A stretch of 48,675 nt of DNA from NCBI GenBank assembly GCA_016788565.1, contig JAEUSP010000078.1:1-48675 (forward strand), in the 5' to 3' direction. Both the position numbers and the translations under genes were made by a program. Origin of the DNA: Chlorobiota bacterium. GTDB lineage: Bacteria; Bacteroidota; Ignavibacteria; OLB7. Below, in pieces: positions 1 through 48,675 of this stretch. Under the pieces are notes generated by a model. The model saw only the letters and a program-made list of their open reading frames with translations, searched no databases and was not told the DNA's origin. Every line of letters begins with the position of its first letter. Position 1 is the first letter of the stretch.

Positions 1-35
1 TGTTGCCGCAACTCGTCGCTCAGTGGTAATTCCAT
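1..35 (-). CDS. 5' end of an unidentified minus-strand gene (partial)
   Basis: Read on the minus strand, an ATG at 35 opens a frame (MELPLSDELRQ) that runs off the left edge without a stop. Eleven residues are too few to recognise a family. No clear Shine-Dalgarno sequence precedes the ATG. Its orientation matches the next genes to the right. It could also be an internal stretch or no gene at all. Confidence 0.3.
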   Translation of the reverse strand, partial: MELPLSDELRQ

Positions 36-161
36 GACGCTAATCTATGGTGATTATCCCTATCTTCATACTACCTCTACCGTCTCAAATATTTTCTCCC
101 CTAACCTCTCCAGTTTCGCATTCCAATTTATTTGGAGTATAAGCACGGGTGTTTTATTCAG

Positions 162-200
162 AAAAAAAATTGCACGCAATCCCCGTGCTGAAGCACGGGG
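162..200 (-). terminator. Probable terminator of the GNAT-DUF952 gene
   Basis: A perfect 9-bp stem (CCCCGTGCT / AGCACGGGG, 181-200) lies 43 nt beyond the stop of the minus-strand gene. It is followed on that strand by a second small dyad (TTGC-GT-GCAA) and a run of eight T residues (162-169 on the plus strand is A8). The T-run sits about 11 nt from the main stem, so termination may use the second dyad. Confidence 0.5.
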
Positions 201-243
201 TAATCACCACAGCCTACTCTCTTCACAGCAATCCGAGTTTTAT

Positions 244-1146
244 TCAAATACCCTTCCATTCATACCCACCGTCCCCTTTTTTCAGCGAAATTTTCTCGAC
301 CACTGCATCAAGGTTAAGTACTCCATAAATATGAGGGAAGCGGTCGTTATCGGCAGGCTCGTACAGCAATCGGTGAGTGAGTTTGAAAGGGTCAATCCGC
401 AACACCAAAACCTCCGGGATTTCACCGTAAAATTTATTCAACGAACGCTCAAGCTGGCGCGATAATGAGCAGTGAATAAATCCTTCGGTTTGGAGCGAAG
501 GCGCAGTGTATTCTCCGTTGGCTACTGCTGTTTTCCAGGCTTCCGGGGTGGTGATGTGGTACATCCGCGCCGCGTGTTCATCTTCGGGGATTATTGCCGA
601 TTTCATCCCGACATCTTCCGGTATCAGCGAGAAAATATGGAGGTCGCACGAGCGGCCATGGAGCCAAATACGATTGCGCAGAACACCTTCCAACGTTGCT
701 CCAGATTTTTCGGCAACACGATAGCTTGCGGCGTTGCCAACAACCATCACAATATCCACCCGATTTAGTCCTTCCGCAAAGGCCAAGCGTGCCAACAGCA
801 AGGTTGCGGCGGTGGCAATGCCGCGCCGGGCGGCGGAGCTTCGCACCCAATATCCCAAATTGGCAAAGCGATTCGCGCGATGAATTTGGTTGATCCCCAC
901 CCCGCCCAAATACTGGCCTGTGGCCGCATCCTCAATCAAAAAATTATACTCCGTTCCGGTTTCCCACGCTTCTTGGCAGTGGGCAATCCATGCGGTGCTT
1001 TCTTCCAGCGCATATTGTGGGTGGCACCAGGGCATCCAGGGCCAGATTTCTGCAATGGATTCTGTGGCCGCCTGAAATAATGCTTCGGCATCCTCGCTGC
1101 GGTAGCGGCGGATGGTAATTGTTCCGTTGGTTGCTTCGGTTTGCAT
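244..1146 (-). CDS. GNAT N-acetyltransferase fused to a DUF952 domain
   Basis: The 300-residue protein has two clear parts. Residues about 10-177 are a RimJ/RimL-like GNAT acetyltransferase: an N-terminal TIRRYRSEDAEALF strand-helix, the Y69-L70 core region, the acetyl-CoA pyrophosphate loop RRGIAT at 107-112, and a C-terminal GATLEG segment. Residues about 195-288 match DUF952 (MYHITTPEAW, EGFIHCS at 221-227, LLYEP, FPHIYG). DUF952 is normally a stand-alone protein of about 100-115 residues with no firmly assigned activity. The acetyl acceptor cannot be read from sequence; the RimJ/L type suggests a protein N-terminus or a small amine. The gene stands alone between repeats and is followed by a terminator-like hairpin. 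The junction carries no stop or frameshift, so the fusion appears genuine. Confidence 0.9.
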   Translation of the reverse strand: MQTEATNGTITIRRYRSEDAEALFQAATESIAEIWPWMPWCHPQYALEESTAWIAHCQEAWETGTEYNFLIEDAATGQYLGGVGINQIHRANRFANLGYWVRSSAARRGIATAATLLLARLAFAEGLNRVDIVMVVGNAASYRVAEKSGATLEGVLRNRIWLHGRSCDLHIFSLIPEDVGMKSAIIPEDEHAARMYHITTPEAWKTAVANGEYTAPSLQTEGFIHCSLSRQLERSLNKFYGEIPEVLVLRIDPFKLTHRLLYEPADNDRFPHIYGVLNLDAVVEKISLKKGDGGYEWKGI

Positions 1147-1202
1147 GGTTTTACTCTGCTGACAAAAAGGGTCCAGCTAACTCACTGAGAAACTTGGTTT
1201 TC

Positions 1203-1310
1203 CCCTCACCCCAGCCCGGTCTCGGGGAGATGAGGGAGCTAAGAGAGTGAGGTTGATATTCGGTGACTCCGCTCATACTTCGACGATGCTCAGCATGAGC
1301 GGAGGGCTGC
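1203..1310. repeat. Composite dispersed repeat, copy 1
   Basis: This intergenic block starts with CCTCACCCCAGCCC, continues through GAGGGAGCTAAGAGAG and TTCGGTGACTCCGCTCATAC, and ends with the partner arm ATGAGCGGAGGGCTG. The arms CCGCTCAT and ATGAGCGG form a hairpin. A full second copy lies at 3570-3664, and hairpin-only copies lie at 17412-17435, 17628-17680 and 36803-36850. It is a REP-like element with no coding potential. The 480-bp gap 1147-1626 consists largely of this and the next three repeats. Confidence 0.75.
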
Positions 1311-1332
1311 ATTCGTTGCCACCCGACTCTTG

Positions 1333-1353
1333 CTCCTATTTTCTACTTCCTAT
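1333..1353. repeat. Heptamer repeat (TTCCTAT-like), three units
   Basis: Pyrimidine-rich 7-bp units (CTCCTAT, TTTCTAC, TTCCTAT) follow copy 1 of the composite repeat. Longer arrays of the same unit occur at 1603-1630 and 3687-3721. Confidence 0.5.
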
Positions 1354-1373
1354 CTACTTCCTTCCTCTCCCCT

Positions 1374-1427
1374 TTTCCCCAAAAATTTGGGGGACGCGAA
1401 GCTCGATAGAGCGGAGCAGGGGGGCGT
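1374..1427. repeat. Dispersed repeat with CCCCAAAAATTTGGGG palindrome, copy 1
   Basis: The block begins TTTCCCCAAAAATTTGGGGG, then reads GACGCGAAGCTCG...AGAGCGGAGCAGGGGGGCG. A near-identical block lies at 17349-17404 downstream of katG. The two share both the A/T-centred palindrome and the GACGCGAAG tail, so this is a repeat family rather than a chance palindrome. Confidence 0.7.
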
Positions 1428-1460
1428 GGAATACCAGCGACAGATGCAGCATCTACCGAC

Positions 1461-1574
1461 GGTATGGATACCCGCTTTCGCGGGTATGACAGTGATTGAG
1501 TTTTTCGCAATCCCCTGTTCTCATTCCTCCACCTTCCCTCGGTATGGATACCCGCTTTCGCGGGTATGACAGTG
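1461..1574. repeat. Two exact 34-bp copies of a CCCGCTTTCGCGGG hairpin unit
   Basis: The unit starting GGTATGGATACCCGCTTTCG and ending GGGTATGACAGTG occurs at 1461-1494 and again at 1541-1574. It contains the dyad ATACCCGC-TTTC-GCGGGTAT. Near-identical units form the centre of the miniature elements at 17704, 24419 and 28325. The stretch 1491-1511 (GTGATTGAGTTTTTCGCAA) also matches their flank, so this locus is probably a decayed remnant. The dyad resembles the ATTCCC-N8-GGGAAT repeats (dRS3 type) known from Neisseria and other bacteria. Confidence 0.7.
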
Positions 1575-1602
1575 AACGATTTCCGGTGGATACTCACTCT
1601 TG

Positions 1603-1630
1603 CTCCTACTTCCTATTTCCTATTTCTTAC
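1603..1630. repeat. Heptamer array overlapping the stop codon of the TPR gene
   Basis: Four 7-bp units (CTCCTAC, TTCCTAT, TTCCTAT, TTCTTAC) run directly into the stop of the TPR gene (TAA, plus-strand TTA at 1627-1629). The next gene upstream on the minus strand also ends inside such an array (3687-3721). Confidence 0.6.
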
Positions 1631-3462
1631 GTCCCCCCCCGCAACGCCCGAATGTTTGCGCGGGCTTGAACTACCCAGCGGGAGCGGGGATAATCGTTCA
1701 GCAGGCGGGTGTAGAGTTCGGTGGCTTTGGCTGGGTCGTGCAGGGCTTGCTCGGTTAGCTGGGCGGCACGGAACAACGCGCGGTCGGCCACGGCTCCATC
1801 GGGATAGCGGGCGACGATTTGCAGCAGTGTTTCCAGCGCGGCCGCGCTGTCGCCAAGCGATTCCTGGGCTTGCGAACGGAGCAACAAAGCATCGTCGGCA
1901 ATGGTGCTTTGCGGTGCTTGTGCAATTACACCATCCATGGCTGTGATTGCTTGCTGGTGATGTTTCTGCAGCATTGCGTACTTCCCTTCGGCAAACAGCT
2001 TCAACGCGCTGTCGTGCTTTTCAAAATTCTCCTGAAGGATCAGCAAGTAATCCAGGGCATCGTTGGCGGCATCGCTTCTGGTGTTTTGGGTAAGCTGCGT
2101 GAAGGCTTCCACCGCCGGCTTGAACTGGCCGGAATAGAAGAGCGATTCGGCATACCGCAAGGCGTGAAGGTCCCGCAGCCGTTCGGCATCGCGGCCAACG
2201 CCGGGCGCGTCGCGGCCTTGCAGAAAAATCTTTTGCGCTTCCTCCAATTTTCCTGTTTGCATCAGCAACTCACCTTCCAGCAGCAGCCCTTCGGCTTTGG
2301 CGGCATTGTTCCGCGTGGCCATCAATTCTTGCAGCGTGGCAAGCGCCGATTCCGGCTGGCCAAGATCGTTGGCTTGCAGCCGCGCAATCTGCAGCAACGC
2401 TTCCCCCACCAACGGCCCGTTCGGCGTTTCTTTCACGATGACGCGATACCGCTCCACCAACTCAGCCGCCTGCTTCGGGCTGCTGGCCCCAGCTTCGTGG
2501 TAGCGTGCGTCCAACGCGCGGGCGTAGGTATAAAGGGCGCTGAGATAGAGCGGGTTGTTCCGATTGAACTTGGCAAGGAAATAATCCAATGCGGTGATCG
2601 CTGTTTGATAGCGTGAGGTCCGGAAGGCGCGGTCGGCAAAGGAGTAGATGTTGGAGCCGTTGGCGCGGCGGGCTTCGTCCAACTTTTTGGCAACCTCGAA
2701 CGCACCTTCATCATCGCCGGCTTCGGTGTAAAGCCAGGAAAGAAGCTCCATGTAGGGGACGTGATCGGGACGAGAATCGGCGTAGCGTTTGGCAACGGTG
2801 ATTGCATCGCGCACACCTTCCGGGGTGGCAGTGATTGCGGAAAGCCCAGCCATCGCCATACTCAGCCGCTCTGGGTTTTCGGCAAGCAACCGCAGGTACT
2901 CCTCGGCGGCATCCTGGAACCGTCCGGTGATCCCAAAAAGCTCGGCAAGTTGGTCGGCAAAGGTGCTTGCGCCGCCAATGGTTTCGCGGCCTTGCTTGTA
3001 GGTGGCAATCGCCAGCGCGAACTCGCGAACATCGGTTTGGCTTTGGCCAACAATCAGGTAGGTCATCGGGTCCTGGGGGCGAAGGTCAATCGTTGTTGCC
3101 CACTCGGTTCGCGCCTGCTCCCGTTCGCCGGTGCGGTGAAGAAGTTCGGCGTGAAGGGTTAGGATGTCAATATCGTTCGGGTGAGATTTTGTCCGTTCGG
3201 CCACAATCGGCAGCAGTTCTTTGAACTGAAGCATCGCCATCAGCGTCCGCCGAACTCCTTCAAAATAGATGTTCGATTGCAGGTCGGCCTCGTGAAGCTC
3301 CAGATAGACTCGCGCAGCGTTTTTCAAATCGCCGCTCTCTTCATATCCCTGCGCCAGCTTGTAGCGGCGGTCTTCCTCGCGGGGTTGGGCAACCAGCGTG
3401 GCGTTGGCCAGCGTAGCGGCAATGGCCACGCCGAACAGATACTGGATGAATGTATGCTTCAT
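1627..3462 (-). CDS. Secreted or periplasmic tetratricopeptide-repeat protein
   Basis: The 611-residue protein starts with a signal peptide (MKHTFIQYLFGVAIAATLANA, likely cleaved before about residue 27). The rest is alpha-helical TPR-type repeats, for example HAELLHRTGEREQARTEW and the C-terminal ADDALLLRSQAQESLGDSAA. Helix pairs of about 34 residues continue to the end with no enzymatic domain. The final third (about 470-605) resembles the YbgF/outer-membrane-assembly TPR style, with ARYPDGAVADRALF and LLNDYPRSRWV. Such proteins scaffold complexes in the periplasm or at the outer membrane; no partner is evident here. The gene stands alone, and its start is supported by the signal peptide immediately after the ATG. 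Confidence 0.88.
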   Translation of the reverse strand: MKHTFIQYLFGVAIAATLANATLVAQPREEDRRYKLAQGYEESGDLKNAARVYLELHEADLQSNIYFEGVRRTLMAMLQFKELLPIVAERTKSHPNDIDILTLHAELLHRTGEREQARTEWATTIDLRPQDPMTYLIVGQSQTDVREFALAIATYKQGRETIGGASTFADQLAELFGITGRFQDAAEEYLRLLAENPERLSMAMAGLSAITATPEGVRDAITVAKRYADSRPDHVPYMELLSWLYTEAGDDEGAFEVAKKLDEARRANGSNIYSFADRAFRTSRYQTAITALDYFLAKFNRNNPLYLSALYTYARALDARYHEAGASSPKQAAELVERYRVIVKETPNGPLVGEALLQIARLQANDLGQPESALATLQELMATRNNAAKAEGLLLEGELLMQTGKLEEAQKIFLQGRDAPGVGRDAERLRDLHALRYAESLFYSGQFKPAVEAFTQLTQNTRSDAANDALDYLLILQENFEKHDSALKLFAEGKYAMLQKHHQQAITAMDGVIAQAPQSTIADDALLLRSQAQESLGDSAAALETLLQIVARYPDGAVADRALFRAAQLTEQALHDPAKATELYTRLLNDYPRSRWVVQARANIRALRGGT

Positions 3463-3569
3463 GGTGTCTTCCGTTGTTCATTCACTCTACGTTGAACCAA
3501 TCCTGCCTCTGCCGGGGAAGAGTGTTTTTTGGAGATGGGTTCGTTTTCTTTCAGGGGCGGCCTTGCGCC

Positions 3570-3664
3570 CCCTCACCCCAACCCTCTCCCGTGGGGAGAG
3601 GGAGCCAAGAGAGAGGTTGGCATTCGGTGGCTTCCGCTCATACTTCAGCATGAGCGGAGGGCTG
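3570..3664. repeat. Composite dispersed repeat, copy 2
   Basis: This is the same order of parts as 1203-1310: CCTCACCCCAACCCTCTCCC, GAGAGGGAGCCAAGAGAG, TTCGGTGGCTTCCGCTCATA, then CAGCATGAGCGGAGGGCTG. Relative to copy 1 the loop of the CGCTCAT/ATGAGCG hairpin is shorter. It fills most of the 248-bp gap between the TPR and M24 genes. Confidence 0.75.
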
Positions 3665-3686
3665 CTTTCAGTGGCTTCCGCTCTTG

Positions 3687-3721
3687 ATCCTATTTCCTAC
3701 CTCCTACTTCCTATTTTCTTC
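3687..3721. repeat. Heptamer array overlapping the stop codon of the M24 peptidase gene
   Basis: Five 7-bp units (ATCCTAT, TTCCTAC, CTCCTAC, TTCCTAT, TTTCTTC) cover the stop codon of the minus-strand peptidase gene (TAG, plus-strand CTA at 3711-3713). The last codons (ILGRK) are therefore partly repeat-derived. Confidence 0.6.
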
Positions 3722-4910
3722 CCAAAATCTTCACCACCTCCATCTGCCGGGGTTCGCTGGTGGCGATTGCTTGGCCGTCGTGGGTGATGATAACATCAAG
3801 CTCGCTACGGATTCCAAAACGGCCGGGAAGGTAAATTCCTGGTTCTATCGAGAAGGAGGTTCCGGGGAGGATTGTGCGTGTGTCGTTGGTTTCGTAGTTG
3901 TCCAAATTTGCGCCGGCCCCGTGAAGCTCGGTGGTGATGCTGTGGCCGGTGCGGTGGATGAAATGCTCGCCATATCCAGCGTCAGCAATCACCTTCCGTG
4001 CAGCATCGTCCAGCGTGGCTCCATCAATTTTTTGGCCGGAAGCAACGGCGGCGGCAACGGCATCGAACGCGGCATCGCGGGCGGCGCGCACAACCTCAAA
4101 AACTTCGGTAAACTCCTCTGGGATTTCCTCCCCCACATATCCCACCCAGGTGATGTCGCCATAAATTCCGTCGCCGGTTCGCTCGCGCGCCCACAGGTCA
4201 ATCAGCACGAAATCGCCACGGTTGATGGTTGCGGTGGATTCCGCCGTTGGCTGGTAATGCGGGTTGGCTCCGTTTGGCCCCACGCTGCAATTTGGTGAGT
4301 GGTCGGTGACAAGCCCACGTATGGCGAACTGGCGCAGAATCCATTCCTGCACGTCGAACTCGGTAATCGGCTGGCCGCTGCCGATTGCCTGGCCAATCAG
4401 GTCGAACGCCCCCATCATCACTTGGCGGCAGCTTGCCCCGGCGCGGGCTGCGGAATCCAACTGCTCTTGCGTCAGCACCGCTTCCAAGCTGGCAATCAGA
4501 TCGCCGGAAGGGATCACTTCAATGCCGAACGAGCGGACAAGCTCCACCGTCCCAGCATCCACTTTTGCGATGACAGGAATGGCGTTGTTTGGCGAATACT
4601 CCATGGCCACAACCTTGCAGCCAGCAAGAATTTTTTGCAGCCCTTCGATGAACTCCGTTTGGCTAGAGTACTCCACAACATGCCCGGGCATCAGCTTCCC
4701 GATGTGAGGTTCGATGCGGTGTGCCAAACCAACCGGCTGGCCGGCGGCGGGGATCATCACGGCCCAGCGGCGCGATTGGTGGACATCGGGAGTAAGCCCC
4801 AGGATGCGGGCGGCAATCGGGTTCGACTCACGGAATGAGCAGAGCAGCCAAGCGGGAATCCCCAACGCTTGCAGGCTTGTTTGAATGCGTTCAAGTTGGT
4901 GTTGTTCCAT
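3711..4910 (-). CDS. M24 family metallopeptidase (Xaa-Pro aminopeptidase type)
   Basis: The 399-residue protein has a creatinase-type N-terminal domain (1-145) and a pita-bread catalytic domain (150-399). All five metal ligands are visible: D238 (IDLW), D252 (GDITW), H323 (RTGHS), E356 (SIEPG) and E370 (RSELD). The family removes N-terminal residues ahead of proline, or acts as a prolidase, using two Mn or Co ions. No signal peptide is seen, so it is probably cytoplasmic. The frame stays open 60 codons further upstream, but that part shows no domain character, so the ATG at 4910 (MEQHQLERIQ) is preferred. No strong Shine-Dalgarno sequence is present. Confidence 0.9.
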   Translation of the reverse strand: MEQHQLERIQTSLQALGIPAWLLCSFRESNPIAARILGLTPDVHQSRRWAVMIPAAGQPVGLAHRIEPHIGKLMPGHVVEYSSQTEFIEGLQKILAGCKVVAMEYSPNNAIPVIAKVDAGTVELVRSFGIEVIPSGDLIASLEAVLTQEQLDSAARAGASCRQVMMGAFDLIGQAIGSGQPITEFDVQEWILRQFAIRGLVTDHSPNCSVGPNGANPHYQPTAESTATINRGDFVLIDLWARERTGDGIYGDITWVGYVGEEIPEEFTEVFEVVRAARDAAFDAVAAAVASGQKIDGATLDDAARKVIADAGYGEHFIHRTGHSITTELHGAGANLDNYETNDTRTILPGTSFSIEPGIYLPGRFGIRSELDVIITHDGQAIATSEPRQMEVVKILGRK

Positions 4911-5157
4911 GCGGTGAAAATAGGGGATGGAAGAGGTTGCGGCAACGGAGTTTTCGCGGAAACATGGCTTCTGTTGATTTTGTGACAACGTTGTTTGGAT
5001 GCTTGCCACCCAGCATTGCTGTGCAGCAGAGCAACTCTGGGCTATTTCTGGTGAATCTTTTTTTCCCTGAATTGCCACATTCCCCCCCATTCGCTATGTT
5101 GGCGGCTCGTTTCCAACAGACGCTTATTGAACCTCAACTGAACCAACTTGAAGAACT

Positions 5158-5619
5158 ATGCAGCTTGTCAACATCCATAAAATCCTTGCTCCAACGGACT
5201 TCTCGCAGCACAGCAACAAAGCCCTGGGCTACGCCCGCACCCTTGCCGAACAGTGGGGTGCCGAGCTTCACCTGCTGAATGTGGTTGAGCCAACCGTCTT
5301 CCCAACCGAAGGTGGACTTGCGCCGATGGGGCTGATGAACCTTGACACCGAGCTTACCGACGCATCGCAGCACTCCATCGAGGAGTTGGCAAAGCACCCC
5401 GAACTTTCCGGAGTGAAAATTGTGACGGCAACGGTGCATGGTCGCGCCAGCAACGCAATCATTGACTACGCCGCCGAACATGGCATTGACCTTGTGGTGA
5501 TTGCCACCCACGGACGCACAGGGCTGGAGCATCTGATCTTTGGCTCCACTGCCGAGCGCGTCATCCGCGAATGCCCCTGCCCAGTGCTGACAATCCGCGA
5601 CCCGGACAGGAAGAAGTAA
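5158..5619 (+). CDS. Universal stress protein, UspA family
   Basis: The 153-residue single-domain Usp protein begins VNIHKILAPTDFS, with the nucleotide-contacting Asp at D14. It carries the ATP-binding signature G-2x-G-9x-G-S/T near residues 119-131 (GRTG...FGST), followed by ERVIRECPCPVLTI. This pattern marks the ATP-binding (MJ0577-like) subgroup. Members form dimers and take part in stress survival; the specific role here is unknown. The gene precedes fbp on the same strand with a 143-bp gap containing a heptamer array, and is divergent from the M24 peptidase. Confidence 0.93.
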   Translation: MQLVNIHKILAPTDFSQHSNKALGYARTLAEQWGAELHLLNVVEPTVFPTEGGLAPMGLMNLDTELTDASQHSIEELAKHPELSGVKIVTATVHGRASNAIIDYAAEHGIDLVVIATHGRTGLEHLIFGSTAERVIRECPCPVLTIRDPDRKK

Positions 5620-5672
5620 AAAAGGGGCGGGACGGGGATTCGCAATTCACAGAATCTTCGTCTTCCTTCTCT

Positions 5673-5721
5673 CAGTTGCCAGTTGCCAGTTGTCAGTTGT
5701 CAGTTGTCAGTTGTCAGTTGC
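5673..5721. repeat. CAGTTGY heptamer array, seven units
   Basis: Seven tandem 7-bp units (CAGTTGC x2, CAGTTGT x4, CAGTTGC) lie 42 bp ahead of the fbp start. A second array of different sequence but the same period is at 10001-10070. Heptanucleotide arrays of this sort are known as short tandem repeats in cyanobacteria and other bacteria. Confidence 0.85.
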
Positions 5722-5762
5722 CAATTTTCCATTCTCGCTTCTCCAATCTCCATTTTCCAACC

Positions 5763-6803
5763 ATGCCAACTTCAAAACTGATCACGATTGAGCGGCACAT
5801 TGCCGACCAGCAGCATCTTCACCCGGAAGCCAGCGGCGAGTTCAGCCGGCTGCTGCGGGACCTTACGTTGGCGGTTCGGGTGATCCAGCGCGAGGTGCGG
5901 CGGGCCGGGTTGGCAGATATTTTGGGGTTGGCCGGCGAGGAGAACGTGCATGGCGAAGCGGTGAAGAAATTGGACGCGCTCAGCAACGAGACGATCATCC
6001 GCGCAATGCGCTACGGCGGCCACCTGTGTGCGATGGCCTCGGAGGAATCCGAGGGGCTGATTCAGATTCCGGAGCGCGCCGAAAAAGGGGCGTATGTTCT
6101 GCTGTTCGACCCGCTGGATGGGTCATCGAACATTGATGTGAACGTCACCATCGGCACCATTTTCTCGGTCCTTCACCGCGTCACGCCAAGCGACGGGACG
6201 GTTGGAACGATGGAGGACTTGCTGCAAGCCGGATACCGCCAAGTTGCCGCCGGATACGCGCTGTATGGATCGAGCACCATGCTGGTTTATACCACCGGCG
6301 ACGGCGTTGATGCCTTCACCTACGACCACACTCTGGGGGATTTTTTCCTGAGCGCAAGCGGGCTGCGGATGCCGGAGCGGGGCAAATACTACTCCATCAA
6401 CGAAGGGAACTCCATCAACTGGTTTGGCGGGACACGGCGGTTTGTTGAGTATCTGAAGCAGGAGGATAGCGCGACCGGGCGGCCATACAGCTTGCGCTAC
6501 ATCGGCACCGCCGTTGCCGACATCCACCGCACGCTGCTGTACGGTGGGTTGTTCCTGTACCCTGCCGACCGGAAATCGCCGAACGGAAAGCTGCGGCTGA
6601 TGTACGAAGTGAACCCGCTGGCAATGCTGATTGAGCAAGCTGGCGGAATGGCCACCGATGGTTGGAGCCGCGTGATGGAGACCCAACCAACCAGCCTTCA
6701 CCAACGGGTCCCGCTGATTTGCGGAAGCCGTTTGGATGTTGAAGATGCCCTCCGATTTTTGGCCGATGACCGCGCCGAACGTGATGCACTGATTCAGCAA
6801 TGA
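5763..6803 (+). CDS. fbp: Fructose-1,6-bisphosphatase, class I
   Basis: The 346-residue enzyme hydrolyses fructose-1,6-bisphosphate to fructose-6-phosphate plus phosphate in gluconeogenesis. The class I signature is complete: catalytic acidic loop ASEESE (92-97), metal-binding DPLDGSSN (116-123), substrate region with INEGN, YIGTAVADIHR and GGLFLYP, and C-terminal ICGS. Length is normal for the family. The frame is open further upstream but that part encodes the heptamer array, so the ATG at 5763 (MPTSKLITIE) is preferred; it fits the usual N-terminus. The stop overlaps the start of pdxA by 4 nt (ATGA), which suggests translational coupling. A phosphofructokinase for the opposing step lies at 30227. 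Confidence 0.97.
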   Translation: MPTSKLITIERHIADQQHLHPEASGEFSRLLRDLTLAVRVIQREVRRAGLADILGLAGEENVHGEAVKKLDALSNETIIRAMRYGGHLCAMASEESEGLIQIPERAEKGAYVLLFDPLDGSSNIDVNVTIGTIFSVLHRVTPSDGTVGTMEDLLQAGYRQVAAGYALYGSSTMLVYTTGDGVDAFTYDHTLGDFFLSASGLRMPERGKYYSINEGNSINWFGGTRRFVEYLKQEDSATGRPYSLRYIGTAVADIHRTLLYGGLFLYPADRKSPNGKLRLMYEVNPLAMLIEQAGGMATDGWSRVMETQPTSLHQRVPLICGSRLDVEDALRFLADDRAERDALIQQ

Positions 6804-7771
6804 AACCACGCATCGGAATCACACTTGGTGATGTGAACGGCATTGGGCCGGAGGTGATGCTGAAATCGCTTCGCAAAACTGAGGTTTGGGATGTTTGCCA
6901 GCCGCTGATTATTGGCCCCGAAATGTTGATCCAACAACTGCGCGATCTGTTCGCGCCGCAGCTTCAGCTTCCCCCAATTCTTTCCGGAAATTTCACCTCT
7001 GTTGCTCACTTCCCCGGCCGCCCCAACGCTGCCGATGCGGGGAAGCTATCGGGGGAGATGATCGAGCATGGAGTTGGCTGGATCCAGCAGGGGTTGATTG
7101 ATGCAATCGTCACCATGCCAATTAGCAAAGTTGGGCTGAACGCAGGCGGATATCCCTTCCCCGGCCACACCGAAATGCTTGCCGAACGCGCTGGCGGAAC
7201 ACCGCTGATGATTCTTGCAACCGAAGGATTGCGGGTTGCGCTTGCCACCATCCACCAACCGATTTCCCGCGTGCCGGGGTTGCTGACCCGTGAGCGAATC
7301 ACCCACCATGCAACCATTTTTTCCGAAAGCCTGCGGGGTGATTTTGGGATTGCGAACCCACGGGTTGCCCTGCTTGGGCTGAACCCTCACGCCGGCGAAG
7401 AAGGGACGATTGGAACCGAAGAATTGGAGGTCATTATTCCGGCGGTGGCAACGCTTCAAGCATCGGGAATTGCCGTAAACGGCCCCTTCCCCGCCGATGG
7501 TTTTTTTGCCCGCTACCGCCCGGGCGATTACGACGGAGTGCTGGCCATGTACCACGACCAGGGATTGATCCCGCTGAAAATGATGGCGCGTGGCGGCGGG
7601 GTGAATATCACCGCCGGATTGCCGATTGTCCGAACCTCACCCGACCACGGAACCGCCTACCCGATTGCCGGAACCAACCAAGCCGATGAGCGAAGCAGCA
7701 CCGAAGCAATCGTGGCCGCCGCCGCAATCGTGCGGGCCAGAAGGGGAAAAAGCGGGGGAGCAGTGGAGTAG
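6800..7771 (+). CDS. pdxA: 4-hydroxythreonine-4-phosphate dehydrogenase
   Basis: PdxA oxidises 4-phosphohydroxy-L-threonine in the DXP-dependent pathway to pyridoxal 5'-phosphate. The 323-residue protein has the start GITLGDVNGIGPEV, the PGHTE substrate motif (121-125), and the three metal-binding histidines H152 (TIHQP), H197 (NPHAGE) and H252 (YHDQG), followed by TSPDHGTA. The gene overlaps fbp by 4 nt, so the two are probably cotranscribed. No other pdx gene is in the window. The C-terminus (RGKSGGAVE) runs into a 13-bp direct repeat and appears to have been modestly extended by it. Confidence 0.97.
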   Translation: MKPRIGITLGDVNGIGPEVMLKSLRKTEVWDVCQPLIIGPEMLIQQLRDLFAPQLQLPPILSGNFTSVAHFPGRPNAADAGKLSGEMIEHGVGWIQQGLIDAIVTMPISKVGLNAGGYPFPGHTEMLAERAGGTPLMILATEGLRVALATIHQPISRVPGLLTRERITHHATIFSESLRGDFGIANPRVALLGLNPHAGEEGTIGTEELEVIIPAVATLQASGIAVNGPFPADGFFARYRPGDYDGVLAMYHDQGLIPLKMMARGGGVNITAGLPIVRTSPDHGTAYPIAGTNQADERSSTEAIVAAAAIVRARRGKSGGAVE

Positions 7772-7801
7772 AAAATTGGAGTAGAAAATTGGAGTAGAAA
7801 A
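7765..7801. repeat. 13-bp direct repeat across the pdxA stop
   Basis: The unit GGAGTAGAAAATT occurs twice in tandem, followed by a third partial unit. The first unit contains the pdxA stop codon. Confidence 0.7.
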
Positions 7802-7839
7802 ACGAGCGCAGCCCATTCGACAAGTATCGAATGGGCTGC
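7798..7839 (-). terminator. Terminator between pdxA and the M16 gene
   Basis: A perfect 13-bp stem (GCAGCCCATTCGA / TCGAATGGGCTGC, 7808-7839) with a 6-nt loop lies between two convergent genes. On the minus strand it is followed within 5 nt by TTTTT, giving a normal intrinsic terminator for the M16 gene. The plus side has only a weak TTTT, so termination of pdxA there is less certain. Confidence 0.75.
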
Positions 7840-7886
7840 ACTGGTTTTGCAAGCAGCACTGCCAGCGATGGCGTGCGGGCAACGGC

Positions 7887-9995
7887 TTACTGGATTTTAG
7901 TGAAGACTGCTGGCGAGATCGGGTCGTTCAGTTTGTACTGAATATCTTTCAGGTGCATCTCCTGGCCGGGCATGGGGATCAGGGTGATGGCAAAGGGGAA
8001 CATCACTCCATCCACGCTCTTCCAATCGCTCAGGATGGAGGGCATCCCCATGGCGGGGTCAATCCGAACAGGCAGGAAGGTTTTGGCATCAATCGAGTAG
8101 GTTCCTTCGCCAGATTTTGGGTAGGTCACGGCAATCTGGATGCACTCCACATTATTGACCGACTTCTTCCCTTTCACCCGCAACGTGACCCCCAAATCCT
8201 TGACGTAGGCTTCCGGCATGATGTGGGTAGATTCGTAGTATTTCTCGGCAGCTTCCCCTTCAATTTTTTGGGTTTGTGGGGGCGCGCCGCCACGGCTAAT
8301 CAGCATCGCCACGTTTGCGCCGTTGCTGTACTGCTCGGTTTTGGCAATCCCCATATCCATCATCTGGTAGTTCTTGTTGGGGGCTTCCTCAATCATCTCG
8401 AACTTCCCTTTCAGCACGGAGTTTCCGGCGTTGGCTCCAATCTCGGCCTGCATCTTGCGCGAGGTCACGCTCCGCATTTTTGCTTCCCCCCCCATTGCGG
8501 CCAGCATCTTATCCCAGACTTGCTGTGCGGTCATTCCAATGTCAGCGCTGGCATCGCCGCCGCCAACTGGGTTCAGGTCGGCATCCCACACCTCCACCGT
8601 TCCGAACTGCTTCAGTTTATCGGCAATCTCGCTGGCCTTGCCAACAATCACAATCGCCAGCTGATCTTCGGCCAAATACTTTTTTGCCAAGCGTTGCACG
8701 TCGGCAGCGGTGGTGGCGTTGTAGATGGTTGGCAGCTTGGCGAAGTAGTCCTTCGGCAGCTTAAAAAAGTCAATGGATTGCACGCGCGAAGCGGTGACGG
8801 CGGGGTCCGAAACCGACATCAGGAAGGAGCCAATGGCGGATTGGATATTCCGATTGAGCTCATCGCCCGGCACCGGCTGGTTGCGCATCCGCCCTATCTC
8901 ATACAACATCTCCTTCACCGCCGAATCGGTGACGGAATTGCGAACATCCGCCGTGGCAATAAACATCGGGCGGAAGGGGTTGGGGTCGAAGTAGCTGTAC
9001 GGGCTGTAGGTGTAGGAGTGGGTTTCCCGCAGGTTCATTGTCAGGCGATTTCCCAAGCCGGTTCCCCCACCAAGCACGTTGTTCAGGATTGATGATTTTG
9101 GGCGGTCGGGGTCGGTCATGGTTGGGCCGGAGCCGATCACGCGGATGGTGCTTTGCACTGCGGCATCGCGGTCCACCACAATCAATCGGCGGCCTTTGCG
9201 CTCGGGAAGTTTCAGCGCGGCAACGGTTGGTTGTTTCCCCCCTTTCCAGTTGGCGAACGCGCTCTCCAAGCGGGTCATCAGGTCGGCTTTGGTGATGTTC
9301 CCCACCACTGCCAGCGTTGCGTTGCTTGGCACAAACCAGGTGTGGTGAAAGTCCACAACTTTCTGGCGGGTGATGTTCCGCATATCTTCTTCGTTCGGCA
9401 TTCTGCCAAGCGGTGTGTTCCCAAACATCAGTTTGCGGGTGGCGTAATCGGCAAGGAACTCGGATCGTGCCTTTGCCGATGCCAGCCCGGTAATCTGATC
9501 TTGGACGTACTTCTCCAATTCCTCCTGCGAGTAGGCAGGGTTGATGATGGCATCGGAGTAGAGGTTCAGGATCACCTCGATGTGCTTCTTCAGGCCACGA
9601 GCCGAGACGCTGATAAGCTCATCGGAGCTGGTGGCACCGATTGTGCCACCAACAAAATCAATCCGCTCGGCGAACTCCTTCGCGCTAACGGTTGTGGTTC
9701 CTTTGTCTAACAAGTCGGCGGCAACATCGGCGATGTAGGTTTGGTTCCCTTCGGCGCTTTTTCCGCCACGGATCAGCATTCGGAAGGTGACGATGGGCTT
9801 ATCGTTCTTCACCAAAAACACCTTCAGCCCGTTCTTCAGCGTGAAGGTTTCGTACGGGGGGAAGGCCGCTTTTGGTGGTGGTTCGGGGTCGGGCTGTTTG
9901 GCACGATTGACCTGGGCCGGCAATGGTTGGGTCATGCTTGCAAGTATCAGAAGGCAGGCTGAGAAAGCGGCTGCCACGGTTTTGAATATGGACAT
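7887..9995 (-). CDS. M16-family peptidase homologue lacking the zinc motif, with a LolA-like C-terminal extension
   Basis: The 702-residue protein has a signal peptide (about 1-27), then two M16 (insulinase/processing-peptidase) domains over about 45-465. Where active members have HxxEH, this one reads I-A-D90-V-A-A93-D94, so all three key residues are changed and it should not bind catalytic zinc. The C-terminal half keeps the substrate-binding R/Y motif region (LRETHSYTYSPYS). Residues about 485-702 form an extra domain with beta-rich, lipoprotein-carrier (LolA/LolB)-like features (FEMIEEAPNKNYQM, YSIDAKTFLPVRID). In M16 heterodimers one subunit has HxxEH and the other does not; the neighbour at 10078 carries the complete motif, so these two probably pair in the periplasm. 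Confidence 0.9.
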   Translation of the reverse strand: MSIFKTVAAAFSACLLILASMTQPLPAQVNRAKQPDPEPPPKAAFPPYETFTLKNGLKVFLVKNDKPIVTFRMLIRGGKSAEGNQTYIADVAADLLDKGTTTVSAKEFAERIDFVGGTIGATSSDELISVSARGLKKHIEVILNLYSDAIINPAYSQEELEKYVQDQITGLASAKARSEFLADYATRKLMFGNTPLGRMPNEEDMRNITRQKVVDFHHTWFVPSNATLAVVGNITKADLMTRLESAFANWKGGKQPTVAALKLPERKGRRLIVVDRDAAVQSTIRVIGSGPTMTDPDRPKSSILNNVLGGGTGLGNRLTMNLRETHSYTYSPYSYFDPNPFRPMFIATADVRNSVTDSAVKEMLYEIGRMRNQPVPGDELNRNIQSAIGSFLMSVSDPAVTASRVQSIDFFKLPKDYFAKLPTIYNATTAADVQRLAKKYLAEDQLAIVIVGKASEIADKLKQFGTVEVWDADLNPVGGGDASADIGMTAQQVWDKMLAAMGGEAKMRSVTSRKMQAEIGANAGNSVLKGKFEMIEEAPNKNYQMMDMGIAKTEQYSNGANVAMLISRGGAPPQTQKIEGEAAEKYYESTHIMPEAYVKDLGVTLRVKGKKSVNNVECIQIAVTYPKSGEGTYSIDAKTFLPVRIDPAMGMPSILSDWKSVDGVMFPFAITLIPMPGQEMHLKDIQYKLNDPISPAVFTKIQ

Positions 9996-10000
9996 TGTAT

Positions 10001-10070
10001 CGGAGATCGGAGATCGGTTGTCGGTTGTCGGTTATCGGGAATCGGTTGTCGGTTGTCGGGAAGCGGTTGC
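10001..10070. repeat. TCGGTTG heptamer array between the two M16 genes
   Basis: After a CGGAGAT dimer, about eight 7-bp units follow (TCGGTTG, TCGGTTG, TCGGTTA, TCGGGAA, TCGGTTG, TCGGTTG, TCGGGAA, GCGGTTG). The array fills most of the 82-bp gap between the paired genes. The unit differs from that at 5673 but the period is the same. Confidence 0.8.
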
Positions 10071-10077
10071 TTCGGGG

Positions 10078-11442
10078 CTATCCCCCTTGTGCTCCCGGGT
10101 AGTATTGGATGATTACTCGATTCTCTTTTGCAAAGTACTTGCGTGCCACGCGCTGAAGGTCCTCGCGCGTGACGGCCATGTACTTGTCAATCTCGGTGTT
10201 CACCAGCTCGGGATTGTTGAAGTAGGTCTCGTAGCTGGCAAGCGCCATTGCCTTATCTAACGGCTCGTTGAATCGCCCAGCAAACTGAGTCTCAATCTGG
10301 TTTCGTGCTTTCTGGAATTCCTTCTCGGTAACGCCGTTCTCTTTCACCAATTCAATTTGGCGGTCGAACTCTTCCCCCAAAGCGTCCATGGTGGTGGTTG
10401 GGTGAGCAACCGCAAAAAAGCCGATCACCCCCGCGCTCTCCATATCGAACACCAACGATTGCGCGCCAACAGCAAGCCGTTTTTCATCCACCATATCCTT
10501 ATACAACCGCGAGCTTTGCCCGGAAGCCAGCACCGTGGAAAGTATCTCCAAAGCGTAAGCATCTGGGTCCCCTTTTTGGGCACCGGGGTAGGCATACACC
10601 AACGCAGGCAACGGCGTGTGTGGCTCGCGAACGTCCACGGTGCGCTCCCCCTGTCCGGTTTGCAAGGTCACTTTTGGGCGTTCAATGTCGGCACCGCGTG
10701 GGATGTCGCTGAAGTACTCCATCACCCACTGCTTGGTTTTGGCAAGGTCAATGTCGCCAACGATTGCCAGAACAGCATTGTTCGGGACGTAGTACTTCTT
10801 GTAGAAGTCGCGGAACTCCTCGATGCCGGCTTGGTCAATGTACTGGGCCTCGCCGATTGGGGTCCATTCGTACGGGGTCCCTTTGGCAACGTTGGCAAAA
10901 ATGTTCGCCAGCAGCGAGCCATAGGGGGTGTTGTCGTAGCGGTTTTTGCGCTCCTCTTTCACCACGCCGCGCTGTGTTTCCACCCCGATTTCTTCCACCC
11001 GTGCGTGCATCATCCGCTCCGACTCGATCCACAACGCCAGCTTCAGTTGGTTCGATGGCAGGTTGATCTGGTAGCCGGTTTCATCGTTGCTGGTGAAGGC
11101 GTTCAGGTTCCCCCCAGCCGACTGGACAAGTTTATCCAGCGTGTGGCGTTGGATATTGGCCGTGCCTTCAAACATCAAGTGTTCAAAGAAGTGCGCAAAG
11201 CCGGTGCGGTCGGGGCGTTCGTTCTTTGAACCAACGTGATAGTGGACGAAGGTGGAGACCACCGGCGCGCTTTTATCTACCGAGAGGATCACCCGCAAGC
11301 CGTTTGGCAGGGTGAATTTTTCGTAGGCCAGCTTGGGCAAATCCCCAGCTGCGATGCCAGTGTTCACGGCCAACGCCGTGGCCGCAAGCGACACGCCAGC
11401 AATCGCGGCGCACCGTTTTCCGATGTGATGAAGCATAGACAT
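10078..11442 (-). CDS. M16-family zinc metallopeptidase, catalytic subunit
   Basis: The 454-residue protein has a signal peptide (about 1-32). The inverted zinc motif HxxEH is intact at H84-F-F-E87-H88, with the distal glutamate near E163/E164 (VVKEERKNRYD). The N-terminal M16 domain spans about 40-195 and the C-terminal M16_C domain about 200-380. It is likely a periplasmic endopeptidase degrading short or unfolded peptides. The downstream gene encodes the zinc-less partner 82 bp away, and the pair is probably one operon reading leftwards. Confidence 0.93.
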   Translation of the reverse strand: MSMLHHIGKRCAAIAGVSLAATALAVNTGIAAGDLPKLAYEKFTLPNGLRVILSVDKSAPVVSTFVHYHVGSKNERPDRTGFAHFFEHLMFEGTANIQRHTLDKLVQSAGGNLNAFTSNDETGYQINLPSNQLKLALWIESERMMHARVEEIGVETQRGVVKEERKNRYDNTPYGSLLANIFANVAKGTPYEWTPIGEAQYIDQAGIEEFRDFYKKYYVPNNAVLAIVGDIDLAKTKQWVMEYFSDIPRGADIERPKVTLQTGQGERTVDVREPHTPLPALVYAYPGAQKGDPDAYALEILSTVLASGQSSRLYKDMVDEKRLAVGAQSLVFDMESAGVIGFFAVAHPTTTMDALGEEFDRQIELVKENGVTEKEFQKARNQIETQFAGRFNEPLDKAMALASYETYFNNPELVNTEIDKYMAVTREDLQRVARKYFAKENRVIIQYYPGAQGG

Positions 11443-11630
11443 GTGTATGATTGATGACTACTGTGTAGTTGTTTACGTAGCGCGGTTGTTCTTTTGGCGC
11501 AATTCTTTTTTCAGGATGGAACCCCTGAGTAGCAATGATGGGATGGCCGGGAAGGGATTGCAACTTACACGGAACCCCCCACTTATGGTTACGCCGTACT
11601 TCCCCCCATCCCCACTACTTTTGCTGCAAT

Positions 11631-12341
11631 ATGAAACGGCACACCGGGCGGCATCGCCCAACATCATCCCACGCAGCACGGGGGCAATCGCCCCGGAAAT
11701 CATCAGGGAAATCATCCCAGCAATCGCTCCCGCAATTCGTTCCCCAAACGGAGAAAACCTACATCGCTTTCAACAAGCCGTACAACGTTGTGAGCCAGTT
11801 TACGCCGCCGCACGAGGGTGCGCGAACCTTAGCCGAGTTTGGATTCCCGCCAGAGGTCTATCCGGTGGGGCGGTTGGATCAGGACAGCGAAGGTTTGCTG
11901 TTGCTGACCGATGACGCAACGCTGAACCACGCATTGCTGCACCCGACGCGCCGCCACACAAAGTCATATCTGGTGTTGGTGGAAGGAATTCCCGACGACG
12001 ACGCGCTTGGCCAACTCTCCAGCGGGGTGATGATTCAATCGAAGCGGACACTTCCGGCAACAGTCCAGCGGATTGAGCCGCCAGAACTTGAGCATCGGGC
12101 AATCCGCTACCGGGCTGCAATCCCCACAAGCTGGTTGCGGATCACCATCACCGAAGGGCGCAACCGCCAAATCCGCCGGATGACCGCTGCGGTTGGCTGC
12201 CCAACGCTGCGCCTGTTCCGCCAAGCAATCGGAAACCTGAACATTGAAGCGGCTGGGTTGCAACCGGGCCAATGGTGCCGATTGCAACATCCCCAGCTTC
12301 AGCAGCTTTTTCTTCCCGATGCTGCAACATCGTTTGGCTAA
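11631..12341 (+). CDS. 23S rRNA pseudouridine synthase, RluE/RsuA family
   Basis: The 236-residue protein is of the RsuA/RluB/E/F class. It lacks the S4 domain, as RluE does. The core begins YIAFNKPYNVVSQF (44-57). The catalytic aspartate is D83 in VGRLDQDSEGLLLLTDD. Later motifs are KSYLVLVEG, ITEGRNRQIRRM and LRLFRQAIGN. RluE converts U2457 of E. coli 23S rRNA; the same target is a reasonable guess here. The start at 11631 (MKRHTGRHRP) gives a basic 40-residue tail before the domain. An upstream in-frame ATG at 11535 would add 32 residues without domain features. Confidence 0.9.
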   Translation: MKRHTGRHRPTSSHAARGQSPRKSSGKSSQQSLPQFVPQTEKTYIAFNKPYNVVSQFTPPHEGARTLAEFGFPPEVYPVGRLDQDSEGLLLLTDDATLNHALLHPTRRHTKSYLVLVEGIPDDDALGQLSSGVMIQSKRTLPATVQRIEPPELEHRAIRYRAAIPTSWLRITITEGRNRQIRRMTAAVGCPTLRLFRQAIGNLNIEAAGLQPGQWCRLQHPQLQQLFLPDAATSFG

Positions 12342-12463
12342 CAAGGTAATCGCCCAGCAATTCACTCAGGCTGGGCAACTCACATTGGGCAACTCACACT
12401 GTTTACTCAGGCAGTTTACTCACACCGTTTACTCACACAGCACACACTCACTCAACCAATCCA

Positions 12464-13402
12464 ATGGCCAACACTGCAATCCAGATCAACGGCCTCGAAA
12501 AAATCTACAAGGGGTCGGGGCGAAAAAGCCAACCAATCCACGCGCTGAAGCCGCTGGATTTAGAAATTCCCAACGGCCAAATTTTTGGCTTGCTGGGGCC
12601 GAACGGAGCCGGGAAAACCACGCTGGTGAAACTGCTGCTGGGGATCGTCTTCCCCACCAGCGGGACCGCAACAATCAGGGGCCGCGCCGCCGGAACCACC
12701 ACTGCAAAGCAAATTATCGGCTACCTGCCGGAAAATCACCGCTACCCCAATTACCTCACCGGCTTCGGTGTGCTTCGCTATTTCGGGCAACTGAGCGGGA
12801 TGGATAACCAAACCATCCAACGCCGAAGTGCTGAATTATTGGAAATAGTGCAGATGAGCCAGTGGGCCGACACACGCATCAAGCAGTACTCCAAAGGGAT
12901 GATGCAACGAATCGGACTTGCACAAGCAATGCTGAACAACCCAGAGGTGATTTTTCTTGATGAACCAACCGACGGCGTTGATCCGGTTGGAAGGCGAGAA
13001 ATTCGGGAGGTAATTGCGGAATTAAAACAGCAAGGGAAAACCGTTTTTCTGAACAGCCACCTCCTTTCGGAAGTGGAGTTAATTTGCGACCGCGTGGCAA
13101 TTATGAATAAAGGGACGTTGGTGACAATGGGGACGGTGAAAGAATTAACCGCCATGCAAAAATTATGGCGAATTGAGGTTGAGCAACCGCAGCAGCCGCA
13201 ACTTCATCAACTGCTGGCGCGCATCCCAACCGCAACGGCCACCGGGAACAGCATACTTTTTACCGCCGAAACATTGAACGACCTGAACCACGCGATTGAC
13301 GCTATCCGCTCCGCCGGAATTTTAATCTCCACGGTTCGTCCCGAACGGCAAAGTTTGGAAGACCTATTTATTGACATTATCACCGAAGGAGGTGCAAAAT
13401 GA
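12464..13402 (+). CDS. ABC transporter ATP-binding protein
   Basis: The 312-residue ABC ATPase has Walker A GPNGAGKT (45-52), a Q-loop in GYLPENH, an atypical signature YSKGM (142-146) in place of LSGGQ, and Walker B IFLDEP (163-168) with catalytic E167, followed by a switch His in NSHLLSE. The YSKGM form is common in ABC-2 exporters of the CcmA/NatA type. A C-terminal 80-residue tail follows the ATPase domain. The stop overlaps the next gene by 4 nt (ATGA), so this is the ATPase of the permease encoded there. The 120-bp leader contains degenerate TTTACTCACAC-like repeats and no clear Shine-Dalgarno sequence. Confidence 0.95.
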   Translation: MANTAIQINGLEKIYKGSGRKSQPIHALKPLDLEIPNGQIFGLLGPNGAGKTTLVKLLLGIVFPTSGTATIRGRAAGTTTAKQIIGYLPENHRYPNYLTGFGVLRYFGQLSGMDNQTIQRRSAELLEIVQMSQWADTRIKQYSKGMMQRIGLAQAMLNNPEVIFLDEPTDGVDPVGRREIREVIAELKQQGKTVFLNSHLLSEVELICDRVAIMNKGTLVTMGTVKELTAMQKLWRIEVEQPQQPQLHQLLARIPTATATGNSILFTAETLNDLNHAIDAIRSAGILISTVRPERQSLEDLFIDIITEGGAK

Positions 13403-14391
13403 AATTACGCGCATTAATCGCCGACACTTTTCGGGAGATTTACGCCAAGAAAGTGATTCTGGGAATTGTGGTAATCGAGGTGCTGACGTTGGTTATCACT
13501 GGCTTGGTGGTTGGGATGATTTCTGACAGCTACGAGAACGCCCGTGTGACAACGTCATCATCGGTAATTACCGCTGTCGAATATGATTCCACCGAAATGG
13601 CCGACACCGTTGCCGACCGGCTGCTGGATTTTCCCGAAGACTCCGCAATGGGTGCCACAACCGACACCACCACCCCCAGCAAAATTCTGGAAATAACCCC
13701 AGCCGACAGCGTTCAACTACGTTCAGCAAGCAGCCAAGAAAGTTTGGTGACGGAGATGGTTCGCGGGCAGCTTGCCGCGTACAGCACGTTAGTTGGAGTA
13801 GCGGTTTTTTTGCTGGCAATTTTTGCAACCGCCGGAATTGTCCCCTCCATGATGGAAAAAGGGACCATTGACGTGCTGATTTCCAAACCCGTTGACCGCG
13901 CCATGCTGCTGCTTGGCCGAACGTTAGGAGGAATTATTGCCGTTGGCGCAAACCTACTGCTGTTCGTTCTGGGAATTTTTGCGATTTACGGAATTTTCTC
14001 CGGCGTGTGGCTCACCTCCTTTGTCGTCTGGACCTTCCTCATTTCTTTTTTCGGTTTTTTGGTTTTTTACAGCTTCGTTGTCTGCATGAATATCTTGTCG
14101 GAAAGTTGGGTGTTGCCAATGAGCCTTTCCTACATCCATATTTTCTTATTCTCCTCATTTCTTAGCAACCGCGAGGACACGCTATACCTATTTATCACCA
14201 GCCCGGTTGCCCAAGCAATTATTGATGGATTGTACTGGATACTGCCACAACCGTTTGATTTAGTGGAAGCAAACCGCTCACTGGTTTTTTCCGGAATGGT
14301 GAGCAGTTACGCGCCATTTATTCAAGGTGGGATTTTCATCCTTGTGATGTCCGCCGTGGCAGTTTGGCGTTTTCGGAGGAAGGATTTTTAA
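13399..14391 (+). CDS. ABC-2 type transporter permease
   Basis: The 330-residue membrane protein is coupled to the preceding ATPase gene. One membrane segment lies near the N-terminus (about 19-41), followed by an extracytoplasmic loop of about 90 residues rich in Ser, Thr and Asp. Five more hydrophobic segments follow between about 130 and 325, ending in WRFRRKDF. The segment GIVPSMMEKGTIDVLISKPV is the typical ABC-2 pattern for the cytoplasmic elbow. The substrate is unknown; relatives export drugs, lipids or ions, or act in cell-envelope maintenance. Confidence 0.92.
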   Translation: MKLRALIADTFREIYAKKVILGIVVIEVLTLVITGLVVGMISDSYENARVTTSSSVITAVEYDSTEMADTVADRLLDFPEDSAMGATTDTTTPSKILEITPADSVQLRSASSQESLVTEMVRGQLAAYSTLVGVAVFLLAIFATAGIVPSMMEKGTIDVLISKPVDRAMLLLGRTLGGIIAVGANLLLFVLGIFAIYGIFSGVWLTSFVVWTFLISFFGFLVFYSFVVCMNILSESWVLPMSLSYIHIFLFSSFLSNREDTLYLFITSPVAQAIIDGLYWILPQPFDLVEANRSLVFSGMVSSYAPFIQGGIFILVMSAVAVWRFRRKDF

Positions 14392-14446
14392 GGAAGGGGT
14401 GTCGTTGATTGAGTGGCTGTATCTTCAACTGCCGCTGAAGAGATAT

Positions 14447-14528
14447 ACCACAGAGACACAGAGGGCACAGAGAGGAAGAGAAGAGAGCGTCTCTCCCTCT
14501 TCCTCTGTGTTCTCTGTGCCTCTGTGGT
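14447..14528. repeat. ACCACAGAG inverted repeat, copy 1
   Basis: Arms ACCACAGAGACACAGAG... and ...CTCTGTGCCTCTGTGGT flank a GA-rich centre (AGAGAAGAGAGCG), giving a long imperfect hairpin. A second copy is at 14689-14748, and both copies are followed by TTCCAGTCATT. Palindromic repeats with this ACCACAGAG core are scattered through many bacterial genomes. Confidence 0.8.
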
Positions 14529-14560
14529 TCCAGTCATTCCTCCAACGACAAGATGATTTT

Positions 14561-14688
14561 CCAGAAACCCGCGAGATGGGCTTGCGCCGCTGCTTCGCGG
14601 TGCTTCGTCGAAGACTCCTCGCGATGACGGTGCGTGAGTTTGGGCGAACAATCTCTTGATTCTCGTGAGCCATTTTGTTCCAAGTATT
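14561..14688. repeat. Remnant of a miniature element related to the copy at 31194
   Basis: The stretch CTTCGTCGAAGACTCCTCGC, then ATGACGGTG and GTGAGTTTGGG, then ATCTCTTGATTCTCG, matches the right half of the element at 31194-31445 nearly base for base. The right terminal repeat is decayed (GTGAGCCATTTTGTTCCAAG). It lies exactly between the two ACCACAGAG repeats. The gap 14392-15062 otherwise holds only these repeats and the katG leader. Confidence 0.65.
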
Positions 14689-14748
14689 CCACAGAGAGGA
14701 AGAGAAGGTCTTTCCCTCTCTTCCTCTGTGTTCTCTGTGCCTCTGTGG
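14689..14748. repeat. ACCACAGAG inverted repeat, copy 2
   Basis: The shorter second copy reads CCACAGAGAGGAAGAGAAGG to CTCTGTGCCTCTGTGG. It shares the right arm and the trailing TTCCAGTCATT with copy 1. Confidence 0.75.
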
Positions 14749-14780
14749 TTCCAGTCATTGCTCCAACTACAAATCGAACA

Positions 14781-14945
14781 ATGCATAAAACCGCGCTCCC
14801 GATTGTCTCTTACATCATTCTTGTCGTAGCCTACCTCACCCAAAGTGGTGCCCCGCTCTCGGTACACCTTCGGAGTGCCCCGCAAAAGTCACACGCTGAA
14901 ACCGCCGCAACCAACGCTGAGTTCCAATTTTTTTTCGGACGTTAG
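14781..14945 (+). CDS. Possible small protein, uncertain
   Basis: An open frame of 54 residues (MHKTALPIVSYIILVVAYLT...) begins with a hydrophobic, signal-like segment and lies 117 bp ahead of katG. No Shine-Dalgarno sequence, homologue or codon signal supports it, and the frame is open upstream through repeat DNA. It may be chance. Confidence 0.15.
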   Translation: MHKTALPIVSYIILVVAYLTQSGAPLSVHLRSAPQKSHAETAATNAEFQFFFGR

Positions 14946-15044
14946 GGGCATTCGCATCACGCCACCGTGTGCCGCCGATAGACACCGGCAGAACATGGCG
15001 TTTTGCTCACAGAACCAACGTCAAAACCACACAGTACTATTTAA

Positions 15045-17285
<2,241 letters not shown>

Positions 17286-17304
17286 CGGTGAAGTAACTCT
17301 CCCC

Positions 17305-17337
17305 GGTAGGTGCCCCGACTGAGTCGGGGTGCCTACC
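17305..17337 (+). repeat. GGTAGG...CCCCGACTGAGTCGGGG hairpin downstream of katG
   Basis: A 16-bp nearly perfect stem (GGTAGGTGCCCCGACT / AGTCGGGGTGCCTACC, two mismatches that can pair as G-U) begins 20 nt after the katG stop. It could stabilise the 3' end or act as a terminator, but there is no T-run. A shorter relative (CCCCGGTAGGCATCCCGACT and its partner) follows mod at 24296. Confidence 0.65.
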
Positions 17338-17348
17338 AGATGCTCACC

Positions 17349-17404
17349 TTTCCCCAAAAATTTGGGGGTGACGCGAAGTTCGCCAGAGCGCAGCAGGGGG
17401 GGCG
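17349..17404. repeat. Dispersed repeat with CCCCAAAAATTTGGGG palindrome, copy 2
   Basis: It matches 1374-1427 through the palindrome, GACGCGAAG, AGAGCG and the GCAGGGGGGG tail. Confidence 0.7.
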
Positions 17405-17494
17405 GATTGGTGACTCAGCATGAGCGGAGGGCTGGGTTCGCAACAGTGACGGGTTGGACACAAGGAGGGGTTCCCATTCTTAAATGGGGCGGTA

Positions 17495-17612
17495 GTCATG
17501 TAGCCCAGCGGCGTAAGCCCTGGGAACATCGCCCACGCCAACAACCCATAGCCCCGAATGGGGCCGACAGAGTTTATCCGCACCCGCAATTCTTCCGCCC
17601 CATTCGGGGCTG
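17495..17612. repeat. Paired GCCCCGAATGGGGC palindromes
   Basis: AGCCCCGAATGGGGCC (17550-17565) and GCCCCATTCGGGGCT (17597-17611) are short self-complementary blocks related to each other, preceded by TAAGCCCTGGGAAC. The style matches the larger inverted pair at 24638-24853. The 799-bp region 17286-18084 holds repeats and a miniature element and no convincing gene. Confidence 0.6.
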
Positions 17613-17627
17613 TTGTTGACTTCGGGG

Positions 17628-17680
17628 TTCGGTGGCTCGGCTCATACTTCGACGGGGGCTCAGCATGAGCGGAGGGCTGG
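17628..17680. repeat. TTCGGTGGCTC...ATGAGCGGAGGGCTG hairpin repeat, copy 4
   Basis: It is the hairpin part of the composite repeat (GCTCATAC...CAGCATGAGCGGAGGGCTG). A half copy (GACTCAGCATGAGCGGAGGG) lies 195 bp upstream at 17412-17435. Confidence 0.7.
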
Positions 17681-17703
17681 GTTCACGGGTGGTCAATAGT
17701 CAT

Positions 17704-17860
17704 TATACTCGGCGCACATTGGTTTGCGAAACTCTACTCAGCTAGGTTCGCTATGGATGCGCTTCGCAGGCCTTCGGCTCCCGCTTTCGCCCCGACTGGT
17801 CGGGGTGAACTGGGAATGACAGTGATTGAGTTTTTCGCAAACCACTCTGTTTGGAGTATA
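17704..17860 (+). mobile_element. Miniature inverted-repeat element, copy A (157 bp with TA flanks)
   Basis: The ends are TATACTCGGCGCACATTGG... and the complement of TATACTCCAAACAGAGTGG..., both followed by TTTGCGAAA. These inverted repeats of about 28 bp match those of copies B (24419), C (28325) and D (31194). The centre carries CCCGCTTTCGC...GGGAATGACAGTG with an extra CCCCGACTGGTCGGGG hairpin compared with B and C. There is no open reading frame. Outermost TA dinucleotides are consistent with a TA target site. It lies 225 bp upstream of the res gene. Confidence 0.75.
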
Positions 17861-18084
17861 GTCATTAGTGAGTTGCTGGCTTTGGCTTCATTTCACTCTT
17901 TCCATCTCACTCTTCACTCTTCGCTTTGCCCCTCTCTCCCCCACACGACCAATGTGAGGCAACCAACACCTTCACACGTTTGGGTGAGGGCAGGGGCACA
18001 GCCCACACACTATCAACAAACCATATCTCTGGCGCTGACTGATCCACACGGATCGGCGCGCCGCACTTGATTGAAAGGACACCC

Positions 18085-21000
18085 GTGAGCGACCAATTCT
18101 TCGAAAAACCGATTCTAAACTCGCCGTACGATTACCCGGCGCGCCACTGGGAATTAGACCCAACCGGACAGCCCACCCAGAACATCATCGCCAGCCGCCG
18201 GCGTGCCGATTTCATCACGCCCATTCCCAAGCCGAAGAAGCGAACGGGGAACAATCAAGGCGCGCTGGTTTTCGACGAAGTGGAGAACCTTGCCACCGCC
18301 GAGCAGCAGTACGAACACACCGCCGTCATCCAAGAACTACGCCAGAAGGTGGACCGCTGGCGGGAGATTTCCAACCCGAACGACTGGAATGTCACCCCCG
18401 AAACTGCACGACTGCTTCAGCATTGGCGGCATCACCCTTTTGCTGCCATTCGCCCCTTCTTCTGCCAGATCGAGGCGGTCGAGACGGCGATTTGGCTGAC
18501 GGAGGTTGCGCCGCAGTTAGGCAAATCGGGCGAGCGATTCACCCAGCGGCTGCAGGATGCCAACGCCGAGGCCAACCCCGGACTGAACCGCCTTGCGCTG
18601 AAGTTGGCCACCGGCGCCGGAAAGACCACCGTGATGGCGATGCTGATTGCCTGGCAAACCATCAACGCCGTGCGCCACCCCGCCAGCAAGCGATTCACTC
18701 GCGGTTTCCTGATCGTCACCCCGGGCCTTACCATCCGCGACCGACTTCGCGTGTTGCAGCCGAACGATCCCGACAGCTACTTCACCACCCGCGAACTGAT
18801 CCCCGCCGATATGCTGGAGGAGGTCCGCCGCGCCAAAATCGTTATCACCAACTACCACGCTTTTAAGCTGCGCGAACGTGTTGAGCTTTCGGCCGGTGGG
18901 CGCGCGCTGCTTCAGGGACGCACCGGCGAACCACTGAACACCAAGGAGACCGAAGGCCAGATGCTTCAGCGCGTTTTGCCCGATATGATGGGGATGAAGA
19001 ACATCATGGTGCTGAACGACGAGGCCCACCACTGCTACCGCGAAAAACCGCCCGAAGATGATGACGCGGAATTGAAAGGGGACGAAAAAAAGGAGGCCGA
19101 ACAGAACAACGAAGCCGCACGGCTTTGGATTTCCGGGCTGGAAATCATCAGCCGTACTCTGGGGGTCAACCGGGTGATGGACCTTTCTGCCACGCCATTC
19201 TTTCTGCGCGGTTCCGGCTACGCCGAAGGGACCCTTTTCCCCTGGACCATGAGCGACTTCTCGCTGATGGATGCCATCGAGTGCGGCATCGTGAAGCTGC
19301 CACGCGTGCCGGTTGCCGAAAACATCCCCGGAAGCGAAATGCCGATGTTCCGCAACCTGTGGGAAAACATCCGCAAGGATATGCCCAAAAAAGGGCGCGG
19401 AACCGCCGGCGAACTTGATCCGCTGAAGCTGCCGACCCGTTTGCAAACCGCGCTGGAAGCACTGTACGGCCACTACAAACAGACCTTCCAGCTCTGGGAG
19501 GAACATGGCATGGCCGTCCCCCCCTGCTTCATCATCGTTTGCCAGAACACCGCCATTTCCAAGCTGGTCTATGACTTCATCTCCGGCTTCCACCAAGCCA
19601 ATGCCGACGGGAGCACCACCCTGCAAAACGGCCGTCTGGAACTGTTCCGCAACTTCGACGAAACCACCGGAAACCCACTGCCCCGGCCCAACACACTGCT
19701 GATTGACAGCGAACAATTGGAATCGGGGAACGCGCTGGATGCCAATTTCCGCGCAATGGCCAGCGACGAAATCGAACGATTCCGCCGCGACATCACCGAA
19801 CGCACCGGCAACCCGCGCGCCGCCGATACCATCACCGACCAGGACTTGCTCCGCGAGGTGATGAACACCGTTGGCAAAGCCGGACAGCTGGGCCAGGGTA
19901 TCCGCTGCGTTGTCTCCGTCTCGATGCTGACCGAAGGCTGGGACGCGAACAACGTCACCCACATCCTGGGCATCCGCGCGTTTGGCACCCAACTGCTGTG
20001 CGAGCAGGTGATTGGCCGCGCACTCCGCCGCCAGTCCTACGAACTGAACCAGGAAAACCTGTTCAATGTGGAGTACGCCGATGTCTTCGGCATCCCGTTC
20101 GATTTCACCGCACGGCCAACCATTTGCCCGCCACAGCCACCACCACACACCACCCTGGTGAAGGCACTCCGCCCCGAACGCGACCACCTGGAAATCCGGT
20201 TCCCACGGGTCCAGGGCTACCGCGTCGAACTTCCCAACGAACGCCTGTCGGCAACGTTCACCCCCGACTCCACCCTTGTGCTTACCCCCGATCTGGTTGG
20301 CCCTTCCATCACCCACAACCAGGGGATTATTGGCGAAGGGGTGGATATGAATCTGGAGCATCTGGACACCACCAGGCATTCCTCCATCCTGATGCACCTT
20401 GCCAGGCGATTGGCCACAACCCACTGGCGCGATTCCGGCGAACAGTTCTCCACCCACCTGTTCGTTCAGCTGAAATCCATTGCCAAGCAGTGGCTGGAGA
20501 ACTACCTGATCTGCAAGGGAAACACCAAGCCGGCCCAGCTGCTCTATCTGGAGTTGGCCGATATGGCCTGCAACAAAATCACCGCAGCTATCACCCGCAA
20601 GTTTGCCGACACCCGCCCCATGAAAGCGCTGCTGGACCCCTACAACCCCACCGGCTCAACCAACCACGTCCGGTTTGCAACTTCCCGCACCGACCTTTGG
20701 GACACCGCCGGCCCGCCCCCAAAATCCCACGTCAATTTTGTTGTGCTGGATAGCGATTGGGAAGCGGAGTTCTGCCGCATTGCCGAATCGCACCCACGGG
20801 TGCGCGCCTACGCCAAAAACCACAGCTTGGGCCTAGAGGTCCCCTACCGCTACGGCTCGCAAACCCGCCGCTACCTTCCCGATTTTATCTTGCTGGTGGA
20901 TGACGGCCACGGCGGCCTGCTCCATCTGATCGTCGAAATAAAAGGCTACCGCCGCCAGGACGCAATCGAAAAAGAAGAAACCATGAACACCTACTGGATT

Positions 21001-21216
21001 CCCGGCGTGAACAACCTTGCCAACTACGGACGCTGGGCCTTTGCTCAGTTCGGCGATCTCTTCCAGATGGAAGCCGACTTCGAAGCCAAGCTGGCCCAGA
21101 CCTTCGACTCCATGATTGCAACCGCAATCGCGCCCGCAACTGCACCCGCAACTGCACCTGCGCCCGCCGCCGCCACCACCTCAACCGAAAACAACAACTC
21201 TCTGGAGGTTGCCTAA
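18085..21216 (+). CDS. res: Type III restriction-modification system, restriction (Res) subunit
   Basis: The 1043-residue Res protein is an SF2 translocase plus nuclease. Helicase motifs: Walker A ATGAGKT (175-181), DEAH (312-315, in NDEAHHCY), SAT (368-370) and the arginine-finger motif QVIGRALRR (about 650-660). Near the C-terminus a PD-(D/E)xK nuclease site reads PDF (932)...E951-I-K953-G. Type III enzymes cleave DNA only in complex with Mod, after ATP-driven communication between two head-to-head unmethylated sites. GTG at 18085 follows AAAGGA with normal spacing, so it is preferred over the TTG at 18067. The last 30 residues are an Ala-Thr-Pro repeat. mod follows after 6 nt. The gene shows strong GCC/CGC codon preference. 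Confidence 0.95.
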   Translation: MSDQFFEKPILNSPYDYPARHWELDPTGQPTQNIIASRRRADFITPIPKPKKRTGNNQGALVFDEVENLATAEQQYEHTAVIQELRQKVDRWREISNPNDWNVTPETARLLQHWRHHPFAAIRPFFCQIEAVETAIWLTEVAPQLGKSGERFTQRLQDANAEANPGLNRLALKLATGAGKTTVMAMLIAWQTINAVRHPASKRFTRGFLIVTPGLTIRDRLRVLQPNDPDSYFTTRELIPADMLEEVRRAKIVITNYHAFKLRERVELSAGGRALLQGRTGEPLNTKETEGQMLQRVLPDMMGMKNIMVLNDEAHHCYREKPPEDDDAELKGDEKKEAEQNNEAARLWISGLEIISRTLGVNRVMDLSATPFFLRGSGYAEGTLFPWTMSDFSLMDAIECGIVKLPRVPVAENIPGSEMPMFRNLWENIRKDMPKKGRGTAGELDPLKLPTRLQTALEALYGHYKQTFQLWEEHGMAVPPCFIIVCQNTAISKLVYDFISGFHQANADGSTTLQNGRLELFRNFDETTGNPLPRPNTLLIDSEQLESGNALDANFRAMASDEIERFRRDITERTGNPRAADTITDQDLLREVMNTVGKAGQLGQGIRCVVSVSMLTEGWDANNVTHILGIRAFGTQLLCEQVIGRALRRQSYELNQENLFNVEYADVFGIPFDFTARPTICPPQPPPHTTLVKALRPERDHLEIRFPRVQGYRVELPNERLSATFTPDSTLVLTPDLVGPSITHNQGIIGEGVDMNLEHLDTTRHSSILMHLARRLATTHWRDSGEQFSTHLFVQLKSIAKQWLENYLICKGNTKPAQLLYLELADMACNKITAAITRKFADTRPMKALLDPYNPTGSTNHVRFATSRTDLWDTAGPPPKSHVNFVVLDSDWEAEFCRIAESHPRVRAYAKNHSLGLEVPYRYGSQTRRYLPDFILLVDDGHGGLLHLIVEIKGYRRQDAIEKEETMNTYWIPGVNNLANYGRWAFAQFGDLFQMEADFEAKLAQTFDSMIATAIAPATAPATAPAPAAATTSTENNNSLEVA

Positions 21217-21222
21217 CACGCC

Positions 21223-24200
21223 ATGGCCCGTACCAAAAAAACCGCTCCGCAAAAAACTTCTTCAAAGAAAACTGCTTCCCCAAAAACCGCTCCCCAAAAA
21301 ACGGTCCAGACCCTTACGCACACCGCCGACAAGCGGAAGAACATCCCCACCGCCGAACACGAGTCGGTGATGACACCCCAGGAAAAAGATGCCAAGCCAA
21401 TCCGCTACCAGCGCAACACCGACCTGGACCCACAGCTTGTGTGGCGCGGCAAGGACGAACAAGATTGGTCCGATCTGGTGGTGCACGCCCCGCCGCTCTA
21501 TATCCAAGAAAAAGTGAAGCCGAAGGTGCTGATTGATGACCTGCTGCGCCTTACCAAGCAATCCACAGCGCAGGCACCGGGGGCCCAGGCTGACCTGTTT
21601 GCCGACTTCAACGGCATTGCGCCGGGGGTGGATAAAACGGAGTTCTACAAGCACGAACAGAACTGGACCAACCGGATGATCCTGGGCGATTCCCTTCAGG
21701 TGATGGCAAGCCTGGCCGAACGCGAAGGGCTGCGCGGCAAGGTCCAGTGCATCTATCTGGACCCCCCCTACGGCATCAAATTCAACAGCAATTTCCAGTG
21801 GTCCACCACCAGCCGCGACGTGAAAGATGGCAACGCCAGCCACATCACCCGCGAACCCGAACAGGTGAAAGCCTTCCGCGACACCTGGCGCGACGGCATC
21901 CACAGCTACCTGACCTACCTCCGCGACCGCCTGACCGTTGCACGCGATTTACTGGCTGACTCCGGCTCCATCTTTGTGCAAATCGGCGACGAAAATGTCC
22001 ACCGCGTTAGGGCGGTGTTGGATGAGGTTTTTGGGGAGGAGAATTTTGTGTCGGTTATCGCATTTCAAAAAACTGGCGGGTTCTCAAGTAGCAGCTTGGA
22101 TAATGTTCTCGATTTCATTGTCTGCTATGCGAAGCGCAAAGAAAATCTGAAATTTCGGCAACTCTTCGGGCCAAAGGAGAGTTCAAAAAGTGGTGTCAAA
22201 AACTATTCAATCCTCGAATTAGAACACGGCGTAACTCGACCACTAACACGCGATGAATTAAGCGATCCGTCGCTCATTTCTGTTGGATTACGGCACTATG
22301 GAGTTCACGCAATTACCAGCTCAGGTTCGGCTAACGAACCTCAGCCATTCGAATTTAATGGCATCATTTGGGACCCTAAAAAGAACGAACATTGGAAGGC
22401 TCAGTACCCAGAAGGAATGAAGCGTCTTGCTACCGCTGGAAGAATCGAAGCGAGCCCAAAACGAATCGGTTATAAACGCTATTTCGATGACTTCGCTGCG
22501 GTCCCAATTTCCAATCTCTGGAACGATACACGCGGAGATATGGACATTATTTACGTCGTTCAGACAACCACTCGTATCATCGAGCGTTGCCTCCTAATGA
22601 CCACCGACCCCGGCGATTTAGTATTGGACCCGACGTGTGGGAGCGGGACCACGGCGCATGTGGCGGAGCAATGGGGCCGGCGTTGGATTACGATTGACAC
22701 CAGCCGAGTGGCGTTGGCGTTAGCGCGTGCGCGAATCATGGGGGCGCGCTACCCCTACTACCTTCTGGCCGACTCTATCGAGGGGCAGCTGAAGGAGGCG
22801 GAGATCACCCGGGGCGTACCAAGCAGCCAGCCCGCCTATCGGGACATCCGGCATGGGTTTGTGTATGAGCGGGTTCCGCACATCACCCTAAAATCCATTG
22901 CCAACAACGCGGAGATAGATGTGATTTGGGAGAAGTGGCAGCAGACGTTGGAGCCGTTGCGCCAGAAGCTGAACAGCGCGCTGAAACGGGAGTGGCAGGA
23001 GTGGGAAATCCCGCGCGAAGCGGAGCAAGGGTGGCCCCAGCCAGCCCAGAAACTGCACGCCGACTGGTGGAAAGCGCGGATTGGGCGGCAGCAGGAGATT
23101 GACAAATCAATTGCGGCCAAAGCGGAGTTCGAATACCTGTACGACAAGCCGTACGAGAACAAGAAGAGCGTGCGGGTTGCCGGCCCCTTCACCGTGGAAA
23201 GCCTTAGCCCCCACAGGATGTTGGGGGTGGACGAAAACGGCGAGATGTTAGACCCCTTCAAAATTGGGGATCACAGCCAGCCGGACTACGCGCCGCGGCC
23301 AAGTTTCGAGCAGATGATACTGGAGAACCTGCGGACCGCGGGGGTGCAGCAAGCCCACAAGGAGGACCGGATCAGCTTCACCACGCTTACGCCGTGGCCG
23401 GGGGACTTGGTGTGTGCCGAAGGGCGATACCAGGAAGGGGCCACCCAGCGGCGGGCCGCGATTTTTATTGGGCCGGAGTTCGGGACCGTGCAGCGTGCGG
23501 ACCTTGTTGCGGCCGCGCGCGAATCGGGCGACGGCGGTTTCGATCTGCTGATTGCCTGCGCCTTCAACTACGAAGCGCACGCGGCGGAGTTCACAAAGCT
23601 TGGGCGCATCCCCGTGCTGAAAGCGCGGATGAACGCCGACTTGCACATGGCCGCCGACCTAAAAAACACCGGCAAGGGGAACCTGTTTGTGATTTTTGGG
23701 GAGCCGGACGTGGAGGTGGCCAGTGGCCAGTGGTTGGTGAACAGAAATGGCAACCCGATTGCAAGTTTTGAGCAGGTGAAAGAGGTATCGGGATTTGGGA
23801 GTTTGGAGCAGATGAACCATGCAGGCAGGGGCGGGCTGGCGGCGGCAGTTGGGAAAACATCTGGCGGCAAAGATTCCGGCGGAGCGCGACGTGGGGAAGC
23901 GATTGCCGCGCTGCAGAAGCTGACCGAAGCCGACTTCCCGTTAGCGCTCACCAGCGACCACTGGGTTCAAGTCACCATCCACGGCGTGGACGTATTCGAC
24001 CCCAACACCGGGGAAGTCCGGAGCGATTCGGCATCGGGAATCGCCTGTTGGTTTTTGGACAGCGACTACAACGAGGAGAGTTTCTTTGTGCGCCATGCGT
24101 ATTTTCTTGGGCAGAACGACCCGTACAAATCATTGAAGACAACGCTGAAAGCGGAGATCAACGAGGAAGCCTGGGGGACACTGAACAGCGACACCTCGCG

Positions 24201-24288
24201 GCCGTTCATCAGGCCGGAATCGGGACGAATAGCCATAAAAGTAATCAACCACCTTGGGGATGAGGTGATGAAGGTGATGAAGGTATAA
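21223..24288 (+). CDS. mod: Type III restriction-modification system, adenine methyltransferase (Mod) subunit
   Basis: The 1021-residue protein has methyltransferase motif IV DPPY at 180-183 ahead of motif I DPTCGSG at 469-475, the beta-class order typical of N6-adenine Mod subunits. Mod recognises the asymmetric site, methylates it and forms the Mod2Res complex. The region between the motifs (about 261-466) is the target-recognition part and is a low-GC patch. Residues about 500-1021 are an unusually long C-terminal part not needed for methylation. The first 30 residues are Lys-Thr-Ala-Pro rich and encoded with several A-tracts (A7 at 21235). A GGAGG (21204-21208) sits about 15 nt before the start, inside the end of res. 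Confidence 0.95.
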   Translation: MARTKKTAPQKTSSKKTASPKTAPQKTVQTLTHTADKRKNIPTAEHESVMTPQEKDAKPIRYQRNTDLDPQLVWRGKDEQDWSDLVVHAPPLYIQEKVKPKVLIDDLLRLTKQSTAQAPGAQADLFADFNGIAPGVDKTEFYKHEQNWTNRMILGDSLQVMASLAEREGLRGKVQCIYLDPPYGIKFNSNFQWSTTSRDVKDGNASHITREPEQVKAFRDTWRDGIHSYLTYLRDRLTVARDLLADSGSIFVQIGDENVHRVRAVLDEVFGEENFVSVIAFQKTGGFSSSSLDNVLDFIVCYAKRKENLKFRQLFGPKESSKSGVKNYSILELEHGVTRPLTRDELSDPSLISVGLRHYGVHAITSSGSANEPQPFEFNGIIWDPKKNEHWKAQYPEGMKRLATAGRIEASPKRIGYKRYFDDFAAVPISNLWNDTRGDMDIIYVVQTTTRIIERCLLMTTDPGDLVLDPTCGSGTTAHVAEQWGRRWITIDTSRVALALARARIMGARYPYYLLADSIEGQLKEAEITRGVPSSQPAYRDIRHGFVYERVPHITLKSIANNAEIDVIWEKWQQTLEPLRQKLNSALKREWQEWEIPREAEQGWPQPAQKLHADWWKARIGRQQEIDKSIAAKAEFEYLYDKPYENKKSVRVAGPFTVESLSPHRMLGVDENGEMLDPFKIGDHSQPDYAPRPSFEQMILENLRTAGVQQAHKEDRISFTTLTPWPGDLVCAEGRYQEGATQRRAAIFIGPEFGTVQRADLVAAARESGDGGFDLLIACAFNYEAHAAEFTKLGRIPVLKARMNADLHMAADLKNTGKGNLFVIFGEPDVEVASGQWLVNRNGNPIASFEQVKEVSGFGSLEQMNHAGRGGLAAAVGKTSGGKDSGGARRGEAIAALQKLTEADFPLALTSDHWVQVTIHGVDVFDPNTGEVRSDSASGIACWFLDSDYNEESFFVRHAYFLGQNDPYKSLKTTLKAEINEEAWGTLNSDTSRPFIRPESGRIAIKVINHLGDEVMKVMKV
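22005..22620 (+). other. Low-GC target-recognition segment within mod
   Basis: Hand counts of single 60-nt lines give 25/60 G+C at 22141-22200 and 22201-22260 and 27/60 at 22321-22380, against 39/60 at 21841-21900 and 40/60 at 22981-23040. Codon choice also shifts (AAA, GAA, AAT, ATT frequent). The borders lie just before GGCGGTGTTGGATGAGG and just before motif I. The segment matches the specificity-determining domain, which is known to be exchanged between mod alleles. Confidence 0.75.
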
Positions 24289-24295
24289 GCACCCA

Positions 24296-24328
24296 TTCCC
24301 CGGTAGGCATCCCGACTGAGTCGGGATC
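24296..24328 (+). repeat. CGGTAGG...CCCGACTGAGTCGGG hairpin downstream of mod
   Basis: A short stem (TCCCGACT / AGTCGGGA) begins just beyond the mod stop. It shares CCCCGGTAGG and CCGACTGAGTCGG with the hairpin after katG (17305). The 989-bp region 24289-25277 contains this, a miniature element and three further inverted repeats, with no gene I would support. Confidence 0.6.
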
Positions 24329-24418
24329 AATGACAGGTCTTTAGCCTGCGATACTCCCGCTGAAAGAGCCGTGCTATTACGTTCTCCCTCTTGGCTCCCT
24401 CTCCCCCCGCAGGGCTGT

Positions 24419-24534
24419 TATACTCCAAACAGAGTGGTTTGCGAAAAACTTCATCACTGTCATTCCCGCGAAAGCGGGAATCCATACCACACCTGGCTGA
24501 GTAGAATTTCGCAAACCAATTTGCGCCGAGTATA
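24419..24534 (-). mobile_element. Miniature inverted-repeat element, copy B (116 bp with TA flanks)
   Basis: It is the same element as copy A in opposite orientation: TATACTCCAAACAGAGTGG...TTTGCGAAA at the left, and the complement of TATACTCGGCGCAAATTGG at the right. The centre is CATTCCCGCGAAAGCGGGAA. Left flank GCAGGGCTGT-TA and right flank TA-AGAG can be compared with the uninterrupted GCAGGGCTGTTAAGAG about 370 bp downstream (24906-24921). The comparison defines the element as 24421-24532 (112 bp) with a TA duplication. Confidence 0.8.
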
Positions 24535-24637
24535 AGAGATCGAAGAAGGAGTGGCTTGAAGGACACAACTCATGGAACAGCCGTTGGCAGCACACCAGCA
24601 CACCATCACAGGCTTGGGTTGCGGGGTATTGCTCTTC

Positions 24638-24853
24638 GCCCCAACGGGGCAGCCTATTCCAGCCCAGGGCAGCGCCCTGGGAACCATGACCGCAATGGTT
24701 GGAAAGCCCTGAAAGGGCGACCGAAGGGATCATCCTCTGTGGGTGGATGTTGGCGGTGGTTGGCGTTGGGTCGCCCCTTCAGGGCTTGGATTCAATGGCT
24801 GGATGGGACCCAGGGCGTTGCCCTGGGCTGGGGTGGGTCGCCCCGTTGGGGCT
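24638..24853. repeat. Head-to-head pair of an ~83-bp GC-rich repeat
   Basis: The left arm (24638-24720) contains, in order, GCCCCAACGGGGC, AGCCCAGGGCAGCGCCCTGGG and AGCCCTGAAAGGGCGACC. The right arm (24769-24852) reads as its reverse complement, with GGGTCGCCCCTTCAGGGCTT, CCCAGGGCGTTGCCCTGGGCT and GCCCCGTTGGGGC. Each arm therefore holds three smaller palindromes. Similar blocks are widespread in intergenic DNA of several phyla and often produce spurious small ORF calls. Confidence 0.75.
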
Positions 24854-24982
24854 GTGGGTGTTGGCTGGTGTTGAGTTCTCCCCCTGTGAGAAGCAGGGCA
24901 GGGAGGCAGGGCTGTTAAGAGTTTTGGAACGCATGGAACTGCTTCGACGAATGTCAGGCGAAGCCTGACAGAGAAAGAAAAA

Positions 24983-25109
24983 ATTCCCCTCCCCCGGAGG
25001 GGTGGCAGGCGAAGCCTGACGGGGTGGTGGGGCTACGCAGGAGGATACTCCAACATCACTGCCAAAAAACCACCCCGCCCTGGCGGGCACCCCTCCACTG
25101 GAGGGGAAT
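24983..25109. repeat. Large imperfect inverted repeat, TTCCCCTCC...GGAGGGGAA
   Basis: The left arm ATTCCCCTCC-n-GGAGGGGTGG...GGGGTGG and the right arm CCACCCCGCC...GGGCACCCCTCC-n-GGAGGGGAAT are each other's approximate reverse complement over about 40 bp. Each arm has its own small hairpin. The palindrome TGTCAGGCGAAGCCTGACA (24952-24970), repeated in part at 25004-25020, is just outside and inside the left arm. Confidence 0.7.
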
Positions 25110-25277
25110 CGAGGCGATGATGCGATCAAGAATGCAACGCTCACCTTCGCCAACAACATCCTCCGGCTTCATCCCCTTGTGAGAACGTAACAGCCCTGCC
25201 CCGGGAGAGGGTTGGGGCAAGGGGCAGCAAGGCAGCCGCAGAAAGAGGCCTCAACTCATTCTACTCAAGTACATACC

Positions 25278-27365
25278 ATGCACTTCCGAATTGCCGACAC
25301 CTTCACCGACAGCCTTGCCCGGCTGACTGCTGATGAGCAAAAGGCCGTGAAGACAACGGCCTTCGACTTGCAGATGAACCCTGCCAGCCCGGGCATGAGC
25401 TTCCACAGGCTGGACCGCGCCCGCGACAAAAATTTCTGGAGCGTGCGCGCCGGCAGCGACCTGCGGCTGATCGTCCACAGAACCGACGACAGCATCCTGC
25501 TATGCTACGTGAACCACCACGACAAAGCCTACGACTGGGCCGAGCGGCGCAAGCTGGAAGCGCACCCCAAAACCGGTGCCGCCCAGCTTGTTGAAATACG
25601 GGAGCGGGTGGAGCAGATTGTTGTGCCGCACTACGTGGATGCACCTGCGCCGCGCCGCGCCAAGCAGCCGTTGTTTGCGGGGATTGCCGAGGAATCACTG
25701 CTGGAATACGGCGTGCCAGCCGAGTGGATTGCCGAAGTCCAGGGCGCGACCGAGGATAGCATCCTGGACCTTGTTGGCCACCTGCCACAAGAAGCCGCCG
25801 AGGCGTTGCTGGAACTGGCAACCGGCGGGAAGCCGCGCACGCCAACGGCTGGGCCAGCTTCGGTTAATCCATTCGACCATCCCGATGCGCAACGCCGCTT
25901 CCGGTTGATGACCGATGCGGAGGAACTGAAGGCCGCGCTGGAATCCCCCTGGGACAAATGGACAATTTTTCTGCACCCTTCACAGCGCGAGTGGGTGCAG
26001 CGCGACTTCGCTGGGCCGTCGCGTGTTTCCGGATCCGCCGGCACCGGCAAAACCATTGTGGCCCTTCACCGCGCGGTTGCTCTTGCGCAAAAAAACCCGG
26101 AATCGCGCGTGCTTCTCACAACCTTCACCGACGCGCTGGCCAAGCAGCTGCACACAAGGCTTAGGCGATTAATCAGTGCCGAGCCACGGCTGGGGGAGCG
26201 GATAGATGTGGCATCGTTGGATTCGGTGGGGGCCAGGCTGTATGCAATCCATGTCGGCAAGGGGGGCAGCAAAGTCCATCTCTCTTCCCCCGGGTCAATC
26301 GGCCATGCGATTGATGCCGCCATTGCCGCAGGGGATGCAGGGAAATTCAGCCGTGGATTCCTTCAGCAGGAGTGGGCCGATGTGGTGGATGCGTGGCAGA
26401 TCGGGACGTGGGAAGAGTACCGAACCGTTCCGAGGCTTGGGCGGAAGACACGGTTATCGGAAGGGCAGCGGGGACTGCTGTGGGCCATTTTTGCGGACAC
26501 AAACCAGCGGCTTGCCGATTCCGGAATACTCACCCGCTCGCAGATGTTCGCCGCGCTTGCAGCCGCCATGAAAGACCTGGAGCATCCCCCCTACGATTTC
26601 ATTATTGTGGATGAGTCGCAGGATATTTCAATCAGCCAACTGAAGTTCCTGGCCGCCATAAGCCCCGCGCAGCCGAACGCATTATTTTTTGCCGGAGACC
26701 TGGGCCAACGGATATTCCAAGTCCCCTTTTCCTGGCGGTCGCTTGGCGTGGATATTCGGGGCCGTTCGCGAACGCTGCGTGTGAACTACCGGACATCGCA
26801 TCAAATCCGTTCCCAGGCCGACCGCCTACTGTCGCAACAGCTTACCGACGTGGATGGCAATCCCGAAGACCGGCGCGGCACTGTCTCGGTGTTCAACGGG
26901 CCGCCGCCGCTAATCCGCACCTTCGGCGACCAGAAGGAGGAAATAACCGCAGTTGCCGTGTGGTTATCCAAGCAATTATCGGCGGGGGTTGCCCCACACG
27001 AAATCGGGATTATCGTGCGCACCACCGATCAGATTCCGCGCGCGCAGGCGGCCGCGCAGGAAGCAACGTTGAAGAGCACCATCATTGATGATACGGGCGA
27101 GCAAGTTTCCGGCATCGCCTGCATCCTGAGCATGCACATGGCGAAGGGATTGGAGTTCCGTGCGGTTGCGGTCATGGCCTGCGACGAGGAGGTCATTCCC
27201 CTGCAGAGCCGCCTTGAGGCCATCACCGACGAGGCAGACTTGGAAGAAATCTACAACACCGAGCGGCACTTGCTGTATGTGGCCTGCACCCGCGCCCGCG
27301 ATCACCTGATGCTCACAGCGGTGTCACCGAAATCAGAGTTCTTGGATGATCTGGCATCGGATTGA
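25278..27365 (+). CDS. RelE/ParE-like toxin domain fused to a UvrD/Rep-type helicase
   Basis: The 695-residue protein begins with a RelE/ParE-like fold (about 1-91): FRIADTFTDSLARL, the RLDRARDKNFWSVRAGSDLRLIV core and a terminal VNHHDKAYDWAERR. A spacer (92-225) leads to an SF1 helicase: Q motif around Q236, Walker A GSAGTGKT (252-259), DESQD (445-449), motif III AGDLGQR (472-478), NYRT (503-506), MAKGLEF (621-627) and CTRAR (670-674). UvrD-type enzymes translocate 3' to 5' on DNA. RelE toxins cleave mRNA on the ribosome, and ParE toxins poison gyrase. Whether the domain is a working toxin or a folded adaptor cannot be told. No antitoxin gene is adjacent. The next gene overlaps by 1 nt. The start at 25278 fits the domain; the frame is open 22 codons further up. 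Confidence 0.88.
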   Translation: MHFRIADTFTDSLARLTADEQKAVKTTAFDLQMNPASPGMSFHRLDRARDKNFWSVRAGSDLRLIVHRTDDSILLCYVNHHDKAYDWAERRKLEAHPKTGAAQLVEIRERVEQIVVPHYVDAPAPRRAKQPLFAGIAEESLLEYGVPAEWIAEVQGATEDSILDLVGHLPQEAAEALLELATGGKPRTPTAGPASVNPFDHPDAQRRFRLMTDAEELKAALESPWDKWTIFLHPSQREWVQRDFAGPSRVSGSAGTGKTIVALHRAVALAQKNPESRVLLTTFTDALAKQLHTRLRRLISAEPRLGERIDVASLDSVGARLYAIHVGKGGSKVHLSSPGSIGHAIDAAIAAGDAGKFSRGFLQQEWADVVDAWQIGTWEEYRTVPRLGRKTRLSEGQRGLLWAIFADTNQRLADSGILTRSQMFAALAAAMKDLEHPPYDFIIVDESQDISISQLKFLAAISPAQPNALFFAGDLGQRIFQVPFSWRSLGVDIRGRSRTLRVNYRTSHQIRSQADRLLSQQLTDVDGNPEDRRGTVSVFNGPPPLIRTFGDQKEEITAVAVWLSKQLSAGVAPHEIGIIVRTTDQIPRAQAAAQEATLKSTIIDDTGEQVSGIACILSMHMAKGLEFRAVAVMACDEEVIPLQSRLEAITDEADLEEIYNTERHLLYVACTRARDHLMLTAVSPKSEFLDDLASD

Positions 27366-28237
27366 TGATGCTGAAAATTTTAGCAACCCCCTCCAAAACA
27401 TCACCAGAAAAAATGGCATTGCTCAACAAAACTCTGCTGAAGCCGTTCGTGTGCCCGAATCTGGTTCGGGTTGGCGCGCCGAACGATGGTGGGTATGTGG
27501 TTCCGGGGGATCACCTTGCCCGTGGCGCGTATCTGGTTTCGTTGGGCCTGTTCGATAATTGGACGTTCGACGCAGCCTGCCTAGTGATGAACCCCTCCAT
27601 CCGAATTATTGCGGTGGATCACTCGGTGGGGCCGTGGTGGTTTGTTCGCAAAATTATCCGCTGCCTCTGGAAAATCCCCGCCTACCTGCTGCTTCTGGAT
27701 CGGGCCCGGCTTCGCAAATACACATCTAAGCTGCGCAACTACATCAACTATTTTTCCTTTTTTACCGCGCCACATCTTCATCTAAAAAAGCGTGTTTCCA
27801 ACAGCGGTGGCGCGTTGGATATTCGCCTTGCGGAAATTATCGAACGCCACTGCCCGCCAACCGGGGCGGCAACGCACGATGTTGTTCTGAAAATGGATAT
27901 TGAAGGGGGTGAGTACGACACCGTGGCCGATATTAACCGCTACCAAAGCCGCATCAGTTTCATCACGGGTGAGTTCCATGATCTGGATTCGCGGACGGCG
28001 GAGTTCAATCGGATGATGGAGGAATTATCGCGGTATTTTCGCGTGGTTCACATTCACGGGAATAATTGCGGCGCGTACGATCACGCCAATGATTTTCCAT
28101 CCATCGTTGAAATTACTTTCGTCAACGCCGCCCTGCTTGCCCGCGATGCTGGTTACTCCAATTTCCACTATCCCCGCGTCGGCCTGGACGCTCCGAACGA
28201 GCCAACAATTCCCGAGTATGAGATTCGGTTTGAGTGA
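27365..28237 (+). CDS. FkbM-type SAM-dependent methyltransferase
   Basis: The 290-residue protein shows the FkbM-family motif VLKMDIEGGEYD around 174-185 and an early VRVGAPNDGGYVV (35-47). It also has the SAM-site acidic residue context IIAVDHS (81-87) and a C-terminal FHDLDSR...VEITFVN. The family methylates hydroxyls on sugars and natural products, and members are common in surface-polysaccharide clusters, though none is seen here. The ATG shares its A with the helicase stop (TGATG), so translation is probably coupled and the two proteins may act together. A strong terminator follows. ATG at 27368 is an alternative start. Confidence 0.85.
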   Translation: MMLKILATPSKTSPEKMALLNKTLLKPFVCPNLVRVGAPNDGGYVVPGDHLARGAYLVSLGLFDNWTFDAACLVMNPSIRIIAVDHSVGPWWFVRKIIRCLWKIPAYLLLLDRARLRKYTSKLRNYINYFSFFTAPHLHLKKRVSNSGGALDIRLAEIIERHCPPTGAATHDVVLKMDIEGGEYDTVADINRYQSRISFITGEFHDLDSRTAEFNRMMEELSRYFRVVHIHGNNCGAYDHANDFPSIVEITFVNAALLARDAGYSNFHYPRVGLDAPNEPTIPEYEIRFE

Positions 28238-28267
28238 GTGAGTTGTGTTGCTGCTGCTTTCGCACCA

Positions 28268-28317
28268 AACAAAACAGCCTCCCCACAAAAAAATGGGAAG
28301 GCTGTTTTGGTTTTTTT
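28268..28317 (+). terminator. Terminator after the FkbM methyltransferase gene
   Basis: The stem AAAACAGCCTcCCCA / TGGGaAGGCTGTTTT spans 28270-28308 around a CAAAAAAA loop, followed by GG and seven T residues. It ends the helicase-methyltransferase unit. Confidence 0.88.
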
Positions 28318-28324
28318 GGCATGG

Positions 28325-28440
28325 TATACTCGGATGAAATTGGTTTGCGAAACTCTACTCAGCTAGGTGTGGTATGGATTCCCGCTTTCGCGGGAATGAC
28401 AACGACTAGATTTTTCGCAAACCATTTTGTTCGGAGTATA
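28325..28440 (+). mobile_element. Miniature inverted-repeat element, copy C (116 bp with TA flanks)
   Basis: It has the same length and orientation type as copy B, but reversed (and thus parallel to copy A). The left end is TATACTCGGATGAAATTGG and the right end is the complement of TATACTCCGAACAAAATGG, both leading to TTTGCGAAA. The centre is TTCCCGCTTTCGCGGGAATG. It lies between the terminator at 28317 and the end of ubiD. Confidence 0.78.
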
Positions 28441-28448
28441 TTTTTCCC

Positions 28449-30020
28449 TCACCCTCCCATCTGCGCGCCGCCGCTTTCAATCGTTCCGATTTTTCCGCCG
28501 CCACTGTTGGCTTGTGATTCTAACAGAACGCCGCGCCGTGCCATGCTGGGTTCCCCTTTTAATGCCATCGGCAGCCCATATTCTTTCCACCGTGCGGAAA
28601 CTTTATCAATGGTTTCGGGGGTCATTTCCAACTCCTTTGGCCATTCGCGTGGGAATCCTTCGCTTTTCCATTTTCGGGTTGCGTCAATTCCCATTTTTCC
28701 GCCCCAGCCGCTCATGTCGCTTGCGTGATCCAGCACATCAATGGGGCCGCGCACAATTTGGATGTCCCGCTGCGGATCAACGTTTGCGCCAACATGGAAC
28801 ATCACCGTGTCGGTGTTCTGCACGTCAATGTCGGAATCCACCACCACAATGTATTTGCTTAACGACATCTGCCCCAACCCCCACAACGCATACATCACCT
28901 TCCGCGCGTGGTGCGGATATTCCTTGCGGATGGAGACGAAACAGAAATTATGGAACACTCCAAAAATTGGCAGATTCATATCCACAATTTCCGGGACGGT
29001 TTTTTTCAGGATGCTCAGGAAAATTCGCTCGGTGGCTTTTCCCAAAAAATAATCTTCCTTTGGTGGTTGGCCAACAATGGTGGTCCAATACACCGGATTT
29101 TTTCGCGTGGTAATTGTGGTGATGTGGAATGTTGGGTACTCATCCTTCAGCGTGTAAAAACCGGTGTGGTCGCCAAACGGCCCCTCGGTGCGGAAATCCT
29201 CAAGATCAATGTAGCCCTCCAACACAATGTCCGATTCGGCAGGGACTTTCAGGTCGTGTTCCAGCGTCTTCACCATCTCCACCGGCTCATCGCGCAGAAA
29301 TCCGGCAAGCAACCACTCGTCAAGCTCGGGAGGCATTGGGGCGGTGGCGGCGTAGGTGGCAACCGATGGCCCGCCAATCGCCACAGCGCACGGCACTTTG
29401 GTGATTCCGCGCTCGCGGTACATCCGCAAATGCCCCGCCGTTCCGTGGTGCGTTTGTGCGTGCAGGAAGGTGGTGTTCCGGTCAATTACCTGCAACCGGT
29501 ACATCCCAACATTTGGCGCGCCGGTTTCCGGGTTGCGGGTGATCACCTGCGGAAGTGTGATAAATTTCCCACCATCTTCGGGCCAACATTTAATAATCGG
29601 GAACATCCCCAAATCAACCTGATCGCCACGGTAGATAATTTCCTGGCAATCAGCTTTTTTTACTGTGCGTGGCGGGAAATTCCGTACCTGCGCAACGTGT
29701 GGCAGCATCTTCAGCGATTCTTTGAACGATGTTGGCGGCTTGATTTCAATCAGCGACGTAATCCGCTCGGCAATGTCATCCAACGAATCCACCCCCAACG
29801 CCATGCACATCCGGCGATTGCTGCCGTAGGCGTTAATCAGCAGCGGAATTTTTGACCCGCGAACATTCTCGAACAACAGCGCAGGGCCGTAGTGCCGCAT
29901 CACCCGGCAAGCGATTTCACTCACCTCCAACTCAGCATCTACTTCCGCTGTGATTCGGACAAGTTCGCCAGCTTTTTCCAGCGCTTGAATAAACTGGGCA
30001 GTAGTGTTGTAGCCACGCAT
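28449..30020 (-). CDS. ubiD: UbiD family decarboxylase
   Basis: The 523-residue protein matches prenylated-FMN-dependent UbiD decarboxylases, which remove the carboxylate from 4-hydroxybenzoate-type quinone precursors or other aromatic acids. The FMN and substrate motif EGPFGDHTGFY is present, preceded by VPAESDIVLEG and followed by NPVYWTTIVGQPPKED. The family's C-terminal trimerisation helix region follows. The quinone context cannot be proved, because no UbiX (prenyl-FMN synthase) or other ubi/mqn gene is in view. The start MRGYNTT at 30020 has AAGGAA about 10 nt upstream. The frame is open 68 codons further up, but that part includes a Cys run and lacks similarity. The gene is divergent from pfkA. 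Confidence 0.93.
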   Translation of the reverse strand: MRGYNTTAQFIQALEKAGELVRITAEVDAELEVSEIACRVMRHYGPALLFENVRGSKIPLLINAYGSNRRMCMALGVDSLDDIAERITSLIEIKPPTSFKESLKMLPHVAQVRNFPPRTVKKADCQEIIYRGDQVDLGMFPIIKCWPEDGGKFITLPQVITRNPETGAPNVGMYRLQVIDRNTTFLHAQTHHGTAGHLRMYRERGITKVPCAVAIGGPSVATYAATAPMPPELDEWLLAGFLRDEPVEMVKTLEHDLKVPAESDIVLEGYIDLEDFRTEGPFGDHTGFYTLKDEYPTFHITTITTRKNPVYWTTIVGQPPKEDYFLGKATERIFLSILKKTVPEIVDMNLPIFGVFHNFCFVSIRKEYPHHARKVMYALWGLGQMSLSKYIVVVDSDIDVQNTDTVMFHVGANVDPQRDIQIVRGPIDVLDHASDMSGWGGKMGIDATRKWKSEGFPREWPKELEMTPETIDKVSARWKEYGLPMALKGEPSMARRGVLLESQANSGGGKIGTIESGGAQMGG

Positions 30021-30226
30021 GGTTCTGTTTCCTTGATAATGGAGTTCGCCAAATAGTTTGGTTGCGGCAAAGATAATCGGGGAAGCGAACTCACGGCTGC
30101 AATCGGCTGCATCCCGAACATTTCGCAACTTGCGGAAAGGGGGAGCAGAGTAAAATTTTTCGGCATCTTCCTGCCGCAGAGAGTAGAATCCGGCACAGCA
30201 ACAACAACTCAGCAGTATCAACATCC

Positions 30227-31186
30227 ATGAAACGTATTGGCATTTTTACCAGCGGAGGCGATGCCCCGGGAATGAACGCTTGCATCCGCGCCGCCACCCG
30301 CTACGGGATAGCGAAAGGGGTGGAAATGTTTGGAATAAAGCATGGCTACAAAGGGATGATTGATGATGCCATTATCCCGATGGATCGCTACAGCGTTAGC
30401 GGAATTATCGGGCGTGGCGGAACGATTCTGGGGACCGACCGCTGCCCAGAGTTCACAACCGCAGAAGGGCGGAAACAGGCGCTGGCAAACCTGCAAAAAC
30501 ATGGAATTGAAGGTTTGGTGGCGTGTGGCGGGAATGGAACATTCTGCGGGGCAACCATTTTTTTCGAGGAGCATGGATTGCCGGTAATTGGAACCCCGGG
30601 AACGATTGACAACGACCTGTACGGAACCGATTTCACCATCGGCTACGACACCGCCGTGAACATTGCCATGGAGGCCGTGGATCGCCTTCGTGACACCGCC
30701 GAAAGCCACGGTCGCACATTTTTTGTGGAGGTGATGGGCCGCCATGCTGGATTTATTGCGTTGGACGTTGGCACAGCCGTTGGCGCGGAATATGTTGCCG
30801 TTCCCGAAGTCGTCACCAGTTTTGAAGATTTATGCCAGTATATCGAAAAAGTAGATCAAGATAGGCGGCACATTTTTATCATCAGTGAAGGTGACGATTA
30901 CGGCGGGGCGTTCAAATTTGCCGAGGATTTTAAGAAGCGATTTGATGTTGAGGCGCGGGTGGCAATTCTTGGGCACATCCAACGTGGCGGATCACCCACC
31001 GCACGCGACCGAATCCTTGCCACACGGCTTGGTGCGGCAGCAGTGCAAGCATTGTTGGATGGAAAAAATTGCATGATGGCCGGCGAAATTAACGGAGAAA
31101 TCAGCTTAACACCGATGCGGGAAACATGGGAGAAAAAATCGGAGATTGACCGGGGGTTGTTGGAGTTGGTGGAGGTGATTCGGTGA
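30227..31186 (+). CDS. pfkA: 6-phosphofructokinase
   Basis: The 319-residue enzyme phosphorylates fructose-6-phosphate to the 1,6-bisphosphate in glycolysis. Family landmarks: GGDAPGMNA (10-18), the catalytic GTPGTIDND (122-130), MGRHAGFIAL and LGHIQRGGSPTARDR. The phosphate-donor loop, normally GGDGS/T in ATP enzymes and GGDD in pyrophosphate enzymes, reads G101-G-N103-G-T105. Position 103 is the Mg-coordinating Asp in E. coli PfkA, so Asn here is unusual; Gly104 still points to ATP. The gene is alone, in divergent orientation to ubiD, with a miniature element inserted 7 bp after its stop. No Shine-Dalgarno sequence is visible. Confidence 0.95.
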   Translation: MKRIGIFTSGGDAPGMNACIRAATRYGIAKGVEMFGIKHGYKGMIDDAIIPMDRYSVSGIIGRGGTILGTDRCPEFTTAEGRKQALANLQKHGIEGLVACGGNGTFCGATIFFEEHGLPVIGTPGTIDNDLYGTDFTIGYDTAVNIAMEAVDRLRDTAESHGRTFFVEVMGRHAGFIALDVGTAVGAEYVAVPEVVTSFEDLCQYIEKVDQDRRHIFIISEGDDYGGAFKFAEDFKKRFDVEARVAILGHIQRGGSPTARDRILATRLGAAAVQALLDGKNCMMAGEINGEISLTPMRETWEKKSEIDRGLLELVEVIR

Positions 31187-31193
31187 GGTGGAT

Positions 31194-31445
31194 TATACTC
31201 CAATGAAAGCGGTTTGCGAACTTCAGAAGGGGATAGCTGAACATGTTATCCCTTCGTCATCGCCCCGACGGGTCGGGGTCTTCGACAAGGAGCGATAGCG
31301 ACGTGGCGACCTCGCGTCCAGTACGGTGTCCAATGCTCTCTCAGAAATCCGCGAGATCGCTTCGTCGAAGACTCCTCGCGATGACGGTGGGTGAGTTTGG
31401 GAAAACGATCTCTTGATTCTCGCAAACCACTTTGTTCCGATTATA
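31194..31445. mobile_element. Miniature inverted-repeat element, copy D (252 bp with TA flanks)
   Basis: The left end is TATACTCCAATGAAAGCGG and the right end the complement of TATAATCGGAACAAAGTGG, each continuing into TTTGCGA. The interior differs from copies A-C and includes CCCCGACGGGTCGGGG and CTTCGTCGAAGACTCCTCGC, shared with the remnant at 14561. Copy D abuts the end of pfkA on one side and the tail of hicB on the other. Confidence 0.7.
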
Positions 31446-31490
31446 ATTTTATGCAGCGATATCAACTTCGCGAATATATCCACCTTGAGC

Positions 31491-31652
31491 CTAGATCATC
31501 TCTTCAATTACCGCCAAATACTCCTGAATAGCCTCACGTATATTCTGCAAGGCTTCTTGGTCTGTCTCCCCTTGTGACCAGCACCCGGGTAATTCAGGAC
31601 ATGACACGCTGTAGCCTTCTTCGGTTTTTTGTAGTAGAACTTTGTACTTCAT
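31491..31652 (-). CDS. HicB-like antitoxin, apparently truncated by an in-frame TAG
   Basis: The 53-residue frame (MKYKVLLQKTEEGYSVSCPELPG...) is the HicB partial RNase-H fold: YSVSCPELPGCWSQGET is the family's hallmark, followed by a helix ALQNIREAIQEYLAVIEEMI. The normal family length is about 65-70 residues with a tail such as REVEVAV. Here a TAG follows EEMI, but the same frame continues AQGGYIREVDIAA to a TAA at 31449-31451. The stop thus seems to be a point mutation in a 67-residue gene (or it is read through). No HicA toxin gene is adjacent; solitary HicB proteins are common. HicB normally neutralises HicA, an mRNA interferase. Confidence 0.75.
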   Translation of the reverse strand: MKYKVLLQKTEEGYSVSCPELPGCWSQGETDQEALQNIREAIQEYLAVIEEMI

Positions 31653-31713
31653 TGGTGTTGGATTGGTTGTTGTTGTTCGTTTTTTAATATACCAATATCG
31701 CGCAATAGTATTC

Positions 31714-32226
31714 CTACAACGCAGCATCTAAAATTTTTGGAAATCGAAAACTGGCCACAACATCACGTATTCCAGAAAAGAAGACACCAACTGCAAACCC
31801 GCTTAATATCCACGACAACATCCCGTAGTCGGCTGGCACAACGGATGTTGGAAGCGATGACCAGCGAAAAATTTCTGGCAGAAGGTTCGCAAGGAAAGCT
31901 CCATACACGATTGCCATAATCGTGTGCATCACCCGCTCCCCTGCTGGCAATCGTCGGCTAAGGTCTTCTTCAATAAAATCCCACAACGTAATTCCGATTT
32001 CGAAGGATAATATCCCAAATAAAATCCAAGCCAGTCCCCCATGCCAGCTTCCCCACGCCAATGCGGCGAACACGATGGCATAAGCAAAATCGCGTGCTGC
32101 GTGCAGGCGTAGCTCCACTTTTGCTGTTGCGTTGCGCGGAAGCTGCTGTTTGTACTCGTGATACCAGAGCGTATCGAAAGCCCCTAATAGTCCAAGAAAT
32201 GTGAGAAGGTAGAGTGCCGTTAGCAT
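31714..32226 (-). CDS. Small integral membrane protein, unknown function
   Basis: The 170-residue protein has about five hydrophobic segments (roughly 2-18, 46-62, 65-83, 102-120, 134-154) and charged connecting loops such as WYHEYKQQLPRNATAKVELRLHAARD. I do not recognise a catalytic family. It begins 7 nt after the DUF4166 gene, so the two are probably one operon and may act together at the inner membrane. Confidence 0.8.
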   Translation of the reverse strand: MLTALYLLTFLGLLGAFDTLWYHEYKQQLPRNATAKVELRLHAARDFAYAIVFAALAWGSWHGGLAWILFGILSFEIGITLWDFIEEDLSRRLPAGERVMHTIMAIVYGAFLANLLPEIFRWSSLPTSVVPADYGMLSWILSGFAVGVFFSGIRDVVASFRFPKILDAAL

Positions 32227-32233
32227 GATTGTT

Positions 32234-32767
32234 TTATATCGGTGTGATTGTGCCAGAATATGCTGTGATTACTCCAAACAACGGAAGCGCTACCGCCACG
32301 CTCAATTTCCACCCACAATCCGTTGCGGTTGCCCTGGCGTGAACCCGCATCATCAGCCACGTTGGAACGGAAATTATTCCAACTCTATTTTTCTGGATAT
32401 TGAACGTCATCCCTGCGGGATCGGCTGTGAGTTGGAACAGCAGTTTCAGCGGCCCCCCTTTCTCAACCAGATAGCCTTGCTGATCCCATTGCAGCGTGGC
32501 CAATCGCTGCTCGCCAAAATAGCGAACCCACTCCTCCTGATTATCCCGAACAACCACCTGCAACCGGAGCGGAATATCTTTGCCTTCACTGGGCAGCCGT
32601 AGCAACCGTGCAAGCATTTTCCGCACAACGCCTTTACCATGCCGAACCTCAATCCTTCCAACAGCACTTCCCCCCTGGGGCCGTGCGTGAAATTCTTGAA
32701 GGATCTTCGGTAACTGTTGATACTCTTCCCCCAGGACTTTCTGGTAAAGTGTTTGTGAGCAATTCAT
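32234..32767 (-). CDS. DUF4166 domain protein
   Basis: The 177-residue protein matches DUF4166 by its layout: LYQKVLGEEYQQLP near the start, EFHA, a VGRIEVRHGKGVVRKMLARLLRLP stretch, a VRDNQEEWVRYFGEQRL core and the final VPTWLM...L. The function of this domain is not established; in other bacteria it occurs alone or fused to dehydrogenase-like domains. Here it is the first gene of a two-gene unit with a membrane protein. It is divergent from the crotonase gene. The start at 32767 is the only plausible one near the domain. Confidence 0.8.
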   Translation of the reverse strand: MNCSQTLYQKVLGEEYQQLPKILQEFHARPQGGSAVGRIEVRHGKGVVRKMLARLLRLPSEGKDIPLRLQVVVRDNQEEWVRYFGEQRLATLQWDQQGYLVEKGGPLKLLFQLTADPAGMTFNIQKNRVGIISVPTWLMMRVHARATATDCGWKLSVAVALPLFGVITAYSGTITPI

Positions 32768-32872
32768 CTTGAATCATCCGTTGCAGCAACCCTTGCTTTG
32801 CTATCTTGCAGCGCAATTTGCACGCAAAACATTCCACATTGAACCGAACGACCGACAATCATACATCATACC

Positions 32873-33661
32873 ATGCAGAACTACGAAACCTTGCTGATCG
32901 AGCGGAAGCATGAAGGCTATGCAGTCATCACGCTGAACCGCCCCGATAAGTTGAACGCCTTAAATATCAAATTGCTGGGGGAACTTCACAGCGCACTTGC
33001 CGAGCTTACCCGCGACGAACCGATGCGCGGCATCATCATCACCGGGTCCGGCGCGAAAGCCTTTGCTGCCGGGGCCGACATTGCTGAGTTGAACCAGTTG
33101 GACGGCTACACCGGGCAAGAATACAGCCAGCGCGGGCAGAAAGTCTTCAACATCATTGAGCGGATGGCCTGCCCGGTGATTGCTGCGGTGAACGGGTTTG
33201 CGCTGGGGGGCGGCTGCGAGCTGGCCATGGCCTGCCACATCCGGCTGGCAAGCGAAAAAGCAAAGTTTGGGCAACCAGAAGTGAACTTGGGAATCATCCC
33301 CGGCTTTGGCGGAACACAGCGGATGGCACGGCTGGTTGGCCCCGCGCGCGCAATCGAGTACAACCTAACCGGGGATATGATTGATGCCGTCACCGCCGAA
33401 AAAATTGGGTTGGTGAACCACATCTACCCTGCCGATGAATTGATGCCCAAAGCCGAAGAGATGATGCTGAAAATCCTCTCGAAAGGTCCGCAAGCCGTGC
33501 AATCCACCCTTGAAGCCACACGCCGCGCAACCGACCTTACGATTGACGAAGGCCTTGCACTGGAGGCCAAACTATTCGGCGAATGCTGCGACACTGGCGA
33601 CTTCAAAGAAGGAACCGGAGCGTTTCTGGAAAAACGGCCAGCGAAGTTTATGGGGCATTGA
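32873..33661 (+). CDS. Enoyl-CoA hydratase (crotonase) family protein
   Basis: The 262-residue protein has the crotonase fold. The oxyanion-hole segment AFAAGADIAEL (about 63-73) and the second one NGFALGGGCELAMACHI (around 105-121) are present. Both catalytic glutamates of 2-enoyl-CoA hydratase are there, one in GGGCELA and one in GQPEVNLGIIPGFGG. This supports hydration of trans-2-enoyl-CoA in beta-oxidation, probably of short chains; isomerase activity cannot be excluded. No other beta-oxidation gene is in view. Confidence 0.94.
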   Translation: MQNYETLLIERKHEGYAVITLNRPDKLNALNIKLLGELHSALAELTRDEPMRGIIITGSGAKAFAAGADIAELNQLDGYTGQEYSQRGQKVFNIIERMACPVIAAVNGFALGGGCELAMACHIRLASEKAKFGQPEVNLGIIPGFGGTQRMARLVGPARAIEYNLTGDMIDAVTAEKIGLVNHIYPADELMPKAEEMMLKILSKGPQAVQSTLEATRRATDLTIDEGLALEAKLFGECCDTGDFKEGTGAFLEKRPAKFMGH

Positions 33662-33765
33662 GCAGAAGCATCCAAGCGGCCCACTGCGCGGCAGCGTAAC
33701 TGCAACAACAAAGCGGCTTTCGGGTCAGGATAGTTCAACAACCAGCTACTACTAATTCAACAACT

Positions 33766-35196
33766 ATGCGCTACTCCATTCTTTCTACTCTTCTTGCTAT
33801 CCTCTGCACCGCCTGCGTCCAAGGGCAAAGCTACGAGGCAGTCAAAGCATTCCCAGCACTCTATTTCCAGAATCCTGTTGAAATTGTTCATGCTGGTGAT
33901 GGGTCAAATCGGTTGTTTGTCCTTGAGCAATCTGGAATTATTCGGGTGTTTCCGAACAACCCCAACGTGGCAAAAGCTGACACGTTTATGAATATCAAAA
34001 GCAAAGTTCTTTCCGGCGGTGAGCTGGGTTTGCTTGGCATTGCGTTTCATCCTGATTACAAAAACAACGGCTATTTCTACTTGGATTATACCGCCGACAA
34101 CCCACGCAGAACAATTATTGCCCGATACCAAGTTGACCCCAACAACCCGAATAAAGGGGATGCAGCCAGCGAGCAAGTATTGCTGGAAATAAACCAACCC
34201 TACACGAACCACAACGGTGGCAAAATTGCTTTTGGGCCTGATGGCTACCTTTACATTTCCATGGGGGATGGCGGAAGCGGTGGTGATCCAGAAAACCGAG
34301 CGCAAAACCGCAGCTCACTCCTTGGGAAAATGCTCCGTATTGATGTGAACAACACAGCCAACGGAAAAAATTACGCCCTCCCTGCCGATAACCCATTTGT
34401 TGGCAACCAAAACGGATATTCAGAAGAAATCTATGCGTGGGGTTTACGCAACGCCTGGAAATTTAGCTTCGACCCAGAAACAGGTTGGCTGTGGGCTGCG
34501 GATGTTGGACAAGGGAAGTGGGAAGAAATTAGCTTGATAGAAAAAGGGAGAAATTATGGCTGGAGAATTATGGAAGGAAAGCACTGCTACAACCCCTCAA
34601 CAAACTGCGATACCACCGGATTAGTGCAACCAATTTGGGAATACTCACATAGCTTGGGGGTATCCGTTACTGGAGGATATGTTTACCGTGGCACAGCGTT
34701 GCCGGGATTGAACGGGAAATATATTTACGGTGATTTTGGTAGCGGGCGAATATGGGCATTGGAATACGATGGCGAATCCTCCCCAATCAATACACAAATT
34801 TTGCAGGATCAGCCTTCCGTTGCCTCCTTTGGCGTTGATCAGAATAATGAGATCATGTTCAGCAGCTTCAATGGCAGCATCTACCGCATCCGTCAACTTG
34901 GCAGCAGCGTTGGTAGTTCTTCCGATAATGATGCCTTCTTGCTTGGTGCGCCCAAGCCCAACCCTGCAAGCGGGCGGGTTGTGATTCCCTTCACTTTGGG
35001 AAATACAACCTCCATTTCCATCGCGCTGTTCGATGCGGCCGGGCGCAAGGTGCAATCAATTTTTGACGGAACCCGCGAAGCTGGCCACCACGAAATTGCC
35101 TTCGAGGCCAACTCCCTTCCCGTCGGAACGTATTTCTGCCGCATGAGCAGCGGGGCAATGTCGGCAACACAAGATTTGATACTGTTCCATCGGTAA
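33766..35196 (+). CDS. Secreted PQQ-dependent sugar dehydrogenase-like beta-propeller with T9SS sorting domain
   Basis: The 476-residue protein has a signal peptide (about 1-21) and a six-bladed propeller of the soluble glucose/sorbosone dehydrogenase type (about 25-380): GLLGIAFHPDY, GGKIAFGPDGYLYISMGDGG, RAQNRSSLLGKMLRID and AWGLRNAWKFSFDP. The catalytic-base histidine of soluble glucose dehydrogenase (His144 in Acinetobacter) aligns with H149 in TNHNGGK. Residues about 395-476 are a T9SS type A sorting domain (PKPNPASGRVVIPFTL...VGTYFCRM). It is therefore expected to be exported and released or anchored at the surface. A paralogue follows. Confidence 0.92.
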   Translation: MRYSILSTLLAILCTACVQGQSYEAVKAFPALYFQNPVEIVHAGDGSNRLFVLEQSGIIRVFPNNPNVAKADTFMNIKSKVLSGGELGLLGIAFHPDYKNNGYFYLDYTADNPRRTIIARYQVDPNNPNKGDAASEQVLLEINQPYTNHNGGKIAFGPDGYLYISMGDGGSGGDPENRAQNRSSLLGKMLRIDVNNTANGKNYALPADNPFVGNQNGYSEEIYAWGLRNAWKFSFDPETGWLWAADVGQGKWEEISLIEKGRNYGWRIMEGKHCYNPSTNCDTTGLVQPIWEYSHSLGVSVTGGYVYRGTALPGLNGKYIYGDFGSGRIWALEYDGESSPINTQILQDQPSVASFGVDQNNEIMFSSFNGSIYRIRQLGSSVGSSSDNDAFLLGAPKPNPASGRVVIPFTLGNTTSISIALFDAAGRKVQSIFDGTREAGHHEIAFEANSLPVGTYFCRMSSGAMSATQDLILFHR

Positions 35197-35224
35197 CATT
35201 TTTCAGCGAATTATTCTCTTATTA

Positions 35225-35266
35225 TGGTGCGGTGTGGTGAGTTCCACACCGCACCACATTTTTTTT
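35225..35266 (+). terminator. Strong terminator immediately ahead of the second propeller gene
   Basis: A perfect 13-bp stem (TGGTGCGGTGTGG / CCACACCGCACCA) with a 6-nt loop is followed by eight T residues (35259-35266). The T-run ends 8 nt before the ATG of the next gene, leaving no room for a promoter between them. Confidence 0.9.
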
Positions 35267-35274
35267 GTTGCCGC

Positions 35275-36729
35275 ATGAAAAACCAACATCTCTGGCTTGC
35301 ACTACTGCTTCCCCTCCTTCTGCTTATCACAGTCGCCAAACTGAACGCGCAATATCAATACGAAGTAGCCCCAGCATTTTCCAACACGCTATTGTTCCAA
35401 ACTCCGGTGGAAATCACAAGCGCACGCGATGGCAGCAATCGGTTGTTTGTGGTTGAGCAAGGGGGAATTATTCGGGTTGTTCCAAACGACCCGCAGGCCG
35501 CAATTGCCGACACGTTTTTAAATATCAAACGGAAGGTGAGTGTTGGAAGCGAGACGGGATTGCTTGGGCTTGCATTTCACCCGAATTACCAGCAGAATGG
35601 TTTCCTGTATGTGAACTACACCGCCCCCAATCCACTACGAACCATCATCGCCCGCTATCATGTTGATCCGAACAACCCAAAACAGTGCGATACCGCAAGC
35701 GAAGTCATCCTTTTAGAAATTCCTCAGCCACAGAAAAACAACAAAGCGGGTAAAATTGCTTTTGGCCCCGATGGCCGCCTCTTTATTTCCGTTGGCGATG
35801 GCGGCGGAACTGGCGATCCTGAAAATCGCGCCCAAAATTTAACGTTGCTTCTCGGCAAAATTCTTCGGATTGATGTCAACCATGTTTCCAACGGAAAGAA
35901 TTACTCAATCCCTACCGACAACCCATTCTACGGGAACTCACAGGGCTATGCCGAAGAAATTTGGGCCTGGGGTTTTCGGAATCCGTGGCGATTTAGCTTT
36001 GACCCGCTAACGCACGATTTATGGGTAGGTGATGTTGGGCTTTATACTTGGGAGGAAATCAACATTGTAGAAAAAGGGAAGAATTATGGCTGGAATATCA
36101 TGGAAGGGAGGCAGTGCTTTAACACGACGATGCCGTGTGACACCTCCAACCTTACGAAGCCAATATGGGCGTACCCTCGCGACGTTGGGCGCACAGTTAT
36201 TGGCGGATATGTTTACCGTGGCACGGCAATGCCTGAGTTGTTCGGAAAGTATATTTATGGGGATTTTACCAGTGGCGGTTATTGGGCGTTAGACTACTAC
36301 GGCCAGCCTTCCCCCACCAGCAAGGAATTATTTCAGCAGCGCACACTTTCCCTTTCTTCGTTTGGGGTAGATGACAACAATGAATTGCTGCTTACTTCCT
36401 ACAATGGCCGTGTTTATCGCCTCCATCCATCGCCGAATAGCGATGCCGCCCATGTTTCCGGCGATGCTGAATTTCTGCTTCAACAACCCAAGCCGAACCC
36501 TGCCGCAAGCGGGCAAGTTATTATCCCTTTTTCTCTGGGAAGCCCAGCACCGATTTCCATCACGCTGTTTGATGACATCGGGCGCAAGGTGCAATCAATT
36601 TTTGACGGAACCCGCGAAGCCGGTAGCCATGAAATTGCTTTCGACACCAGCACGCTTCCCGCCGGAATTTATTTCTGCCGATTGAGCAGTGGCGCATGGG
36701 CCGACACCAAGCCTGTGGTGGTGCAGTGA
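35275..36729 (+). CDS. Secreted sugar-dehydrogenase-like beta-propeller, paralogue lacking the catalytic His, with T9SS sorting domain
   Basis: The 484-residue protein is closely similar to its neighbour over its whole length, including signal peptide (1-26), propeller and T9SS sorting domain (PKPNPAASGQVIIPFSL at the start). The position of H149 in the first copy is N156 here (K154-N-N156-K-A-G-K), so the catalytic base is missing. The PENRAQNLT and AWGFRNPWRFSFDP segments are kept, so metal and cofactor binding might survive. It may be a binding protein or inactive. The start MKNQHLW at 35275 is preferred, because upstream codons lie inside the terminator. No Shine-Dalgarno sequence is visible. 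Confidence 0.9.
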   Translation: MKNQHLWLALLLPLLLLITVAKLNAQYQYEVAPAFSNTLLFQTPVEITSARDGSNRLFVVEQGGIIRVVPNDPQAAIADTFLNIKRKVSVGSETGLLGLAFHPNYQQNGFLYVNYTAPNPLRTIIARYHVDPNNPKQCDTASEVILLEIPQPQKNNKAGKIAFGPDGRLFISVGDGGGTGDPENRAQNLTLLLGKILRIDVNHVSNGKNYSIPTDNPFYGNSQGYAEEIWAWGFRNPWRFSFDPLTHDLWVGDVGLYTWEEINIVEKGKNYGWNIMEGRQCFNTTMPCDTSNLTKPIWAYPRDVGRTVIGGYVYRGTAMPELFGKYIYGDFTSGGYWALDYYGQPSPTSKELFQQRTLSLSSFGVDDNNELLLTSYNGRVYRLHPSPNSDAAHVSGDAEFLLQQPKPNPAASGQVIIPFSLGSPAPISITLFDDIGRKVQSIFDGTREAGSHEIAFDTSTLPAGIYFCRLSSGAWADTKPVVVQ

Positions 36730-36802
36730 AAAGATATAGGCTTATCTCAGATTCGTGTGCGAAAGGGAAAAACCGGTGGGCGGGAAATCGTTGGCTTCTC
36801 GG

Positions 36803-36850
36803 TTCGGTGGCTCCGCTCATACTTCGACGGGGCTCAGCATGAGCGGGGGC
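36803..36850. repeat. TTCGGTGGCTCC...ATGAGCGGGGGC hairpin repeat, copy 5
   Basis: This is the hairpin part of the composite repeat (CCGCTCATACTTCGACGGGG, then CAGCATGAGCGG). It lies in the 268-bp gap between convergent genes ending at 36729 and 36998. Confidence 0.7.
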
Positions 36851-36924
36851 GATGTTCGGTAGCTTGGATTATACGTTGCACAATAACTATAGGTGATCCA
36901 AAATCCAGAAATAGAGGGAGTCTT

Positions 36925-36992
36925 AAATAGACCGAACAGCAGAGGGGCGAGAAAGATATTCTCGCCCCTCTGCTGTTCGGTCTATTTTTTTT
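36925..36992 (+). terminator. Very long perfect hairpin with T-run, probably bidirectional terminator
   Basis: Arms of 29 bp (AAATAGACCGAACAGCAGAG... at 36925-36953 and its exact complement at 36959-36987) enclose a 5-nt AGATA loop. The T-run continues to 36992. On the minus strand the hairpin lies just beyond the stop of the outer-membrane gene. It serves convergent genes ending at 36729 (plus) and 36998 (minus). Confidence 0.85.
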
Positions 36993-36997
36993 ATGAA

Positions 36998-37843
36998 TTA
37001 CTGTCCCAGCGGCGAACTGCGCGGCGCGTCCACAGTAAATATCAGCGCGATGCCTGCATGAATTTCTGTTTGACTCCAATCGGTATCGGCCACAGGTGAG
37101 GTAAAACCGAGCATTGTTCCAACTTCTGGACGTAGCGCGAAATTTGGGGAGAGGTTAAAGTCGAACCCAACCGCAGCTTTTAGCCCGGCTAAAAAACCGC
37201 TGGTTTCCTGAAGGTCGCCACTGCTGTTGTTCCGTTCGGTTGTGCCATCGCCGTAGCGCGCCCCAGTTGGCGCGGCAACCTCTTCGTGATGAGTAAATGT
37301 TTTCCCCATCAAGAACCCAAGCCTTGCCCCCAAGCTAATCACAAGGGGGGTGGTTCGGCTCACCTGGTAGGTGGCCATTGGCTCCAAGCGAAGCTCCGAA
37401 AGGCTTGTCTCCACCACATATTTACTGGTGACCGGCAGCACCATTCCCATCGGGTTTATTGCTGGGCCAATCACTTCGGTGGCCTGGAATGTGGTGCTAA
37501 CGGAAGTAAGCCCAACCCTGGCTTGCCACCCGATACTGGCACTAAAATCGCTGCTGCCCATTGCTGGGCGCATTCCCACAATCGCGCTTGCGGCAAAACC
37601 GTTGCCGGAACCACCATCAAACAGTGCGGTATCCCCCTTGCAGTTGTTGATTCCCGGAAGGTTGGCAAACGAGCCGGACCCGCTTCCAAGCACTACCCCA
37701 CCATATCCGCCAAATTGCAACAATGGAACCGGAATGGCTTCGCGCGCGCCTTGCGGTTGGGCAAGCAAAGCAGTGGTACAAAGCAGCATCAGTGAAAGCA
37801 GCTTGCCACACTGTGCTGTGTATGTGATGTAACGTTCGTGCAT
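36998..37843 (-). CDS. Outer-membrane beta-barrel protein, unknown function
   Basis: The 281-residue protein has a signal peptide (about 1-29, ...LLSLMLLCTTALLAQ). After it come alternating beta-strands with aromatic and small residues, typical of OmpA/PorT-like small barrels of this phylum (LVISLGARLGFLMG, GLKAAVGFDFNLSPNFALRPEVGTMLGF, HAGIALIFTV). No plug, peptidoglycan-binding or enzyme domain is seen. The start at 37843 (MHERYITYT) places the signal peptide normally; an in-frame ATG 7 codons upstream is possible. It may be cotranscribed with the giant gene upstream (143-bp gap). Confidence 0.75.
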   Translation of the reverse strand: MHERYITYTAQCGKLLSLMLLCTTALLAQPQGAREAIPVPLLQFGGYGGVVLGSGSGSFANLPGINNCKGDTALFDGGSGNGFAASAIVGMRPAMGSSDFSASIGWQARVGLTSVSTTFQATEVIGPAINPMGMVLPVTSKYVVETSLSELRLEPMATYQVSRTTPLVISLGARLGFLMGKTFTHHEEVAAPTGARYGDGTTERNNSSGDLQETSGFLAGLKAAVGFDFNLSPNFALRPEVGTMLGFTSPVADTDWSQTEIHAGIALIFTVDAPRSSPLGQ

Positions 37844-37986
37844 ATCGCTGAAATAAAGTCGCAAGGACTTTTTTTAGAATGTCTGTGTTGGGTTATCGAA
37901 AGATTTGTTTGTTCAGAAGGCTTCCGAAACAAGGGAGCAGAAGGAGGAGAAGATGCAGCGCACCTTCCCCCCCCCATTTGCCTGAA

Positions 37987-40900
37987 TTACTTGACCAGCA
38001 CCAGCGGCTGGCGAAGCGTTGTTTCGCCGTAGTGAAGTTCGCAGAAGTAGAGCCCGGCCGGAAGGTTGTTGGCATCGAAGAAGACGGAGTAACCGCCAAC
38101 CGGAAGCTGGCTGTTCACCAACGTCCGCACCGGAACGCCACGAAGGTCGGTGACTACAAGCTGGATGTTCCCGGGCTGATCCAAACTGAATTCGATGGTG
38201 GCACTTCCGCTGAACGGGTTTGGATAGAGTGCCTTCAGCGCAGCCCCTTCGTTCAGCAGAATAAACCGGTCGCCATCCACGCGGCAGATGCCATCGGTCA
38301 GGAAACTGCCGTTCTGGCGATTGACCGTTACCTGGCGGTTTGGCGGCGTTGTCACCGTTGCCGAGTCAATCGTGATAATGGTGGAGGCACTGTCGCCAAG
38401 CAACGCCAAGCACTCCAACCGTGCAATCTCGCCGGTGGTTGGGAACGTTCCGCCGCTTAGGTCAATGGCCAGCACACGGTCGTTTCCAACAATGCGGCTG
38501 TCGGCAATGGTAGCGGTCATTCCGGGAAGCTGCGATAGCGCGCGCAACGGAGCCAGCAGCGTGTAGCGGTAGCGGAGATAAATCCGCATGGTGCTGATTC
38601 CAGCCGCCGTCAGGTTGTCCGATCCGGTGATTGAAAGCGGTATCTGCACGTTCTGGTTCACCCTTCCAATCACATTGTTCTGGGCACCGACGGTCAGTTG
38701 TGCAATCACAACGTCCTCGCCAACCGCTTCGCCGGCAACCGCAAAGGTGAGTTGCTGGCCACAGGGTGCGCCCACCGTAAGGGTCCCTGTTCCTGCCAAC
38801 TTTCCTTTTGCTTGCGGCGCATACTCAAACTCAATCTCCAGCTCGCCACCGGGGGGGATTGTTGCTGGGAACTGTGCTGGCTTGGTGATGCTTACCTCAC
38901 CCAATCCGCCCAAGTCAAGCGATGTCACCGTCCGGTCCACCGTTCCGGTGTTCCGGAGCCGGATTGTTCCGGTTCCGGTGGTCTTGATGTTCACCTGCCC
39001 AAAATCTACCCCGGTCGCGCTAAGCTGTGCCGAAGGCTGCACCCCTTCCCCTGTGACCTCAACTGTTGTAGTCCGCTCGCATGGCCCCCACTCAATGTTC
39101 AACTGGCCGTTGAACGTCCCCGCTGCGGATGGAGTAAAGGTCATCGTGAAGGTTCGGCTTGCGCCTGGCTCCAGCACAATCGGGTAGTTCTCCTGCATGA
39201 AGAATGCAGGGTTCCCGGTAAAGAATGCGCGGTTGATCGTGTCGGCAACCTGGCCATCGTTGGTGATGGTCACTTGGGCGGTGGTGTCGCCATCGCACAG
39301 ATAGACCGTGCCGAAATTGACGGTCGGTTTGTTGGCCGCCAGCGACGGGGAAATCCGTTCGCCGGTTAGCCCCACCGTTGCCCGCAGATTGCAGGGCGCG
39401 CCCACCGCAGCCAGCGTTGCGGGGAAGCTGCCATCGGACGATGGAGCGAACCGAACAGTGATTGTTTTGGGAATGCCCGGGTAGATGATGATCGGCAGTT
39501 GGTCATCAACTCCGTAGGCGGTTGCCGCGCCAAAATCAATGGAGGTAATCGTGTCGGGGATGCTGCCGTCGTTGCTGAAGGTGACCGGCAACCGAACGGT
39601 GTCATCGCACTCCAGAACCCGTGGGAACGGAAGCGAGGCAACCGATGGAGTAAGCGTTGTGGTGTCCTTGCGGGCACGCAGATCAATGGCCAGCGTTGGC
39701 GCGTTTACGGCGGTTGTTGTCAAATCAACTTGTGCCACGCGCGCGCCGTTCCCTTGCGGGGCAAAGCGAACCGTGAAGGAAAGGCTTCCCCCTGGCGGGA
39801 TTGTTTGCCCGGCTGGGGAAGCTCCGGTGATTGCAAAATCGCCAGCATGAGTTCCACTGATTCCGGCAGTTTTAATCTGCACCGGTTCATCCCCCACGCT
39901 TTTCAGCACAATCACCGAATCCACGTAGGCCGGCGCGCTGCAGAGGTAGCTGGAGTAATCCATCGAACGGCTAACGCTGAGCGATGCCCCCGCACCTTTG
40001 AATGCCCGAATCGTGATATCAATCGGGGTCAGGCACGGGCTGCCGACAATCCGCATGGTGCGCTCGGTTACGCCGTCGCTGCTTGGTGTGAAGCGGACGC
40101 AGATGGTGTCGGCCTTGCCGGGCTGGATTGCCACCGGGAACTGTGCGGGATCAATCACCTGGAAGCCAGGCCCGTTGAAGGTGATGCCGTCCAGCGTCAG
40201 CGGGCGGATTCCGTCGTTCTGCACAATCACGCAGGTGTCGCGGGTGGTCTCGGTGGATTTCAGCACCCCCAAATCCAGCGTAGTCCCCGGCACCCGCAGC
40301 TTCGCGCTGTCGCGGATTGCCGTCACCGGAATTTCCCACACCTTCTTGTTGTTGGCATCGGTGTAGATGATGAGCTTTCCGGTATAGACACCTGGCGTGG
40401 GTGTTTTCACCACAAGCACAATTTGGTTTTTCAGGCCGGGCAGGTAGTTGAACGGAGTTGGATTTGGCTTCAGCACGTCAATGCCAAATCCGGTGGCCTT
40501 GATGCTATCAATCAAGAACGGATTGTTCCCAAGATTTTCGACGGAGATTGTGGTATCGGTCTCGTTATCACAGCTGATGATGTTCAGTGTGTCAATCCCA
40601 AATTTTGCGCGGGAGCGGAGAGCTTCGCCGGCATTGAATCCGTAGGCATCGTCCCATTCGAACCCGTAGGGGATCACGCTTAACGGCTCTTCGGCTTCCA
40701 CCACGTGCTGGCGGGGAATCAGCTTCAGGATGCCGGAGACGTACTTGCCATCGCTGCTTGGCTTGTTAAAAATGGCCGGGTGAATTTTGTTCCCATCCAA
40801 CAGCACCGAATCTTTCACCCCAACCGGAACCGTCACCAGCGCGTAGTGTTCCCAGAAATGGTTGCCCAGGGGGCGCGCCGGCATGGTTGGGCGACCTGGA

Positions 40901-42150
40901 GGGTCGGGGCTAATCCACTGCACGGCGCGGGCAAATCGGTTCACCGGAAGCAGCTGCGTCATCATCGGCGCACCGTAGGGGATGTCCACGGTATCAGGGT
41001 TTGGCGGGTTGGCATCGCTGTAGATCGTGTCGTTCTTGCAGGCACCGCCGCTGTATCCAAATTGTGTGGCGATCACCGGCAGCGACGATTCGATTTTCAT
41101 CGGTTGCCGCATCCGCAAATCCACCCACTCGCCCCGATTCAGAATCGTGTCGGTAGCTGATCCCGGTTTCTTCAGCCGCACGCCGTTGGTGTCAAGGGTG
41201 GTTCCATTTTTTGTGGCAACAATCCGCACCAGCGATGTATCCTGGCGTGCAAACGGGGCTGAGTAAAAAAGGACACCTGCTTGGTTATCGCTCAGTTGGG
41301 CTTCCATCACCGGTTTTGCGTACCAGTTCAGTTCGGGGAAGGGGATTGGTTTATCGGGAGGAACCGGTGGGTTGGGCGGGGGAAGTTTTGCCGACGGGGT
41401 GTTGGCACGCCCGTAGCCGATAACGCTAATCGGTTTGTTGGATTGGACAGTGGAGCCAGTCTGATCCGAAAGGTAGCCTTCCTGGTTTGACTGCGTTCGG
41501 AAGCTGATTGCTTGATACTTGTTCAGCGTGAAGGTGAAGGGAACGCCAGCCGGGTGGTTGGGCGCGCCAAGATCGGGCCGCCAAGTGTCCACACGCGGGG
41601 TGACGGTGATGCTGGTGTTATCCTGCGAGGCAACAATCGTGAAGCCGCCACGGTCGGCATACTGGCTGTAGCCAGCGTAGGTGCTGACGGTGAAGATGGT
41701 GTCGAAAGCGGTCACCGGCATCGCCGCGTAGGTTTCCATCCGGTTCAGCGTGTCGAAGGTTACTTGCACGGTGATTGGCTGATCCCCCGTCACCACCAGC
41801 ACGCGGCTGTTCACCGAATCGTTGAACAACTGGTTGGTTGGCTGCATAAATGCCGACAACGGAGGAAGCGGGTAGTTCGGCTTGAAGATGGCCCGATCCC
41901 CAGCATTGACGGTCATCCCGTTCGGGAAGTAGTTGGTGGTCCCCCAACGCAGGTTCAGCTTGGTTTTGCGGGAACACATCACCTCCACACTGTAGGAAGC
42001 AATGTTCTTTTGGGCTTCGGTGTAGTGGATAAATGGCGGAAGCACCACCAGATATTCTTTTCCCGTTGGCGTTTGTGCGTTGCTGCCAATCGGCACCATT
42101 GCCACCAGAGCAAAGAACCAGAGTGAAGCAAGAAGGCGAAGTCGAGTCAT
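37987..42150 (-). CDS. Giant IgGFc-binding-like / choice-of-anchor-D surface protein with T9SS sorting domain (1387 aa)
   Basis: The signal peptide spans about 1-25. Residues 30 to about 515 resemble the IgGFc-binding N-terminal domain of metazoan Fc-gamma-binding protein and its bacterial relatives (TIVASQDNTSITVTP, the NKYQAISFRTQ and SNKPISVIGYG patterns). From about 520 to 1120 there are Ig-like choice-of-anchor-D (ASH-like) repeats, each ending near VRFAP or VRFTPS and containing a Cys in a G-S-P-C or G-A-P-C turn. A cohesin-like domain follows (about 1130-1290). The C-terminus (about 1305-1387, LYPNPFSGSATIEFSL...GLYFCEL) is a T9SS sorting domain. It is probably a large surface or secreted protein mediating binding. 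A second gene of the same design is upstream. Confidence 0.9.
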   Translation of the reverse strand: MTRLRLLASLWFFALVAMVPIGSNAQTPTGKEYLVVLPPFIHYTEAQKNIASYSVEVMCSRKTKLNLRWGTTNYFPNGMTVNAGDRAIFKPNYPLPPLSAFMQPTNQLFNDSVNSRVLVVTGDQPITVQVTFDTLNRMETYAAMPVTAFDTIFTVSTYAGYSQYADRGGFTIVASQDNTSITVTPRVDTWRPDLGAPNHPAGVPFTFTLNKYQAISFRTQSNQEGYLSDQTGSTVQSNKPISVIGYGRANTPSAKLPPPNPPVPPDKPIPFPELNWYAKPVMEAQLSDNQAGVLFYSAPFARQDTSLVRIVATKNGTTLDTNGVRLKKPGSATDTILNRGEWVDLRMRQPMKIESSLPVIATQFGYSGGACKNDTIYSDANPPNPDTVDIPYGAPMMTQLLPVNRFARAVQWISPDPPGRPTMPARPLGNHFWEHYALVTVPVGVKDSVLLDGNKIHPAIFNKPSSDGKYVSGILKLIPRQHVVEAEEPLSVIPYGFEWDDAYGFNAGEALRSRAKFGIDTLNIISCDNETDTTISVENLGNNPFLIDSIKATGFGIDVLKPNPTPFNYLPGLKNQIVLVVKTPTPGVYTGKLIIYTDANNKKVWEIPVTAIRDSAKLRVPGTTLDLGVLKSTETTRDTCVIVQNDGIRPLTLDGITFNGPGFQVIDPAQFPVAIQPGKADTICVRFTPSSDGVTERTMRIVGSPCLTPIDITIRAFKGAGASLSVSRSMDYSSYLCSAPAYVDSVIVLKSVGDEPVQIKTAGISGTHAGDFAITGASPAGQTIPPGGSLSFTVRFAPQGNGARVAQVDLTTTAVNAPTLAIDLRARKDTTTLTPSVASLPFPRVLECDDTVRLPVTFSNDGSIPDTITSIDFGAATAYGVDDQLPIIIYPGIPKTITVRFAPSSDGSFPATLAAVGAPCNLRATVGLTGERISPSLAANKPTVNFGTVYLCDGDTTAQVTITNDGQVADTINRAFFTGNPAFFMQENYPIVLEPGASRTFTMTFTPSAAGTFNGQLNIEWGPCERTTTVEVTGEGVQPSAQLSATGVDFGQVNIKTTGTGTIRLRNTGTVDRTVTSLDLGGLGEVSITKPAQFPATIPPGGELEIEFEYAPQAKGKLAGTGTLTVGAPCGQQLTFAVAGEAVGEDVVIAQLTVGAQNNVIGRVNQNVQIPLSITGSDNLTAAGISTMRIYLRYRYTLLAPLRALSQLPGMTATIADSRIVGNDRVLAIDLSGGTFPTTGEIARLECLALLGDSASTIITIDSATVTTPPNRQVTVNRQNGSFLTDGICRVDGDRFILLNEGAALKALYPNPFSGSATIEFSLDQPGNIQLVVTDLRGVPVRTLVNSQLPVGGYSVFFDANNLPAGLYFCELHYGETTLRQPLVLVK

Positions 42151-42313
42151 CGTTGACCTTACGTTGATATTGCTACAGTTTTGCGCGCAAAGATATACCC
42201 TGCGGGGAGATTAGGAAGGGGAAGAAACAGGCTGTTGAAGATAGAGGCAGAACCACCCAACCGCCAGAAGGTTACAACCGCCCGGCTCCTTTGGGTTATT
42301 CTGGTAGAGTGAG

Positions 42314-45300
42314 TTAACGAACAATCACCAACCGGACGATTCGTGCTTCCCCGCCGAAGCGAACCTGCAGATAGTAGGTTCCGGTTGCAACTCCCTGAAT
42401 TGGTAGTGGCAACTGCTGCGCCCCGGACGGAAGATCACCATCAAAGGGGCGGGCAACCTCATCGGTTATTGGGTTCAGAACCGACACCACCACGCGCCCC
42501 GGGCCGGGTAGTTCAAGCCCCAGATTGACCTGGTGGTTGGCCGGGTTTGGAACAAGGCTGGAAATTCGGAACAGCGGGGAAAACTCCAACAAGCGATTTC
42601 CAACGGGGCCGCAGAAGTCAATGATTTTCAGCGACCCATTGGTTACGGCTACTTCCCCATCAATGCTATCACGCGGGATTGCAATGCTGGCCCTGGCAGC
42701 CGGGCTGGCAATCTGCAGCGGGGTCTGCTCCACGCTCCCCAACAACACCCGCCCGGCAAGCCTACCCAGTACCCCCGCTCCCGATAACGTCCCAGAATAC
42801 CGGAACGTCACGATCCGCTCCCCACCGCTGATTGAGTCGAGCCGTGCGGTTAGGGCCCCAGGAAGCTGAGTAGTGAAGGATTCCGGGAAGAATAATCCGG
42901 CATCCCACCGAAGCTCTCCGTCCACCGTCACCACCGCGTCGGAAGGGGCGTTGGCAGAGTACCGAAGCGGTAATACCCCCCAATCCCCCACTTGCGCGCT
43001 GGTGTCTGGGAAACTGAGCCGAAGTTGCAGCCAAAGGTCACGCCGCCATTCGCCACGAACGGTAAACGTGTCCACAGCAACGCATGGCAGGTCGGCAACG
43101 GCAACTCCATTGGTTGTAAAACTTGCCGCAGTCGAGGAGAGATACTCTACCTGAATGGGAATTTGCTGGCCTGCATCAATTTTAATGGGGAACTGCGGCG
43201 ACACCACCCGCAACCCAGGAACCGACGGATAGAAGGAAATGGAGCGAACCACAACCGGAACCCCGCCGCTGTTGCTAAGCAACGCCCCCCCCACCGATAG
43301 CGAATCGCTTCGCACTCTCCCAAGATTAATATCACCTGCCACTGAAATGGATTGCGGAAGCATGGCCCCGCGCAGATGAAGCGTTTGCACCAAGCCGCAT
43401 GGTTGGGCGCGCAGCTCAATGCTTCCCGCAAATTCCCCAACTCCGCTTGGCTGGAAGCTAACGGTGATTGGCGGGCTTTGCTCACCCGGCCCCAACGTCA
43501 ATCCCGTTGGCAACGTCCCCGCCGTAAACACGCCACCGGTGAGTGTCAGGCTGGTGATGGTGTCGCGGACCGCACCGGTGTTGACGATGCGGAAGGTTTT
43601 GGTGAATGGAGCTTGGCACTGGGCGATTGTGCCGAACTCTAGAGTATCGGCACTGAATCCGATTCCCGCGCTTCGTTGCTGGCCCCACAGCGGGATTGTT
43701 TTCACAACGCCGCATGGCCCTGCGTACAGCCGCAGCGTGTCGGAATGGATGCCCGGCCCTGTTGGCTGGAAGGTCACGGTCACCGTTGCCGATTCCCCCA
43801 CGCCAATGCTTGGCACGCTAAACCCCGACAGCGTAAAACTGCTGCCGGAAACCGTGGCCGAATCGAACTGAACTGGAAGAGTCCCACCGCAAAAAATTTG
43901 GAGTGTGCGGGCCGTTGGCGGGTCGCAGCCGATAAGGGTCCCCAGATTAAGCGATTGATCCGAAAGGCTAATGCCAACCGAATCTTTCCGCGCCGACAGC
44001 GACACCTCGGCCACGGGGCTACCCGGCGCGTTGCTGTGAATCCGTGCCGTTGCCATCCGGATTCCGACCCCGGTCGGGACAAACTGCATTGGCACAAGAA
44101 TCGTGGAATCGGGAAGAATAGTTGTGGGGCTGAACGTTCCATCAAGAATGAAATCGCTGGCATACGCCCCTTGCACCCGAACACTATCCACCCGCAACAA
44201 ATCCTGCCCTGTGTTGCGGATGCCGAGCATGAATGGTTGCGAAACCGACGTTGGGCAAGCCAACGGGGGAATATCCTGGGCATACGCCTCGATACGCGCC
44301 CCCCGCAACCGTTCGCCACGCACGGCAAGGGTAATCGGAGCAAGGCACGGGCCGATGGAGAAGGTGCCGACCCCGTTGTACATCCCTGAGCTTCCCGGGG
44401 CAAAACGGATGGTAAGCCGAAGCGTGTCCCCCGGCTGAACCGTTGCCGGAAGCGCAGGGTCGGTAAGGGTGAAGGCTCCGGTGAAATCTGCTTTTGTGAG
44501 CGTAGCCGGGCCGGTCCCGGTGTTGATTAACATTATCTGCTCAGTTTTTGGCGTTCCCCCAGCATCCACGGTTGGGAACGCCACGGTGGTTGATAGCAAC
44601 TGCACCCCCATGCTATCCCGCTGGATGGAAATCGGGATTTGCAGCGGGCGGCCTGCGCTGGTTTTGGTGGTCAGCGTCAGTGTGCCGTCGTAGGTTCCGT
44701 AACGGGGCAGCGGAATCCGCAAGCGCATCCAGCGGTTGGCAAATTTGGCCATGAAGAAGGGGTAGCTTCCGGGCGTTACCACCTGGCCCTCAATGCCGCT
44801 AAACTCCCCGTTGATTACCTCCAACTCCCGCCCGCCAATGTTCCGCAACTGGATGACAGTATCCAGATAGTCGTTGCAGGTGCGGGCCGTCAGTTCATCG
44901 GCCCGAAGCGCGTCGCGGACCAACGTTCCTGCTGGGCTAGAGTAGGCATCGTAGTGGCTGTAGCCAAAGGTTTGTGCGTTCACCGGGACGGCTGATGTGA
45001 TCTGGTGAACCCCCGCCAATATCTTCACAATGGCCGTCACATACTTCCCATCGCCATGCGGAAGCCCATAGTTGTCGAAGTCAATCGGCCTGTTATCAAG
45101 CCGCACACTGGTGCGCCCGGTTTTGGGGGCCGTCACCATCAGATAATGATCGAAGGGAACAAAGACGGTATCAGGTTCGGGCCCGCCGGAAGGGTTGGAG
45201 CGCAAGAAATAGCGGGGGAGCAGATATGGGGTCATCCACTGGTAGCTGGTGCTGAACAGGTCAATCGGGTTCAGCAGCATCATGGAGGGGTCGCTGTTGG

Positions 45301-46372
45301 GGCGGGCGGAATCGGCGATGAAGTGTGTGGTGAACTGCGCCGCCATAATCGGCAAGCTCCCCTCGATCATCACCGGCTCTTCAAACATGAACGTATGCGA
45401 CTCACCCGCTTTCAGCGTGGCAAGCGGCAAGCCGTTTCGCCGCACCACGGTTCCGTTCTGCGAAGCCACCACTTTGTAGAATCCACGCGATTGCCCGGGC
45501 AACGGGCGGGCGTAGAAACGGCGGCCCCAATCCACCACCGGGATCATCTGCTCCATCATGGCGTTTTGCGCACCGCCAGCCCCTTCCGGCAAAAACGCGC
45601 CGGCGTGCCCGGAATAGACCACCACTGGTTTATCGCTGGTAATGCGCGAGCCAGTGATATCGGTCCCCTCCAAATTTTTCGGTGTCACCTGATAGACCTC
45701 GCCACGGTTCAGCGTGACGGCGTAGGTGAATTCTGGAAGGTTCCCGTTGGCAGTCATCACCGAAGGGGTGATGCGAACCTGGGTGTTATCCTCGGTAGCA
45801 ACCACAGCAAACATCCCCCCCAAGCTGGTCGCGCTTGGCACCGACAGCGTGTAGTACTCATGGCCGTAGTCGTAAATGGGGAATGCCATGAAGTTATCGG
45901 TGACGAAATCGCCATCGCTGGTAAGGTTCACCGTCACCAATCCGTTGCTGGTAATCTGCAAGGACCTTCTTGACTTCCCCTCCCCCGGCAGCAGCATGAT
46001 TCTGGTGCGGGAAATCAGGTAATCCCAAACTTCCCCCGGCATCAGCGTTCGCGTCTCGGATTGCCCAGTCTCGGTTTGCAGCACCGTCACGGTGCATTGC
46101 CCAACCGCCACAATACTTGCCCGCAGGTAGTGGTTGCTGGCAGGGTAGGTGGCCGGAAGCGTCACAAAAAATTGGCTGCCACTGCTGGCGGTGTTGGTGG
46201 TTTGGGATATTCCCGGGAACAACGTGGCAAGCAACAACGCAAGGCAAAGCGGAAGCAGCCGAACTGTCTGGATTGCACTGTGGTTAGCACCGTGGCTCAC
46301 ACGGGAGCATCGTTGGTGCGGTGCGCAGCCGCTTGTTCCCGCAACGTGAAGAAATTCCCCGTTTGGATTCAT
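42314..46372 (-). CDS. Giant IgGFc-binding-like / choice-of-anchor-D surface protein, tandem partner (about 1352 aa)
   Basis: The order of parts is the same as in the neighbour: IgGFc-binding-like N-terminal domain (SQFFVTLPATYPASNHYLRA, VVATEDNTQVRITP, SDKPVVVYSGH), choice-of-anchor-D repeats with VRFAPG or VSFQPS ends and G-P-C turns, a cohesin-like domain, and a C-terminal sorting-like domain. The last is diverged (SLVPNPANHQVNLGLEL...GTYYLQVRF). The start is uncertain: ATG at 46372 gives a 57-residue stretch before the hydrophobic segment LLPLCLALLLATLFPG, and GTG at 46300 gives a better signal peptide. Upstream ATGs lie in the same frame as far as 46549. No Shine-Dalgarno sequence decides between them. 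The two giant genes are 163 bp apart and may be one operon. Confidence 0.85.
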   Translation of the reverse strand: MNPNGEFLHVAGTSGCAPHQRCSRVSHGANHSAIQTVRLLPLCLALLLATLFPGISQTTNTASSGSQFFVTLPATYPASNHYLRASIVAVGQCTVTVLQTETGQSETRTLMPGEVWDYLISRTRIMLLPGEGKSRRSLQITSNGLVTVNLTSDGDFVTDNFMAFPIYDYGHEYYTLSVPSATSLGGMFAVVATEDNTQVRITPSVMTANGNLPEFTYAVTLNRGEVYQVTPKNLEGTDITGSRITSDKPVVVYSGHAGAFLPEGAGGAQNAMMEQMIPVVDWGRRFYARPLPGQSRGFYKVVASQNGTVVRRNGLPLATLKAGESHTFMFEEPVMIEGSLPIMAAQFTTHFIADSARPNSDPSMMLLNPIDLFSTSYQWMTPYLLPRYFLRSNPSGGPEPDTVFVPFDHYLMVTAPKTGRTSVRLDNRPIDFDNYGLPHGDGKYVTAIVKILAGVHQITSAVPVNAQTFGYSHYDAYSSPAGTLVRDALRADELTARTCNDYLDTVIQLRNIGGRELEVINGEFSGIEGQVVTPGSYPFFMAKFANRWMRLRIPLPRYGTYDGTLTLTTKTSAGRPLQIPISIQRDSMGVQLLSTTVAFPTVDAGGTPKTEQIMLINTGTGPATLTKADFTGAFTLTDPALPATVQPGDTLRLTIRFAPGSSGMYNGVGTFSIGPCLAPITLAVRGERLRGARIEAYAQDIPPLACPTSVSQPFMLGIRNTGQDLLRVDSVRVQGAYASDFILDGTFSPTTILPDSTILVPMQFVPTGVGIRMATARIHSNAPGSPVAEVSLSARKDSVGISLSDQSLNLGTLIGCDPPTARTLQIFCGGTLPVQFDSATVSGSSFTLSGFSVPSIGVGESATVTVTFQPTGPGIHSDTLRLYAGPCGVVKTIPLWGQQRSAGIGFSADTLEFGTIAQCQAPFTKTFRIVNTGAVRDTITSLTLTGGVFTAGTLPTGLTLGPGEQSPPITVSFQPSGVGEFAGSIELRAQPCGLVQTLHLRGAMLPQSISVAGDINLGRVRSDSLSVGGALLSNSGGVPVVVRSISFYPSVPGLRVVSPQFPIKIDAGQQIPIQVEYLSSTAASFTTNGVAVADLPCVAVDTFTVRGEWRRDLWLQLRLSFPDTSAQVGDWGVLPLRYSANAPSDAVVTVDGELRWDAGLFFPESFTTQLPGALTARLDSISGGERIVTFRYSGTLSGAGVLGRLAGRVLLGSVEQTPLQIASPAARASIAIPRDSIDGEVAVTNGSLKIIDFCGPVGNRLLEFSPLFRISSLVPNPANHQVNLGLELPGPGRVVVSVLNPITDEVARPFDGDLPSGAQQLPLPIQGVATGTYYLQVRFGGEARIVRLVIVR

Positions 46373-46744
46373 GCTGCGGCTTGTGTGGCCAGCTTCGCAC
46401 GCCACCGCCCCGGCGCTTGCGTGAAGGCCGGAAGAGTGTGGAAAGTGGAACAAACAATCGGGAGCAACGGGCATGAAGATTCTGATGAAGATTCTGTGCG
46501 TTTGGAGAGTTGCAGCATTGGGGAACGGGAACCTAACATTTTTCAGCATCGCAGCGCAACGGAGAGGGGGGAAGAAGATTCAGGAAGATGAGATTTTTTT
46601 TGAGCACGGGAACAAGCGATTCCCGATTGTGTTAATGAATGTGGCACAATGGTTGATAGTGCGATTGCAAACAATGACCGCTCCAGCAGCCAAAATGTTA
46701 CTGGTGCTTCCCACAAACTCCATTTTTTCCGGAGGGATCGGCTT
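46373..46744. other. Intergenic region with the uncertain start of the giant gene and the leader of the gene at 46745
   Basis: Two divergent genes meet here. Open frames exist on both strands but none looks like a separate gene. The direct repeat ATGAAGATTCTG (twice, 46471-46494) and an AG-rich stretch are the only notable features. GGAGGG at 46731-46736 is the Shine-Dalgarno sequence for the gene at 46745. Confidence 0.4.
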
Positions 46745-47380
46745 ATGAATCGTTTGCTTCTGGCTACCCTTTTCGCGCTTCCTCTTCTCGGCTTGTATCC
46801 ATCGGCAGTGTCGGCGCAAGATGCCGAGACCAGCGAATGGCACGCTTCGGTTGGCGGGGGGACGGTGATCCCGATTGCGCCGCTGAAATTCGAGGGCTTC
46901 CACATCACCGGGTTTTCTTTGAACGGGTCGGTGGCGGGTTTGGTGAACAAATGGCTTTCGGCAGGGCTGTTTGTTAGCTACATGCAGTTCCCCCACACCG
47001 GCAAAGCGTTGTCGTTCAAGGATCGCTTGGTGCGTTGTATTGATGGTGGCACAAAATCGTTCTTCTCCTTCGGCATGACCCTGCGTGGCGAACTCTACGA
47101 ATTAGCCCACTACCGGCTGTATGCTTCGGTGGATGCTGGGCTGACGGAGATGTCGCGCAGCAAAGCAACCTACAGCATGAACGGCATGGCCGAAGGAATG
47201 GCAATGTACGCCCCGGCCGCCTCGGTGACGAATGAGTATGTGGCGGGGGTGATTGGGATTGAGTACCGCATCAACTATCAGCTTGGCGCGGCAATCGAAG
47301 CGGGCTACGGGCTGGGTTCCGATGGGGTCATCAGCAACCAGTTTGTGCCAGTGCGGGTGTTGGGGAAAATACGGTTGTAG
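46745..47380 (+). CDS. Small outer-membrane beta-barrel-like protein, unknown function
   Basis: The 211-residue protein has a clear signal peptide (1-24, ...PLLGLYPSAVSAQ). The mature part alternates short beta-strands (WHASVGGGTVIPI, SFFSFGMTLRGELYEL, YRLYASVDAGL, AGVIGIEYRINYQLGAAIEAGYGLG) and ends LGKIRL, as in small porin-like barrels. No enzyme motif is visible. GGAGGG stands 8 nt before the ATG, one of the best Shine-Dalgarno sequences here. It is followed by a terminator shared with the convergent MerR gene. Confidence 0.8.
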   Translation: MNRLLLATLFALPLLGLYPSAVSAQDAETSEWHASVGGGTVIPIAPLKFEGFHITGFSLNGSVAGLVNKWLSAGLFVSYMQFPHTGKALSFKDRLVRCIDGGTKSFFSFGMTLRGELYELAHYRLYASVDAGLTEMSRSKATYSMNGMAEGMAMYAPAASVTNEYVAGVIGIEYRINYQLGAAIEAGYGLGSDGVISNQFVPVRVLGKIRL

Positions 47381-47399
47381 AAGTGCAAGAGTATTCAAC

Positions 47400-47441
47400 A
47401 GCCAGGTGGTGCGCAGCTGCACCACCTGGCTTGTTTTTTTT
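47400..47441 (+). terminator. Terminator between the barrel gene and the MerR gene
   Basis: A 12-13-bp perfect stem (GCCAGGTGGTGC / GCACCACCTGGC) with a 6-nt loop is followed by TTG and eight T residues ending at 47441. It lies 20 nt after the plus-strand stop. The minus-strand gene ends at 47440, so the hairpin probably serves both. Confidence 0.88.
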
Positions 47442-48189
47442 ACCCCTGTTTGCGATTCCCACGCGCTTGTTCCAGAAAGGCTTCGGCGGACGGGCTGTAC
47501 GGGCTTTTGAAGGTTGTTGGCCAGTTCCCCTTGTCGCTCCAGAGCTTGTTCAAGTTTTCCCGGATTCCGGGGTCCCCTCCGGTGAATCCTCCAATCAACT
47601 CCTCCTGCCGCTGGATTAGCGTTTGTGCTTCTGGGCTGGCGGGGTCAGTGCCGTTGGTTGCGGCTTGCTCGATGTCCGCAATCAGCTGCGCCCATGCTTG
47701 TTGCCCGTGGGCAATGGTTTCTGGGGTGGCGCGTGCGGCAATTGCGTCTTGTTGTTCTTGGGTGTAGTAGCCCTTCACCCATTCGTTGTTTGTTGCCATG
47801 TTGATGACCTCAATGATGTTGATGATCGTTTCCGAGTCGGGTTCTGTTCCGGCCAACGCAAGGTTTTCCGCTTGCTGAATTGCCGTGATTGCCCGGGTGA
47901 TGTTTCGCTGTTGTTCTTCCAGCATCATCCGCTGCATCCTAAGCAGTTCGGCAAGGTCCACGGCGTGGCCCTCTATCAGGTCCCGAATCTGTTGCAACGG
48001 AACGCCAATGAATTTCAGCGTGATGATCTGCTGCAACCGCACCAAGTCGGAATCGGTGTACAAACGATAGCCCGATTCGGTGTGGGCGCGTGGTTTCAGC
48101 AGCCCCAAGTGGTCGTAATGGTGAAGCGTCCGGACCGTCACCCCGGCCAACGTGGCGAACTGGCGTACGCGATATGTGCGATTGTTCAT
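47440..48189 (-). CDS. MerR-family regulator with a TipAS-like antibiotic-recognition domain
   Basis: The 249-residue protein starts with a MerR winged helix (TYRVRQFATLAGVTVRTLHHYD, then SGYRLYTDSDLVRLQQI) and a long dimerisation helix (about 75-115). Residues about 140-240 resemble the TipAS domain of Streptomyces TipA (YTQEQQDAIAARATPE, AWAQLIADIEQA, GDPGIRENLNKLW). TipA proteins are autogenous activators that respond to thiopeptide-type compounds; the ligand here is unknown. The start at 48189 is the family's N-terminus, and a longer frame to 48402 crosses the promoter. A matching promoter (48218-48248) is directly upstream. Confidence 0.9.
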   Translation of the reverse strand: MNNRTYRVRQFATLAGVTVRTLHHYDHLGLLKPRAHTESGYRLYTDSDLVRLQQIITLKFIGVPLQQIRDLIEGHAVDLAELLRMQRMMLEEQQRNITRAITAIQQAENLALAGTEPDSETIINIIEVINMATNNEWVKGYYTQEQQDAIAARATPETIAHGQQAWAQLIADIEQAATNGTDPASPEAQTLIQRQEELIGGFTGGDPGIRENLNKLWSDKGNWPTTFKSPYSPSAEAFLEQARGNRKQG

Positions 48190-48217
48190 CAGCGTTCCAT
48201 GGCGTTGTTGTGGAAAC

Positions 48218-48248
48218 AAGATACAGGCTGACGTCGCGTCAGGGTCAA
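48218..48248 (-). promoter_or_regulatory. MerR-type promoter with 19-bp spacer and dyad operator
   Basis: On the minus strand TTGACC (-35) and TATCTT (-10) are separated by exactly 19 bp, which contain the dyad CTGACG-CGA-CGTCAG. Overlong 19-bp spacers with a central dyad are the hallmark of MerR-regulated promoters. It lies 29 nt ahead of the merR-like start, so autoregulation is expected. The divergent kmo gene could also be affected. Confidence 0.88.
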
Positions 48249-48388
48249 GCCCCCGCAGCCAAGAATTTTGTGAACGGGTGTAGTTGCTGGCCAAAGGTTT
48301 GGTTGGTTCCGCAAACAAACGCCATATTCGCCACGCGCAGCCGATAGCGATCCCTTCCCGAATCCAAACCTCTACCAAATTTCTACCG

Positions 48389-48675
48389 ATGTCCAACCGC
48401 ATTTCACTTCTTGGCGCAGGCCTTACCGGACCGCTTCTTGCGGTCTATCTGGCACGCCGTGGCCACACTGTTGACCTGTACGAACGCCGCCCCGATATGC
48501 GAGTGCAGGATGTTGGCGGCGGACGCTCCATCAACCTTGCGCTTTCCACACGTGGGCTGCGGGCGTTGGCGGAAGTGGGGCTGCAGGATCAGGTGCTTGC
48601 CGACGCAATCCGAATGCCGGGCCGGATGATCCACGCCCTTGATGGAAGCCTTGATTTCCAGCCCTACGGCAAGGA
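48389..48675 (+). CDS. kmo: Kynurenine 3-monooxygenase, N-terminal part (cut by the window edge)
   Basis: Ninety-five residues are visible. The FAD dinucleotide fold GxGxxG is G9-A-G11-L-T-G14, with an acidic end of the second strand (VDLYERR, 28-34). The segment GGGRSINLALSTRGLRAL (43-60) is diagnostic for kynurenine 3-monooxygenase. The enzyme hydroxylates L-kynurenine to 3-hydroxykynurenine with NADPH and O2, on the route to NAD or anthranilate-type products. There is no Shine-Dalgarno sequence. It is divergent from the merR-like gene (199-bp gap). Confidence 0.92.
   Translation, partial: MSNRISLLGAGLTGPLLAVYLARRGHTVDLYERRPDMRVQDVGGGRSINLALSTRGLRALAEVGLQDQVLADAIRMPGRMIHALDGSLDFQPYGK

Follow-up and report, generated by a model that had tools for sequence, protein, structure and literature searches.

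A TA-duplicating MITE family of about 180 copies, very probably moved by an IS630 element lying at contig edges of the same genome

The RUP element of Streptococcus pneumoniae is about 107 bp long, its ends are similar to those of IS630-Spn1, and 110 copies were found in one strain (PMC3049150). For the Nezha MITE of cyanobacteria, the work cited in PMC3049150 proposed mobilisation by ISNpu3-like elements. We analysed a stretch of 48,675 nucleotides (the window), which is contig C10 of a genome (G000) assembled into 137 contigs with 4.58 Mb in total, and a MITE family in it was compared with these two systems. It resembled RUP in its size, its coding-free hairpin body, the similarity of its ends to an IS630 of the same genome, its target duplication and its more than 100 copies per genome. 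However, the host and the sequence were different, RUP is AT-rich whereas the MITE has a GC-rich, REP-like palindromic core, and the IS partner of the MITE was hidden at contig edges. The likeness to Nezha is one of kind and not of aligned sequence: in both cases, in different hosts, mobilisation in trans by an IS was proposed from the similarity of ends, as far as the citing account describes it. ISNpu3 is itself a member of IS630. The family is a known kind of system, and a clean but ordinary example of it. Very probably, it is an IS630-driven family of the RUP/Nezha kind, in which the MITE is moved in trans by an IS630 of the same genome.

The following members were located in the window:

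17704 to 17860, no strand assigned: MITE copy A, 157 bp, with B-type ends and an altered palindromic core
24419 to 24534, no strand assigned: MITE copy B, 116 bp, a length that counts the duplicated target TA at either end (24419-24420 and 24533-24534)
28325 to 28440, no strand assigned: MITE copy C, 116 bp, in the orientation opposite to copy B
31194 to 31445, no strand assigned: MITE copy D, 252 bp, with a different, longer core within the family ends
14602 to 14688, forward strand: decayed fragment from the right part of a D-type copy, 88% identical to 31359-31444

Copies A to D had been described in the original prediction as gene-less elements with common inverted ends, and the ends and the exact position of copy B were reproduced in the sequence. 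They had in common inverted ends of about 28 bp, which read TATACTC-n9-TGGTTTGCGAAA and its reverse complement. In copy B, these ends were at 24419-24446 and 24507-24534, and the core was the palindrome ATTCCCGCGAAAGCGGGAAT. Copies B and C were 88% complementary, as their orientations were opposite. The middles of copies A and D differed from those of B and C and consisted of other palindromic cores, and copy D kept 17 of the 19 fixed positions at each end. Within one copy, the 28-bp terminal inverted repeats were 78-86% complementary.

The genome-wide search for the ends, which had been suggested as a check, showed that further copies were abundant. With up to 3 mismatches, 363 ends were found in the whole genome against 1 control match, which excluded chance and corresponded to about 180 copies. 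At least 40 full-length 116-bp copies were 94-100% identical to copy B. This high identity suggested recent amplification. Among 49 dissected copies, the length was 116 bp in 42 and between 115 and 299 bp in the others, and no inspected element bounded by the ends was long enough for a transposase gene. The MITE family is real and large. All features of a MITE were found: short and non-coding elements, terminal inverted repeats, target duplication with empty sites, and high copy number. About 180 near-identical copies also provide a useful marker for recent mobile-element activity.

The dinucleotides outside the ends were then informative for the target. TA flanked both ends in 48 of the 49 dissected copies. 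The one exception was copy L009 on contig C75, which was flanked by GA at both ends and reads ATGA-TACTC...GAGTA-GACA. Mutation of both ends to one identical dinucleotide is unlikely, and insertion at GA explains this copy, which meant that the outer dinucleotide is the duplicated target. Read in this way, the MITE proper is TACTC...GAGTA, and the flanking dinucleotide comes from the target. The alternative that a TATA end is intrinsic to the element, with no duplication, was ruled out by the GA/GA copy and by empty sites holding one TA.

To find empty sites, the two flanks of every copy were closed up around no dinucleotide, a single one or a pair, and the products were aligned to all DNA sets of the analysis. 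With one TA, the joined flanks of copy B gave a 128-bp gap-free alignment to C14:7112-7239 (90.6% identity, E 2.7e-46). The score was 178 bits with one TA, compared to 166 with none and 169 with two. The same query matched a second empty site of 108 bp at C8:28958-29065. When the joined query was searched genome-wide, C14 matched unbroken from 1 to 128, and the occupied site in the window matched as two halves, 1-48 and 47-128, whose overlap was exactly the TA. In the case of copy A, the flanks with one TA matched L024 over 77 bp gap-free at 84% identity. This copy sits within a 7-bp tandem repeat (AGTCATT), and removing the element and one TA restored the period. One dinucleotide copy was also favoured at L003, L009, L012, L018, L024, L026, L027, L040 and L047. 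In the messy tandem repeats of L020, L049, L034 and part of L025, zero or two TAs fitted equally well or better.

A shorter empty site lies in the window itself:

24906 to 24921, forward strand: short paralogous empty site GCAGGGCTGTTAAGAG, 16 bp, unsplit

An unsplit version of the site of copy B had been predicted at this position, and GCAGGGCTGTTAAGAG was present there. Taken alone, this 16-bp match is real but weak evidence for transposition. It had been offered as the case for transposition, and in that role it was too thin by itself; it held up as a short paralogue of a host repeat family that has the longer empty sites on C14 and C8. A family of dispersed repeats distinct from the MITE, CTCAGCATGAGCGGAGGGCTG / CTCATACTTCGACG, was observed in intergenic DNA at window positions 1290, 3645, 17415, 17660 and 36803. 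Several MITE copies were inserted beside or within this repeat, which is why paralogous empty sites exist, and the empty sites found are best read as paralogous. For copies A, C and D, orthologous sites were looked for in G014, the one congener found, where intergenic DNA was too diverged to judge presence or absence. A 49-bp gap-free match of L047 to the congener was considered as an orthologous site and left uncounted because it falls in the common host repeat. With the GA/GA exception and the 128-bp empty sites, the TA duplication is proven internally, and an uncultured lineage gains a well-documented IS630/MITE pair.

These data also bear on whether the element could be a REP/REPIN-type palindrome moved by a RAYT (Y1) transposase, or an immobile structural RNA or DNA repeat. 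The core is a REP-type palindrome, and copies B and C were predicted to fold into near-complete hairpins around ATTCCCGCGAAAGCGGGAAT with z from -5.6 to -7.0 (-7.0 for copy B). The copies were also mostly intergenic: 13 of 48 lay in ORFs of 150 codons or more, compared to 284 of 384 random TAs of the same loci. However, the 28-bp terminal inverted repeats, the 2-bp target duplication and the clean empty sites argue against such a repeat. REPIN/RAYT was rejected since it expects neither target duplication nor long terminal inverted repeats, and the element has both. Furthermore, copies A and D have differing cores between the same ends, which indicated that the ends define the mobile unit. An origin as a REPIN or as an immobile repeat is extremely improbable. 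The placement of the copies suggested that genic insertions were avoided or removed, and in the IS630-driven reading the copies would persist chiefly between genes. An effect of the MITE on transcripts is plausible.

The original prediction stated that no transposase was in the window. A Pfam scan of 18 of the main ORFs in the window found no complete transposase, and no DDE_3 (IS630) domain was found in the assemblies of G000 or of the congener G014, a result that initially pointed to a lost driver. In a lenient transposase search, the matches sat at contig edges. The starts of nearly all contigs were read, together with a sample of contig ends, and one such edge was the start of the window:

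1 to 141, reverse strand: left end of a multicopy IS630, with the end repeat at 114-141, a leader, and transposase codons 1-11 (MELPLSDELRQ, from 35 down to 1)

The statement on the window therefore stood for a complete transposase, but positions 1-141 hold an IS630 left end with 11 codons. The identical 141 bp open three contigs, C10 (the window), C47 and C63, beyond which the flanks differ. This left block runs from TATACTCCAAATAAATTGGAATGCGAAA inward to ATGGAATTACCACTGAGCGACGAGTTGCGG and encodes MELPLSDELRQ, which on inspection resembles the N-termini of other IS630 transposases. A right-end block was common to the starts of C35, C36, C78 and C105; it encodes the IS630 C-terminus YTTKEKFREAILNFFKNIGNYRTELESLLTLNFHIP and terminates in TATACTCAAACCAGATTGGATTGCAAGG. 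The start of C30 lies within the same C-terminus, of which 33 amino acids were 48% identical to the DDE_3 transposase of a complete IS630 in another genome (JAKAVV, below). The assembly contained 11 codons from the beginning of the transposase and 36 residues from its end, and lacked the interior of the IS. We infer that the left and right blocks are the two ends of one multicopy IS630, placed on separate contigs. Cut at contig edges, with its copies breaking the assembly about 140 bases inside, the IS630 made searches for such elements look empty. Perhaps the interior was too short to pass a length cut-off for contigs; among the contigs whose starts were fetched, the shortest had 1026 bases. 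A MITE driver that lies at contig edges can thus seem absent from a short-read assembly. In the congener G014, the N-terminal half of a transposase with a matching end was found at C79, and right ends were found at the starts of C10 and C20.

Two further observations were made on IS-related DNA of G000. At L210:2890-3129 (on C59), an intact-looking MITE was nested inside an IS630-derived remnant; the outer end of the remnant shared 94.5% identity with the right end of the IS, and its other end was like that of copy D. In addition, C5, C7, C33 and C48 had a multicopy element in common at positions 1-140. It resembles the beginning of an IS3-type orfA, as expected of another insertion sequence whose copies collapsed at contig edges.

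The ends of the MITE were compared with those of the IS. The left ends of the two were identical at 23 of 28 positions, and the remaining pairs at 19-21 of 28; 20 shuffled windows gave at most 19 of 28. The interior of the MITE had no match to the IS. A complete IS630 of 961 bp was found in the bacterium isolate YP4.bin17 (JAKAVV; JAKAVV010000007, L129:5055-6015), with DDE_3 at E 3.9e-32. Its ends were TATACTC-n9-TGGTTTGCGAAA, which was selected by pattern, and TATACTA-n9-TAGTTTGCGGAA, which was not; both were the best-scoring sites of their stretch, and TA flanked the element. It was like the MITE in its ends and TA flanks. However, it is autonomous, 961 bp long, carries DDE_3 and belongs to a distant host. 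TATAC-type ends also adjoined related IS630 transposases of G428 and G103. The search for a full-length IS630 with matching ends, which had been proposed earlier, therefore succeeded in JAKAVV, whereas the own genome gave contig-edge ends only and the element of the congener was split over contigs. The IS630 transposases of G003, G024 and G034, which are family members, were rejected as drivers because their ends did not match.

A different transposase with closer ends, now lost, might have spread the MITEs, with the present IS630 being a non-mobilising cousin. At least 5 of 28 positions separate the MITE ends from the IS ends, and the MITE interiors lack an IS match. With 22-23 of 28 positions, the left end of the JAKAVV element came about equally near, so that similarity by itself does not point to this IS in particular. 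The high similarity of all 40 MITE copies would also allow a burst that predates the present IS. However, MITE and IS agree in the conserved TATACTC tip, in the inner TTG..TGC block and in the spacing, which are likely recognition features, and the IS ends were identical between copies over 141 bp, which indicated that the IS was active recently. We consider a lost transposase unlikely, yet it deserves more weight than the other rival explanations.

Another TA-duplicating family, for example an IS5-group element targeting TA, could also be considered as the mover, since the genome has 3 DDE_Tnp_1 (IS4/IS5-type) genes above cut-off. In the five DDE_Tnp_1 loci fetched, however, no matching ends (TATACTC-n9-TGGTTTGCG) flanked the gene on both sides. 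In L218, both ends lay past the gene and near each other (1701 and 1790), and L220 had only one. In contrast, three lineages have elements with matching ends whose transposases are of the IS630 type. It is very improbable that such a family moves the MITE.

The reading of an IS630-driven family agrees with the 2-bp TA duplication and with ends that match an IS630 of the same genome. The prediction of a TA-duplicating transposition of the IS630/mariner type was borne out by the flanks of the dissected copies (TA/TA in all but the one GA/GA copy), by the gap-free one-TA empty sites and by an IS630 with matching ends in the genome. In this mechanism, the IS630 transposase would bind the 28-bp ends, through the TACTC tip and the inner TGGTTTGCGAAA. 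It would then excise the element and insert it at TA, so that the TA is duplicated. This enzymology is taken from the IS630/Tc1-mariner family, whereas the outcome and the target were seen in the copies themselves. The contig-edge IS630 would supply the transposase, with a complete coding sequence, and the movement would be recent or ongoing.

The same ends enclosed the ATTCCCGCGAAAGCGGGAAT palindrome in copies B and C, a rearranged one in copy A and another palindromic repeat in copy D. One IS630 end-recognition system might serve as a common carrier by which extragenic palindromes unrelated to each other are spread, a doubtful but possible extension. If this is true, capture by IS630 ends would be a route for REP-like repeats across genomes.

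In other genomes, 42 MITE ends with up to 2 mismatches were found in the congener G014, and the remaining family and class members had few or no ends beyond chance. A 126-bp MITE of the congener (L223:454-579; G014:C5:31353-31478) had the ends TATACTCGCGTGCTTTCAGTTTGCGAAA, which were nearer to the IS630 ends of the congener than to the MITE of G000. This suggests that MITE subfamilies may follow their own IS. The 19 fixed bases occurred in many Bacteroidota-labelled MAGs of a public collection, often paired 92-176 bp apart, and the same end motif bounded different small elements in many Bacteroidota-labelled genomes. Among 395 genomes sampled from the phylum, the exact end occurred in only one other (G322). 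These exact ends turned out to belong to another small gene-less element. The literature searched contained no account of this end sequence.

The MITE copies lie near a restriction-modification island. A type III pair, with a ResIII/endonuclease gene at 18067-21216 and an N6_N4 methylase gene at 21223-24288, was followed by a UvrD helicase gene and an FkbM-like gene (18067-28237 in all). Copies A and C flank this island, and copy B lies inside it. In G014, about 9.2 kb of the island was missing, and a Res remnant (to window position 18570) was joined to the FkbM gene (from 27741). This junction, G014:C119:30161/30162, reads as a deletion scar. Elsewhere in the window, an inverted repeat with perfectly matching 29-bp arms and a loop of 5 bases was found at 36925-36987, between convergent ORFs (36729 on the forward strand and 36998 on the reverse strand). 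Tandem duplicated genes occupied 33766-36729 (33766-35196 and 35224-36729) and were about 70-79% identical. The Por_Secre_tail sorting domain is a feature of Bacteroidota. Pfam found it in two proteins of the window, and the gene at 33766-35196 encodes a glucose/sorbosone dehydrogenase-like protein with such a Por_Secre sorting tail.
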